Shown: piece by piece, positions 1 through 45,845 of the stretch
Numbering within the stretch: the stretch's first letter is position 1
Layout of the letters: each line of letters begins with the position of its first letter
NCBI GenBank assembly: GCA_012735505.1
Contig: JAAYHE010000014.1
Span: forward strand, 1-45,845
DNA: 45,845 nucleotides
DNA from: Bacillota bacterium
GTDB taxonomy: Bacteria; Bacillota; UBA994; UBA5500
Reading direction: 5' to 3'
Notes under the pieces: generated by a model
What the model was told of the DNA's origin: nothing
Seen by the model: the letters and a program-made list of their open reading frames with translations, nothing else
The model's database searches: none
Translations under genes and position numbers: made by a program

Positions 1-477
1 CATCTCCCGCAGCAAGGCTGCTAGAACTCGTAGGCGTTCGCCGATCAGCTCGTCATCGCGGCTAATGCAATCTCGCAATAGTTTAATATCCTCATCGAGC
101 ATAGGGTTATCGGTACAGACCTTAACGGTCATGGCATCGCCCTGCAGTGGGATGCGTGCTAAAGTAGTTTTCTCAGGGTCATACAACTTTTCGTAGCGAT
201 AGGCCTCGCGGAAATGTAGCCTAGCTTGGCAAATGAGCAAGGTTAAGTCTAGCACTCGGTGTAATGGCAATTCTTCCGACTGCCGCGACCAACGCTCGCC
301 GCTGTGACGCCAAACCTTAGCCGAGATATCAACCTTACCCCGATCATTCCATTGCGCTAACCCCATAGAGAGGCCTTTGGCGTCTGAGTTATAGGCGTTT
401 CTACCGTCTACGTTTTCATAGTTTTCGACAATCAGCACCGGTTTGTGCTGTAGGCTAGTAGGAATTTTCACTGTCAT
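1..477 (-). CDS. DUF6530-like uncharacterised protein (partial, runs off left edge)
   Basis: Reading the minus strand from the ATG at 477 gives an open frame of 159 codons to the window edge, so the stop lies outside. The protein starts MTVKIPTSLQHKPVLIVENY and contains GLAQWNDRGKVDISAKVWRH, a pattern I associate from memory with the small Firmicutes family DUF6530 (about 160 residues), so only a few residues are probably missing. No signal peptide or membrane segment is seen and no function is known. A GGAGG lies just upstream of the ATG with short spacing. The nearest gene on the right is divergent. The reading frame is clear; the family name is a recollection and less certain. Confidence 0.6.
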   Translation of the reverse strand, partial: MTVKIPTSLQHKPVLIVENYENVDGRNAYNSDAKGLSMGLAQWNDRGKVDISAKVWRHSGERWSRQSEELPLHRVLDLTLLICQARLHFREAYRYEKLYDPEKTTLARIPLQGDAMTVKVCTDNPMLDEDIKLLRDCISRDDELIGERLRVLAALLREM

Positions 478-502
478 CGCCTCCGCAGTAATATAATAAA
501 GC

Positions 503-521
503 AGTAAATTACTAGTTTACT
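503..521. promoter_or_regulatory. Inverted repeat upstream of the DUF6530-like gene (possible operator)
   Basis: AGTAAA and TTTACT form a perfect 6-bp inverted repeat around a 7-bp spacer, 26 bases upstream of the minus-strand start at 477, in an AT-rich stretch with TATA-like sequence. This placement would suit a regulator site or promoter, but no known operator family is matched. Confidence 0.3.
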
Positions 522-625
522 ATACCTGACCGTGAGCCATTTGGCAAGCGAAAACAGCGCCGCTTCGCCCCCCCGGCTCGACAACATATGCCCTTAAACA
601 TCAAGCAAGATATGCAACCCATAGG

Positions 626-658
626 TTGCTGGCAAAGGAGGCATAGACATGTTATAAT
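626..658 (+). promoter_or_regulatory. Candidate promoter for the propeller gene at 681
   Basis: A perfect TATAAT lies at 653-658, 22 bases before the start codon. Upstream matches to TTGACA are weak: TTGCTG at 626 gives too long a spacer and TGGCAA at 630 is poor. The -10 is convincing; the -35 is not. Confidence 0.4.
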
Positions 659-680
659 AGGGCTAGGAGGTGCATGAGAT

Positions 681-2156
681 ATGTTTGCTGGGAACTCAAC
701 TTATAAGCAGCGGGCGAGAATCGCCGTCGGCATACTGTTACTGACGGCTATTGTTTGCGTCAACTGGCCCCAAAAGCTGCCGCCCGTTGCCCTAATGCTG
801 GCCACTGCCCCTGATGGTCTAAATGTAGAGACTCCGAACGCAAACCCAACTGGCGAAGCAACTGCGCCGCAGGTGAACACACAAGCCTTAGCAAAACAAG
901 GTGACCTCGTGTTTGTCTGGAACGACCTTCTATATCTTGCAGAGGGCGCCAGCGGCAGTGTGCGTGCCCTCAGCGATTCGGGGCAAGCCTTAGCCCCGAC
1001 TTGGTCCCCCGATGGTGAATGGGTAGCATATATTCGCGTGACCGAAAATAGTTCCCAGTCTGGTCCTCTATGGCTCGTACGCCGCGATGGCAGCCAAGCC
1101 CATGAGGTACAAGGTTTGCCAAGGGATTTGTGGGTGAAGGATTTTGTCTGGTCACCTACAGATAACCAGCTCGCCGTTTCCGTACACGGGCATGGGCTCT
1201 GGCTGGTGCCCACCACTGGCAAACCGGAACAGCTTGACCCTGCCCCGTGGTTATATCGAGCCGCGTGGTCACCGAATGGGCAATATATTGCCTACAATTA
1301 TTGCCTTAGCGGAGATACCCCACGAGATGATGGCGATCATGATGTCTTGTGCGTTATTGATATTACAAACAGGCAACGCTACGATCTAGTGCAAACCCAT
1401 GATGCTGGCATACGCCTGCTCGGCTGGTGGCCAGACGGCAATGGCATTCTTTACTGGGAAGTACCGGCGCATGGCGGTTCTGTCGCTACCGATGGTGTTA
1501 TGATCCAAAGCGTGCCTTTAACTTACACCCCGGGGAAGGGGCAGCCAAGCATAGTTGCAACCGGTTCGGAGCCCCCGGGCACGCCGCTAAAACGAGCCGA
1601 TGCCAACAGTAAGCAACCGATAGCATTAACTGGAACCCTTTGCTATCAGGACTGGACGAGGTTCACGCGGGACGGCAAACTACTGGTCGTCGATGGCTAT
1701 GGTCGGGAGGCTTGGGCCAACAAACAGCTGGCTTTGCTCGATCCCAGGGATGGTCAGCAGAAAAAGCTGGCAAACCCCAAGGGGAGAGTGGCACTAGACC
1801 CTGCCTTATCTGCCACCGACGGGCGCATCGCTTTTGTTACCGCACCTGATCAAGGCCCTGCTTGGAGCCCCAACGACGACGAATACAAAGCCTGGGAGGC
1901 AGAGCGCACCTTGCACGTGCGTGACCAAGATGGCAAACTGACCACCCTCACTCAAGCTGGCAAAGGTATTATTCAACCCCAGTGGTCAGCAGACGGCAAA
2001 CAGATCAGTTTTGTCGCCCAGGGCGCAATCTGGACTGTGGCTGCGGATAACCAATCTCCCGCACAAAAAATAGTTGAGCTCGACCAGAATGCAGATAATT
2101 TTAGTCTCTACGGCCGCGTCAACTACATCCCCTACTTCAGCTGGTTTCAGCCGTAA
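681..2156 (+). CDS. Exported TolB/WD40-like beta-propeller protein
   Basis: This 491-residue protein has an N-terminal hydrophobic stretch (about residues 14-27) that looks like a signal peptide or membrane anchor, followed by propeller repeats. The repeats show the typical [WS]SPDGxxIAY pattern: SPDGEWVAYI, WSPTDNQLAV, WSPNGQYIAY, WSADGKQISF. Such proteins bind partners or ligands outside the membrane; no catalytic motif is visible. AGGAGG about 10 bases upstream supports the ATG at 681. It stands alone, followed by a T-box leader. Other propeller proteins of similar style lie at 11997-13568 and 40980-42476, so this genome seems to use the fold often. The precise role is unknown. Confidence 0.75.
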   Translation: MFAGNSTYKQRARIAVGILLLTAIVCVNWPQKLPPVALMLATAPDGLNVETPNANPTGEATAPQVNTQALAKQGDLVFVWNDLLYLAEGASGSVRALSDSGQALAPTWSPDGEWVAYIRVTENSSQSGPLWLVRRDGSQAHEVQGLPRDLWVKDFVWSPTDNQLAVSVHGHGLWLVPTTGKPEQLDPAPWLYRAAWSPNGQYIAYNYCLSGDTPRDDGDHDVLCVIDITNRQRYDLVQTHDAGIRLLGWWPDGNGILYWEVPAHGGSVATDGVMIQSVPLTYTPGKGQPSIVATGSEPPGTPLKRADANSKQPIALTGTLCYQDWTRFTRDGKLLVVDGYGREAWANKQLALLDPRDGQQKKLANPKGRVALDPALSATDGRIAFVTAPDQGPAWSPNDDEYKAWEAERTLHVRDQDGKLTTLTQAGKGIIQPQWSADGKQISFVAQGAIWTVAADNQSPAQKIVELDQNADNFSLYGRVNYIPYFSWFQP

Positions 2157-2269
2157 GCAATATAGCCGCAGGCATGAAGCTAACTGGAACAAGGGCTTCT
2201 TTGAAGGTCATTAAAGTGTGCCGCTCCACCTCTCCCCTGCTTCCTACCTTCTTGACTTCTGCTCCTAAC

Positions 2270-2517
2270 AGATGATATAGTTTCTGCAAAGACTATGAAG
2301 GGGAATGCAGATCTGCTTGTGGTCTCAGAGAGCTAGCCATCTGCTGCGAGGCCGGCACCGCGACTTATCTGTTCCCACCCTGGAGTCGGTGGCGAGGAGT
2401 CACCCGGTTTCCTTCCGTTAACGAGGACTAAAGCGGGCTGGCCTCACCATAGGTACAGCCAAGCAGGGTGGTACCACGGGCACAAACCCCGTCCCTATCA
2501 GAGGGACGGGGTTTTTT
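2270..2517 (+). promoter_or_regulatory. T-box leader of proS, proline-specific
   Basis: The conserved T-box sequence GGGTGGTACCACGG (about 2466-2479) is followed by a terminator and then by proS. Upstream lies a stem I-like region with an AGAGAG-type bulge. In the presumed specifier loop CCC at 2374-2376 is followed by A, the usual purine, which reads proline and agrees with the downstream gene. Uncharged tRNA-Pro would stabilise the antiterminator and allow proS transcription. The 5' boundary is approximate. Confidence 0.85.
2484..2517 (+). terminator. T-box-controlled terminator before proS
   Basis: AAACCCCGTCCCT (2484-2496) pairs with AGGGACGGGGTTT (2502-2514) around a 5-base loop and runs into six T. 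It is the terminator arm of the proline T-box. Confidence 0.85.
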
Positions 2518-2541
2518 ACGTATTTTAAAGGAGTGATAACA

Positions 2542-4011
2542 ATGGCTAACGAGAAGAAAGGTTTCGTACAGGCGATAACGCCGCAATCGGAAGATTTCTC
2601 GCGTTGGTATCTGGATACCATCCAGAAGGCCGACCTCATGGACTATTCACCTGTACGTGGTTGTATCGTATTTAAGCCCGACGGCTACGAGCTATGGGAG
2701 CGCATCCAGGCCGGCCTCGACCGTCGTTTCAAGGAGACGGGGCATCGCAACGCCTATTTCCCGCTGCTAATCCCCGAGAGCTTTTTCCAGAAGGAGAAGG
2801 AGCACGTAGAAGGTTTTAATCCAGAACTGCCGTGGGTAACCGAGGCTGCAGGTGAAAAGTTGGAAGAACGCCTGGCTATCCGCCCCACCTCGGAAACCAT
2901 GATCGGGCACATGTATAGTAAATGGATCCAGAGTTACCGCGACTTACCAGTTCTAATTAACCAATGGGCCAATGTTTTCCGTTGGGAAAAACGCACCCTG
3001 CCCTTCTTGCGCACTTCCGAGTTCCTCTGGCAAGAAGGCCATACTGCCCATGCCACCGAAGAGGAAGCTCGCGTCGAAACCATGCAAATGCTCGATATCT
3101 ACGCTGACTTCGCCGAAACGGAAATGGCGATGCCCGTTATCAAGGGGCAAAAGACGCCGTCGGAACGTTTTGCTGGCGCCGTTGACACTTATTCTATCGA
3201 AGCCATGATGAAAGACGGGCGGGCACTACAGTCAGCCACCTCGCACTTCTTAGGTCAAAATTTTGCCAAGGGCTTTGACATCAAATTCCTGGATAAAGAC
3301 AACCAGTTGAAATATGTCTATACCACCAGTTGGGGTGCTTCTACCCGGCTGATCGGTGCCCTAATCATGACCCATGGCGATGACCGGGGCCTAGCCTTGC
3401 CACCAACCTTGGCACCGGTACAAGTCATTATGATCCCGGTGGGGCCGCCCAAGGCACGCGACCAAGTGATGGCTAAATTCGATCCCCTCTTCGATGACCT
3501 CAAGGCAGCCGGCGTGCGTGTCAAGACCGACTTGCGCGAAGAAACACCTGGCTGGAAATTTAACGAGTGGGAAATGCGCGGCGTGCCCCTGCGTCTCGAA
3601 CTCGGCCCCCGCGACGTGCAGAATAACCAATGTGTGCTTGCCCGCCGTGACACTGGGGAAAAAATCAGCGTCAGTCTAGACGGGGCTGTCGCTCGCGTGC
3701 GAGAACTCTTGCAGGAAATTCAAGAGAACATGTATGCACAGGCGGTTGCCTTCCGCGACCAGCACCTCCACGTTGAACTGGAAACGCTTGCCGACTTAGA
3801 GCAGCATATCGAAGCCAAAGCAGCTGCAGGCGAACTCGCCGGCTGGGCACTGCTAGGCTGGTGCGGCGACGATGCCTGCGAAGCAAAGATTAAGGAAGTG
3901 ACTAAATTCACCTCCCGCAATATTCCGTTCGACCCTCCTGTACGCAAGACGACCTGCGCCGTTTGCGGACAATCAGCACAGCATACCGTCTGGTTTGCGC
4001 GCGCTTACTAA
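2542..4011 (+). CDS. proS: Prolyl-tRNA synthetase, archaeal/eukaryal type
   Basis: The enzyme charges tRNA-Pro with proline in the cytoplasm. At 489 residues it matches the short class II form without the bacterial editing insertion. Visible marks are RPTSETMIGHMYSKWIQSYR (motif 2 entry), FRWEKRTLPFLRTSEFLWQE, and TSWGASTRLIGALIMTHGDD. A C-terminal four-cysteine zinc site (CGDDAC and CAVC) and a terminal tyrosine are typical of this type. The ATG at 2542 is preferred because AAAGGAG lies 8 bases upstream; a GTG at 2533 is in frame but overlaps the ribosome binding site. Expression is controlled by the proline T-box directly upstream. Confidence 0.95.
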   Translation: MANEKKGFVQAITPQSEDFSRWYLDTIQKADLMDYSPVRGCIVFKPDGYELWERIQAGLDRRFKETGHRNAYFPLLIPESFFQKEKEHVEGFNPELPWVTEAAGEKLEERLAIRPTSETMIGHMYSKWIQSYRDLPVLINQWANVFRWEKRTLPFLRTSEFLWQEGHTAHATEEEARVETMQMLDIYADFAETEMAMPVIKGQKTPSERFAGAVDTYSIEAMMKDGRALQSATSHFLGQNFAKGFDIKFLDKDNQLKYVYTTSWGASTRLIGALIMTHGDDRGLALPPTLAPVQVIMIPVGPPKARDQVMAKFDPLFDDLKAAGVRVKTDLREETPGWKFNEWEMRGVPLRLELGPRDVQNNQCVLARRDTGEKISVSLDGAVARVRELLQEIQENMYAQAVAFRDQHLHVELETLADLEQHIEAKAAAGELAGWALLGWCGDDACEAKIKEVTKFTSRNIPFDPPVRKTTCAVCGQSAQHTVWFARAY

Positions 4012-4013
4012 AT

Positions 4014-5108
4014 CTAACGAAAATCCGCTAGGCAGGCCTGGATAGCTTCTAAACAGGCCTGCACCCTTTCTTTCTGACACTGGGTACCCATATGTCCGAT
4101 CCGCCATACTTTACCCGCCAAGGGGCCATAGCTACCAGCGATTTGCCAGCCGTATTGGGTAAGCAGACGCTGCCGAAACTCGGCATCGGGCACACCGGCA
4201 GGCACTTCGATAGCGGTCACGGTGCTGGCAGCATAATTAGCATCTGGGTAAAGCTTAAAACCAGCCGCCTGCACTGCATCACGTGTAAACTCAGCTACCT
4301 GACGGTGCCGCTCATACAGGCCCCCCCCCTCCGCCAAAGCTGCGTCTAAAGCGGCATCGAGGGCATAGTGGTCGTTGACCGGCTGGGTATAGGGGAAGCT
4401 GCCGTCTTTCAGCCAGCTATCTTTCCACGTCAGTAAGTTTAAGTAAAGGCCTTTGGGCGGCTCCCGCCGTGCCTCCATAAACTCCCACGCCGCGGCAGAG
4501 ATGCTCATAAACGTCAGCCCAGGCGGTGCTGACAGGGCTTTTTGCGACCCACCTAAGACTATGTCTAAACCCCACTCGTCTGCTAGCACCCTGTCTCCAG
4601 CAATGGAAGCTACAGCATCAACGATAGAGATAACGCCATGCTGCTTTAATACCGGGCCAATTTCGGCTAAGGGGTTAAGCAGACCAGAAGGGGTGTCGCA
4701 ATGCACCAGGGTAGCCACCTTAATATCGGGGTTTTGCCGCAATGCCACCTCCACCTCGTCGGCGGTAATGGCCTGGCGATAGTCTTTTTCTATGATGACA
4801 GGCTCTCCTCCGTAAGCCTTAACAAAATCAACAAAACCAGCACCAAAGACGCCATTGGCCAAGCATAGAACTTTAGTGCCTGGCTCAATCAGGCTGGCAC
4901 ATGCTGCCTCCAGCCCCAAAATACCTTCGCCCGACAAGACTAAGCAGTCGGATTGGGTATGCAGAAGTTGTTGAATCTTTTCGCACATTCCCCGATAGAA
5001 AACTACATAATCGGGGTCTAGGTCGGGGTTATAAAGCTGCTGCGCCATAGCCTGTCGCACGGCGTCCGACAATTCCACTGGGCCAGGCGCCATTTGTTGT
5101 TTGTTCAT
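4014..5108 (-). CDS. Class V PLP-dependent aminotransferase (alanine-glyoxylate / serine-pyruvate type)
   Basis: The 364-residue protein has the fold-type I pattern of the alanine-glyoxylate aminotransferase group: an N-terminal APGPVEL, the cofactor-phosphate region SGEGILGLEAA, the aspartate in SIVDAVASIAGD, and the Schiff-base lysine in GGSQKALSAPPGL. It would move an amino group from a small amino acid such as alanine or serine to glyoxylate or another keto acid; the exact substrate cannot be read. The ATG at 5108 has AAGGAGG at good spacing; an upstream in-frame start would extend it by ten residues without a better site. It converges with proS, with only two bases between the stops. Confidence 0.88.
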   Translation of the reverse strand: MNKQQMAPGPVELSDAVRQAMAQQLYNPDLDPDYVVFYRGMCEKIQQLLHTQSDCLVLSGEGILGLEAACASLIEPGTKVLCLANGVFGAGFVDFVKAYGGEPVIIEKDYRQAITADEVEVALRQNPDIKVATLVHCDTPSGLLNPLAEIGPVLKQHGVISIVDAVASIAGDRVLADEWGLDIVLGGSQKALSAPPGLTFMSISAAAWEFMEARREPPKGLYLNLLTWKDSWLKDGSFPYTQPVNDHYALDAALDAALAEGGGLYERHRQVAEFTRDAVQAAGFKLYPDANYAASTVTAIEVPAGVPDAEFRQRLLTQYGWQIAGSYGPLAGKVWRIGHMGTQCQKERVQACLEAIQACLADFR

Positions 5109-5189
5109 AGTTAACCTCCTTGTGCAAGCGTATTGCAATCCAGGTCTATATTAACATAGCCAAACCTACGGTAAGAGTGTACCCAAGAA

Positions 5190-5219
5190 AAAACGGGGCT
5201 GCACCTGCAGCTCCGTTTT
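5190..5219. terminator. Terminator between nucleotidase and aminotransferase genes
   Basis: AAAACGGGGCTGCA pairs with TGCAGCTCCGTTTT around CC, with one G-T pair. On the minus strand it ends in a T-run, so it fits the end of the 5'-nucleotidase transcript. Confidence 0.75.
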
Positions 5220-5241
5220 CTATATCCATTACTTGTATTCT

Positions 5242-7119
5242 CTAGTTCTCAATGGCTACAATCCGGCCCTCTACGGCACCTGCTACTTGGCCAGTTTCTT
5301 TGACGTATTCGATGAGAACTTCTTTGAGCGGAAGCCCGGTATCTATGCCATCGGTGCCTTCCTTAAAAGCATCGAAACCGTCGCCGCCACTGGCTAAGAA
5401 GTCGTTAGTTGCTACTAGGTAGGTGGCATCCAGGTCGAGCTGTTCACCGTTGACCAAAACTTCCACCACCCGCTCGCCTGCAGCTTGGCTTGGGTCGAAC
5501 TTGAAGGTCAAGCCTGAAACCTGCAAGAAGCCACCATTTTGCTCCGGATAGAGCCGCACACTATGCTCCAACACGGCCTTAATTTGAGCGCCGGTCAGCT
5601 GCACAGTATACAAGGTGTTATCGAATGGTAGCACGGTAACTATATCGGCCACGGAGACGTCGCCAGACGCTATGCTGGCTCTGATGCCGCCGCCATTAGT
5701 CACCGCAATATCCGCTCCCGTCGCTTGGCGCATCACATCTGCAACTAGGTTGCCCAAGTCGGTTTCCTTGGTACGCACGCTAGCTCTTTCGCCGTCCAAG
5801 GCCTGGGGAGCGTAGGCAATAATTGCCGAAAGCTCTGCCTCAACTTGTTTTTCAATTTCGGCAGCTAGCTTGCCGGTACGGGGTGAGACTGGCACATCTT
5901 CCGAGAAGGGAATAGCCATACTGACCACGTCGACTACCCTACCTTGGTAGACGATTACCTGCTCGCGTCCTACGTTTTTGCTCCACTCGCCGGTCTGCGC
6001 AATAAATACCCCATTCACTTTTTCAGCTTCCAGCAGTTCGGTATGGCTGTGCCCACCGATGATCAGGTCGAGGTCTGGCACTTGCTCAGCCAATTCCCTA
6101 TCAGCATCAACACCTAGGTGCGTCAGAGCAATCAGGACGTCCACCTGAGAACGTAGTTCGCCGACACAAGTCTGGGCTGTTAAGACTGGATCGGCAAATG
6201 TTAAATCACCAACATACTTCGGATGGGCAGCCGTTGTCGTTTCGGGGGTGGTTAAGCCGATGATCCCCACCTTTAGGTCACCAAACTCGCGGATTACCCA
6301 AGGAGTAAATAGTCTGTTATCGGCAACTTCACCTTTATAAACATTAGCCGAGACAAGCTCGAAAGCAGCCGCCTTACTTAATGCCAACATCTGGTCCTGG
6401 CCGTAGTTGAAATCATGGTTGCCCGGAGCCATTACGTCTACTCCGACAGTATTCATGGCCTCCACGACAGCTGCTCCCTGAGAGAATAGGGCTTCGTTAG
6501 TACCGTGCCAAGTATCGCCCGCGTCTAGCACCAAGGTATAGGGGTTTTCGCGGCGGGCCTGTTCTACGATTGTTGCGATTTTCTCCCAACCGAAAACACC
6601 GTTATCTACATCGCTAAGGATGCGACCATGGGTGTCGTTAGTATGGATCACAGTAATAGTATCGCTGATGGCTTCGGCCAAAGCATGCAAAAATTGTCCG
6701 CGGCTGACGGTAGTGCTGGGCGTCAGATCAAGGTAAAAACCGGCTCGCTTGCCCATATTGAACACTTCAACAGCGCTGGGAGTGGCAGCAGGATGGGCTT
6801 TACCCCCGTCTAGCTCAAACACACCATTAGCAACAGCAGCTTGCACTGCACCGTACGCCCAATGGGTTGGGGGTACGTCTTTAATGGAGACAGTCTGACT
6901 AGAGTTTTGCCAACCGGCGACTCGCTGCAAGAAAGCAACCACTTCTGCTGTGGTAATCGGGCGATCTAGCTCGAGCCCTGTGGTGCCTCCCCGTAGCAGA
7001 CCTTCTTGTTGCAACCAGTTAACGTGGTGCGTATACTCTACGTTTGCTGCCTGCAGTGGATCTGTCAAAGGAACCAACAACAATAGGGTCGTCAAGATAA
7101 GTGCCGCTAGTCGTTTCAT
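5242..7119 (-). CDS. Secreted 5'-nucleotidase / cyclic phosphodiesterase family protein with SLH-type N-terminus
   Basis: The 625-residue protein starts with a signal peptide (MKRLAALILTTLLLLVPL) and then has an S-layer-homology-like region at about residues 25-150, including PITTAEVVAFLQ and PPTHWAYGAVQAAV. The metallophosphatase domain follows with TNDTHG, DAGDTWHG, GNHDFNYG and GGHSHTE, which carry the metal ligands. The 5'-nucleotidase C-terminal domain has TNGGGIRASI and FLASGGDGF. It would release phosphate from nucleotides at the cell surface. The ATG at 7119 is chosen because it starts the signal peptide; AGGAGG lies 12 bases upstream, a little far. The SLH part would anchor the enzyme to the cell wall. 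Confidence 0.9.
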   Translation of the reverse strand: MKRLAALILTTLLLLVPLTDPLQAANVEYTHHVNWLQQEGLLRGGTTGLELDRPITTAEVVAFLQRVAGWQNSSQTVSIKDVPPTHWAYGAVQAAVANGVFELDGGKAHPAATPSAVEVFNMGKRAGFYLDLTPSTTVSRGQFLHALAEAISDTITVIHTNDTHGRILSDVDNGVFGWEKIATIVEQARRENPYTLVLDAGDTWHGTNEALFSQGAAVVEAMNTVGVDVMAPGNHDFNYGQDQMLALSKAAAFELVSANVYKGEVADNRLFTPWVIREFGDLKVGIIGLTTPETTTAAHPKYVGDLTFADPVLTAQTCVGELRSQVDVLIALTHLGVDADRELAEQVPDLDLIIGGHSHTELLEAEKVNGVFIAQTGEWSKNVGREQVIVYQGRVVDVVSMAIPFSEDVPVSPRTGKLAAEIEKQVEAELSAIIAYAPQALDGERASVRTKETDLGNLVADVMRQATGADIAVTNGGGIRASIASGDVSVADIVTVLPFDNTLYTVQLTGAQIKAVLEHSVRLYPEQNGGFLQVSGLTFKFDPSQAAGERVVEVLVNGEQLDLDATYLVATNDFLASGGDGFDAFKEGTDGIDTGLPLKEVLIEYVKETGQVAGAVEGRIVAIEN

Positions 7120-7314
7120 CCGGTTCAATGTCCTTCCTCCTTCTAGAAATTCTTGCCCAGCTGTACCAGGCCAAACCAATTACTTCTTCTACATGTGGAG
7201 GAAAATTCCTGCTAAACCCGCGAGGACCTTAAGAGCAAGCGCCCTCACCCTTCCCGGCCTTGATTAATATATTGTTTTGAACCCTTTTCTGAGTACCAAG
7301 AAAGGAGTAGTTAC

Positions 7315-7851
7315 ATGGCGAGAAGAAGAGGCAGAAGCTGCCGCCGCTTGGTCGCTGCCCGGATCATAGGTGGCCCCTTAGCCCCTAATATTCGTGGTTG
7401 GGCATACTTTACCCCTGCTGCCGGCGGGAGTTGGGTATCAGTCCGCGTCAGCGGTTTGCCAGAATATATGCCAGCCACAAATAGCAGGCCGCCCATTGGC
7501 CCCCACGGGCTGCATATACATCTGTACGGCACTTGCGCCGTCGGTAACCCCGCCGACCCTTTCCTAGCAGCTGGTGAACACTGGAACCCTGACAACCAGC
7601 TCCATGGCAACCACGCGGGCGACCTGCCCGTACTGTTCTCTAATGATGGTGTTGCCAAAATGCGGGTATTTACTAATCGGTTTAGACCTAACCAAGTTGT
7701 TGGCAAGAGCATCATCATACATATGTATCCCGACGACTATCGCACGCAACCGACTGGAGCCTCGGGCCCCCGCCTAGCCTGCGGCGTCATCAAAAACTAT
7801 CGTATCTGCGGGAACCGGATTAGCCCGAAGCCGCCCACCAGCTGCTGCTAA
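7315..7851 (+). CDS. Cu/Zn superoxide dismutase-like protein
   Basis: The 178-residue protein carries the Cu/Zn-SOD metal site: H67 and H69 in GLHIHLYG, H89 in GEHWNP, H97, H100 and D103 in LHGNHAGDLP, and H136 in SIIIHMYP. The cysteine pair C74 and C156 and the arginine in RLACGVI correspond to the conserved disulfide and active-site arginine. The N-terminus is rich in arginine and has no signal peptide, which is unusual for this mostly exported family. Bacilli have a related protein (YojM); a spore role here is conjecture. AAAGGAG precedes the ATG at good distance. The loop between H97 and H100 is shorter than usual, so activity is not certain. Confidence 0.8.
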   Translation: MARRRGRSCRRLVAARIIGGPLAPNIRGWAYFTPAAGGSWVSVRVSGLPEYMPATNSRPPIGPHGLHIHLYGTCAVGNPADPFLAAGEHWNPDNQLHGNHAGDLPVLFSNDGVAKMRVFTNRFRPNQVVGKSIIIHMYPDDYRTQPTGASGPRLACGVIKNYRICGNRISPKPPTSCC

Positions 7852-7857
7852 AATCAT

Positions 7858-7886
7858 AAGGCTGCCTCACGGTATGAGGCAGCCTT
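7858..7886. terminator. Convergent terminator after the SOD-like gene
   Basis: AAGGCTGCCTCA pairs perfectly with TGAGGCAGCCTT around a 5-base loop. It lies between two converging genes and can serve both, although the T-runs are short. Confidence 0.75.
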
Positions 7887-7895
7887 CTTGCATAC

Positions 7896-9476
7896 TTATT
7901 TCTCTAAAACAAATTCACAGCCCACTAGCTCGTCGGGAATCTGCACAATATGGTACGGATAAGTGATAGCTTGGGTTACAATTGCACCTGGAGGCGGATC
8001 TTGCTCGCTTACCCTAACTAGCACGCGCTCGCCATCACGCACTAGCGCATCGATGCTTATCCCATAACCGCCGGTAGAGCAATAGCCACGAAATGCAACC
8101 AAAAGAGCTTTATCTGCCCACTCACCCGGATTTTGCAGCAATTCGCGACCATAGCCAGTCAACACCCCGCGCCAACTGCGGTCAATGTTTGGTTTAAGGA
8201 TGGCACGCACTGGCACTAGCCGGCTCCATGTTTCCTTCTCTATGGCTACTTGCACATCATGACCAAGATAGATGGGATCGATATAAACTGCTGTGTACGG
8301 GTAGCAGATTACATCTGCCTGCATGGAATCTGGGTCGGGATCGCTATATTGAACCCGAGCAGTAATGGAACCCCAGGCATTAAGCTCTAACGACTGCAAC
8401 TTCACCCCATAACCGGTGGAAGGAACTGGACCCCGCTTGACCACCAGTAGCAACTTGTCTTCACCTGCAAGCTGCACCGGCTTAACTGCTATCCCAGCTG
8501 ACTCTAGATCCGCCCAGTTGACATTAACCCGGGTTGCTTCCCGATAAGGAATAGAGGTTAGCAACCGCTGGCTGTTAAGTAACCTGCCTTCGCTGCTTTC
8601 GATACGCCAGCCGTGGATCTCGGGCAATTCTTCTGGCAGAAGCAGCGCTTGATATACGTATTGCATCACGGTCGCTTGAGAAGAATCTGGGTCCGGGTTG
8701 ATCAGCTTGACGCGCACGACTAATTCACCGTCGTTTACATGCAGTGACTCGACTGCAATGCCATAACCGGTACTTCCTTGCCAGCCCCGCACCACAACCA
8801 GTACGTTCTGATGATGCAGATTGCGTCCGGGGCTCTCGAGCAGGTTGGCGGCAGGCCCATACCAAAGCAGCGGTTTGGCCGGATCAATTTGCAGCAAATC
8901 GGCCTGCAAAACAGCATCTGGCAAAACCCGATGCTTAATGATTACCGGTTCCGGAGTGGGGCGGGGTCTTTCGGGCCGCTCGGGCTGCCGCTGCCAACAA
9001 ATTTTGATTTTACCATTTGGCAGAAAGTCCACCCTAGCTCCTAGAATTTCACAAAGGAAACGGACCGGCACAAACATGGTACCGTTATTGCCCTTTTGCT
9101 GCGGTGCTATCGGCAGCAAGCGGCGTTGGCCATTAACGTAGCAGACTGTTTTCCCCGCCTGCATTATGATCTCCGTCTCACCAAAGGTCAGGGTGACTTG
9201 CTTGTTTTTCTTATCGAAATCGACCTTGCCACCCAATTTATTGACTACACTACGCACTGGCGCTAGGGCATGCTTACCCTCGATCATAGGCGCCTCCGGC
9301 AAGTCAAACTTTGCTCCATCACTATTCCCCACTTTCTGCCCTAAAAACAGCTCAATAACTACTTGGGAAGGTTGACCCGGCGGCAGAATGACTTTAGGTG
9401 GGGCAGCGGCTACAGGCATCAGTGCAAGCCCTAAAATTAAGGTAACACTTGTCAGCAGTGCACATAACTTCCGCAT
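7896..9476 (-). CDS. Secreted stalk-type protein: copper-amine-oxidase N-like domain plus three PrcB-like repeats
   Basis: This 526-residue protein has a signal peptide (residues 1-24), then a region typical of the copper amine oxidase N-terminal-like domain (FVPVRFLCEILGARVDF), common in Bacillota surface proteins and not an oxidase by itself. Three repeats of about 105 residues follow, each with a GYGI/V core and a DPDPDS or QDPPPG turn, then an aromatic-rich Y(V/P)Y motif: STGYGIAVESL, STGYGVKLQSL and TGGYGISIDAL. These match the C-terminal domain of the PrcB family as I remember it. A proline-rich linker joins the parts. AAAGGAGGG precedes the ATG at 9476. A cell-surface binding or structural role is inferred. 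Confidence 0.75.
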   Translation of the reverse strand: MRKLCALLTSVTLILGLALMPVAAAPPKVILPPGQPSQVVIELFLGQKVGNSDGAKFDLPEAPMIEGKHALAPVRSVVNKLGGKVDFDKKNKQVTLTFGETEIIMQAGKTVCYVNGQRRLLPIAPQQKGNNGTMFVPVRFLCEILGARVDFLPNGKIKICWQRQPERPERPRPTPEPVIIKHRVLPDAVLQADLLQIDPAKPLLWYGPAANLLESPGRNLHHQNVLVVVRGWQGSTGYGIAVESLHVNDGELVVRVKLINPDPDSSQATVMQYVYQALLLPEELPEIHGWRIESSEGRLLNSQRLLTSIPYREATRVNVNWADLESAGIAVKPVQLAGEDKLLLVVKRGPVPSTGYGVKLQSLELNAWGSITARVQYSDPDPDSMQADVICYPYTAVYIDPIYLGHDVQVAIEKETWSRLVPVRAILKPNIDRSWRGVLTGYGRELLQNPGEWADKALLVAFRGYCSTGGYGISIDALVRDGERVLVRVSEQDPPPGAIVTQAITYPYHIVQIPDELVGCEFVLEK

Positions 9477-9577
9477 CTATAGCCCTCCTTTGCATCTTCT
9501 CAATACAAGAGACGGCAAAAAGTCCCACTTTGTTCCCTGCCTCCCCTGCATAAAGCTAATAACCCCCGCCACTTCGC

Positions 9578-9763
9578 TCAATCACCGGTTTTCCGCTCAA
9601 AAATGATTTCGAACCTTGTAGGTCTACCGTGCCCCGTATATCCAACTGGAAGAACCTGTACTAACCTCCAGCCCTCTTTAGCATGTTGATCAATAATTTC
9701 ATGGTGGTTAGCTGCTTTAAAGAATCCTCCCATAGTAGCCTCTACATATTTATACTCATACAC
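9578..9763 (-). CDS. DUF4177 family small protein
   Basis: The 61-residue protein shows the DUF4177 pattern: an MYEYKYVE start, a central HAKEGWRLVQVLP core and a FEIIFERK end. The family is small, cytoplasmic and of unknown function. GGAGGTG lies at good spacing before the ATG. It is followed at some distance by the gene at 9476 on the same strand and preceded by the nitroreductase and a strong terminator, so it probably has its own promoter. Confidence 0.75.
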   Translation of the reverse strand: MYEYKYVEATMGGFFKAANHHEIIDQHAKEGWRLVQVLPVGYTGHGRPTRFEIIFERKTGD

Positions 9764-9793
9764 GATTTGTTCACCTCCATGGGGAAACGCACG

Positions 9794-9820
9794 AAGGCGG
9801 AGGACAGCTCCCTCCGCCTT
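9794..9820 (-). terminator. Hairpin after the nitroreductase gene
   Basis: AAGGCGGAGG pairs with CCTCCGCCTT around a 7-base loop, directly downstream of the nitroreductase stop on the minus strand. The T-rich tail is weak, but the perfect 10-bp stem supports termination. Confidence 0.6.
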
Positions 9821-9833
9821 CTACCTTGTTAGC

Positions 9834-10334
9834 TTACCACTTTTCGTAATGCACTTTAGCTGGATCGAAACGCTGGGCCGGTCCTTTCTCCTCTGCCGGG
9901 TGGCCTAGAGCGATGAGGCAGAAAGGCGTATGACTTGCGGGAACTTGCAGCAGGTCACGGACGGCTTGCACCGGCTCTGGATTAGGGTAAATGCCTAACC
10001 AGACTGATCCTAGCCCTAAACCGGTAGCTGCCAGCAAAATGTTTTGGGTAGCTGCAGCACAATCCTGCTGCCAAAAGGTGTGCGTTGCATCTCCACAGAC
10101 GGCTATACACAAGGTAGCTTGTTTTAGCATTTTGGCATAGCGGTGGACGTCCGACAATCGATCTAGGGTCTCGCGCTCCTGCACCACAATGAAATGCCAA
10201 TGTTGCCGGTTGTGGGCGCTAGGGGCGGCCATGGCTGCCTCCAGCATAGCCTGGATATGTTCCTTGGCTACTGGTTGATCGGTAAACTTACGGATGCTAC
10301 GCCGCTGATGTATTAACTGTAAGGCTGCTTGCAT
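9834..10334 (-). CDS. Nitroreductase family protein
   Basis: This 166-residue flavoprotein-type sequence has the family's N-terminal RRSIRKFTDQPV (phosphate-binding arginines), the APSAHNRQHWHFIVV core and the C-terminal glycine-rich GLGLGSVWLGIYP with LIALGHPAEE. Such proteins bind FMN and reduce nitro compounds, quinones or other acceptors with NAD(P)H. It is a short member of the family. TAAAGGAGG at the right distance supports the ATG at 10334. The substrate is unknown. Its downstream hairpin isolates it from the DUF4177 gene. Confidence 0.9.
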   Translation of the reverse strand: MQAALQLIHQRRSIRKFTDQPVAKEHIQAMLEAAMAAPSAHNRQHWHFIVVQERETLDRLSDVHRYAKMLKQATLCIAVCGDATHTFWQQDCAAATQNILLAATGLGLGSVWLGIYPNPEPVQAVRDLLQVPASHTPFCLIALGHPAEEKGPAQRFDPAKVHYEKW

Positions 10335-10455
10335 GATCCTATACCTCCTTTAGAAGTAATTATAGCCAATAATTCGCTGCCTGAGCGTAGGAATCTTATA
10401 TCTCCTAGGATTCCGTCTTGCTGGCAGGGAAAAGCTCGGAGCCGGCACATTAGAT

Positions 10456-11898
10456 TTAAGCATCATCGCCTATTAGCCGTCTCCTTCTTAATACTAAGAT
10501 AATAACAGCAGCCAAAATTGATAGCGCTGCCGCTATTGCAACTACCGGACTAAACTTAGCCGCAGGTTGCACAATCATCACACTGTATTGCAGGCTAGGC
10601 TCGTAGCGGAAAGCGACCTCCCGCAGAGCAGACACCAGCTCCGCCTGAGACATCTTCCTTATTGGGCCTGCCGACCTCCAAGGCAGTTCCTCCATCCCCC
10701 GCAACCAGGCATCAATTAGGGTGCGGGGTACATTTTCAGGCAGATTGGCAGACCCAGAAGTGTCTGACGCAAGCATGGCAACTTCTGCCTCGGTCGGACC
10801 TGCAAGTGCAAGGTCGGCGAAGATTTCGCTAGCCACTTGGGTAAGCATGGTTGCTTGGGCCTGTAGCTGAGCTTGCCTGGTCCCTAGGTCAAGTTCGTAG
10901 CCCACCAGGTAGCCGCTAACGGCACTATTCCTTAATACACTACGTAGCGATTCTGCTGTTTGCAGCCCGGGCGGGGGTTGGGAAGCCAGGCGCCCTAGCG
11001 CAATGTTCATTAGAGCAGACAGTAAAGGGGCATCCTCTTGTTTCGCCAAACTGCTGCCTGCCCCGAGCATGAGGATAGGGCGTTGCAAAGCTGCCAACTT
11101 CACATGCGCGATTGCCGGCAATTTTAGGTTGACAACAGGAACAAGGGGTTCTGGTTCTTCGGGAACTGCGGCAATTGATTCCTCCAGGGCAGCCAGAGCC
11201 GCGTCCTTGTCGAAATTGCCCACCAGGACGATGATCAGCCGGCTGGCCGAGTATTCTCGCTGCATAAACTCTAAGACTTGGCTAGGAGCCACATCAGTAA
11301 CAGCTACTTGGAAAAGCTGCTGGCAATAGGGTGTCCCCTGAAAGAAGTGATCTTGAAAGGCATTATAAGGCGCTGCCAGCTGGTGGCTTGTCATATAATT
11401 TAATTCACGCCGCACATTTGTATAAACTTCATTGTAATAGGCAGTAGAATTGATATTACCCGGGAACAGTCCTTGTACGAGTCGCTTGATAGCCTCTGGG
11501 AGATGTTGACCCGGCACCGTCAACTCATATTGGGTGTAATCGTGCCCGGTCCAGCCGTTGCACAATGTCCAAATGCCTTGCGTAACATCTCCGACACCGC
11601 CCACCCAATCGATGAGGGCAATCCTCTTGACAGTAGGATTACGAAAGACCATATGCTCGGCTAAGTGGGCACAATGGGCCTCCCCTGCTTTTTGGTGACC
11701 ATGGCCGGCCAACATGATGGCGAACACCGATACCTGATCGCCATATGCATCCGTCTGCCGCAGCAATACTTTTACCTTGCCAACCATCACCTCGGCAAAA
11801 TCTGCGTTAGCCATAGCACTCGCTGGGAGCGGAGCGATAGTTATCACCAAAAAGGCAATCAGATAGATTAACAGCAATGACCGCCATTTTCTGAGCAA
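10456..11898 (-). CDS. Membrane-anchored M16 (pitrilysin/insulinase) peptidase homologue
   Basis: The 480-residue protein has a signal peptide (about residues 8-28), an inverted zinc motif HLAEH at residues 78-82, and a candidate third ligand glutamate at residue 157 in the YNEVYTNVRREL helix, at the expected distance. A membrane helix near the C-terminus (about 447-470), followed by RRRR, anchors it so that the peptidase faces outside. M16 enzymes degrade peptides. It is about as long as one two-domain M16 unit. The start is TTG at 11898, preceded by AAGGGGGGTG. The propeller lipoprotein gene lies upstream on the same strand with about 100 bases between, so they may be co-transcribed. Confidence 0.82.
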   Translation of the reverse strand: MLRKWRSLLLIYLIAFLVITIAPLPASAMANADFAEVMVGKVKVLLRQTDAYGDQVSVFAIMLAGHGHQKAGEAHCAHLAEHMVFRNPTVKRIALIDWVGGVGDVTQGIWTLCNGWTGHDYTQYELTVPGQHLPEAIKRLVQGLFPGNINSTAYYNEVYTNVRRELNYMTSHQLAAPYNAFQDHFFQGTPYCQQLFQVAVTDVAPSQVLEFMQREYSASRLIIVLVGNFDKDAALAALEESIAAVPEEPEPLVPVVNLKLPAIAHVKLAALQRPILMLGAGSSLAKQEDAPLLSALMNIALGRLASQPPPGLQTAESLRSVLRNSAVSGYLVGYELDLGTRQAQLQAQATMLTQVASEIFADLALAGPTEAEVAMLASDTSGSANLPENVPRTLIDAWLRGMEELPWRSAGPIRKMSQAELVSALREVAFRYEPSLQYSVMIVQPAAKFSPVVAIAAALSILAAVIILVLRRRRLIGDDA

Positions 11899-11996
11899 GG
11901 TTCACACCCCCCTTTCCCCTTGCCTCTAAAGAGGTGAACAGTAAGCATGAGCGTAGTCAACTCGCCCTTCTAGCGGTCTCGCCGCTACTGAGCCGC

Positions 11997-13568
11997 TTAA
12001 GGGCTAATCTCCAACTCTTCCCCTGGCTTATACCAGCGCCCTTCAATACGCTCGTAGCTAACTGTATTGGGGCCGGTCCAGCCCGCAGGGCGATAGGATG
12101 TTTCTCCGTCAGCTTGCTTTAAAATGCGCTTCTCGCCAGTAGCCAAATCAAAAAGAACCAAATCGGCCGTATAGCCTGGAATAAAGTCAATAGTGGGGGC
12201 AACATCGCTAGGTGTAGCCAGTAACAGCAGGCTTGAATCAGGTGCCCAGTATGCCAGGGTGTAAACGGGCAAATCTAACACTACCTGACATTCGGGGAGA
12301 CTATATACTTTTAAATGAGTTTTCATGCCCGGCTGCTCATGGATACTCAAATAGCGGCCGTCGGGAGACCAGGCTAGATGATGCAGTTGCTTGAAACCAC
12401 CAGAACGCACACCAAGCAAGCGCCGAGGATCCGCTTCGTGTAATTGCCAAACGTAGCAATCGGTAGCTGTGAGAAAAGCTACAGCTGACCGATCCCGTCT
12501 CCACGTGATAGCCCTGAGCCCTGCGAGCTGTAACTTCCGGCTCAATATCTCTGCTAAATTAGAACTAGCCAATTCCTCTGCTGTTAAAGTAGGTACTAGC
12601 GGATTCTCGGTTACTTCTCCAACATAATAGACTAGCGCCTCTTCTTCGCGCCCATTATGGAAATAGCGCTGACGGAAAAGCACCCGTTCAGGGCCGTCCC
12701 ACTTTACAGGCACAAATTCATATTCCGCGGTGGAACTAGCCAACCTCTGCAAGACTCTTGTTTCTGCAGCGAAGATCGCCAAGTCGATACCGTATTCGGG
12801 CGAACGCCAGAACAATTGCACATCGCGATTAAACAGGCCCACCAAAACCACGTTACGATCCGGGGCCCATAGAGCATGCCCCGCGATCTCAAGAATAGCG
12901 ACATGCTTAGCAGTCCGGGTATCGACAATGTCGCAACCGCGAGCTGGGCTAGTGCCGGTGTCAAGCCATAAGAAGCGATCATCGTACGACCATGCTATGT
13001 CGCCAGCGCAAGAGGCATTGACTCGCTCAATTTCTTGAGGTTCTACTTGCCCTACCTTCCATATATGCAACGATTCATTATTAAAGACAAAGGCAACGGC
13101 CTGCTCGTTTTTGGCCCATGTAACTAAGCTAACCGCCTCGTTTTCATTAAGAGCCGCCTTCATGGCCCCAATAGCTTTGTTGTTATCGATATTGACAGCA
13201 CTAATATTAGGCAACTTCGGTTTGCCATCAATCATCTCTGCGCGTGGCTCAATTCTGATGGTAATTTCCACTGTTATTCCACCGGTAACTTCACCTTGTA
13301 TTACTTCCTCTTGCTGCAAGGTTGGTGGCAATTGGCTCGTATCCCACCTTACCGCCTGCTGCTCCCTTTGCCCATCACTCAGCTCCACTGTCACTGTAGC
13401 CGGTAGTTTCAACTCTACCACCGGTGTACCCTTCGGCACTAGCAAAGGTTCCGGCCTTTCTACATGCGCTATGGTCGTTGTTGACTTGGGATTGCAGCCC
13501 AAGACAATGCCCGCACACACGCCCACGCAGCAAACCATTGCTATCCACATCTTCTTGCCCCTTTTCAC
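11997..13568 (-). CDS. Lipoprotein with an Ig-like region and a beta-propeller
   Basis: The 523-residue protein has a lipobox (GIVLGC, cysteine at residue 25), so it should be a membrane-anchored lipoprotein. Residues of about 50-110 (VTVELSDGQREQQAVRWDTS) resemble a bacterial Ig-like domain of the Big_4 type. The rest has propeller repeats with WSYDDRFLWL, WAPDRNVVLVG, WSPDGRYLSI and WAPDSSLLLL. GTG at 13568 is the start, with AAGGAGGTGA about 9 bases upstream. No enzyme motif is visible. It may act with the M16 homologue downstream, but only gene order supports this. Confidence 0.72.
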   Translation of the reverse strand: MKRGKKMWIAMVCCVGVCAGIVLGCNPKSTTTIAHVERPEPLLVPKGTPVVELKLPATVTVELSDGQREQQAVRWDTSQLPPTLQQEEVIQGEVTGGITVEITIRIEPRAEMIDGKPKLPNISAVNIDNNKAIGAMKAALNENEAVSLVTWAKNEQAVAFVFNNESLHIWKVGQVEPQEIERVNASCAGDIAWSYDDRFLWLDTGTSPARGCDIVDTRTAKHVAILEIAGHALWAPDRNVVLVGLFNRDVQLFWRSPEYGIDLAIFAAETRVLQRLASSTAEYEFVPVKWDGPERVLFRQRYFHNGREEEALVYYVGEVTENPLVPTLTAEELASSNLAEILSRKLQLAGLRAITWRRDRSAVAFLTATDCYVWQLHEADPRRLLGVRSGGFKQLHHLAWSPDGRYLSIHEQPGMKTHLKVYSLPECQVVLDLPVYTLAYWAPDSSLLLLATPSDVAPTIDFIPGYTADLVLFDLATGEKRILKQADGETSYRPAGWTGPNTVSYERIEGRWYKPGEELEISP

Positions 13569-13699
13569 CTTTTCTCACCTCCTTAGCTGTGCGGCGGCCT
13601 CCCTCTATCGCGGCAGGATTGCCCTGCCTGCTTGGCGAAGATTGAAAAGAGAAATTGTGCCTACTAGTTGTAAGGCAGCTATCCGCGAGGAGGTTCAGC

Positions 13700-14179
13700 A
13701 TGACAGCCATACATAATTTGATGCGCTACATTACCATCGCCTGTCCTTTTATAGTCACTTTACTCGCTGTAATCATAGATAAAGAAGCTGAGCAGAGACG
13801 CAAATGGCTAGGGTTGGGCACAGCTCTGTTGGGATTCCTGGTCTTGTTTCTGACCAAGGGAGAAAACTGGCTGTTTTGGCTCATCCCAGGTGCCCTCGCT
13901 TTCGTCTATTGCTGGCAGATGCGGGGCCTTGGTAAGTGGCTAGTTATTGGTTGGTGGCTGATGATCTGCAGTGTAAACTTAAGCAGTCTATTGCAGGCAG
14001 CGAAGTTGCCCCACTACGCCTACTACGGCCAAGCCCTCCTATTACCTGGCAACCTCGCCTTTTGGACAGTGCCACCCCTAACTATCTGGTATCTGTGGCA
14101 CAACCTGCCCTTAGCCTTTGACGTGCTCCGCGGTGGCAATTGGACCGAAACAGGCACGCCTTTATTAGTAAAATATTGA
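13700..14179 (+). CDS. Multi-pass membrane protein ending at an in-frame TGA
   Basis: From the ATG at 13700 (GAGGAGG just upstream) the frame encodes 159 residues with about five hydrophobic helices and no recognised domain. It ends LLVKY at TGA 14177-14179. The same frame stays open for another 174 codons beyond this TGA, see the next entry. It is therefore either a complete small membrane protein, the first half of a protein split by a nonsense mutation, or a protein read through the TGA. It lies divergent from the lipoprotein gene at 13568 with 130 bases between. Confidence 0.55.
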   Translation: MTAIHNLMRYITIACPFIVTLLAVIIDKEAEQRRKWLGLGTALLGFLVLFLTKGENWLFWLIPGALAFVYCWQMRGLGKWLVIGWWLMICSVNLSSLLQAAKLPHYAYYGQALLLPGNLAFWTVPPLTIWYLWHNLPLAFDVLRGGNWTETGTPLLVKY

Positions 14180-14701
14180 CTACTAGCAGTTATTGTTTTT
14201 ATTTCCCTTGCGGCCAACATATTCCTTTTTATACAGGAAACAAACTCTAAATCAATAATTAACGAACAAGCAGACTTAGCTCAACACGAAATGTACATTA
14301 GCCTTAATCAACTAAACTACCTCTTTAGCGATGCTGCTGGCGACCAACTGCAAGACTGGCTGGGCAATGCCTTCAATCACATCCGTATTTTCAATACCAG
14401 CGCCCAGCGCTTGGTTGCGCTCCATCGTATACATTGTGAAATCGACGGCCCTCTCTACTTCTTGATTTTTTCTTTGTCTGAAGGTTTGGTGCAAGCGGCG
14501 GAGCAAAGGGACCAATTGGACTCCGACGATATCGCTACTATAAGTTATATACTGGAAGCTTTAATAGACGCCATTGTCGGGGCCCGCAGGGGTAGCCCCC
14601 ACCAGTTGTCAAATACCTATGCGCAAGCTGCCGCTACCATCGTAGCGAAGCTACAAGACAGCGACCTTATCCGCTTTTTCGACCTGCAATATACTCCCTA
14701 G
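14180..14701 (+). CDS. Downstream in-frame half without an early start codon: membrane anchor plus helical domain
   Basis: Directly after TGA 14177-14179 the same frame encodes a hydrophobic helix (LLAVIVFISLAANIFLF) and then a helical soluble region of about 150 residues of no known family. The first ATG in this frame is at 14291, which would remove the helix, and no ATG, GTG or TTG lies between 14180 and 14290. Without the TGA the start of this part would read KYxLLAVIVF, a typical signal anchor if x were Trp. This argues that the TGA is a mutated TGG or a read-through codon, or that the true start has been lost. An annotation starting at 14291 would be a truncated call. Confidence 0.5.
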   Translation, partial: LLAVIVFISLAANIFLFIQETNSKSIINEQADLAQHEMYISLNQLNYLFSDAAGDQLQDWLGNAFNHIRIFNTSAQRLVALHRIHCEIDGPLYFLIFSLSEGLVQAAEQRDQLDSDDIATISYILEALIDAIVGARRGSPHQLSNTYAQAAATIVAKLQDSDLIRFFDLQYTP

Positions 14702-14716
14702 AGAGAGGTAAGTTAC

Positions 14717-15132
14717 ATGAAACAAGAATATCCGCGCTGGCTTAAAATTCTCGTTGTTGCCATGTTGCTGCCCATCGGTTGGCTAACCTACACAATTCTT
14801 ACCACCGACATGGGGTTGACATATACCCTGCTCGATGAAGGGGTGCAAATCGAGCACAAAGGCTTCCTCATTATGCTCGCTGAAAAGAAGCTGATCCCCT
14901 ATGACGACATAACCGACATACAAGTGCTAGAGCGCGTGCCGAAAATGAGAAAACTGTACGGTCTCGACGGCTTGCGCACTTGGATAGGCGATTTTACCTC
15001 CCCGGAATATGGGCAAACAGAAACTGGGCCGCTATTATCATCAAGACTAAGAACCAAACCTACGTCATTACGCCCGAACATGCCGCCCAATTCGCCCGGC
15101 AAATGCAAACGAAATGGGAATTACGACCTTAA
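14717..15132 (+). pseudogene. Bacterial PH-domain-like membrane protein with a one-base frameshift
   Basis: The frame from ATG 14717 (GAGAGAGG upstream) gives a membrane anchor (ILVVAMLLPIGWLTYTI) and a PH-like core with LIPYDDITDIQVLERVP and a RTWIGDFTSPEYG motif as in short bacterial PH domains. Near 15025 the sense moves one frame: from TGG at 15025 the other frame reads WAAIIIKTKNQTYVITPEHA, then FARQMQTKW, to a TAA at 15130-15132. Loss of a single T in a TT pair (act-tgg) would explain it. Without correction the frame runs to 15190 through the terminator with an unnatural tail. A sequencing or assembly error is possible. Same-strand neighbour of the TGA-split gene. Confidence 0.65.
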
Positions 15133-15150
15133 CATTACGACCTCAATTGC

Positions 15151-15188
15151 AATCAAAAAAACAGCCAAGGACGGCTGTTTTTTTGATT
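15151..15188. terminator. Strong bidirectional terminator
   Basis: AATCAAAAAAACAGCC pairs perfectly over 16 bp with GGCTGTTTTTTTGATT around a 6-base loop. It sits between converging genes and has T-runs on both strands. Confidence 0.9.
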
Positions 15189-15198
15189 GAGCCCTACC

Positions 15199-16758
15199 CT
15201 ATGGCCTCTGCCGGCGCAATACCTGGCCAGCCAACACCTCAGTCTGCTCCCCTTGCTCTAAGGCCAACTGACCATTGACCAAGACATAGTGTATGCCAGT
15301 AGCATAGCGATGGGGGTCTGTAAAAGTCGCTTCGTCGCGAATGGTTTCTGGATCGAAGATGGTGATGTCGGCGTAGCAGCCTGGGCGCAACAAACCGCGA
15401 TCCCAGAGTTGGAACCTGGCAGCAGCCAGGCCTGTCATTTTGCGTATGGCTTCTTCCAGGGTGAGCACCTGGCGCTCCCGCACATAGTGTCCTAGAACGC
15501 GCGGGAAAGTACCGTACGCTCTCGGATGCGGTTTTCCTTGGGCCCCTGGCCCTGCCGTCAGGGCACCAGAATCCGATCCGATCATTACCAATGGGTGGCG
15601 CATTACATACTCCACATCTTCCTCACACATCGAGAAACGCACCATACGCGTGCGGAAATCTTCTGCCAGCAGCAGGCTTATGGCGGCCTCTAACGGCGCC
15701 TGCCCCGTCATGGCACCAATTTCTTCTAAGTTCTTGCCTTCGAACTGCTTATTTTCCTCTAAGAAACAGCGTGAGACAACAATGGCATCCCACCGTCGCT
15801 GACTAGCCTGCATTTCTTCCCGGATACGAGCCCCTGTGTCTGGATCTAACAACCGCTGCCGCATGGCTTCTGGACCATCGGCATGCGCCCATTGGGGAAT
15901 TATCGACCTCAGCCCAGTAGAGCTAGCGATATAAGGATACTGATCCAGCGTAATATCCTGCCCCGCCGCCCGCTGGGCGTCGATGAGGGCCAATGATTCG
16001 CGCACTTTGCCCCAATTGGCCTCACCGGTAGCCTTATGGTGCGAAATATGCACCGGAATGCCGGCTTGCTCGCCGATGGTAAGCGCCTCTTTCACCGATT
16101 CCATTAGCCTGTTGCCCTCGTTACGCATATGGGTAGCATAAATGCCGCCGTAAGCCGCAACAGTTTTAGCTATCTCGATTAATTCGGCCGTACCGGCATA
16201 TGCACTCGGTGGATAAATAAGTCCACTGCTAAAACCAAAGGCGCCCTGTTGCATAGCAAGCTCGGCCAGCTGGCACATAGCTTCGAGTTCGGCGGGGGTT
16301 GCCTGCCGGTTGGCCATACCCATCACTATGCGGCGCAGGTTGCCATGGCCTATCAGGGGAATAACGTTTACTGCCACTCCCTGCTCTGTCAGCAGGTTCA
16401 AATAGTCATCCATGCTAGTCCAACGCGCATCTTTCGCAGCCGCCTCGTCTTCACCCTCTCCAGCCGCACGCGGAGCAGCCGAAGTGCCACATTGACCAAT
16501 TACCTCGGTAGTCACGCCCTGATAAATCTTGCTAGCGGCTCTGCCGTTGTTAAGCAAGTTACTATCAGAATGGGAGTGAGAGTCGATAAAACCTGGTGCC
16601 ACCACCAAACCACTGGCATCGATAACCCGCTTAGCAGCCTGAGTAGATAGGCGCCCCACTTCAACAATTTTCTCGCCTTGCACGGCCACGTCGCCGTAGA
16701 ACCACGCATTACCAGTCCCGTCAATCACCTTGCCATTCCTAATAATCAAATCAAACAT
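15199..16758 (-). CDS. N-acyl-D-amino-acid deacylase (D-aminoacylase, amidohydrolase superfamily)
   Basis: The 519-residue protein shows the metal-dependent amidohydrolase pattern: N-terminal IIRNGKVIDGTG, the metal-binding DSHSHSD, GVTTEVIGQCG, ATHMRNEG, HISHHKATG, and MIGSDSGAL with the late active-site aspartate. The family removes acyl groups from N-acyl-D-amino acids and frees D-amino acids for use. The length fits the family's usual 480-530. The ATG at 16758 is preferred, with AAAGGGGTGG before it; an in-frame GTG at 16779 would put the ribosome binding site inside the gene. It is divergent from the peroxiredoxin gene. Exact substrate cannot be read. Confidence 0.88.
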   Translation of the reverse strand: MFDLIIRNGKVIDGTGNAWFYGDVAVQGEKIVEVGRLSTQAAKRVIDASGLVVAPGFIDSHSHSDSNLLNNGRAASKIYQGVTTEVIGQCGTSAAPRAAGEGEDEAAAKDARWTSMDDYLNLLTEQGVAVNVIPLIGHGNLRRIVMGMANRQATPAELEAMCQLAELAMQQGAFGFSSGLIYPPSAYAGTAELIEIAKTVAAYGGIYATHMRNEGNRLMESVKEALTIGEQAGIPVHISHHKATGEANWGKVRESLALIDAQRAAGQDITLDQYPYIASSTGLRSIIPQWAHADGPEAMRQRLLDPDTGARIREEMQASQRRWDAIVVSRCFLEENKQFEGKNLEEIGAMTGQAPLEAAISLLLAEDFRTRMVRFSMCEEDVEYVMRHPLVMIGSDSGALTAGPGAQGKPHPRAYGTFPRVLGHYVRERQVLTLEEAIRKMTGLAAARFQLWDRGLLRPGCYADITIFDPETIRDEATFTDPHRYATGIHYVLVNGQLALEQGEQTEVLAGQVLRRQRP

Positions 16759-16855
16759 TTGCCACCACCCCTTTCTCACTACCTTAAAATAACATTCGCG
16801 ACGGTCAGGACATTTCCTCCAAATACTTTGATACTAGCTCTTGCAATCCTCCTTT

Positions 16856-16870
16856 TTATAATAGTTATAA
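16856..16870. promoter_or_regulatory. PerR-box-like operator upstream of the Sec-peroxiredoxin
   Basis: TTATAATAGTTATAA differs from the PerR consensus TTATAATNATTATAA at one position. PerR is the peroxide-sensing Fur-family repressor of Bacillota. The site ends 12 bases upstream of the candidate -35, which is compatible with control but not the usual overlap. The match is seen in the sequence; binding is inferred. Confidence 0.5.
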
Positions 16871-16882
16871 AAATTTCTGTCA

Positions 16883-16911
16883 TTGATAATAGAAACCACT
16901 ATTGATATACT
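16883..16911 (+). promoter_or_regulatory. Promoter of the Sec-peroxiredoxin gene
   Basis: TTGATA (16883-16888), a 17-base spacer and TATACT (16906-16911) form a good sigma-A-type promoter, 45 bases upstream of the start codon. Confidence 0.65.
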
Positions 16912-16956
16912 GCAGTTAACCAAATAACCGAACTAGTTAGAAGGAGGAATCGACAC

Positions 16957-17547
16957 ATGCTAGTTGGTAAGCCAGCACCAACCTTTACAGCCAAAGCTTT
17001 CCACGAAGGCATCTTTAAGGATGTTAGTTTAGAAGACTACCGGGGCAAATGGGTAGTACTTTGCTTCTACCCTGGCGACTTTACTTTTGTCTGACCGACC
17101 GAGCTCACATCGATAGCGGTCCGCTATCCCGAATTGCAGGCTCTAAACGTTGAAGTACTAAGTGTTAGCGTTGACAGCGTCCACTCGCATAAGGTATGGC
17201 AGGAGGCCGAGCTCAGCAAAATGGTAGAGGGCGGCGTACCTTACCCCATGTTATCCGACCAAGGTGGAAAGATCGGCAGCCTCTATAAGGTATACGACGC
17301 TGAGGCCGGAGTTAACGTACGAGGCCGCTTCCTCATTGATCCCGACGGCGTCATCCAGGCTATGGAGGTGCTAACACCGCCAGTCGGCCGCAACGATGCC
17401 GAATTATTCCGTCAGATAAAAGCCTACCAGTTGCAGCGGGAGACAGGCGAAGTCATCCCTGCTGGTTGGCAGCCAGGCCGGGCCACTCTCAAACCTTCAC
17501 CCAAGTTAGCTGGTCGCGTTTGGGAAATCTGGAAACCGGAAGTTTAA
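16957..17547 (+). CDS. Selenocysteine-containing AhpC-type peroxiredoxin, UGA at the peroxidatic position
   Basis: The frame from ATG 16957 (AAGGAGG upstream) to TAA 17547 is 196 residues if TGA 17092-17094 is read as selenocysteine. The context is PGDFTFV-U-PTEL, where typical 2-Cys peroxiredoxins have TFVCPTEL, so U46 replaces the peroxidatic cysteine. T43 and the downstream R of GRFLIDPDG fit the family. The C-terminal resolving cysteine, normally in EVCPA, is isoleucine 167 (EVIPA), and only C36 remains. The enzyme should reduce peroxides; without the usual disulfide partner its reductant is unclear. A SECIS-like hairpin follows the UGA and a PerR-like box lies upstream. A standard caller would start it wrongly at 17134. 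Confidence 0.9.
17112..17128 (+). promoter_or_regulatory. Candidate bacterial SECIS hairpin of the peroxiredoxin
   Basis: GATAGCG (17112-17118) pairs perfectly with CGCTATC (17122-17128) around the loop GTC. The loop starts 24 bases after the UGA and its first base is G. Both features fit the general bacterial SECIS rule (loop about 16-37 bases after UGA, a G early in the loop). Binding by SelB is inferred. Confidence 0.65.
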
Positions 17548-17582
17548 TCATATTCGACAAAATATTCTTTTCTTATATGCTA

Positions 17583-17610
17583 TTGACAAGCGAGTTTAGA
17601 ACTGTATAAT
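17583..17610 (+). promoter_or_regulatory. Consensus promoter of the T-box / tyrosine phenol-lyase unit
   Basis: A perfect TTGACA (17583-17588) and a perfect TATAAT (17605-17610) are separated by 16 bases. Transcription should start near 17617, directly before the T-box leader. Confidence 0.85.
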
Positions 17611-17629
17611 ACCAACTAAGCCAAAAAAC

Positions 17630-17898
17630 GATGACCGAGAAGAAGTAGAGGCCTATTACTTCCTGACAGAGAGCGACCGGTTGCTGAGAGGGGCGAGGAA
17701 GCAGGTCTTGAATACATCTCGAGAGTTGCGCACCGAAAGAGTAATCGAGTAGACTGCTGCCGGGACCCGCGCCCGTTATAGCGCTAGAGTATAACTGCCT
17801 CTTGGCAGCGTACTCGACGAGGTTGGCATCGTGAGATGTCAGTGAACAATGGTGGTACCGCGGTTAACCCCGCCCTTTGGTAAAAGGGCGGGGTTTTT
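17630..17898 (+). promoter_or_regulatory. T-box leader, specifier best read as TAC (Tyr)
   Basis: Canonical parts in order are AGTA in the lower stem I, the AGAGAG bulge, the distal-loop motif GGTTGCTGAGAGG, a specifier region GAATACATC, the T-box TGGTGGTACCGCGG (about 17850-17863), and a terminator. In the specifier region TAC at 17713-17715 is followed by A, as expected for the codon-purine rule, giving tyrosine. AAT (Asn) one register earlier also precedes a purine and is the main alternative; Trp (TGG) is not present. Uncharged tRNA-Tyr would turn on the downstream gene. Confidence 0.85.
17866..17898 (+). terminator. T-box-controlled terminator before the lyase gene
   Basis: AACCCCGCCCTTT (17866-17878) pairs with AAAGGGCGGGGTT (17883-17895) and runs into five T. 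It is the terminator arm of the T-box. Confidence 0.85.
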
Positions 17899-17996
17899 GC
17901 CTATCTAAAAGGGGGTGGTTTCGCTGGATGTCGACTATCCATATCCGTATTTGGCAAGGAGAATAACAACGAGATCAAACAAGGAGGCCAATAGCA

Positions 17997-19442
17997 ATGA
18001 CAAACATCAAAATGTGGGGTGGCGAAACCTTCCCCGTAGAAATGCATAAAGTGCGCATCGTGCAGAAAATCTCTCTACTGCCGGTGACAGAACGATTGGC
18101 AGCGATTACGGCTGCGGGCAATAATAACTTCTTGCTGCAGAATAAGGACATCTTTTTAGATATGCTCACCGATAGTGGTGTCAATGCTATGAGCGACCGT
18201 CAACAGGCAGCTATGCTCTTGGCTGACGACAGCTATGCTGGTAGTGCCAGCTTCACTCGATTAGAACAAAAGGTGCGGGAACTATTCGGCTTTGAGCATT
18301 TCCTACCTGCGCATCAAGGCAGGGCTTGCGAACATTTGCTGGCGCAAGTATTGGTGCGCCCGGGCATGATAGTTCCTATGAATGTCCACTTCACCACTAC
18401 CAAGGCACACATCACCTTGCAAGGTGGGCGTGTGGAAGAACTCATCTGCCCAGAAGGCATGGAGACAAGCAGCAACTATCCTTTCAAGGGCAACATGGAT
18501 ATCAAGAGGCTGGAAGAATTGGTCGAGAAGGAAGGGCCTGAGAAAATCGCCTTTGTCCGCATGGAAGCCGGTGGCAACCTCTTGGGCGGGCAGCCCTTTT
18601 CTTTAGCAAACCTGCGTGAGGTGCGTCGGGTTTGCGATCAACATAACCTTCTTTTAGTACTCGACGCCAGTCTTTTAGCCGATAACCTCTATTTCATTAA
18701 GCAACGGGAAGAGGCCTACGCCGAGCTCGGCATCAGAGCCATCACTAAAGAGATCTGCGAGCTGTGCGATATATTCTATTTCTCGGGACGCAAACTCGGC
18801 TGCGCCCGCGGCGGTGGGCTATGCCTGCGAGACGACAACCTGCATGAGCAGCTGCGAGAACTAGTGCCCTTATACGAAGGCTTTCTAACCTACGGAGGCA
18901 TGTCGGTTCGCGAAATGGAAGCGATGGCCGTGGGGCTAGAAGAAACAATGGATGAAGACATGATCAGCCACAGCCCCCAGTTTATCCGCTATATGGTGGA
19001 CGAACTCGACGCCCTCGGCATACCAGTAGTCAAACCGGCTGGCGGTTTAGGCTGCCACCTCGACGCTGCTGCTTGGCTGCCCCATCTGGCCCAAAGTGAA
19101 TATCCGGCTGGCGCTTTAGCTGTTGCCATCTATATAGCTAGCGGCATCCGGGGTATGGAGCGGGGTACCTTGTCAGAGCAGCGCAATCCCCAGGGCGAAG
19201 AAGTTTTCTCTCCCTTTGAATTGGTTCGCTTAGCCTTACCACGCCGGGTGTTCACCCTATCGCAGGTTAAATATGCTATCGACAGGCTGCACTGGCTCTA
19301 CACCCATCGGCACCTTATTGGCGGGCTAACTTTCACCCATGAGCCCCAAAACCTACGCTTCTTCTTCGGCAGGCTCAGGCCAACTTCCGACTGGCAGGAG
19401 GCTTTGGTAGCCCAATACAGGCAAGACCTCGGGGAGATCTAG
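17997..19442 (+). CDS. Tyrosine phenol-lyase-like PLP enzyme (tryptophanase/TPL family)
   Basis: The 481-residue protein belongs to the beta-eliminating lyases and looks closer to tyrosine phenol-lyase than to tryptophanase. It has LTDSGVNAMSD, Y80 in SYAGS, HQGR, FTTT, N in NLLGGQP, D223 (cofactor nitrogen), K266 in SGRK (Schiff base), and MERG with R389, the arginine that in TPL recognises the substrate and is absent in tryptophanase. Differences: the arginine after the cofactor aspartate (DATR in TPL) is leucine (DASL), and SGKKD is SGRKL. TPL reversibly converts tyrosine to phenol, pyruvate and ammonia. AAGGAGG precedes the ATG. A T-box controls it. Activity on tyrosine is inferred. Confidence 0.82.
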   Translation: MTNIKMWGGETFPVEMHKVRIVQKISLLPVTERLAAITAAGNNNFLLQNKDIFLDMLTDSGVNAMSDRQQAAMLLADDSYAGSASFTRLEQKVRELFGFEHFLPAHQGRACEHLLAQVLVRPGMIVPMNVHFTTTKAHITLQGGRVEELICPEGMETSSNYPFKGNMDIKRLEELVEKEGPEKIAFVRMEAGGNLLGGQPFSLANLREVRRVCDQHNLLLVLDASLLADNLYFIKQREEAYAELGIRAITKEICELCDIFYFSGRKLGCARGGGLCLRDDNLHEQLRELVPLYEGFLTYGGMSVREMEAMAVGLEETMDEDMISHSPQFIRYMVDELDALGIPVVKPAGGLGCHLDAAAWLPHLAQSEYPAGALAVAIYIASGIRGMERGTLSEQRNPQGEEVFSPFELVRLALPRRVFTLSQVKYAIDRLHWLYTHRHLIGGLTFTHEPQNLRFFFGRLRPTSDWQEALVAQYRQDLGEI

Positions 19443-19480
19443 TCAACAAGTGACGTTGCACGTAACGGCCACTGCAAAAT

Positions 19481-19511
19481 GGCCCCTGTGCGCTTCTCGC
19501 GTACAGGGGCC
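19481..19511. terminator. Convergent terminator after the lyase gene
   Basis: GGCCCCTGTGCGC pairs with GCGTACAGGGGCC (one G-T pair) around TTCTC, followed by GATTTATTT. It separates two converging genes. Confidence 0.8.
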
Positions 19512-19525
19512 GATTTATTTGAGCA

Positions 19526-20473
19526 CTACTGCTCTTGTCGCAGGTCACAAAACCTGATTATTTCTTCGGTCAGCCAGGTGATGTTCCTCGGCTCCAAATG
19601 CACATCTCGAGACGAATGTACGTTGGGCACATAAAAACTCTTGCCTATGGGCGCTGGATTAGCAAAAATCACTCCGGCTGCACCCTCGCATTTGAAACTA
19701 AGGTGGTCCGATGGCAGCTTGCCATAATCAGTATCGCTGCGGCTAGATTGCAGGTGACGAAATAGGGCCTCACTCTTGCTGCGTTCTCCAGCAGAGCAAA
19801 CCACGGGCACCTGACCCCAGCCGACACAATCAAAGTTGATAATCATCTTTTCACGCAAATTAGCGCCAGCTTCCAACCAATGTCGCCGCAAATGTCGCGA
19901 GCCGTGCAGCCCTAGCTCTTCTAAATCAACGAAGGCCAGCTGCACTTTCTGCTTGAGAGCCGGGTAGTCATTGAGGGCGCGGGCGATGCTCAACAGTGCC
20001 AACACACCGCTAGTGTTGTCATTAAGACAATACTTGTTAGGAATAAGCATGATGGCGACTATAACTATGAGGGGGCTGATACCGATAAAGAAGGTTAGCA
20101 ACAAAGACAGGGACATAGATACACCTATGCGAATCAAGCTTTCGCTAAGTCTCGTAAGCAGGTGCCCAAAAAGAAAACCAGCAGCAAACAGCAACCATGA
20201 ATTTAAGCCGAATAAGCGGGTGAGCAGCCCCCCTATCGGATCCCGACCAATAGTATCATAATGAGCTAGCAAAATGATGTCAGGATCGGGGTTTTTGGTC
20301 ACCACATTGTGCGACCTGAGCACCCTGCCCCCAGTCACTACTTCTGCTTCCCACCCCAAATCGGCCAATTCCTGCAACAAGAAAGTGCGAAAAGCCTGCT
20401 TTTGCTTGCCCGCTAAGCGCGCAGGAAACTCGGCGGCAATGCGCCGAGCCATAGAGGAAATATATTGCACCAC
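19526..20473 (-). CDS. M28-family zinc peptidase with a transmembrane insert
   Basis: This 315-residue protein has all M28 metal motifs: LAHYDT (His and Asp ligands), LNDNTSG (bridging Asp), DLEELGLHGS (catalytic Glu-Glu), NFDCVGWG and the late His in NVHSSRD. Between the first and second motif, at about residues 95-145, sits a hydrophobic region with two or three membrane helices, so the catalytic domain is split by a membrane hairpin. M28 enzymes are mainly aminopeptidases. No signal peptide is seen before the first motif. The start is one of two consecutive GTG codons at 20473/20470, with AAAGGAG upstream. The side of the membrane on which it acts is not clear. Confidence 0.8.
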   Translation of the reverse strand: MVQYISSMARRIAAEFPARLAGKQKQAFRTFLLQELADLGWEAEVVTGGRVLRSHNVVTKNPDPDIILLAHYDTIGRDPIGGLLTRLFGLNSWLLFAAGFLFGHLLTRLSESLIRIGVSMSLSLLLTFFIGISPLIVIVAIMLIPNKYCLNDNTSGVLALLSIARALNDYPALKQKVQLAFVDLEELGLHGSRHLRRHWLEAGANLREKMIINFDCVGWGQVPVVCSAGERSKSEALFRHLQSSRSDTDYGKLPSDHLSFKCEGAAGVIFANPAPIGKSFYVPNVHSSRDVHLEPRNITWLTEEIIRFCDLRQEQ

Positions 20474-20537
20474 CTTAACTCCTTTCCCACCCTAGTAACC
20501 AATGCTGTTGGGAACAACTGGGGAGTGGCCAATTAGA

Positions 20538-21065
20538 TCAGCGGGCCCCCCTCTGCTGGCTCATCCACAAAAGGGCAGCCTGCTCCATTTGTTTCACGAA
20601 AGCATCTTTCCCCTCGCAATAGGCTTCGATATCGTAAGGAAACTGCTCAGCCAGCCGGCTTTTTAGTGCACCATATTCTGCAGCAACTGCTGGATGGGCC
20701 CGCAGGTAATCTCTGACAGCCAGATGCCTCTCAATCTCTGTCTGATTCGTGACGTCAAACATATGCACGTGATGGGTTCGTTGCTGGCCGCCCTTGCGAA
20801 AATAGCGCCTGCCAGGAATGCCGAATTCGCCCGTACATTCGTAGCCGATAGCTGCAAACGCGAGGTTAAACGCATCCACTCGTGCAATCTGGCGCACTAC
20901 CGGCATTATGTCGATGATAGGTTTTGCCTGCAGTCCAACAACTGCCGTACTCCCAATGTGATGGATTTCAACCAGCTCGGCGCCAAGAATTTCTCTTATT
21001 TTCAGTGCTTCCTTCTGATAAAGCTCTACCCACTCTGGAGAATAGGCGCATACCCTTACGTGCAT
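20538..21065 (-). CDS. GrpB / UPF0157 family protein (nucleotidyltransferase-like)
   Basis: The 175-residue protein shows the GrpB pattern: YSPEWVELYQKE at the start, the IHHIGSTAVVGLQAKPIIDI core with the GS and D(I)xxx of the nucleotidyltransferase-like fold, and RTHHVHMFD followed by HLAVRDYLRAHP. The biochemical role of the family is not established; some members are fused to kinases for small molecules. The ATG at 21065 has AAAGGAG at good spacing and starts at the usual family position; the frame extends upstream without a better start. Confidence 0.88.
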   Translation of the reverse strand: MHVRVCAYSPEWVELYQKEALKIREILGAELVEIHHIGSTAVVGLQAKPIIDIMPVVRQIARVDAFNLAFAAIGYECTGEFGIPGRRYFRKGGQQRTHHVHMFDVTNQTEIERHLAVRDYLRAHPAVAAEYGALKSRLAEQFPYDIEAYCEGKDAFVKQMEQAALLWMSQQRGAR

Positions 21066-21266
21066 AGGGTCACTCCTTTCTAATGCTAAGTTCGCTACAT
21101 TGGCTACAAGGCTGCTAGGGATCGGGGCCAACACACCCTCCCCCTTATCTCCAATAATAATTTAAGTTTAGCAACAGGGGAATAGCAACAGACAGCGAAG
21201 TAATAGATAATAGTTAATATGAGAACTAATTTGTTGGCTATGTAAGAGAAAAGGAGTAGATGCTCG

Positions 21267-21923
21267 GTGCTGGCAAAAGCCCTACGCAAACTAGGCGCAG
21301 AATTACGTCGCAAAACATTTCACCTAATCTGTGCCATGGCTATCTGTTTTTTGCTCAATGCCGCCAGCTCGTGGCAAATGACTATAATCGCAGTAGTGTT
21401 ATTTGCCATTGTTATATACCCTATCCTCGCCTTGCTGGAACGCTTCCCCCAATATGCGAGATTCTTTTCGCAACGCCAGCCCGGGGAAGTCAAAAGCAGC
21501 CTGATTCTGCTCTGCCTGATGGTGGCCCTCCTGACTGCCATCTTTTGGGGTTGGTTAGGGGCCAAGTGGAAATACATCATCATCGTGGCGATTATGGCTT
21601 GGGGCTATGGTGATGCAGCGGCCTGTCTGGTAGGTAAGACCTTTGGCCGCCATTATCTTGAGCATCGCCTCATTGAAGGCAAGAAAACTCTAGAAGGCAC
21701 ATTGGCGATGGTAATCGTATCTGGCTTAGCCGTATTTTTTACAACTGTAAAGTATACTTCGCTATCTTGGCATGTGTGCCTGCTCGTGGCGCTTCTGGTC
21801 GCGCCAGTTTGCGCGCTAGTTGAGCTTTATTCTTTGCGAGGGATAGACACTATAACTGTCCCCTTCGCCACAGCCATTTCTACATTCGTTGTTATCCAGC
21901 TATTTACCGGAATGAGGGTTTAG
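21267..21923 (+). CDS. CTP-dependent lipid (phytol/dolichol-type) kinase family membrane protein
   Basis: The 218-residue protein has six or seven membrane helices and the marks of the dolichol/phytol kinase-phosphatidate cytidylyltransferase group: RRKTFHL near the N-terminus, WGYGDAAACLVGKTFG in the middle, and GKKTLEGTLAM. These enzymes phosphorylate isoprenoid alcohols or diacylglycerol with CTP or make CDP-lipids. The start is GTG at 21267 with AAAAGGAG 10 bases upstream; an ATG at 21260 is in another frame. The next gene begins two bases after its stop, so the two are translated as a pair. Confidence 0.78.
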   Translation: MLAKALRKLGAELRRKTFHLICAMAICFLLNAASSWQMTIIAVVLFAIVIYPILALLERFPQYARFFSQRQPGEVKSSLILLCLMVALLTAIFWGWLGAKWKYIIIVAIMAWGYGDAAACLVGKTFGRHYLEHRLIEGKKTLEGTLAMVIVSGLAVFFTTVKYTSLSWHVCLLVALLVAPVCALVELYSLRGIDTITVPFATAISTFVVIQLFTGMRV

Positions 21924-21925
21924 CC

Positions 21926-22573
21926 ATGGAACGACCTTTAACAGAAAAGAAGACGCAAGGCGAAAGAACCTTAATCACAGCCTTATTACTTAGCTCCCCT
22001 GGGCCTTTAGTAACCGGCATTTCTGCTGCTATGAGTTTGTCTACCACTCAAATTGCCGATTTCCTACGGCGCAGCACCGAGTTGGTCGCCGTCTTCGTGT
22101 CGTGGTTGATTTATCGTAAACTACATTATACCGAGCTTACCACTACCGAGCAGCAACGTTGGGAGCGATTAGCAGACCTATGCGTTGGTGTTGCCATGGC
22201 AGGCGGTGGGGTAACGATGTTATTGTTAGCCACGTCTCGTCTGTCTAGCTATGAAGCAAGCGGCCGAGTGAGCATGGGATTGACAATTGCTGTGCTAGGC
22301 TTGTTAACGAACACCTGGTTTTGGTTACGCTATCGCTTTCTGGCACGAGAGCAAGCAGATGTGGTTATCGCAGGACAAAGAGAGCTCTACCGAGCTAAAG
22401 CTTGTGTAGATGTCTGCGTTGTGACTGCTTTAACAGCCGTGGCTATCGCGCCTTTGCATCCAGTCACCCGCTATGTGGATCTAGTGGGGTCCATCACTGT
22501 ATCCGCTTACTTGTTATGGAACGGGGTTAAAATGATCCGCCCCAAAGCTAACCTGCCCGCGGGGAACGGCTAG
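21926..22573 (+). CDS. Multi-pass membrane protein, possibly cation-diffusion-facilitator-like
   Basis: The 215-residue protein has about five hydrophobic helices. The helix with TQIADFLRRSTELVAVFVSWLIYRK recalls the second helix of cation diffusion facilitators, where polar residues bind metal, but the usual HxxxD or DxxxD metal pair is not clear, and no cytoplasmic C-terminal domain is present. The ATG follows the stop of the lipid-kinase gene by two bases. I give the family only as a guess. An ABC-ATPase fragment follows it. Confidence 0.5.
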   Translation: MERPLTEKKTQGERTLITALLLSSPGPLVTGISAAMSLSTTQIADFLRRSTELVAVFVSWLIYRKLHYTELTTTEQQRWERLADLCVGVAMAGGGVTMLLLATSRLSSYEASGRVSMGLTIAVLGLLTNTWFWLRYRFLAREQADVVIAGQRELYRAKACVDVCVVTALTAVAIAPLHPVTRYVDLVGSITVSAYLLWNGVKMIRPKANLPAGNG

Positions 22574-22611
22574 TGTGATCCTACGCCGCAGCTTGCGTTA
22601 AAGAGCAAACG

Positions 22612-22710
22612 ATGGCTATTATCTGCGTAACCCACGACCAGGAAGAAGCAATGCGCATGTATGAAACCATTCATTTGACGGATAATGGACCGAAAATACC
22701 GACGGGGTGA
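22612..22710 (+). pseudogene. Remnant of an ABC-transporter ATPase (H-loop region)
   Basis: A 32-residue frame reads MAIICVTHDQEEAMRMYE and ends shortly after at TGA. VTHDQEEAM is the switch-histidine region of sugar/spermidine-type ABC ATPases, which normally follows more than 150 residues with Walker A, signature and Walker B. None of that lies upstream, where the membrane-protein gene ends at 22573. It is a gene fragment left by deletion or recombination. Confidence 0.7.
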
Positions 22711-22719
22711 AAAAGTGTT

Positions 22720-23763
22720 CTATTCCTCGTCAGGCACAGCCACGGTCCAAATGCGCTTCAGCGGCAACTCGGCTTTTATATCTTCGTCTAGATCATCGTA
22801 ATGGGCAAATAGAGCTTCCAACAGTTCTTTCTGAGACCACAATCTGACACGGAAGAAGCTGGGGGCAAATTCCTTGATCACGTTGCCTTTATAACCGCTC
22901 CAGGAGACAAAGAGGCCTTGATGAGCGCGAAATTTATCAACAGCCCCGAGCAGCTTATCTACGGTCGGGCGGTCGACAGGGGTATCACCAGACTTTACTT
23001 CTACACAAAGCCGAGGCTCACCAAAGCCCATAGGACCGGCGCCAGCTAGAATGTCAGCGCCACCATCGGCACCCTCGGGGCTGATATAGGTGGTATAGCC
23101 TTGCGCTCTGAGAATGGAATCTACTAAGCGTGTAAGTCTATGCCCCTTAAACCTAGCCGCAATCAGGCGGGCAATCTGGTCTTGTGCCGTTCTTTCAAGA
23201 TCAATGACCTCAGAGCTAGCACCTTGCTCGGCCGATGGATCGATGGGTTCGATTACGTCTACCGTTTTTTCTGGTTTCCACCCGTTGTTTCTCATGTTAG
23301 CCAGGCGTTCTTCTGCATTGTTGCGTTGGATACGACAGATGGTCATAAAGGCGCCAAAAGAATTTAGCAAGTCTTGCCCAAAGTTGCTACGAGGGATGGC
23401 GTCTCCTATCCATTCAACCGCACGCCAGTGGAAAAAAGGATTAGGCCCCTGGGGTTCAAACTGATAATCCCCCTTCACCTCTCCTATCTGTATGGCAGGC
23501 TGGGTTTTCAGCGGCAAAATTACCAGGTCTCCCTGGGCAATTTCGTGAGCAAATGGCCAGACCTGGCTTACCCAATTTTGAATCGTTCTGGGCTTGCGAT
23601 CAGGGTAGCGCTGTTCCATTTCGGCGGTCAACGCACTACGCTCGGCCAGCTTACTTATATCTACATCCAGGTCTTCCCACGTTAGGTAGACCCGGTTTTC
23701 CTGAATAAATTTCTGTTCATACTCTCCATGGGAGCCGGCACGAATAAGCCACACAGGCACCAA
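22720..23763 (-). CDS. Mrr-type restriction endonuclease with an N-terminal EVE-like region
   Basis: The 347-residue protein has a C-terminal Mrr-like nuclease: conserved GADGGADIL (catalytic Asp) followed by CVEVKSG (the E-x-K), then GLFVSWSGYKG. Such PD-(D/E)xK enzymes are often type IV, cutting modified DNA. The N-terminal part (VWLIRAGSHGEYEQKFI, GDLVILPLKTQPAIQIGEV) recalls EVE/PUA-like modules that bind modified bases, separated by an acidic linker. No methyltransferase lies beside it, which supports a stand-alone, modification-dependent defence enzyme. The start is TTG at 23763 with AAAGGA upstream. The N-terminal comparison is from pattern memory. Confidence 0.8.
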   Translation of the reverse strand: MVPVWLIRAGSHGEYEQKFIQENRVYLTWEDLDVDISKLAERSALTAEMEQRYPDRKPRTIQNWVSQVWPFAHEIAQGDLVILPLKTQPAIQIGEVKGDYQFEPQGPNPFFHWRAVEWIGDAIPRSNFGQDLLNSFGAFMTICRIQRNNAEERLANMRNNGWKPEKTVDVIEPIDPSAEQGASSEVIDLERTAQDQIARLIAARFKGHRLTRLVDSILRAQGYTTYISPEGADGGADILAGAGPMGFGEPRLCVEVKSGDTPVDRPTVDKLLGAVDKFRAHQGLFVSWSGYKGNVIKEFAPSFFRVRLWSQKELLEALFAHYDDLDEDIKAELPLKRIWTVAVPDEE

Positions 23764-23906
23764 GAATCATCCTTTCTGTAACAAGTCATGTCCGAGGAAG
23801 CATTTACCCTGTAATCATATTCGCGCCCTAGCCCACCCCCACCTGCACCCACCAGCGGTAATTTATTCCACCGGCATATTTGCGCACATGCAGGCGCGCG
23901 ATTTTC

Positions 23907-23934
23907 TCCTAGGAGTAGCTAAGAATTTAAATTC
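23907..23934. promoter_or_regulatory. Two adjacent palindromes upstream of the ZIP transporter
   Basis: CTCCTAGGAG (23907-23916) and GAATTTAAATTC (23923-23934) are perfect palindromes 6 bases apart, in the 254-base gap between the divergent endonuclease and ZIP genes. Metal-dependent control of the transporter is possible, but neither matches the Zur consensus I know. Confidence 0.3.
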
Positions 23935-24017
23935 ACTGTATCCTTATTTATAAAGCTTGAAGAACCAATGGGTATGCCCGCTGCGAACCTATCGCTTAAA
24001 TTGGAGGTGGACAGACT

Positions 24018-24839
24018 ATGTGGCAAAGCAATGTTTGGTTTGCCTTTTTGCTTACCTTGTTTGCTGGTTTATCTACTGGCGTCGGGGGAATTGTTGCTCT
24101 CCTGAGTAAGAAGGCCAATACCCGTTTCCTGTCTGGTGCACTCGGCTTTTCAGCGGGAGTGATGATCTATGTCTCCTTTGTAGAAATTCTACCTAAGGGG
24201 CAGGAAGCTCTAGTCGCCAGCCAAGGTGCTGTAGCTGGTCCGTGGATAGCAACGGCAGCCTTTTTCGGTGGCATCCTGACCATTGCCGCCATCGACTACT
24301 TGATCCCAGAAAGTACTAATCCGCACCACAATATGTGCGAACCGGGCGCGCTTGACTGCGACCCAGAGCCAGCTGTGCAAGACAGCAGTCTGGCCCGCAT
24401 GGGGCTATTAGCAGCCTTAGCCATCGCCATTCACAACTTCCCAGAAGGCTTGGCAACCTTCGCCTCCACCTTAAAGGATCCTAAGCTAGGAGTGGCTATA
24501 GCCGTAGCAGTAGCGATACACAATATTCCCGAAGGCATTGCTGTAGCCGTTCCTCTGTTCTATGCCACTGGCAACCGACGCAAGGCTTTCAGTTACGCCT
24601 TGCTTTCCGGTCTCTCCGAGCCTTTAGGTGCTCTAGTAGGCTATTTGTTGCTGGCCCCCTTTTTTAACGACACGGTCTTAGGCATCTTGTTTGCCTTTGT
24701 TGCCGGCATCATGGTTTTCATCTCCCTGGATGAATTGCTACCAGCCGCCCGCGCCTATGACCAAGAGCATATTCCGATCTATGGCCTCGTAGCTGGCATG
24801 GCAGTAATGGCCATAAGCCTCTTACTATTTGCTAGCTAG
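24018..24839 (+). CDS. zupT: ZIP-family zinc/metal transporter (ZupT-like)
   Basis: The 273-residue protein has eight membrane helices and the ZIP metal-binding motifs [10 protein letters not shown] and [12 protein letters not shown] in helices 4 and 5, with a histidine/cysteine-containing loop (PHHNMCEP) before them. It imports zinc and probably other divalent metals such as iron or manganese into the cytoplasm. Its length matches ZupT. GGAGGTGG precedes the ATG at 24018. It is a single-gene unit ending at a strong terminator. The two palindromes upstream may serve in regulation. Confidence 0.9.
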
Positions 24840-24840
24840 A

Positions 24841-24882
24841 AAACAACCCCCCCGGGCCCTGTGCCCGAGGGGGTCTTGTTTT
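24841..24882. terminator. Convergent terminator between ZIP transporter and rubrerythrin
   Basis: AAACAA-CCCCC-C-GGGC pairs with GCCC-G-GGGGG-TTGTTT with one mismatch and a two-base bulge, ending in a T-rich stretch. It lies between converging genes. Confidence 0.75.
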
Positions 24883-24887
24883 GTAAT

Positions 24888-25439
24888 TTAGAAACGAGCA
24901 AAGCGTTCACCCGGTACGCCACAGATGGGGCAGCGCTCGGGTGCATCACCTTCGCGGGTGTGGCCACAGACGGGACAGACGACTATAGGCACATCTGGGA
25001 AGTCTTGGCCATCAGCTACCAGGTCGGCCGCTTTGCCGAACAGCTCGCTGTGGTTCTTTTCAGCTTCTAGGGCATAGCGAATGGCTCGCAAAGCGCCTTT
25101 TTCACCTTGCAACTCGGCAACGGCTGCAAAAGCTGGATACATCTCGTTAATCTCATAATCTTCGCCGGCCTTAGCCCATTGTAGGTGTTCTACGACCGTG
25201 CCCTTACCAAAACCAGCCATAGCAGGCACTAAGAAGTCGCCGGTGATATTCTTTAGTTCTTGAAAATGAGCATGGGCATGAATCTGTTCAGCATAGGCCA
25301 CTGCTTCGAAGAGGCGCGCTACGTGAGGGAAACCTTGTTTCTTAGCGTCGGCACCCCAAGCTAAATAGCGCATGTGGGCCATGCTTTCACCACCGAAAGC
25401 AGATCGCAAATTAGCTGCGGTAGTATTGTTCTTATTCAT
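24888..25439 (-). CDS. rbr: Rubrerythrin
   Basis: The 183-residue protein has the di-iron ferritin-like domain with GGESMAHMRYL, AEQIHAHAHF, EMYPAFAAVAELQGE and AEKNHSELF, which give the carboxylate/His ligands, and a C-terminal rubredoxin-like zinc/iron ribbon with CPVCG and CPICG. Rubrerythrin reduces hydrogen peroxide in anaerobes, using electrons from rubredoxin-type partners. The length is typical. AAAGGGGTG precedes the ATG at 25439. Together with the Sec-peroxiredoxin and SOD-like protein it forms the oxidative-stress set of this window, though not in one operon. Confidence 0.95.
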   Translation of the reverse strand: MNKNNTTAANLRSAFGGESMAHMRYLAWGADAKKQGFPHVARLFEAVAYAEQIHAHAHFQELKNITGDFLVPAMAGFGKGTVVEHLQWAKAGEDYEINEMYPAFAAVAELQGEKGALRAIRYALEAEKNHSELFGKAADLVADGQDFPDVPIVVCPVCGHTREGDAPERCPICGVPGERFARF

Positions 25440-25547
25440 GTCAACACCCCTTTTTAGTTAATCTGAGCGCAATAGCCACCAGGCACTCTTTACCTATATT
25501 CTCGGCTACCCGTCTACATACCTGCTCCACAACAGCAAGAGACAAAA

Positions 25548-25584
25548 AAGCTCAACTACCACACTGTTAGCAGTAGAAGAGCTT
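25548..25584 (-). terminator. Terminator-like hairpin, copy 1 of a repeated element
   Basis: AAGCTC pairs with GAGCTT and CTAC with GTAG, leaving an AA/AA internal loop. On the minus strand the stem runs into six T, directly after the 26-residue ORF. A related hairpin lies at 26841-26878 with the same internal loop and compensating changes in the stem. Confidence 0.6.
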
Positions 25585-25608
25585 GAAAAATAGGCACATC
25601 TATGCACA

Positions 25609-25689
25609 CTAGGCCAGCAGGGTTAACCACAGCCGACCCAGGCTCACAACTATCATAGCGGTTACAAGTAATATTGCAAGCTGCTTCAT
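25609..25689 (-). CDS. Possible 26-residue single-helix membrane peptide
   Basis: ATG at 25689 to TAG at 25609 encodes MKQLAILLVTAMIVVSLGRL and six more residues: a charged start, one hydrophobic helix and a short tail. GGGTGTG lies about 7 bases upstream of the ATG. A terminator hairpin follows 25 bases after the stop on the same strand. The combination of ribosome binding site, helix and terminator makes a small gene plausible. No family is recognised. Confidence 0.35.
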   Translation of the reverse strand: MKQLAILLVTAMIVVSLGRLWLTLLA

Positions 25690-25771
25690 TACTATCACAC
25701 CCTTGCCATTGACATTCCTTATCTTTAGTTTATGCCGATAGGACAAGGGTTTCAACCCCTTTAACAGAATC

Positions 25772-25885
25772 TTAAAGCAAGCATTTGCGGATCACCATGC
25801 CATGGGCACGCAACATGCCGAAGCGCTCATAGAAAGGTTGCATAAGCAACACTTTAGCGTTGCGGCTAATGGCCAAATCTACAGC
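25772..25885 (-). pseudogene. Possible gene remnant with acetyltransferase-like tail
   Basis: Overlapping the 3' end of the broken D-aminopeptidase gene in another frame, 37 codons read AVDLAISRNAKVLLMQPFYE then RFGMLRAHG, ending in TAA. QPFYERFG resembles the end of GNAT acetyltransferases (PFYEKxGF). No start or N-terminal part is found, so it would be only a fragment. The similarity is short and may be chance. Confidence 0.25.
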
Positions 25886-26706
25886 CAACCACGGGCAGTA
25901 GCGCCACTAATAATTAGACATCCTAACAGTTGTCTATAGGCTTCCAAATAACAATCCGAACGAACGGCGACTACTTTAGGCCCGCGCCGCTCTACCGTTG
26001 GAAATAGGGTGCACATATGAGCCATGCTAGTCAACTTTGTAGTAATTTCAAACTCGATCGGGCCTGCAATGCGATGGGGTTTCATCTCATCCAAGCGTGC
26101 TAGAGCGCGCTGAGCAGCTTCTTTGATGAGTTTTTGGCTACGTTTAGGTGTCAATAGTTTGGCAGCAAAACGGTCGATAGCTTCTTTTACAGCTACTGTC
26201 TCTATATTGCCGAGGAAATGCTACGCCTCGCGGCAGAGAACATCGTCACCCACTACTAAAGCTACAGGCACTCCGTAAGCACCGGCGATACCGGCGTTAA
26301 TAGCCGTCTCACCCACCACTTCGCCGTTGCGTTTTATTTCCGTCACTGCCCCGCCATAGATAGTATGGTTCATAACACCATCAGCGTTACCCTCGTAGGC
26401 ATGATAGCCAACAAAAAAGACGGCGTCGAAACTAGCATCGAGGCCTTCCATCTGCAACAGCTGCTTGTTACTACCGCTAATGAGAGAGGCCCGTTCATCG
26501 AGTTCTTCGATCAAGATATTGGTCATGCTGCCGTGGGCATCGTTCACTAATACTTCGGTCGCACCGGCTGCAAAAGCACCCGCAATAGCAGCATTAACGT
26601 CTTGCGTCAGCAGTTTACACATGCGCGTATAGCCAGCATCACGCATATGCTTGGCACTAGCTATACCAGTGCCACCTTCCATGTCAACAGAAATATATAT
26701 TTTCAA
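25879..26706 (-). pseudogene. dppA: D-aminopeptidase (DppA, M55 family) interrupted by an in-frame TAG
   Basis: The minus-strand frame reads MKIYISVDMEGGTG with the M55 zinc residues, then NDAHGSMTN, GYHAYEG, NHTIYG and VGETAINAG, up to CREA followed by TAG at 26223-26221. The same frame continues without shift as HFLGNIETVAVKEAIDRFAA to a TAG at 25879, which is the rest of DppA (usually CREAKELLGDIETV). One A-to-T change (AAG to TAG) explains the break. DppA is a zinc D-aminopeptidase that releases D-Ala from D-Ala-D-Ala peptides. TTG at 26706 is the likely start, 9 bases after AGGAGG. The C-terminus also looks unusual. Confidence 0.8.
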
Positions 26707-26840
26707 GCCCAAACACCTCCTAGATTTAGATTTCTACCGGAGGTCGGGCACTTCCTGCTAGCGCTCGCAACGAATGGCCATATTCTCCACCAACTGCCTA
26801 GAGCAACACCTCTTTCTGCAAAAGGCGTTTACAAAAGGAA

Positions 26841-26878
26841 AAGGCTCAACTACCGCCTCCAAGCAGTAGAAGAGCCTT
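26841..26878 (-). terminator. Terminator-like hairpin, copy 2 of a repeated element
   Basis: AAGGCTC pairs with GAGCCTT and CTAC with GTAG around the same AA/AA internal loop seen in copy 1. On the minus strand it is followed by TTTTCCTTTT. It lies between the permease gene and dppA and may end the permease transcript. No gene is seen in 26713-27009. Confidence 0.55.
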
Positions 26879-27009
26879 GTTATCACTAATTGCATCACCC
26901 AAGAGGGATGGCTAAGACTGCCTCCTGAGCAAGTTTGCTATGCTATACTTTATGCCTCGTGTATGATTATGGCAACAGTAGTTGCAATTTCTTAACGAAG
27001 TCAAGCAGG

Positions 27010-28722
27010 CTAAAGCTCTATCCGATCGTAAAGAATAGCAGCTTCATGCAGCAGCTGCTGATGCTGATAGATGGACAAAGCTGCCAAGAGCAAAATGATA
27101 CATATCAGCGCAGCAGTATAGTAAGGGTGCAATAAGTAAACCATGGCTGCGGCCACAGCCATTACCCCTAGCAAGATCAGGCGAGCATACTTTTTTCCCA
27201 TCCCCTTAAGCGCCTGCTTAGGATCCTTCCAATCGAGAACAGGATCGGCCAGGTCATGGGCTAGGGTAAGATTCACAGTATACCAGCTTGCAAGACTACC
27301 AAGAAGCAGGCCTAGCAAGACATCCAGCAGATCTGGTTTAACCCATATAACCCATAGCAATACGACTAGGAAGCTGGGCAAAGAAACAGCTACGAATGCT
27401 AACAATAATTTGCTCTTGATTTGCAGCCGGTAGTCTACAGGTATCACCTTCGAGATATAGAAACGCTGGCCTTCCCGCGAAACGCCAGCACTGGCTACCC
27501 GGTTAGAAAAGGCAGTTACCGCCATCAAACCGCCAATGCTTAACGCCATCACTCCAGGAGCAGAAGCAGAAATAGCTGTTAGCAACGGGGCCAAAGTTGC
27601 TTGCGTGCCTTTTTGATAAGCAAGGATAAGAAAAAGCACTGGCGTAGACAAGCTAGTAAGGGAATCTAGGAGAAAAAGCGGTGTACGCCGCAGGAGCTGC
27701 CACTCTCGCCATAAGAGAGCCTTTAGCAGGCGTCGCTCCCCTCCTGCCTGCTCTGCTTCGACCAGTCTCGGTTTCGCCACAATAAGCTCGTCAGCACCGA
27801 CAACACTATGCAAGTACACTCGGCTGCTAAGCAGATAAACCGCCGCACCAGCCAACACGATAGCACCGACAAAGAGTAGCAAAAACTCTAAGCCCACCCA
27901 AGTCCCCGCTAAGGCCAAGGCGCGCGTAGCCCATACACTGGGCGGAAAAAACCGCCCTAGACGGCTGACGATGTCGTACCCGCTTGCCTGCCAATTTTCC
28001 AACAAAGTCATGGCACTGCTACCTGCTTGGTTGAAATCAACGAGGCGAGTACAGAGCCCGATAATTACCCCCAGCAGAGACAAAATACTAACCAGCCACT
28101 CTCGCAGGCGCCGATCTAAGTAGCGTGCTAAGGGAAGCAACACTAGCAGAGCCAACAGCAAGGGCAGAATCGGTAGCAACAGCAACACCAAAAGCCCAAC
28201 CAGCCAGTGCACCCCACCCACATGCAACTCAACAGCGTAGAACATCAGGGCCGGGAAAAACACCACGAAAGCCACTGCATACTGCCCTAGCAACACCGCC
28301 ACCAACTTCGCCCCTACGATATAAGGGGCCGGAAGTGGCAGGCTAAGGAGCAAGTCGTTGTCGCGAGAAAAATACAAGGTAGAGGCTAACTGGCTCAGAC
28401 CCCATAGAAAGAGGATAATTGACACAGCTAAGATAGCCGTCACATACACCAATTCTGCTTGCCCAATGGCTATTCCCAGCCGCACTAACATATAGGCAAG
28501 ATACAGCATCGCGGCAAAAAGAGCTACTCCAGACAAGGACATCATAAACAGGCGCCAATCGTCTTGCTCTTGGTCCCGATGCTCCTTAACTCGAGGGCGA
28601 TACATATTCTTACAGTTGATCACAACCAGCGAGTGAAACTGGCGCACAGCCGGCAGACGCAGTGCTGCCGACCAATAGAACCAGCCACACAGGACAATAA
28701 TGGCCAATAACAACCAAACCAT
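27010..28722 (-). CDS. ABC-2-type exporter permease-like membrane protein
   Basis: The roughly 570-residue protein has about 12 strongly hydrophobic segments in two clusters (residues about 60-230 and 280-555) and a cytoplasmic part with RRLLKALLWREWQLLRRTPL, which is typical of ABC-2-type exporter permeases. LYFSRDNDLLLSLPLP is a recurrent feature in putative ABC exporter permeases of Bacillota. No adjacent ATPase gene is present, although such permeases usually have one directly upstream. The ATG at 28722 fits the AGGGGGG better than the one at 28728. The substrate is unknown. Confidence 0.72.
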   Translation of the reverse strand: MVWLLLAIIVLCGWFYWSAALRLPAVRQFHSLVVINCKNMYRPRVKEHRDQEQDDWRLFMMSLSGVALFAAMLYLAYMLVRLGIAIGQAELVYVTAILAVSIILFLWGLSQLASTLYFSRDNDLLLSLPLPAPYIVGAKLVAVLLGQYAVAFVVFFPALMFYAVELHVGGVHWLVGLLVLLLLPILPLLLALLVLLPLARYLDRRLREWLVSILSLLGVIIGLCTRLVDFNQAGSSAMTLLENWQASGYDIVSRLGRFFPPSVWATRALALAGTWVGLEFLLLFVGAIVLAGAAVYLLSSRVYLHSVVGADELIVAKPRLVEAEQAGGERRLLKALLWREWQLLRRTPLFLLDSLTSLSTPVLFLILAYQKGTQATLAPLLTAISASAPGVMALSIGGLMAVTAFSNRVASAGVSREGQRFYISKVIPVDYRLQIKSKLLLAFVAVSLPSFLVVLLWVIWVKPDLLDVLLGLLLGSLASWYTVNLTLAHDLADPVLDWKDPKQALKGMGKKYARLILLGVMAVAAAMVYLLHPYYTAALICIILLLAALSIYQHQQLLHEAAILYDRIEL

Positions 28723-28728
28723 GCACAT

Positions 28729-29164
28729 CCCCCCTGGCAGATTGCTAGTTACCAGCTTCTACTTCTACCTACGCAAGTCCTGCCAGAATGTTGCCAACTC
28801 TCCGCGGGATCCCCTACCGGTATCCCAAGCACTCCGAGGTGACCCTGAGGCGCGGCACCCCAACAAGCGGCGGCGCGCGTCATCCGTAAAGCGTATGGGA
28901 GCCATAATCATAAGAGTGAAGGAGCCAAGGATAAAGGAGCGGCCAGCAGTAAATTGGGGCCCCCTGACTTCTGGCCGTTCCCCTTGGCGACGAAGCTCTT
29001 ACCAACAGACGGTGGCTGCCAGCGCGCGAGGATGACCGTTACGCCGCGACAAACATAGCGCACGAGCATGACTGCAACCTGCACCAGTAAATAGGTTGCA
29101 TGAAAAGCATTCTATCTGATACATTTTGGCTAACCGATGCAAATTCCTATGCAGGGGGAAGTTT
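28729..29164. other. 436-base intergenic stretch with GC-rich centre, no recognised gene
   Basis: Between the divergent permease and AAA-ATPase genes, six-frame reading gives no recognisable protein; the frames are short or broken. The middle (about 28800-29030) is rich in GC and GCG runs compared with its flanks. It stands where an ATPase partner of the permease would be expected. It could be a decayed gene or an inserted fragment; nothing more can be said. Confidence 0.4.
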
Positions 29165-29977
29165 ATGATTTTTCTCAAGGCCATATCGCTTAAAACGGCA
29201 TCACAAGCAGCCACAAGCTTTCCACTCAACCTACCCCTATTTGGCCCCGACTTTAGGCTAGAATTTGATACGCCTGTGACCTTCTTGGTTGGAGAGAACG
29301 GAACAGGCAAGTCTTCCTTGCTCGAGGGCTTAGCTGTGGCCTCGCAGCGGGTGGTGGCTGGTGCCGACGAACTCGCTCACGACAGCAGCTTGGCTTCCGC
29401 CCGTCTGCTCGCAGATCAGCTCCGGTTAAGCTGGAGCCGTAAGACCGGGAGAGGTTTCTTTTTGCGGGCTGAAGACTTCTTCGGTTATTGCCGCCGGTTA
29501 AGCCAAATGCACCACGACTTAGCCAAGGAGGCTAGTCAACTAGCCAACAACTATAGTCAACAAGGGCGTAGCGACTTAGCTCTCAAGCTCGCCGTAGGCG
29601 CAATCCGGGGTCAAGCGAGCCAACTGCATGAACAGTATGAGGCGCTCGAACATCGCTCCCATGGAGAAAGTTACTTGCACTTTTTTAGTCATCGGATTGT
29701 TGCCGGGGGACTTTACCTACTCGACGAGCCTGAAACTCCATTATCACCACAAAACCAGTTAACGTTTATGGTAGTGCTTCATGCTGCGGCACAAGCAGGC
29801 AGCCAATTTATTATCGCTACCCACTCTCCGATCCTGATGGCGTATCCCTATGCTACCATCTATAGCCTAGATACAGTTCCGCCTCAGGTGGTCAAGTATG
29901 ACCAACTGGAACATGTCAACCTAACCCGTAGATTTTTGAACAACCCGGCAGCCTATCTAGAAGGTTTACTCAGGTAA
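29165..29977 (+). CDS. AAA-type ATPase of the COG3910 type
   Basis: The 270-residue protein has a Walker A (GENGTGKSS), a short signature SHGESYLHFF, Walker B LYLLDEPETPLSP and a switch histidine in IATHSPILMAYP. The layout, with a small helical insert between Walker A and signature, matches the SMC/ABC-like stand-alone ATPases of COG3910. It probably acts in the cytoplasm in a DNA- or RNA-related step, but function is not established. The ATG at 29165 follows a GGGGGAAG. Its 3' end overlaps the end of the converging YheC/YheD gene by 25 bases. Confidence 0.82.
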   Translation: MIFLKAISLKTASQAATSFPLNLPLFGPDFRLEFDTPVTFLVGENGTGKSSLLEGLAVASQRVVAGADELAHDSSLASARLLADQLRLSWSRKTGRGFFLRAEDFFGYCRRLSQMHHDLAKEASQLANNYSQQGRSDLALKLAVGAIRGQASQLHEQYEALEHRSHGESYLHFFSHRIVAGGLYLLDEPETPLSPQNQLTFMVVLHAAAQAGSQFIIATHSPILMAYPYATIYSLDTVPPQVVKYDQLEHVNLTRRFLNNPAAYLEGLLR

Positions 29978-31068
29978 GAAGCACGATTTTCCCATAAATA
30001 AAGAGCATAATCTAGCACATATAAAAAGATGCGAGGAACCGGCTCCCAAATATCGTCGCTACCAGTGCCCTTATCGGGGGCAGCGTTAGCTTCGATTAGC
30101 CAGTAGCGCCCCGACTTATCGCGAGCCAGGTCGATACCAATTTCAGACATGCGACCTATACTTTCTTCTAAGCGGGAGCCAACAAGCAGCGCTATTTGGT
30201 GCAGGTCGGCCAGCACAGCTGGGGCCTCATCTGCTGGTACAATCAGAGGCAAGCCTTCGCCCAGGGGCGCATTACGCGAACCTTGATGCCAGTTGGTAGT
30301 AAAGCGACCGGGACTCGCCATGCGCAGGAAACCCTGCGTCATTTCCCACTCCCCTCGCCGATTCTTACTGATTACTACCCGCATGTCGCTACGTTCTTGC
30401 TGACTGGTTTCAGCTAACTCAATCTCCTGTTGAAGCAGCAATCTGCCCGGGTCGGCATAGCTTGTGCAGATCATATATGCTTCCAAAAGCCCTAGTCGCG
30501 GCCAAACTTTGTTATGCTCCGACAGCTGTAGGCGGTAACGATTACGGCCCGAGCGGCTGATGCGGCAAATACCCCGTCCCCAACTACCAGCATCAGGCTT
30601 ACTTAGAATCGCCGGGTGCTGGCGCAACATGGCCCGCATACTGCCGGGGCCACGACAAATAATCGTGTGCGGCAGCAAGGGTGCTGTATCAGGATAGCGT
30701 TTAAGCGCTTGATGAGTTTGCCATTTGGGCAAAGCCAAGACCGGGTTTAAAGGAATAGCAGTTTGGCGCAAACGACGCCGAACGCTACGTAGAGGCTCGG
30801 TACGATTAAGATGTGGAAGTTTAACCTGATCATAAAACACATGCGGCCAAGGGACACTTTGCTTGGCCCACCTTTCGCCCGGCTGGGGAATCCAACCTTG
30901 CACCCTTTGGCGACGCAGGTCGACGTCTCGCGGGTGAAAAAAATAGACTTGCACACCATAGTGTTCTGCCGCCCGTGCATACATCAGTGCATCAAAGATG
31001 CCTTCTTGGCTGGCTAGCGCCCGCGCCCACTCCCGATTGATTAGTACCCCAAAAACAAGTTGCGGCAC
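29953..31068 (-). CDS. YheC/YheD family protein (ATP-grasp, spore-coat associated)
   Basis: The 371-residue protein shows the YheC/YheD pattern: MPQLVFGVLINREW start, DALMYARAAEHYGVQVYFF, ILSKPDAGSWGRGICRI (ATP-grasp lysine and glycine loop), QQEIELAE, DMRVVISKN, and EIGIDLARDKSGRYWLIEAN with the metal-binding acidic residues. In Bacillus the family is linked to spore coat; its substrate is not known. The GTG at 31068 is preceded by AGGGGGTG. This gene is one of the reasons to see the organism as spore-forming. Confidence 0.88.
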   Translation of the reverse strand: MPQLVFGVLINREWARALASQEGIFDALMYARAAEHYGVQVYFFHPRDVDLRRQRVQGWIPQPGERWAKQSVPWPHVFYDQVKLPHLNRTEPLRSVRRRLRQTAIPLNPVLALPKWQTHQALKRYPDTAPLLPHTIICRGPGSMRAMLRQHPAILSKPDAGSWGRGICRISRSGRNRYRLQLSEHNKVWPRLGLLEAYMICTSYADPGRLLLQQEIELAETSQQERSDMRVVISKNRRGEWEMTQGFLRMASPGRFTTNWHQGSRNAPLGEGLPLIVPADEAPAVLADLHQIALLVGSRLEESIGRMSEIGIDLARDKSGRYWLIEANAAPDKGTGSDDIWEPVPRIFLYVLDYALYLWENRASYLSKPSR

Positions 31069-31145
31069 AATATTACACCCCCTTCAGGGTATCCTATTGT
31101 GCCGCTATGCTTACACGTGCTACATAAGAGCCTCTTTATGAAATT

Positions 31146-32123
31146 TTACTTAACCAAATGGCAGGCCACTTGATGCCCCCCGCCCACGTCGTGGAGCTGC
31201 GGCTCCTCTTCCCGACAGCGAGCAGTAGCATAGGGGCAACGAGTATGAAACCGGCAGCCGCTGGGCGGATTGAGGGGGCTAGGCACTTCTCCCCGCAACA
31301 TAATGCGTTCACGCTTTTGCCCTGGCGCTACTGTCGGGCTCGCAGCCAACAAAGCTTTGGTATAGGGATGGGCTGTCTCGAGGAAAATTGCTTCTCTGCT
31401 ACCCATCTCTACTATTTTGCCCAGATACATGACAGCCACCTGCTGGCTAATATGCCAAACTACTGACAGGTTGTGTGAAATAAACAGATAAGAGATTCCT
31501 TGCTGCTGCTGCAGTTCTCTTAGTAAATTAAGCACCTGACCCTGCACAGAGACATCTAGAGCCGAAGTAGGTTCGTCGCACAACAGAATATCAGGTTCGG
31601 AAGCCAAGGCGCGGGCTATGCCTACGCGCTGTCGCTGCCCACCGCTGAATTGGTGCGGATAACGGTTGATCATTTCCTCGCTTAGGCCTACAGCCTTAAA
31701 TAGCTCCCGTACCCGCTGCTTACGGTCGCCCGCATAGTGGCGCACGATCAAAGGTTCCTCCACGCTGTCGCCTACTGTCATCCGCGGATTCAAAGTTGCA
31801 TAGGGATCTTGAAACACCATTTGTGCCGCCTGACGCAAAATATGCGGTGCCTCTTTGCTGCCAAAATCTATTTCCTGGCCATGCAGAATTACGCTACCGC
31901 CCGACGGAGTCTCCAAGCCGGCCAGCATGCGGGCGACAGTTGTTTTGCCGCAACCGCTTTCGCCCACCAATGCCAGGGTCTCTCCTGCCCTTAGCTGGAA
32001 GCTTACACCATCAACGGCCCGTACCTCGCCGCCTGCAGAACGGGAAAACAAGCCTCGCCGCAAGGGGAATGTTTTTCTTAGATCTTTAACTGTTAGAGCT
32101 AGCTGCTCGGCCGTAGCTAACAT
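31146..32123 (-). CDS. oppF: Oligopeptide/dipeptide ABC transporter ATPase (OppF/DppF)
   Basis: The 325-residue ATPase has Walker A GESGCGKTT, Q-loop MVFQDPYATLNPRM, signature SGGQRQRVGIARAL, Walker B LLCDEPTSALD and switch FISHNLSVVWHIS. The C-terminal oligopeptide extension has the cysteine-containing CRFHTRCPYATARC, which in this family binds an iron-sulfur cluster. It powers peptide import together with the OppD product. The ATG at 32123 has GGAGGTG upstream and overlaps the end of oppD by 38 bases, so translation is probably coupled. It is the last gene of the operon. Confidence 0.92.
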   Translation of the reverse strand: MLATAEQLALTVKDLRKTFPLRRGLFSRSAGGEVRAVDGVSFQLRAGETLALVGESGCGKTTVARMLAGLETPSGGSVILHGQEIDFGSKEAPHILRQAAQMVFQDPYATLNPRMTVGDSVEEPLIVRHYAGDRKQRVRELFKAVGLSEEMINRYPHQFSGGQRQRVGIARALASEPDILLCDEPTSALDVSVQGQVLNLLRELQQQQGISYLFISHNLSVVWHISQQVAVMYLGKIVEMGSREAIFLETAHPYTKALLAASPTVAPGQKRERIMLRGEVPSPLNPPSGCRFHTRCPYATARCREEEPQLHDVGGGHQVACHLVK

Positions 32124-33102
32124 TATCTTGCACCTCCTGCGGGATCTGGCTGTCGCTTTGTGCCCGATGGCAACGCACGGCCTGGGTAGAGGAAAGGTTC
32201 TTCATCCTTTGCGGGCCATGACAGTCTGCGCTTACCTGGGGACAGCGGTCTGCAAAAGCGCAGCCGCTGATACTGCCTAAATCTCTTGGCACCGTGCCCG
32301 GAATACTATAGAGCATATCTTGCTGCTCTCCAAAACGAGGCAAAGAATTCAACAAGCCTTGTGTGTAGGGATGGGCCGGGCTATTGAACAATTCGGCAAC
32401 TGTACCTGTCTCTACTACCTCGCCAGCATACATGACTACACCCCGATCGGCGTTCTCGGCAACTAAACCGAGGTCATGGGTGATCAAGATCATAGCCATG
32501 CCGGTCTCGGCCTGCAAGCGTTGCAGCAGTTCGAGAATTTGCGCTTGCACTGTGACGTCTAGGGCCGTAGTCGGTTCGTCGGCGATAAGCAATTCTGGCT
32601 CACCTGCCAACGCCATGGCGATCATCACCCGCTGGCGCATACCACCAGATAGCTCATGGGGGTAACTCCGCAAGCGACTCTTGGGATCGGCAATACCTAC
32701 TCTAGCTAGATAATCAGCAGCCGCTTCCGCGGCTGTCTTTTTGTTCATACCTCTATGCAGCATCAATACTTCTGAAATCTGTTGTTCTACCGTATACACC
32801 GGGTTTAAGCAAGTCATGGGTTCTTGAAAAATCATGGCCATGCTACTGCCCCGCAAGCGGCGGCGCTCCTCGGGTGTGAGGCTGGCGAGATCCTGACCGT
32901 GTAAAAGAATCTGCCCACCAGTAATACGCCCTGGCCTACTCAGCAAGCCCATAATGGCCAGTGCAGTTACACTCTTACCACACCCGCTTTCTCCTACGAT
33001 GCCTAGGGTTTCGCCGGGAGCCAAGGAGAAAGAGACCTGGCGCAGTACCTGTCGCTTGGCAAAATGAACCTGCAAATCTTGTACCCTTAGTAGTTCTGCC
33101 AC
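32086..33102 (-). CDS. oppD: Oligopeptide/dipeptide ABC transporter ATPase (OppD/DppD)
   Basis: The 338-residue ATPase has Walker [14 protein letters not shown]-loop [14 protein letters not shown], signature [14 protein letters not shown], Walker [13 protein letters not shown] and switch [13 protein letters not shown]. The late [14 protein letters not shown] is the cysteine motif of the peptide-importer subgroup. The start is taken as GTG at 33102, because the GTG at 33111 overlaps the AAGGGGAG ribosome binding site. It forms a heterodimer with OppF on the cytoplasmic side. The gene starts 5 bases after the stop of oppC. Confidence 0.92.
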
Positions 33103-33107
33103 CAGAA

Positions 33108-33944
33108 TCACTCCCCTTCCACTAACTTGGGATCTAACGCATCGCGTAGACCATCGCCCAACAAGTTAAAGGCCAAAACAGCCAACATGATTGCCACACC
33201 TGGGAAGGTAGCTACATGAGGGGCAGTCTGAAACACAGACCGCCCTTGGCTGAGAATACTACCCCAACTAGCCTGCGGTTCCTGAATACCAAAGCCTAAA
33301 AAGCTTAAGGACGACTCTAACAGAATGACATTAGCCACGTTTAAAGTCACCATGACGATCAGGGGCGACCAGCAGTTGGGCAGAATGTGCCGCAGCAAAA
33401 TGCGAGCATCGCTAGCCCCATAAGAGCGGGCTGCCTCCACAAAAGGCTTTTGTTTAATGGCCATAATTTCACCGCGCAGCACCCGCGCGTAACCAGTCCA
33501 GGAAGAAAGGGCGATGATGACCAAGACGCTGGTGAAACTAGGCCCCACTATAGCGACAGCAGCGATAACGAGCAAAAACTGCGGAATAGTCATAAACACT
33601 TCGGCCAAGCGCATTATCAACATATCTAGCCAGCCGCCAAAATAGCCAGCTAAGGAACCTAGGATGATACCCATCCCCAAGGAAAGAACTCCGGCTAGAA
33701 AGCCAACTGCTAAAGAAACGCGAGCGCCATAGATCATCCGGCTAAGGATGCAGCGCCCCAATTGGTCTTGCCCCAAGGGGAATTGTCGGCTGGGACCGCG
33801 CAAGCCCTCGGCCGGGTAAACAGCTTCCGGATCGTTAGGTGCCAGCCAAGGAGCAAACAGAGCCGCAGCCACTAGGAGTACTAACACGATAGCGCCGGCG
33901 AAAGCCAAGCGGTGTTGAAACAAGCGGTGCACAAAACTAGGCAT
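33108..33944 (-). CDS. oppC: Peptide ABC transporter permease (OppC/DppC)
   Basis: The 278-residue protein has six membrane helices, the N-terminal FAPWLAPNDP of DppC/OppC, the GTD-type GQDQLGRCILSRMIYGAR segment, and the EAA loop EAARSYGASDARILLRHILP that contacts the ATPases, followed by ESSLSFLGFGIQEPQASWG. It forms the channel with OppB. A ribosome binding site GGAGGGAG lies before the ATG at 33944. It lies 12 bases downstream of oppB. Confidence 0.92.
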   Translation of the reverse strand: MPSFVHRLFQHRLAFAGAIVLVLLVAAALFAPWLAPNDPEAVYPAEGLRGPSRQFPLGQDQLGRCILSRMIYGARVSLAVGFLAGVLSLGMGIILGSLAGYFGGWLDMLIMRLAEVFMTIPQFLLVIAAVAIVGPSFTSVLVIIALSSWTGYARVLRGEIMAIKQKPFVEAARSYGASDARILLRHILPNCWSPLIVMVTLNVANVILLESSLSFLGFGIQEPQASWGSILSQGRSVFQTAPHVATFPGVAIMLAVLAFNLLGDGLRDALDPKLVEGE

Positions 33945-33956
33945 CTGTCTCCCTCC

Positions 33957-34877
33957 TTAACCCAATCTGACCCTCGGGTCGACGACTGCATACATTATGT
34001 CAACTAAAAGGTTAGCAGCCACAACAGCTACAGATATCATGAGAATTATGGCCTGCACCAGGAAGAAATCCTTTTGCAACAAGGCTGTCGTCAGTAGACG
34101 ACCTAAACCTGGCCAAGCGAAAATGGTTTCGACGATGACCGTGCCTACCACCATATAGGCGAGCCAAGTGCCAAGAACAGTAATAATAGGAATCAGTGCG
34201 TTACGCAGTGCATGCCGAACTAAAACCACTCGCTCGCGCAATCCTTTGGCCCGGGCGGTCCGCACATAATCTTCTCTTAAGACCTCTAGCAGGCTGGTAC
34301 GCACCATACGCATTAAACCTGCGGCCCAGCTAAACCCGAGAGCAGCAGCCGGCAGCACATAGTGTGCCCACGTTCCAGTGCCACTGGTAGGGAACCAACC
34401 TAGCTTGACAGCAAAGACGATAATCAGCACCAACGACAGCCAGAATCCAGGCATCGACATCCCCACTAGAGCGAGGGCACTGGCAGTATAGTCTATCCAG
34501 GTTTGCCGCTTGGCGGCGGCCAAAATTCCGAGAGGGAAAGCCACTGCTAGACCTAACAAGGTAGCCCAAAAATTGAGTTTAAGAGTATAGCCCAAACTGG
34601 ACTTGATTAAGAAAGAAACCGGCAGCTGCGAAATAACAGAACGTCCCATATCACCCCGGAGTGCCCGCCCTAGCCAGACGAAATACTGCACCAAGAATGG
34701 CTTGTCGAATCCCCATTCTCGGCTAATAGAATCAATTACTTCCTGAGTGGCTTCGCGCCCAGCCAGGATCCGCACCGGGTCGCCTGGCGCTAAATGCATC
34801 AAGCCAAAAACTACGAAGCTAATCCCTAAAACCAGCGGTATGGCCACCAAAATGCGCCGCATTACATATTTGAGCAT
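33957..34877 (-). CDS. oppB: Peptide ABC transporter permease (OppB/DppB)
   Basis: The 306-residue protein has six membrane helices, the typical start YVMRRILVAIPLVLGISFVV, LAPGDPVRILAGREA, and the EAA-type ATPase-contact loop YVRTARAKGLRERVVLVRHA, then the family end NLLVDIMYAVVDPRVR. It pairs with OppC. GGGGGAGAGAG precedes the ATG at 34877. Between it and oppA a hairpin may reduce read-through, as often seen after the binding-protein gene. Confidence 0.92.
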   Translation of the reverse strand: MLKYVMRRILVAIPLVLGISFVVFGLMHLAPGDPVRILAGREATQEVIDSISREWGFDKPFLVQYFVWLGRALRGDMGRSVISQLPVSFLIKSSLGYTLKLNFWATLLGLAVAFPLGILAAAKRQTWIDYTASALALVGMSMPGFWLSLVLIIVFAVKLGWFPTSGTGTWAHYVLPAAALGFSWAAGLMRMVRTSLLEVLREDYVRTARAKGLRERVVLVRHALRNALIPIITVLGTWLAYMVVGTVIVETIFAWPGLGRLLTTALLQKDFFLVQAIILMISVAVVAANLLVDIMYAVVDPRVRLG

Positions 34878-34911
34878 GGTCTCTCTCCCCCTCTCACCGA
34901 TAAATGGAAAC

Positions 34912-34932
34912 GGGCGAGACAGGGTCTCGCCC
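34912..34932 (-). terminator. Intercistronic hairpin between oppA and oppB
   Basis: GGGCGAGA pairs perfectly with TCTCGCCC around CAGGG, between the oppA stop and oppB start. It has only a short T-run on the minus strand, so partial termination or 3'-end protection of oppA mRNA is likelier than a full stop. Confidence 0.5.
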
Positions 34933-34960
34933 CCTTTAATTAGCCAGCAACTTGCGTGTG

Positions 34961-36508
34961 CTAGTCGACAGGCTGCACCTTATAAAGGAGCTGCGCTTGG
35001 CCGACCGGTCCCTCGGTCATACCTGTAAAATTCTTGCTCAGACCACCTAATATCTTAGGATGATAGAGGAAAACAGCAGCTACGTCTTCTGCTAAGATGG
35101 CCTGTACTTGGTCGTAAATTTCCTTACGCACAACCGGGTCGGTTTCCCGTCGTCCTTGCTCCAGTAACTTATCTACCTGGGCATTACTGTAACACCAGTC
35201 ATTGAAGCCGTTATCAATAGCAGTGCTATGCCAGTAGTTATACTGGTCGGGATCGGCAGTAGGCGTCATCGAAAGCATCATAGCTTCGTATTCCCGATGA
35301 TCTAAACGATCGTTCATGACCGACCAATCTAAGAACTCGAGTTTTAAATCAATGCCAACATCCTTCAACCATTTCTGGATGAGGACGCCCTGGCTGCGCA
35401 TAGTCTCGTCACCAGTAGCCAGAATCACGCTAAAGCTAAAAGTCTTGCCGTCCTTTTGTAGGAAGCCGTCACTGCCCATTTCCCAGCCTGCTTGGGCCAG
35501 AAGGCTTTTTGCCTTCTCGGGATCATACTCGTATTGCTTGACATCAGGATTAAACCATTCGCCGTTAGTAGGCGCAATCGGACCCGAGGCTGCAATGGCG
35601 GCTTCTTTCCGCACATCGCGCACAATCGACTCCCGATCGATGGCATAGGCTAAGGCCTGCCGCACCCGCTTATCAGCAAACAACGGATTCCGGTTGTTGT
35701 GTCCGAAGTAAGCGAAAGCTAAGCTCTGCACTTCAATACCAGTTACCTTATTGCTTTTGGCTACTTTAGCATAATCCTCTGCCGTCAGGCGATCGGCATA
35801 ATGCACTTCGCCTTTTTCCAGAGCCATAGCCCGCACTGAAGCCTCGGGAATTGGCTTAAAAACGAGCGTTTCGATAGCTGGTTTGCCGCCCCAGTAGTTG
35901 GGATTCGCTTGCAGCTTCACATGATCGTTGGGTACCCACTCTACCATCATAAAGGGGCCAGTACCAATAGCTTTATTATTGTAGTCATCCATGCCCACCA
36001 CAGACACGTGATGTTTAGCCATGATAGGTATCTGGCTCATCTTGTCGAGAAATGGCCCGTGGGGTTCACTCAAATGAAAGACAACCGTAAGCGGATCTGG
36101 CGTTTCAATCTTTTCGATAACTTGATAGTTAGCACGTTGCACCGATTTGGTTGCTGGATCTAACAGCTTTTCATAAGTGTACTTGACATCTTCCGAGGTA
36201 AAGGGCTGGCCATCATGCCATTTAACGTTGGGGCGTAGCTTGAATGTCCAGCTCAACCCACTAGGATCCATATCCCACTCGGTAGCCAAGGCCGGTAGTA
36301 TCTCGTCATACGTATCTTCATATTTGACCAAAGGTTCGTGGATTTGCCGACTAACGGTAGTAGAAACAACGTTAGTCAACCGCACCGGCAGCAAGTTGAC
36401 AATGTCGGCTTCTAGGGCATAAACGAAGGTATCTTTCGGTTGAGCCCCACCAAAGCAGCCAGTGAGCAATAAGCTCACAGTGAGCGCAAGCAACATAGCT
36501 TTTTTCAT
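34961..36508 (-). CDS. oppA: Peptide ABC transporter substrate-binding lipoprotein (OppA/DppA type)
   Basis: The 515-residue lipoprotein has signal MKKAMLLALTVSLLLTGC with the lipobox cysteine at residue 18, and the SBP family 5 core: LATEWDMDPSGLSWTFKLRP, VKWHDGQPFTSEDVKYTYE, ADKRVRQALAYAIDRESIV and the late YDQVQAILAEDVAAVFLYHP. It would capture peptides outside the membrane and hand them to OppBC. GGGAGAGAG precedes the ATG at 36508; the longer frame upstream has no better start. It is the first gene of the oppABCDF operon. Ligand (di- or oligopeptide) is not readable. Confidence 0.92.
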   Translation of the reverse strand: MKKAMLLALTVSLLLTGCFGGAQPKDTFVYALEADIVNLLPVRLTNVVSTTVSRQIHEPLVKYEDTYDEILPALATEWDMDPSGLSWTFKLRPNVKWHDGQPFTSEDVKYTYEKLLDPATKSVQRANYQVIEKIETPDPLTVVFHLSEPHGPFLDKMSQIPIMAKHHVSVVGMDDYNNKAIGTGPFMMVEWVPNDHVKLQANPNYWGGKPAIETLVFKPIPEASVRAMALEKGEVHYADRLTAEDYAKVAKSNKVTGIEVQSLAFAYFGHNNRNPLFADKRVRQALAYAIDRESIVRDVRKEAAIAASGPIAPTNGEWFNPDVKQYEYDPEKAKSLLAQAGWEMGSDGFLQKDGKTFSFSVILATGDETMRSQGVLIQKWLKDVGIDLKLEFLDWSVMNDRLDHREYEAMMLSMTPTADPDQYNYWHSTAIDNGFNDWCYSNAQVDKLLEQGRRETDPVVRKEIYDQVQAILAEDVAAVFLYHPKILGGLSKNFTGMTEGPVGQAQLLYKVQPVD

Positions 36509-36622
36509 TCTCACTCTCTCCCATCTTGCAACTACTCTGCTACCTGGCATCGGCTGTCGGTAACAAGCCCGACTGCAACCCGCTAAGGCAAACAGTTTCG
36601 TCGTTAATACTCATTAAGCATA

Positions 36623-36651
36623 AATATACACCAGACTTGGTAATTATGCAA
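36623..36651 (-). promoter_or_regulatory. Candidate promoter of the opp operon
   Basis: On the minus strand TTGCAT (36651-36646), a 17-base spacer and TATATT (36628-36623) lie about 115 bases before oppA. An overlapping plus-strand candidate, TTGGTA (36637-36642) and TAATAT (36661-36666) with 18-base spacing, could serve the serine hydrolase. Confidence 0.45.
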
Positions 36652-36705
36652 TAGGCAATTTAATATTCCTCCCCGCATAAACATGAGCGAGGAGGAAGGT
36701 AACCG

Positions 36706-37725
36706 ATGCCGAAATTTATCTGGGGCCTAAACCTACTGTTAGTCATGGCCCTTATTTCTAGCTATGTTGTACCGTTAGAGGCCGCCCTTGCACCCACCAA
36801 CTTAACTGAGGTTTATTCCCTCTTGCAACACTGCTGGCGGATAGCTGAAGATGAATACCAAAAGGCGATTGTTAGCCTGGTGGAAAAACACCTGAACAAT
36901 TACTATACTACCGGCGGTTATGGAGATATGGGAATTTATATTGAGGAAATTGGCAGTGGCCTTCAATTCGGTCATAATGCCGAGCGCACAGAGCTACGGC
37001 CCGATGGCACTCGTATCGGCTATTTCCATACAGCCTCGGTCGCTAAGTTGCTCATTGCTTATGTCTTTTACCATCTCGATGATCTGGGCGAAGAAGACAT
37101 TTGGTCCATTCACGTCGACCCTGTAGTTGGCCAGCAGCAACAATGGCAACCTCTCATTCACCGAATGATCACCCATTCTGTCAATTTACACCATAACATA
37201 ATGCTCCGTTACTTGGGTGCTGAACGCGCGACGGCCACCTTGCGCCGCTTAGGCCTAACCCATAGCACCCTTACCCGCGAGCTAGCACCAGCTCCAGGTA
37301 CCTCTAACGCTACTTGCTGGGAACGCTATGGCACCCTTGAACCGCCTCGAACCTCCCCGTTTGATCTAGGACGCCTTTTGGCCAGTTTAGCCCGGGGCGA
37401 TGTCTTGTCAGCAGAAAACAATGGGCTATTCTTGGAAGCCCTTACTTCTACTATTTACAACAGCCGCATTCCCCAGGCGATCAATTTTGTGGTTCCCGTG
37501 GCACACAAAACCGGTACGAAAGATTGGGTTTACAACGACGCCGCCTTAGTGCTGTTGCCTGAAAACGAGTTCGTCTTAGTTTTGCTAACCTACGGAGCCC
37601 CCGGCCGGATACAAACGGTCATGCGAGCGATAGCACGCGACGTATACGCTCTCCATTGCCAGCGTCGTGATAACGGCGAAGCGGCGCGGGCCCGCGAGTT
37701 AGCTGCATGGCTAAAGGAGCATTAA
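36706..37725 (+). CDS. Exported class A beta-lactamase-like serine hydrolase
   Basis: The 339-residue protein has a signal peptide (residues 1-27) and the serine beta-lactamase/DD-peptidase motifs: SxxK in TASVAKLLI, an S-x-N in HSVNLHHNIML and KTG in AHKTGTKDW. Class A enzymes normally have SDN; here it is SVN. It may be a D-Ala-D-Ala peptidase, an esterase or an inactive wall-binding protein instead of a true beta-lactamase; no E166-type omega loop is obvious. GAGGAGG precedes the ATG. It is divergent from oppA and ends at a strong terminator. Confidence 0.78.
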   Translation: MPKFIWGLNLLLVMALISSYVVPLEAALAPTNLTEVYSLLQHCWRIAEDEYQKAIVSLVEKHLNNYYTTGGYGDMGIYIEEIGSGLQFGHNAERTELRPDGTRIGYFHTASVAKLLIAYVFYHLDDLGEEDIWSIHVDPVVGQQQQWQPLIHRMITHSVNLHHNIMLRYLGAERATATLRRLGLTHSTLTRELAPAPGTSNATCWERYGTLEPPRTSPFDLGRLLASLARGDVLSAENNGLFLEALTSTIYNSRIPQAINFVVPVAHKTGTKDWVYNDAALVLLPENEFVLVLLTYGAPGRIQTVMRAIARDVYALHCQRRDNGEAARARELAAWLKEH

Positions 37726-37762
37726 GACACAGACTACAGAAAACTGAGGGTACGATCAATGA

Positions 37763-37795
37763 AAAAACCTGGCAGGATAAGCCTGCCAGGTTTTT
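37763..37795. terminator. Strong convergent terminator
   Basis: AAAAACCTGGCAGG pairs perfectly with CCTGCCAGGTTTTT around a 5-base loop. T-runs are present on both strands and it separates two converging genes. Confidence 0.9.
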
Positions 37796-37803
37796 AGTAA
37801 AGG

Positions 37804-38278
37804 CTACCGAGATTTCTTCTTGGAGCCTTTATTATTGCCCGTTCCTCCGGTAGTGTTTTGCAAACCGGTAGACCCAGTCGACCCGGTGCCAAAAGTCTGG
37901 CTGCTCAACCCAGTCGTCTGACTGTTTAAGCCAGTCGTACTTGCACCTTGGGTCATACCAGTCATCCCAGTCGTACCAGCAAAGCTATTTGTCCCACTTT
38001 GGTTGCTCATTCCCAACTGGTTACCTTGCTGGTTGCCACTTGCACCACCGCTAGTCGGGCCGCCGGAAATCTTATAAGTGGGTTCTTCCTGCTCCATATA
38101 GTTGACGCGCTGCTCCAACTGGGAGGTTATCTGCGCCAACTGTTGGCGACACTGGTTGTACATCTGCTTAGCTTGCTGGTCCTCCGTATCTAAAGCAAAG
38201 GACTCGAACTGTCCCTCTAGGCTACGGAGCGAAGCTAAGGCTTGATGCACTTTGGTACCAACTGTCATTTGCTGCATC
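37804..38278 (-). CDS. DUF1657 protein with a Gly/Thr/Ser/Asn/Gln-rich tail
   Basis: The first 70 residues (MTVGTKVHQALASLRSLEGQ, FALDTEDQQAKQMY) match the DUF1657 domain known from spore-forming Bacillota, where it occurs beside spoVA-type genes. The remaining 80 residues are low complexity, rich in Thr, Gly, Ser, Asn and Gln, with imperfect TTGLNSQ/TTGLSSQ repeats, and end in KGSKKKSR. Function is unknown; association with spores is established for relatives only. AAGGAGG lies 3 bases before the ATG at 38278 and 13 before an ATG at 38268, so the start is uncertain. The tail may stick to surfaces or polymers. Confidence 0.8.
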
Positions 38279-38338
38279 ACCCTCCTTATGAGATTCCACA
38301 CCTAGTGTCTGCTAGTGGGCGATGCAATATGAAAGCCA

Positions 38339-39229
38339 TTATCTGCCCCCAGCGCTATTATGGGGCAAATCATACAGATTTTCAGCCAAGAGTCGCCGGG
38401 CGCGCTCAGCAGTACGCGCATCGCCTGCCAAGGCGCTCTGCAAGAACTGGGGATTGTTTAACAAAAATTGACGCATGCTCTTATACGGATCGGCCAAGTA
38501 TGCATTAACCAACTGTAGTTGCTCTGGTGTTAAATAACCTTGGGCTGCAGCGGTAGCAAAAAGGCTGGCTTCAATGCCAACTAGTGCTTGTAAAGGTACT
38601 TGTTCCTGGGCTAGAGCAGCACCACCACCTTGGCGACGGTCAACGATGGTTAGTGTTGCCACCATCTTTGCTTGCAGACGCTCGAGGGCAGGTATCCATG
38701 CTCGCAGATAACTGGAAGCTTGGGTCACCAAGTCAGAGATATGCAAGACTTTCGCCCCGGGGAGGGAAGGACAAACTGCTACCCTGTCGCCGTCTAATAG
38801 AATAACTCGTTGGTCTTTAAAAATTGTTAGGTGCGGCTTACCCAAAAGCAATGCTGGCATGAAGGAGAAAAACCAATCGCGTCGCTCTCCCCCAGAAATG
38901 TAATCGATACTGCTTAAATCGTAACTAGCCTGTAGCACCTCAACTAGAGCGTCTATGACCTGCCGGAAGATAGAACTATGTCGGTAATGTTCTTCCACCG
39001 CAGCTCGCACTTCTCTGGTGCAACGCAGCGGATCTGTGCGAGTGTTATCGATCAAGGCCAAAAGCTCATTGGCTGCCTGCTCGCTACCCAGTAAGAAATG
39101 GGTATTGATGTAATAGGGACCAATTAATCCAGAGGTATACCAAAATGGCTCCTCCGCTGGTGAAACCTGGATAGCCCTAGTCTCAAACAGCCACCTGACA
39201 ATTTTATCTACCATAGCTTGTTCCGGCAT
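38339..39229 (-). CDS. Orotate-phosphoribosyltransferase-like protein
   Basis: The 296-residue protein contains WYTSGLIGPYYINTHFL, similar to the N-terminal motif of orotate phosphoribosyltransferase, and ISGGERRDWFFSFMPALLLG, in place of the usual GxxxGG, then VLHISDLVTQASSYLRA, where PRTases have the PRPP-binding VxxxDDVxTTG. The PRPP loop is poorly kept, so catalysis is doubtful. It is longer than PyrE by about 90 residues. GGGGAGG precedes the ATG at 39229. The Crp/Fnr gene lies 22 bases upstream on the same strand, suggesting one operon. Confidence 0.65.
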   Translation of the reverse strand: MPEQAMVDKIVRWLFETRAIQVSPAEEPFWYTSGLIGPYYINTHFLLGSEQAANELLALIDNTRTDPLRCTREVRAAVEEHYRHSSIFRQVIDALVEVLQASYDLSSIDYISGGERRDWFFSFMPALLLGKPHLTIFKDQRVILLDGDRVAVCPSLPGAKVLHISDLVTQASSYLRAWIPALERLQAKMVATLTIVDRRQGGGAALAQEQVPLQALVGIEASLFATAAAQGYLTPEQLQLVNAYLADPYKSMRQFLLNNPQFLQSALAGDARTAERARRLLAENLYDLPHNSAGGR

Positions 39230-39251
39230 GTTTTTTCCTCCCCATGTAGTG

Positions 39252-39935
39252 TCAATCGATAATTTCTCGCAAGCGAGCTAAACTAGGTATTAATACTTGA
39301 TTGCGCCTCACTGCTAACAAACCTGCTTGCCTGAGCTCGGCCAACATACGCGTAAAAGTTTCGCGGGTAGTGCCCGTTAACTTGGCCATTTCCTCACGCG
39401 TTAGATCCAGGTCTAAGCGGATGGAGCCATTGGCCTCCTTACAACCTTTTGTCTCAGCCAGATCAACAATCAATTGCACCACGCGTTCATAAGCATCCTT
39501 GAGGGCTAGGTCTTGTACTTGACGCTGGGCCATTCTCAGGCGACGGGCCAACAGTCTAAGCAAATTGATAGCCAATTCTGTATGCTGGCGCAGCAAGTCA
39601 AACAAATCTTGATTTTTCAGCACGCCTACCTGCGCCGCCTCCATCGCCTGCGCCGACGCCGGATAGGAACCGGCATCAAACAAAACGACTTCGCCGAAAA
39701 CCTGCCCGACAGACATCACATGCATAATCTTCTCACGGCCATCTGTAGCCGTTACCGATATCTTTACGCGGCCACGAGTTACAAAGAAAACCGCGTCGCC
39801 AGGCTGACCCTGGGTAAAAATAAACTCTCCCGCTGAGTAATCACGAAAGGAAACCAGTTCGTAAATCAGCTCTAGCTGCGACACAGGTAAATCTCGAAAA
39901 ACATTAACCTTTCTTAGGTCAAGGGGTGATAGCAC
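39252..39935 (-). CDS. Crp/Fnr-family transcription regulator
   Basis: The 227-residue protein has an N-terminal cyclic-nucleotide-binding-type barrel (FIFTQGQPGDAVFFVTRGRV, GQVFGEVVLFDAG) and a C-terminal winged helix with LTREEMAKLTGTTRETFTRM. It has no cysteine cluster at the N-terminus, so it is not an FNR-type oxygen sensor by this criterion; the effector is unknown. The GTG at 39935 follows GGGAGGGAAGAAA. It probably controls the downstream PRTase-like gene and perhaps itself. Confidence 0.9.
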   Translation of the reverse strand: MLSPLDLRKVNVFRDLPVSQLELIYELVSFRDYSAGEFIFTQGQPGDAVFFVTRGRVKISVTATDGREKIMHVMSVGQVFGEVVLFDAGSYPASAQAMEAAQVGVLKNQDLFDLLRQHTELAINLLRLLARRLRMAQRQVQDLALKDAYERVVQLIVDLAETKGCKEANGSIRLDLDLTREEMAKLTGTTRETFTRMLAELRQAGLLAVRRNQVLIPSLARLREIID

Positions 39936-39974
39936 TTTCTTCCCTCCCCACTAAAACAAGGGAGCGGCGACATA

Positions 39975-40007
39975 GGGGGCAAAGTGGGGGATACCCACTC
40001 TGCCCCC
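39975..40007 (-). terminator. Long hairpin after folD
   Basis: GGGGGCA-AAGTGGG pairs with CCCACTC-TGCCCCC with one mismatch around a 5-base loop, between the folD stop and the Crp/Fnr gene. It lacks a T-run but is stable enough to end or protect the folD transcript. Confidence 0.45.
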
Positions 40008-40045
40008 TCAGAGCACCAACAGGCCGCGCCTTATTTGCAAACCGC

Positions 40046-40894
40046 CTATGCTTGCTGCATCTTTAGTCCTTTCAGCAAGTTCTTAAACAGTAACACGGTA
40101 GTAACAGAGCCTACGCCGCCTGGCACCGGGGTGATATAGCCGGCGACTTCTTTGACTGCGTCAAAGTCAACATCGCCCACTATGCCATCATCAGTTTCGT
40201 TTATGCCAACATCAATCACTACTGCACCAGGCTTGATCATATCGGCTGTAATCAAGCCTGGATACCCTGCCGCCGCAATGACAACGTCTGCCTGACGAGT
40301 ATGGGCGGCCAAATCGCGAGTGCGAGAATGCGTAGTCGCCACTGTTGCCCTTCTCCCAAGTAACATAGGCAGCAATGGTTTACCTACGGTTTCGCCCCAA
40401 CCTACTAGGACAACCTCTTGGCCTGCCAACGAAATCTGCAAACGATCCAAGATCTCTATACATGCCATGGGCGTAGCTGGGAACAGGCCATCCATCTCCG
40501 AAGCTAGATAGCCGCGGTTGAGCGGGTTCACACCATCAACGTCCTTTAGCGGGTGTACAGTAGCTAATACGCGATCTTTGTCAATCCCCTCGGGCAGGGG
40601 TAATTCTACCATAATGCCATGTACGGCAGGGTTGTCATTCAATTCTTGTACCAAAGCTACGACTTCGGCTTCCGTAGCAGTGGCTGGCAAACGGTGCCAA
40701 ACATAGTCGATATCTACCCGTTTGCTAATCCGTTCTTTCGCCTTGGCATAATAAACGGAAGCGGGGTCGTCCCCTACCAAAATCACGTCTAAACGCGGGG
40801 CTATACCTCGCTCCCGCCATGCGGCAACTTCAGTCTTTATCTCCTCGCGAATCGTCTTTGCGATTTTCTTGCCGTCTATAATCGTTGCTGCCAT
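40046..40894 (-). CDS. folD: Bifunctional methylenetetrahydrofolate dehydrogenase/cyclohydrolase
   Basis: The 282-residue enzyme interconverts 5,10-methylene-, 5,10-methenyl- and 10-formyl-tetrahydrofolate in the cytoplasm. Marks are YYAKAKERISK with the catalytic lysine, VHGIMVELPLPEGID, KDVDGVNPLNRG, the NADP-binding VVLVGWGETVGKP, and TPVPGGVGSVTTVLL at the end. In anaerobes it also serves one-carbon metabolism. VGWGETVG has Trp-Gly where most FolD have SxxVG, a small variant. GGAGGTG precedes the ATG. It stands near selD but not in an obvious operon. Confidence 0.95.
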   Translation of the reverse strand: MAATIIDGKKIAKTIREEIKTEVAAWRERGIAPRLDVILVGDDPASVYYAKAKERISKRVDIDYVWHRLPATATEAEVVALVQELNDNPAVHGIMVELPLPEGIDKDRVLATVHPLKDVDGVNPLNRGYLASEMDGLFPATPMACIEILDRLQISLAGQEVVLVGWGETVGKPLLPMLLGRRATVATTHSRTRDLAAHTRQADVVIAAAGYPGLITADMIKPGAVVIDVGINETDDGIVGDVDFDAVKEVAGYITPVPGGVGSVTTVLLFKNLLKGLKMQQA

Positions 40895-40979
40895 TATGTA
40901 GCACCTCCTGCTATAGTTACATGCTTCTCATTATAACCTTTCCTCGTATCTAAGGGAAATGCACCTGCGATAAGCGCTA

Positions 40980-42476
40980 TTACTTGCCCGCATAAATGTG
41001 AACGTGATTGCTTTGTATTACGGCTAGCCAAGGTATTTCTCCTTGAGCCAGAGCTAGGCTGACGCCTTTCGTAAAAACAGAAGTATCTAACATGCCTAGA
41101 GGCTCTCCACTGGCTATGTCGATAATAGCTAGGCGCGGGTCGCGGCTGCCAAGATAGCTATACACGACAACCCCAGCTTCCAACCCGGCAACTACCTGAG
41201 GTTGTAGCAAGTCTAGCCCGGCTACACCCGAGCGGCCACTAACTATATATGGTCGTTGCCACTGCAGGATAGCATCGTGGGTAATATAAGCTATTTTACC
41301 GGCAGGTGCATTGCGCTGACCGTTCAAGTTTTCTGCTACCACGATCCAGCCGCCGGGAACACCTGTCACCCAACCCTGGTAGGAACCCGACCGCAAGCCA
41401 GGGTGCAAAGCTACAAGCTCTGCCTGATCATCACCCACGTTAAGGTGCAATTCACCGTTGGTGTCTAACAGGGCGTATCTGCCGCTAGTGGCATCATAAG
41501 CTAACTGGTCGCTACTGATAACATGGGGCAAACGCAGCAGTTCGTTACCCTGGTGGTCAAATACAAAAGCATTGTCGGCTGCTACGACAGCCACCCAAGT
41601 ATCTTGGGCCGGTAAGAAGCGTACATCGTCGGCCGCTACAGGCAAGGCGACACTTGCTTGCACGGGGTGTCCGTCAGCATCGCAGGTGTAAACTTGTCTT
41701 GATTGACGATCATAGCAAACTAAGAGGCCGTTACTCAAGTAGGTAAAGCTGCCCCTAGGCTTAGGTAACACCCACTTTTGAGAGGTTAAACCGAGCCTTT
41801 GGATCGTATCTGCAGTGGCTAGCAAAAGATCGCCATCCGGCAAGATGGCTACTATCTCCCCGTCGGATGGCAATTGCAAAGTACCAATAGTGGTGTTAGT
41901 AGGGCGAGGATGATCTGGCTGGGCGACATAATGCACCAGCCCAGAATGGTCAACCACTACCCAAACATCCGCATCAGGGGCGCTAGCTATGTGGGTAAAA
42001 GTGCCACGCCTAGATTGGGCTAGGTCAAAGGCATATTTGACCCCCCCTGTCTTTAACGACAGCAGCAAGGCTAGAGCGGCAAAAATAAATATCAGGCCTA
42101 CGGCTGTGCCTACCAGCATGAACTTCTGCTGACGACGATCGCGCTTGGCGTCGCTCTGGGCCAATTGTCTAATAACCTGCATCCGAAGCTGCGGTGGAAG
42201 CGCAAGCCCTTTTGTCTCGGTTATCGCTGTTAGCGGTAGCCGCAAGCTGCGAGCTAAAGCCTCTGCTATGAAGGCCTCTGCGTCCCCAGCACCGGGAAAC
42301 CGTTTAGCCTGCACCTCTAGACGCCGCAAGGCTTTAACAATGCGCGCTACCTGCTGTTGTTGGGGCAAACTGGCTAAAGCTGCGAATAGACGCGGGCCAA
42401 AATGATCCAATATATCAAGCAAGCGTTCGGCATCGCCTGCTGCTAACTCTTGCAGCCACAAGTGCATATCTTGCAT
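40980..42476 (-). CDS. Membrane-anchored propeller protein with a sigma-region-2-like N-terminus
   Basis: The 498-residue protein has three parts. Residues of about 1-100 form a helical region (LLDILDHFGPRLFAALASLP) that resembles region 2 of ECF sigma factors (LLxxYxxRLxxxAxxLxG) but lacks clear DNA-binding motifs. Residues of about 120-140 are one membrane helix (FMLVGTAVGLIFIFAALALL). The rest is an extracellular propeller with repeats such as GTLQLPSDGEIVAILPDGDL. The inside-out layout suggests a sensor that passes a signal through the membrane; this is inference. GGGAGGGAT precedes the ATG. It lies 67 bases downstream of selD. Confidence 0.6.
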   Translation of the reverse strand: MQDMHLWLQELAAGDAERLLDILDHFGPRLFAALASLPQQQQVARIVKALRRLEVQAKRFPGAGDAEAFIAEALARSLRLPLTAITETKGLALPPQLRMQVIRQLAQSDAKRDRRQQKFMLVGTAVGLIFIFAALALLLSLKTGGVKYAFDLAQSRRGTFTHIASAPDADVWVVVDHSGLVHYVAQPDHPRPTNTTIGTLQLPSDGEIVAILPDGDLLLATADTIQRLGLTSQKWVLPKPRGSFTYLSNGLLVCYDRQSRQVYTCDADGHPVQASVALPVAADDVRFLPAQDTWVAVVAADNAFVFDHQGNELLRLPHVISSDQLAYDATSGRYALLDTNGELHLNVGDDQAELVALHPGLRSGSYQGWVTGVPGGWIVVAENLNGQRNAPAGKIAYITHDAILQWQRPYIVSGRSGVAGLDLLQPQVVAGLEAGVVVYSYLGSRDPRLAIIDIASGEPLGMLDTSVFTKGVSLALAQGEIPWLAVIQSNHVHIYAGK

Positions 42477-42543
42477 ACTATCCCTCCCGACACAAGGCCG
42501 GTCTGACGATCAGGTCCGACCCGTTCGCTGTAAAGTATGACAC

Positions 42544-43593
42544 CTACATAGAAACGACGATGCGAGTGTCGGCCTCGCTGCGAGGATGAACACTGCCTAC
42601 GACAGCAGCCTGTATACCTGCCTCGCGCATGGCAGCAACGACAGCTTCAGCTTCATTAGCTGGTATGGCTGCTAGGAGCCCACCGGAAGTCTGAGGGTCA
42701 AAAAGCAGATCTTGGTATGCCAAATTCACATCGGCAGCAAATGTGATAGAGTTGCCGTAAAATTCACGGTTACGGTAAGCACCGGCTGGCACTAAGCCCA
42801 TTTGGGCAACTGACAAAGCCCCTGGCAAAGCGGGCACTTCTGCTGCCTGAATATGTAGGCAGATAGGATCGTCTTGCACCATTTCCACCAAATGCCCCAA
42901 AAACCCGAAACCAGTAATGTCTGTACAGGCATGTACGGTGGCTTGTTGGCGCAAAACATCGGCAGCAGCCCGGTTAAGCATAGCCATCGACTGTACCATA
43001 GCCTCTTCTTGCTCTCGTTCTAACATAACTGCCTTACCAGCTGTTGCCATAATGCCCGTCCCCAAAGGCTTAGTGAGCACTAGCACATCGCCGATCTGGG
43101 CACCCGTATTGGTCCAGATCTTTTCGGGATGAACAATGCCAGTCACAGCCATACCAAATTTAGGCTCCGGATTCTCAACAGTGTGGCCGCCCAACAGGAT
43201 AACGTTAGCCTCCAATAGCTTATCGGCCCCACCCTGCAAAATTTTCCCCATTTCCTGTGGCGTTAGGCAGGTGGGAAAACAAGCTATATTAAGAGCCGTA
43301 AGGGGCTGCGCCCCCATAGCATAAACATCACTGAGGGAATTAGCGGCTGCGATTTGACCAAACAGATATGGGTCGTCAACTATAGGAGAGAAAAAATCAA
43401 CCGTTTGCACTAGAGCCCGTTCGTTATTCAGCAAAAATACACCGGCGTCATCATTTGTTTCAGGCCCGACTAACACGCGCGGGTCATATATTCTAGGCAA
43501 ACAATTTAGCACTTCATCAAGGGCACCCGGCCCCAACTTAGATGCTCAGCCAGAAGTGGCCGACATTTCTGTTAGTCGTAGTTTCTTTGTCAT
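42544..43593 (-). CDS. selD: Selenide, water dikinase with selenocysteine at residue 16
   Basis: SelD makes selenophosphate from selenide and ATP, the selenium donor for Sec-tRNA and selenium-modified tRNA. The true start is ATG 43593-43591 (MTKKLRLTEMSATSG), followed by UGA at 43548-43546 and ASKLGPGALDEVL. In most SelD this is GC(A)xK with the catalytic cysteine, so UGA encodes Sec16, with Lys19 three residues on. ALNIACFPT, GGHTVENPEPKFGMA and CTDITGFGFLGHL are the later motifs. It has 349 residues. The ATG overlaps the LysR stop as ATGA. Without UGA reading it would be miscalled from 43536. Confidence 0.93.
43520..43534 (-). promoter_or_regulatory. Candidate SECIS hairpin of selD
   Basis: On the minus strand GGGGC pairs with GCCCT (one G-U pair) around CGGGT. 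The loop begins 16 bases after the UGA and has G in its second position, within the bacterial SECIS rule. It is a short stem; folding of the wider region may add pairs. Confidence 0.5.
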
Positions 43594-44507
43594 TCTTTTT
43601 CCCCCTTCATAGCATGTGACAAACCTTGCCGCCGTAAAAAGCTCAGTAATTCTGACGCTGCTGGTGTCTGAAAGCGCGTCCGATGCGCTACTACATAAAA
43701 GCCACGGCTCATTGTCAAGCCCTTTATCCGGGCAGTGGCCAAGTGCCCCAAAGTCAGGGTATTTTGCAGCGCCCATTGGGAGCAGAAAGCATAGCCCATG
43801 CCTGCTAAGACTGCCGTTAGTACAGCACTCGTACTGCCTGCGCAAAAGACAGTCGGGAGGCTATCAGGATCCACACCGATTTGGCGCAAAGCAGCTTCAT
43901 AACTGGCACGCGTCCCAGAACCTTCTTCGCGTTGGATAAAGGGATAGTTTGTTAGTTCATGCGGTTCGACTTCTTGGCCCGCCCAAGGATGATCTGCGGC
44001 TACAGTAATAAGCAGCTCGTCGTCAGCCAATAGGCTATATTCATACTTACTCCCGTCTTGCCGTTGGCCCACTACACCGAAGTCGATCCGCTTGTTATCT
44101 AACCAAGTATAAATCTCATCGCTGTCACCAATATCTAAGCTAAACCTAACTTTCGGATGCTTCGCTCTAAACGATGCTAACAGAGTCGGCAAAATATACT
44201 CGCCCGGAATATTACTCGCCCCCACCTGCACCGGTCCGCTTATTTCGCCACTGAGCTGACTCAGTAAGGCTCGAGTCTGGCGCAAGCGTTCAAAAGTATC
44301 TTCCGCAAAAGCGACCACAGCTAAACCAGCCGGTGTTAATTCACATGTCCGCGCATTACGTACTACCAGCTGGGCCCCCATCTCCTCTTCCAAAGCCTGA
44401 ATCTGCAGGCTCACTGCCGGCTGCGTCAGGCCGATTTGCCGCGCTGCCGCGGAGAAACTGCCATACTCCTGTACAGCTAGCAAAGTCTGGAGGTAATTGA
44501 TGTTCAC
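43590..44507 (-). CDS. LysR-family regulator, probably selenium-metabolism associated
   Basis: The 305-residue protein has an N-terminal winged helix (YLQTLLAVQEYGSFSAAARQ, LTQPAVSLQIQALEEEMGAQ) and a two-lobe effector domain (VQVGASNIPGEYILPTLLAS). Its stop overlaps the selD start (ATGA), so both are likely translated together. A LysR of this type, with GASTIPGEYLLP-like sequence, is known in Sec-using Bacillota as associated with selenium metabolism. The GTG at 44507 follows GAGGGAGAT. The effector, perhaps a selenium or sulfur compound, is not known to me. Confidence 0.88.
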   Translation of the reverse strand: MNINYLQTLLAVQEYGSFSAAARQIGLTQPAVSLQIQALEEEMGAQLVVRNARTCELTPAGLAVVAFAEDTFERLRQTRALLSQLSGEISGPVQVGASNIPGEYILPTLLASFRAKHPKVRFSLDIGDSDEIYTWLDNKRIDFGVVGQRQDGSKYEYSLLADDELLITVAADHPWAGQEVEPHELTNYPFIQREEGSGTRASYEAALRQIGVDPDSLPTVFCAGSTSAVLTAVLAGMGYAFCSQWALQNTLTLGHLATARIKGLTMSRGFYVVAHRTRFQTPAASELLSFLRRQGLSHAMKGEKE

Positions 44508-44667
44508 CGCTATCTCCCTCCATAATCACTTCTTATAATATTAACCAAGCTGATTATATACCTTAGTCTTTATTAAAAACAACTATCCACTACCGTTCTT
44601 GGAAACAACAGGTTATAATAAACTGTATGAAAAGTGTTTGATTTATACAGCCTAACTATTAAATTTC

Positions 44668-44676
44668 TGTTACAAT
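44668..44676 (+). promoter_or_regulatory. Extended -10 upstream of the MarR gene
   Basis: TGTTACAAT is an extended -10 (TG-n-TAnAAT) about 68 bases before the start at 44744. No good -35 is needed for such promoters. The 236-base divergent gap to the LysR gene is AT-rich and also contains TATAAT at about 44614. Confidence 0.35.
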
Positions 44677-44743
44677 AAATATAGTATCTAACTTTCGCTC
44701 GGGTAGACTCCCAGCAAGGTTTAATGCTTGGAGGTGAAAGAAG

Positions 44744-45184
44744 TTGTTAGCCAAAGAATGGAATGATTTCTTAAACCTGATTCCCCGCTTACGTAAGAAG
44801 ATGCATGAAGCATCGCGCAAGGCAGCGGAAGATTGCGCTACCCATTTTACTCCTGCCCAAATGGATACCCTATATACTATTGCAACCAGACCAGAATGGC
44901 GTATGAGTGACCTATCTGAACGGCTACAAGTTTCGGCCGGAAGTTTAACCACCATGGTCAATCGTTTAATTGAAGCTGGCGTAGTAGATCGTTATCGCAG
45001 CCGCCTGGATCGACGTGTAGTAGTTATTAAACTAAACGAAGCCGGAGAGGAACTAGTAAGGGCCAGTAGGGAAAGAATTATGCTCAACTTACAAGAATTA
45101 ATGGCCGATTTGTCTGATGAAGACAAAACTAGATTGACAGAAGCAATGGGGATTGTTGTTGACATTCTTTCCAAGATAGTTTAA
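44744..45184 (+). CDS. MarR-family transcription regulator
   Basis: The 146-residue protein has the MarR winged helix: FTPAQMDTLYTIATRPEWRM, DLSERLQVSAGSLTTMVNRL, and the wing YRSRLDRRVVVIKLNEAGEE, flanked by dimer helices. No ligand is suggested by sequence. The start is TTG at 44744 with GGAGGTGA at good distance. It is divergent from the LysR-selD pair; the regulated target cannot be read, but divergent or own-gene control is common. Confidence 0.9.
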   Translation: MLAKEWNDFLNLIPRLRKKMHEASRKAAEDCATHFTPAQMDTLYTIATRPEWRMSDLSERLQVSAGSLTTMVNRLIEAGVVDRYRSRLDRRVVVIKLNEAGEELVRASRERIMLNLQELMADLSDEDKTRLTEAMGIVVDILSKIV

Positions 45185-45253
45185 TCCTACCGCCGTGGTA
45201 GGCGGACACTCCCGGCCCAAATGCTATCATAATAAACATAACACAAGTAAATG

Positions 45254-45292
45254 AAAGGCGTTCTAGCGTGCCAATTGGCCTAGAGCGCCTTT
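45254..45292 (+). terminator. Terminator after the MarR gene
   Basis: AAAGGCGTTCTAG pairs with CTAGAGCGCCTTT (one G-T pair) around a 13-base loop and is followed by CCTTTT. No gene is seen in 45185-45451 apart from this hairpin. Confidence 0.65.
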
Positions 45293-45451
45293 CCTTTTGC
45301 TACCCGCACCAATTCTATGCTTTATGCAACATACTTATCTGCATTATTGGTACATCATGAACATTAGACTAGATATCTGCATAATACGTAGTAGCGACAA
45401 TATGTAACTCGATTGCGTACTTCATAGAAAGGAGGAGGAGGAGAAAAAAAA

Positions 45452-45724
45452 ATAAAACACGCAATCTTTATGTTAGACGAAATGACGGTGGCGAGCCACT
45501 TTTATCGAGCTATTAGCCAAGTGCCAGCCTACGCCACCTGCCTGATTACCTGTGGCTCCCAACTGACCGAGTTGGAGTTAACTGCCATTAACCTCAGACA
45601 ACTAGAGCCCGTGCCAGAAACAGAACAAGAATACATTGCCGGGCTCCCCAGTTTCACTACTTACCATGTTTGGTTGGCAGGCTCCGATATCGAGCCCCTC
45701 CACATCGGCAGTTTCGACGCATGA
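45452..45724 (+). CDS. Uncharacterised short protein with a missing standard start
   Basis: The frame from ATG 45470 encodes 84 residues (MLDEMTVASHFYRAISQVPA). The ribosome binding site GGAGGAGGAGGAG, however, lies 26-39 bases before this ATG. In the same frame an ATA at 45452 begins IKHAIFMLDEM, at a distance that fits, preceded by a run of nine A. The true start may be ATA, or an ATG changed to ATA. The C-terminus overlaps the end of the truncated GGDEF gene on the other strand, so this protein may itself be cut short. No family recognised. Confidence 0.4.
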   Translation: MKHAIFMLDEMTVASHFYRAISQVPAYATCLITCGSQLTELELTAINLRQLEPVPETEQEYIAGLPSFTTYHVWLAGSDIEPLHIGSFDA

Positions 45725-45845
45725 CCTTCGGTTCCTATGTCGCGCGCCTCGAGCGCGGAACTAAGTGTTTGCACCAGGGCACTACGTGCACTCTGACTAC
45801 GGTTAAGCTTTTCGCGATACATGCGGTCATCGGCGCGTTTGAATA
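45661..45845 (-). pseudogene. GGDEF / HD-GYP protein, truncated 3' end, partial at right edge
   Basis: The minus strand, from the window edge inward, reads FKRADDRMYREKLNRSQSAR, which is the end of a GGDEF (diguanylate cyclase) domain, then ALVQTLSSALEARDIGTEGH, the entry of an HD-GYP domain. After about GHASKL the sequence departs from the family (expected continuation: RLxxLAxxLA) and stops at TAA 45663-45661. So the phosphodiesterase part is missing in the window and the gene appears cut at about 45720. The rest of the gene lies outside. It is a cyclic di-GMP-type signalling gene. Confidence 0.75.

Follow-up and report, generated by a model that had tools for sequence, protein, structure and literature searches.

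A tyrosine-specific T-box leader before a third-clade lyase of the tyrosine phenol-lyase/tryptophanase family with a predicted role in tyrosine supply

In the window, by which we mean the whole stretch of 45,845 nucleotides that was analysed, a T-box leader RNA specific for tyrosine stands before the gene of a PLP-dependent lyase that belongs to the tyrosine phenol-lyase (TPL)/tryptophanase family but to neither TPL nor tryptophanase. The leader is confirmed as real, with complete anatomy. We propose that the enzyme is induced by tyrosine starvation and supplies tyrosine, most simply from phenol, and to this reading as a whole, in which the activity is putative, we give a probability of about 0.55.

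A covariance-model search with specifier prediction, which the first-pass annotation had proposed as a check, gives a match over the full length of the T-box model RF00230 (1-219 of 219) with 83.9 bits and E = 8.6e-19, and with a specifier that reads Tyr. It is noted that the Rfam gathering score for RF00230 is 93, of which the leader falls short, and it is because of this shortfall, and not because of the absence of a T-box, that the default Rfam scan of the window is empty. The region had been taken to start at 17630; the element is there, but the T-box itself begins at 17622 and its promoter at 17583, slightly upstream. The features are collected in Table 1. The terminator hairpin has a folding energy of −25.2 kcal/mol (z = −4.9), with none of 200 shuffles being equally low, and it competes with the antiterminator, which in the Rfam alignment uses the 3' strand shared with the terminator. 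Moreover, the tRNA-Tyr of the window's genome has anticodon GUA, A73 and an encoded CCA, with its 3' end reading ACCA, to which the UGGU of the leader (17853-17856) is complementary, while the specifier UAC matches the anticodon.

Table 1. Features of the leader and the lyase gene in the window
Feature	Position	Strand	Basis
Sigma-70 type promoter, TTGACA-16-TATAAT	17583..17610	+	12/12 consensus positions matched
T-box leader RNA (Stem I, Stem II, IIA/B, Stem III, antiterminator)	17622..17880	+	RF00230
Specifier UAC (Tyr) in GAA-UAC-A	17713..17715	+	Rfam alignment
F-box/Stem IIA-B element CCCGTTA	17772..17778	+	sequence; CGTTA invariant across nine aligned leaders
Stem III hairpin, limits approximate	17824..17844	+	covariation among nine relatives
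T-box sequence AATGGTGGTACCGCGG	17848..17863	+	sequence
Intrinsic terminator	17866..17898	+	folding energy; CCCCGCC common to terminator and antiterminator
Ribosome-binding site AAGGAGGCC, approximate	17981..17989	+	sequence
Third-clade PLP lyase of the TPL/tryptophanase family, 481 aa	17997..19442	+	PF01212, NF009709, tree
Terminator-like hairpin 3' of the gene	19480..19512	+	14-pair stem, then ATTTATTTGA

The position of the specifier was calibrated against the T-boxes found elsewhere in the window's genome (20 in all), with the downstream genes named by eye. The triplet agrees with the downstream gene for leuS (CUC), tyrS (UAC), ileS (AUC), asnS (AAC), gltX (GAG), trpS and the trp operon (UGG), metG (AUG), proB (CCU), lysS (AAA), pheS (UUC), valS (GUC) and argS (CGC). 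Two other T-boxes of the genome (L005 and L019) stand before genes that are not aminoacyl-tRNA synthetases, which by eye resemble an oligopeptide ABC transporter ATPase and a nucleosidase. Note also that the window holds a second T-box, at 2286-2499 on the forward strand, upstream of a gene that by eye is proS-like (prolyl-tRNA synthetase), and that it too scores below the gathering score.

Homologous lyases in relatives were a further place where T-boxes had been suggested to be looked for. With one genome taken per species, the scan gave 80 proteins with 55-81% identity to the window protein, and 26 of the 80 have a T-box upstream of the lyase gene, making 27 with the window; two contigs of the relatives (L049 and L051) begin too near the lyase gene for a T-box to be judged. 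The triplet is UAC in all 26, as in GAAUACAUCUC, GUAAAUACACUCC and GAAGUUACACCC, including L091, whose specifier region, CAAAUACACUUC, lies outside the motif pattern used for the others. The Rfam gathering score is passed by 24 of these 26 T-boxes, with the two below it (L021 and L088) having the same motifs. In Stem III, compared among nine leaders, both sides change in six of the seven pairs and 100% of the cells are paired, as against 24-50% when the partners are slid by 1-3 columns. The single triplet in all the relatives' T-boxes, together with this covariation, thus indicates a conserved regulatory arrangement, which is present in several Bacillota lineages and in a mycoplasma-like genome (L058, Mycoplasmatota strain zrk6, which is in culture). 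The Tyr specifier that had been claimed for the leader therefore holds, with the same triplet in every one of the 27 leaders found before the lyase gene in different genomes.

The relatives having no T-box are mostly spirochaetes and other non-Bacillota groups. In one genome that has prephenate dehydrogenase (L040), a leader upstream of position 348 resembles a T-box with the middle deleted and the terminator kept. In two Bacillota MAGs where the lyase has no T-box (L026 and L027), another leader is seen about 250 bases upstream, in which GTAG/GGTAG motifs are repeated and a hairpin resembles a terminator; this leader is possibly a different attenuator.

We now turn to the enzyme. The protein matches PF01212 (Beta_elim_lyase) with 176.9 bits against a cut-off of 27, with the equivalent of the PLP lysine, Lys257, conserved; the closest solved proteins are TPLs, with 42-43% identity, and the AlphaFold model (pLDDT 89.9) has TPL as its best structural match, with a TM-score of about 0.9 (Citrobacter freundii 2EZ1). 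By contrast, it fails the TPL equivalog TIGR02618, with 467.8 bits against a cut-off of 720.7, four other tested members of the clade giving 435-452 bits, and it fails both tryptophanase equivalogs, TIGR02617 and NF053783, with 360.1 and 384.2 bits against 825.8 and 750, while NF009709 ('tryptophanase') gives 603 bits. In the tree, the window protein groups with its relatives in a single clade (SH-aLRT 100) on a long branch, TPL and tryptophanase falling together on the opposite side; the identity of this third clade to TPL is about 42%, compared with about 51% between TPL and tryptophanase. The genome also encodes a genuine TPL (C16:2350-3705, L116; 856 bits) and a tryptophanase-type protein (C73:11631-12995, L125), neither gene having a T-box. 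Thus the description of the gene as tyrosine phenol-lyase-like was apt as to likeness, while the protein being TPL proper is ruled out by the failed equivalog, the separate clade and its own residue changes, with the real TPL standing elsewhere in the genome. It is noted that all three clades, TPL, tryptophanase-type and third, coexist here in one cell.

Two further loci bear on the family at large. In G062 (L126, 979-1839), residues 190-289 of the third-clade lyase are present as a fragment with 74% identity, joined in the same reading frame to a lipoprotein-like sequence that is not related to it; this is either a gene remnant or an assembly error. In G038 (C86:27279-30106), two more distant family members, 33-35% identical to the protein of L084, are adjacent to one another as a tandem pair.

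The residues were compared in 81 third-clade sequences, using the TPL numbering. Five positions have been described as separating phenol-lyase from indole-lyase, namely Thr124, Met288, Met379, Arg381 and Phe448 (PMC5805759). Four of these five are kept in all 81 sequences, with the fifth, Met288, being Phe as in tryptophanases, and Tyr71, Arg100, Asn185, Asp214, Lys257 and Arg404 are also invariant. On the other side, Arg217Leu, Thr216Ser, Lys256Arg and Glu69Asp are found in 81 of 81 and Asn262Arg in 80 of 81, and Asp258Leu also differs from TPL. Two of the replaced residues, Glu69 and Asn262, belong with Gly52 to what we take to be the potassium site of TPL. Since four of the five phenol-lyase determinants are kept, the pocket for the phenol ring appears to be retained, with the surroundings of the cofactor remodelled. 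Three TPL residues are deemed to bind the carboxylate of the substrate, one of which is Arg217 by our inferred numbering (PMC3870968). With Arg217Leu, Met288Phe and the changes near PLP and at the presumed cation site, the substrate may therefore differ. Set against TPL, then, the clade has in common the fold, the PLP lysine and the invariant residues listed above, and differs in overall identity and in these seven replacements. Set against tryptophanase (TIGR02617/NF053783, TnaA), it has in common the family, the fold and the Phe at position 288, and differs in having only about 37% identity and in having Thr124, Arg381 and Phe448 where tryptophanase has Asp, Ile/Val and His.

Another suggestion had been to look for missing genes of tyrosine biosynthesis, and such a gap was found: in the window's genome, which is 98.9% complete and has chorismate synthase, no prephenate dehydrogenase (TyrA), prephenate dehydratase or phenylalanine hydroxylase was detected, the searches for the first two being positive in 14 of 14 control genomes. 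Across 51 lyase genomes, prephenate dehydrogenase is missing from 18 of the 27 having the T-box and from 4 of the 24 having none (Fisher p = 5e-4, uncorrected for kinship), where 'missing' means no hit or sub-threshold hits only and many of the genomes are drafts that may be incomplete. The phylogenetic independence of this link is not established, with two usable pairs on well-supported branches. Nine T-box genomes retain the enzyme, and the spirochaete and other relatives, whose lyase has no detected T-box, mostly have TyrA. The clearest cases are L076 and L084, both of which have chorismate synthase and prephenate dehydratase but no prephenate dehydrogenase. Among 41 genomes sampled from the family of L084, prephenate dehydrogenase is found in 33, and it is missing from both genomes having the lyase compared with 6 of the 39 having no lyase (p = 0.03). 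In the window's own small class, loss of TyrA caused by the lyase was considered and rejected: no match at all to the TyrA family is found in 13 of 15 genomes, and only 2 of 15 have the lyase. There the lack of TyrA goes back further and is not explained by the lyase. Phenylalanine hydroxylase as another route to tyrosine was rejected, being found in none of the 18 T-box genomes that have no TyrA. The earlier proposal that shortage of tyrosine turns the gene on is thus well supported, by UAC in all 27 leaders and by prephenate dehydrogenase missing here and in most T-box genomes.

Based on these data, the following pathway can be proposed. When tyrosine is short, uncharged tRNA-Tyr would bind the leader via the UAC specifier and the UGGU bulge, and the bound tRNA would stabilise the antiterminator, so that transcription reads into the single lyase gene and the third-clade enzyme can then serve the supply of tyrosine. 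We infer this direction of control, with uncharged tRNA-Tyr as the on signal, from the standard T-box logic, in which uncharged tRNA turns the gene on (PMC7778990). Known TPL is described as catabolic and activated by TyrR (PMC1173090), and therefore the third-clade gene would be under the opposite control. As the lyase gene is kept under a Tyr T-box in many lineages, it most likely adds to tyrosine supply, and because T-box and lyase are found together in many anaerobes, the majority of them having no prephenate dehydrogenase, the lyase probably helps in making tyrosine and not in breaking it down; that it serves tyrosine supply is the part of the proposal we consider likely. The chemistry is held with less confidence. 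Since the phenol pocket is kept, the simplest would be the known TPL reaction run in reverse, in which phenol, pyruvate and ammonium give tyrosine; alternatively, tyrosine could arise by beta-replacement on serine or cysteine with phenol. The phenol may be released by other members of the anaerobic community or by the TPL of the cell itself. For the conversion of phenol to tyrosine by this lyase, we would put the odds slightly below even. More tentatively still, and with the odds leaning somewhat against it, the proposal may extend to many anaerobes, which would draw on phenol in their environment for tyrosine by means of a third-clade phenol-lyase that is dedicated to this task and repressed by tyrosine, and that replaces or backs up prephenate dehydrogenase.

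It may be argued, by contrast, that enzymes of the third clade have a different substrate, some other aromatic or a beta-substituted amino acid, and that they help during tyrosine starvation by other means, such as analogue salvage or precursor release, rather than by the coupling of phenol with an alanine moiety. If this were true, the replacements Arg217Leu, Thr216Ser, Lys256Arg, Asn262Arg and Met288Phe, fixed or nearly so in the 81 sequences, would be readily understood, as would the long branch of a clade that is less identical to TPL than TPL is to tryptophanase. Against it stand the phenol-pocket residues Thr124, Arg381, Met379 and Phe448, which are unchanged in 81 of 81, and the specifier, which is always Tyr, and we regard this substrate change as less likely than our main reading.

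It could also be supposed that the enzyme breaks down tyrosine in the ordinary catabolic way and has come under a T-box by happenstance, with the control having little to do with tyrosine synthesis, in line with its kinship to the catabolic TPL and tryptophanase and with most of the window's class having neither TyrA nor the third-clade lyase. It would then be expected, however, that tyrosine is destroyed during tyrosine starvation, which should harm the cell, and yet T-box and lyase gene have stayed together in 27 genomes, always with the same specifier, and the window's genome has a separate true TPL under no T-box; ordinary catabolism is thus improbable. As to the T-box being a chance or decayed match, a notion to which the score below the Rfam gathering threshold lends itself, its likelihood is practically nil, being refuted by the E-value, the full-length match, the promoter, the terminator, the specifier, the fit to tRNA-Tyr, the above-threshold orthologous leaders and the covariation. 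We therefore retain the reading of a lyase that is induced by tyrosine starvation and serves tyrosine supply.

Tyr T-boxes as such are known, on tyrS, on tyrosine-biosynthesis operons and on the phenylalanine 4-hydroxylase of the Bacillus cereus group, an enzyme of a route to tyrosine (PMC2494555). The present leader is like them in its UAC, its UGGN/T-box sequence, its antiterminator/terminator switch and its control of a gene for tyrosine supply as we read it, but differs in the gene controlled, which is here a lyase of the TPL/tryptophanase family. Phenylalanine hydroxylase offers a parallel, since it is likewise usually seen as catabolic and makes tyrosine in bacteria having no TyrA (PMC7311316); it requires oxygen, however, unlike the proposed third-clade route. 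Thus the T-box is of a known kind, while the lyase is a new kind of regulon member, from a clade having no assigned function. In the open literature searched, no report was found of a T-box on TPL or on the third clade; comparative T-box reviews in subscription journals lay outside this search, and an earlier notice there is possible.

A bacterium is normally called a tyrosine auxotroph when it has no TyrA, and phenol is a fermentation product and a pollutant. If it is true that tyrosine is made by the lyase, many anaerobes to which this label is given could use phenol as an aromatic precursor. The conserved Tyr T-box also gives a regulatory handle on the function of a whole clade that is placed under 'tryptophanase' (NF009709) when scored by sequence, and it directs attention to a natural lyase that may synthesise tyrosine, with possible use in making tyrosine analogues.

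Finally, we note the surroundings of the gene. The hairpin that follows the lyase gene, and the next gene (19526-20473) lying on the opposite strand, imply that the transcript is probably single-gene. Conserved neighbours were sought at 80 lyase loci and no functionally telling gene recurs, and thus the lyase gene stands alone. The gene before the T-box (16957-17547, forward strand) encodes a peroxiredoxin with an in-frame TGA (17092-17094) at the position of the peroxidatic cysteine (FTFV-U-PTEL), so that this peroxiredoxin is probably a selenoprotein; a tRNA-Sec is present in the window's genome (G000:C8:2859-2951, 76.2 bits).
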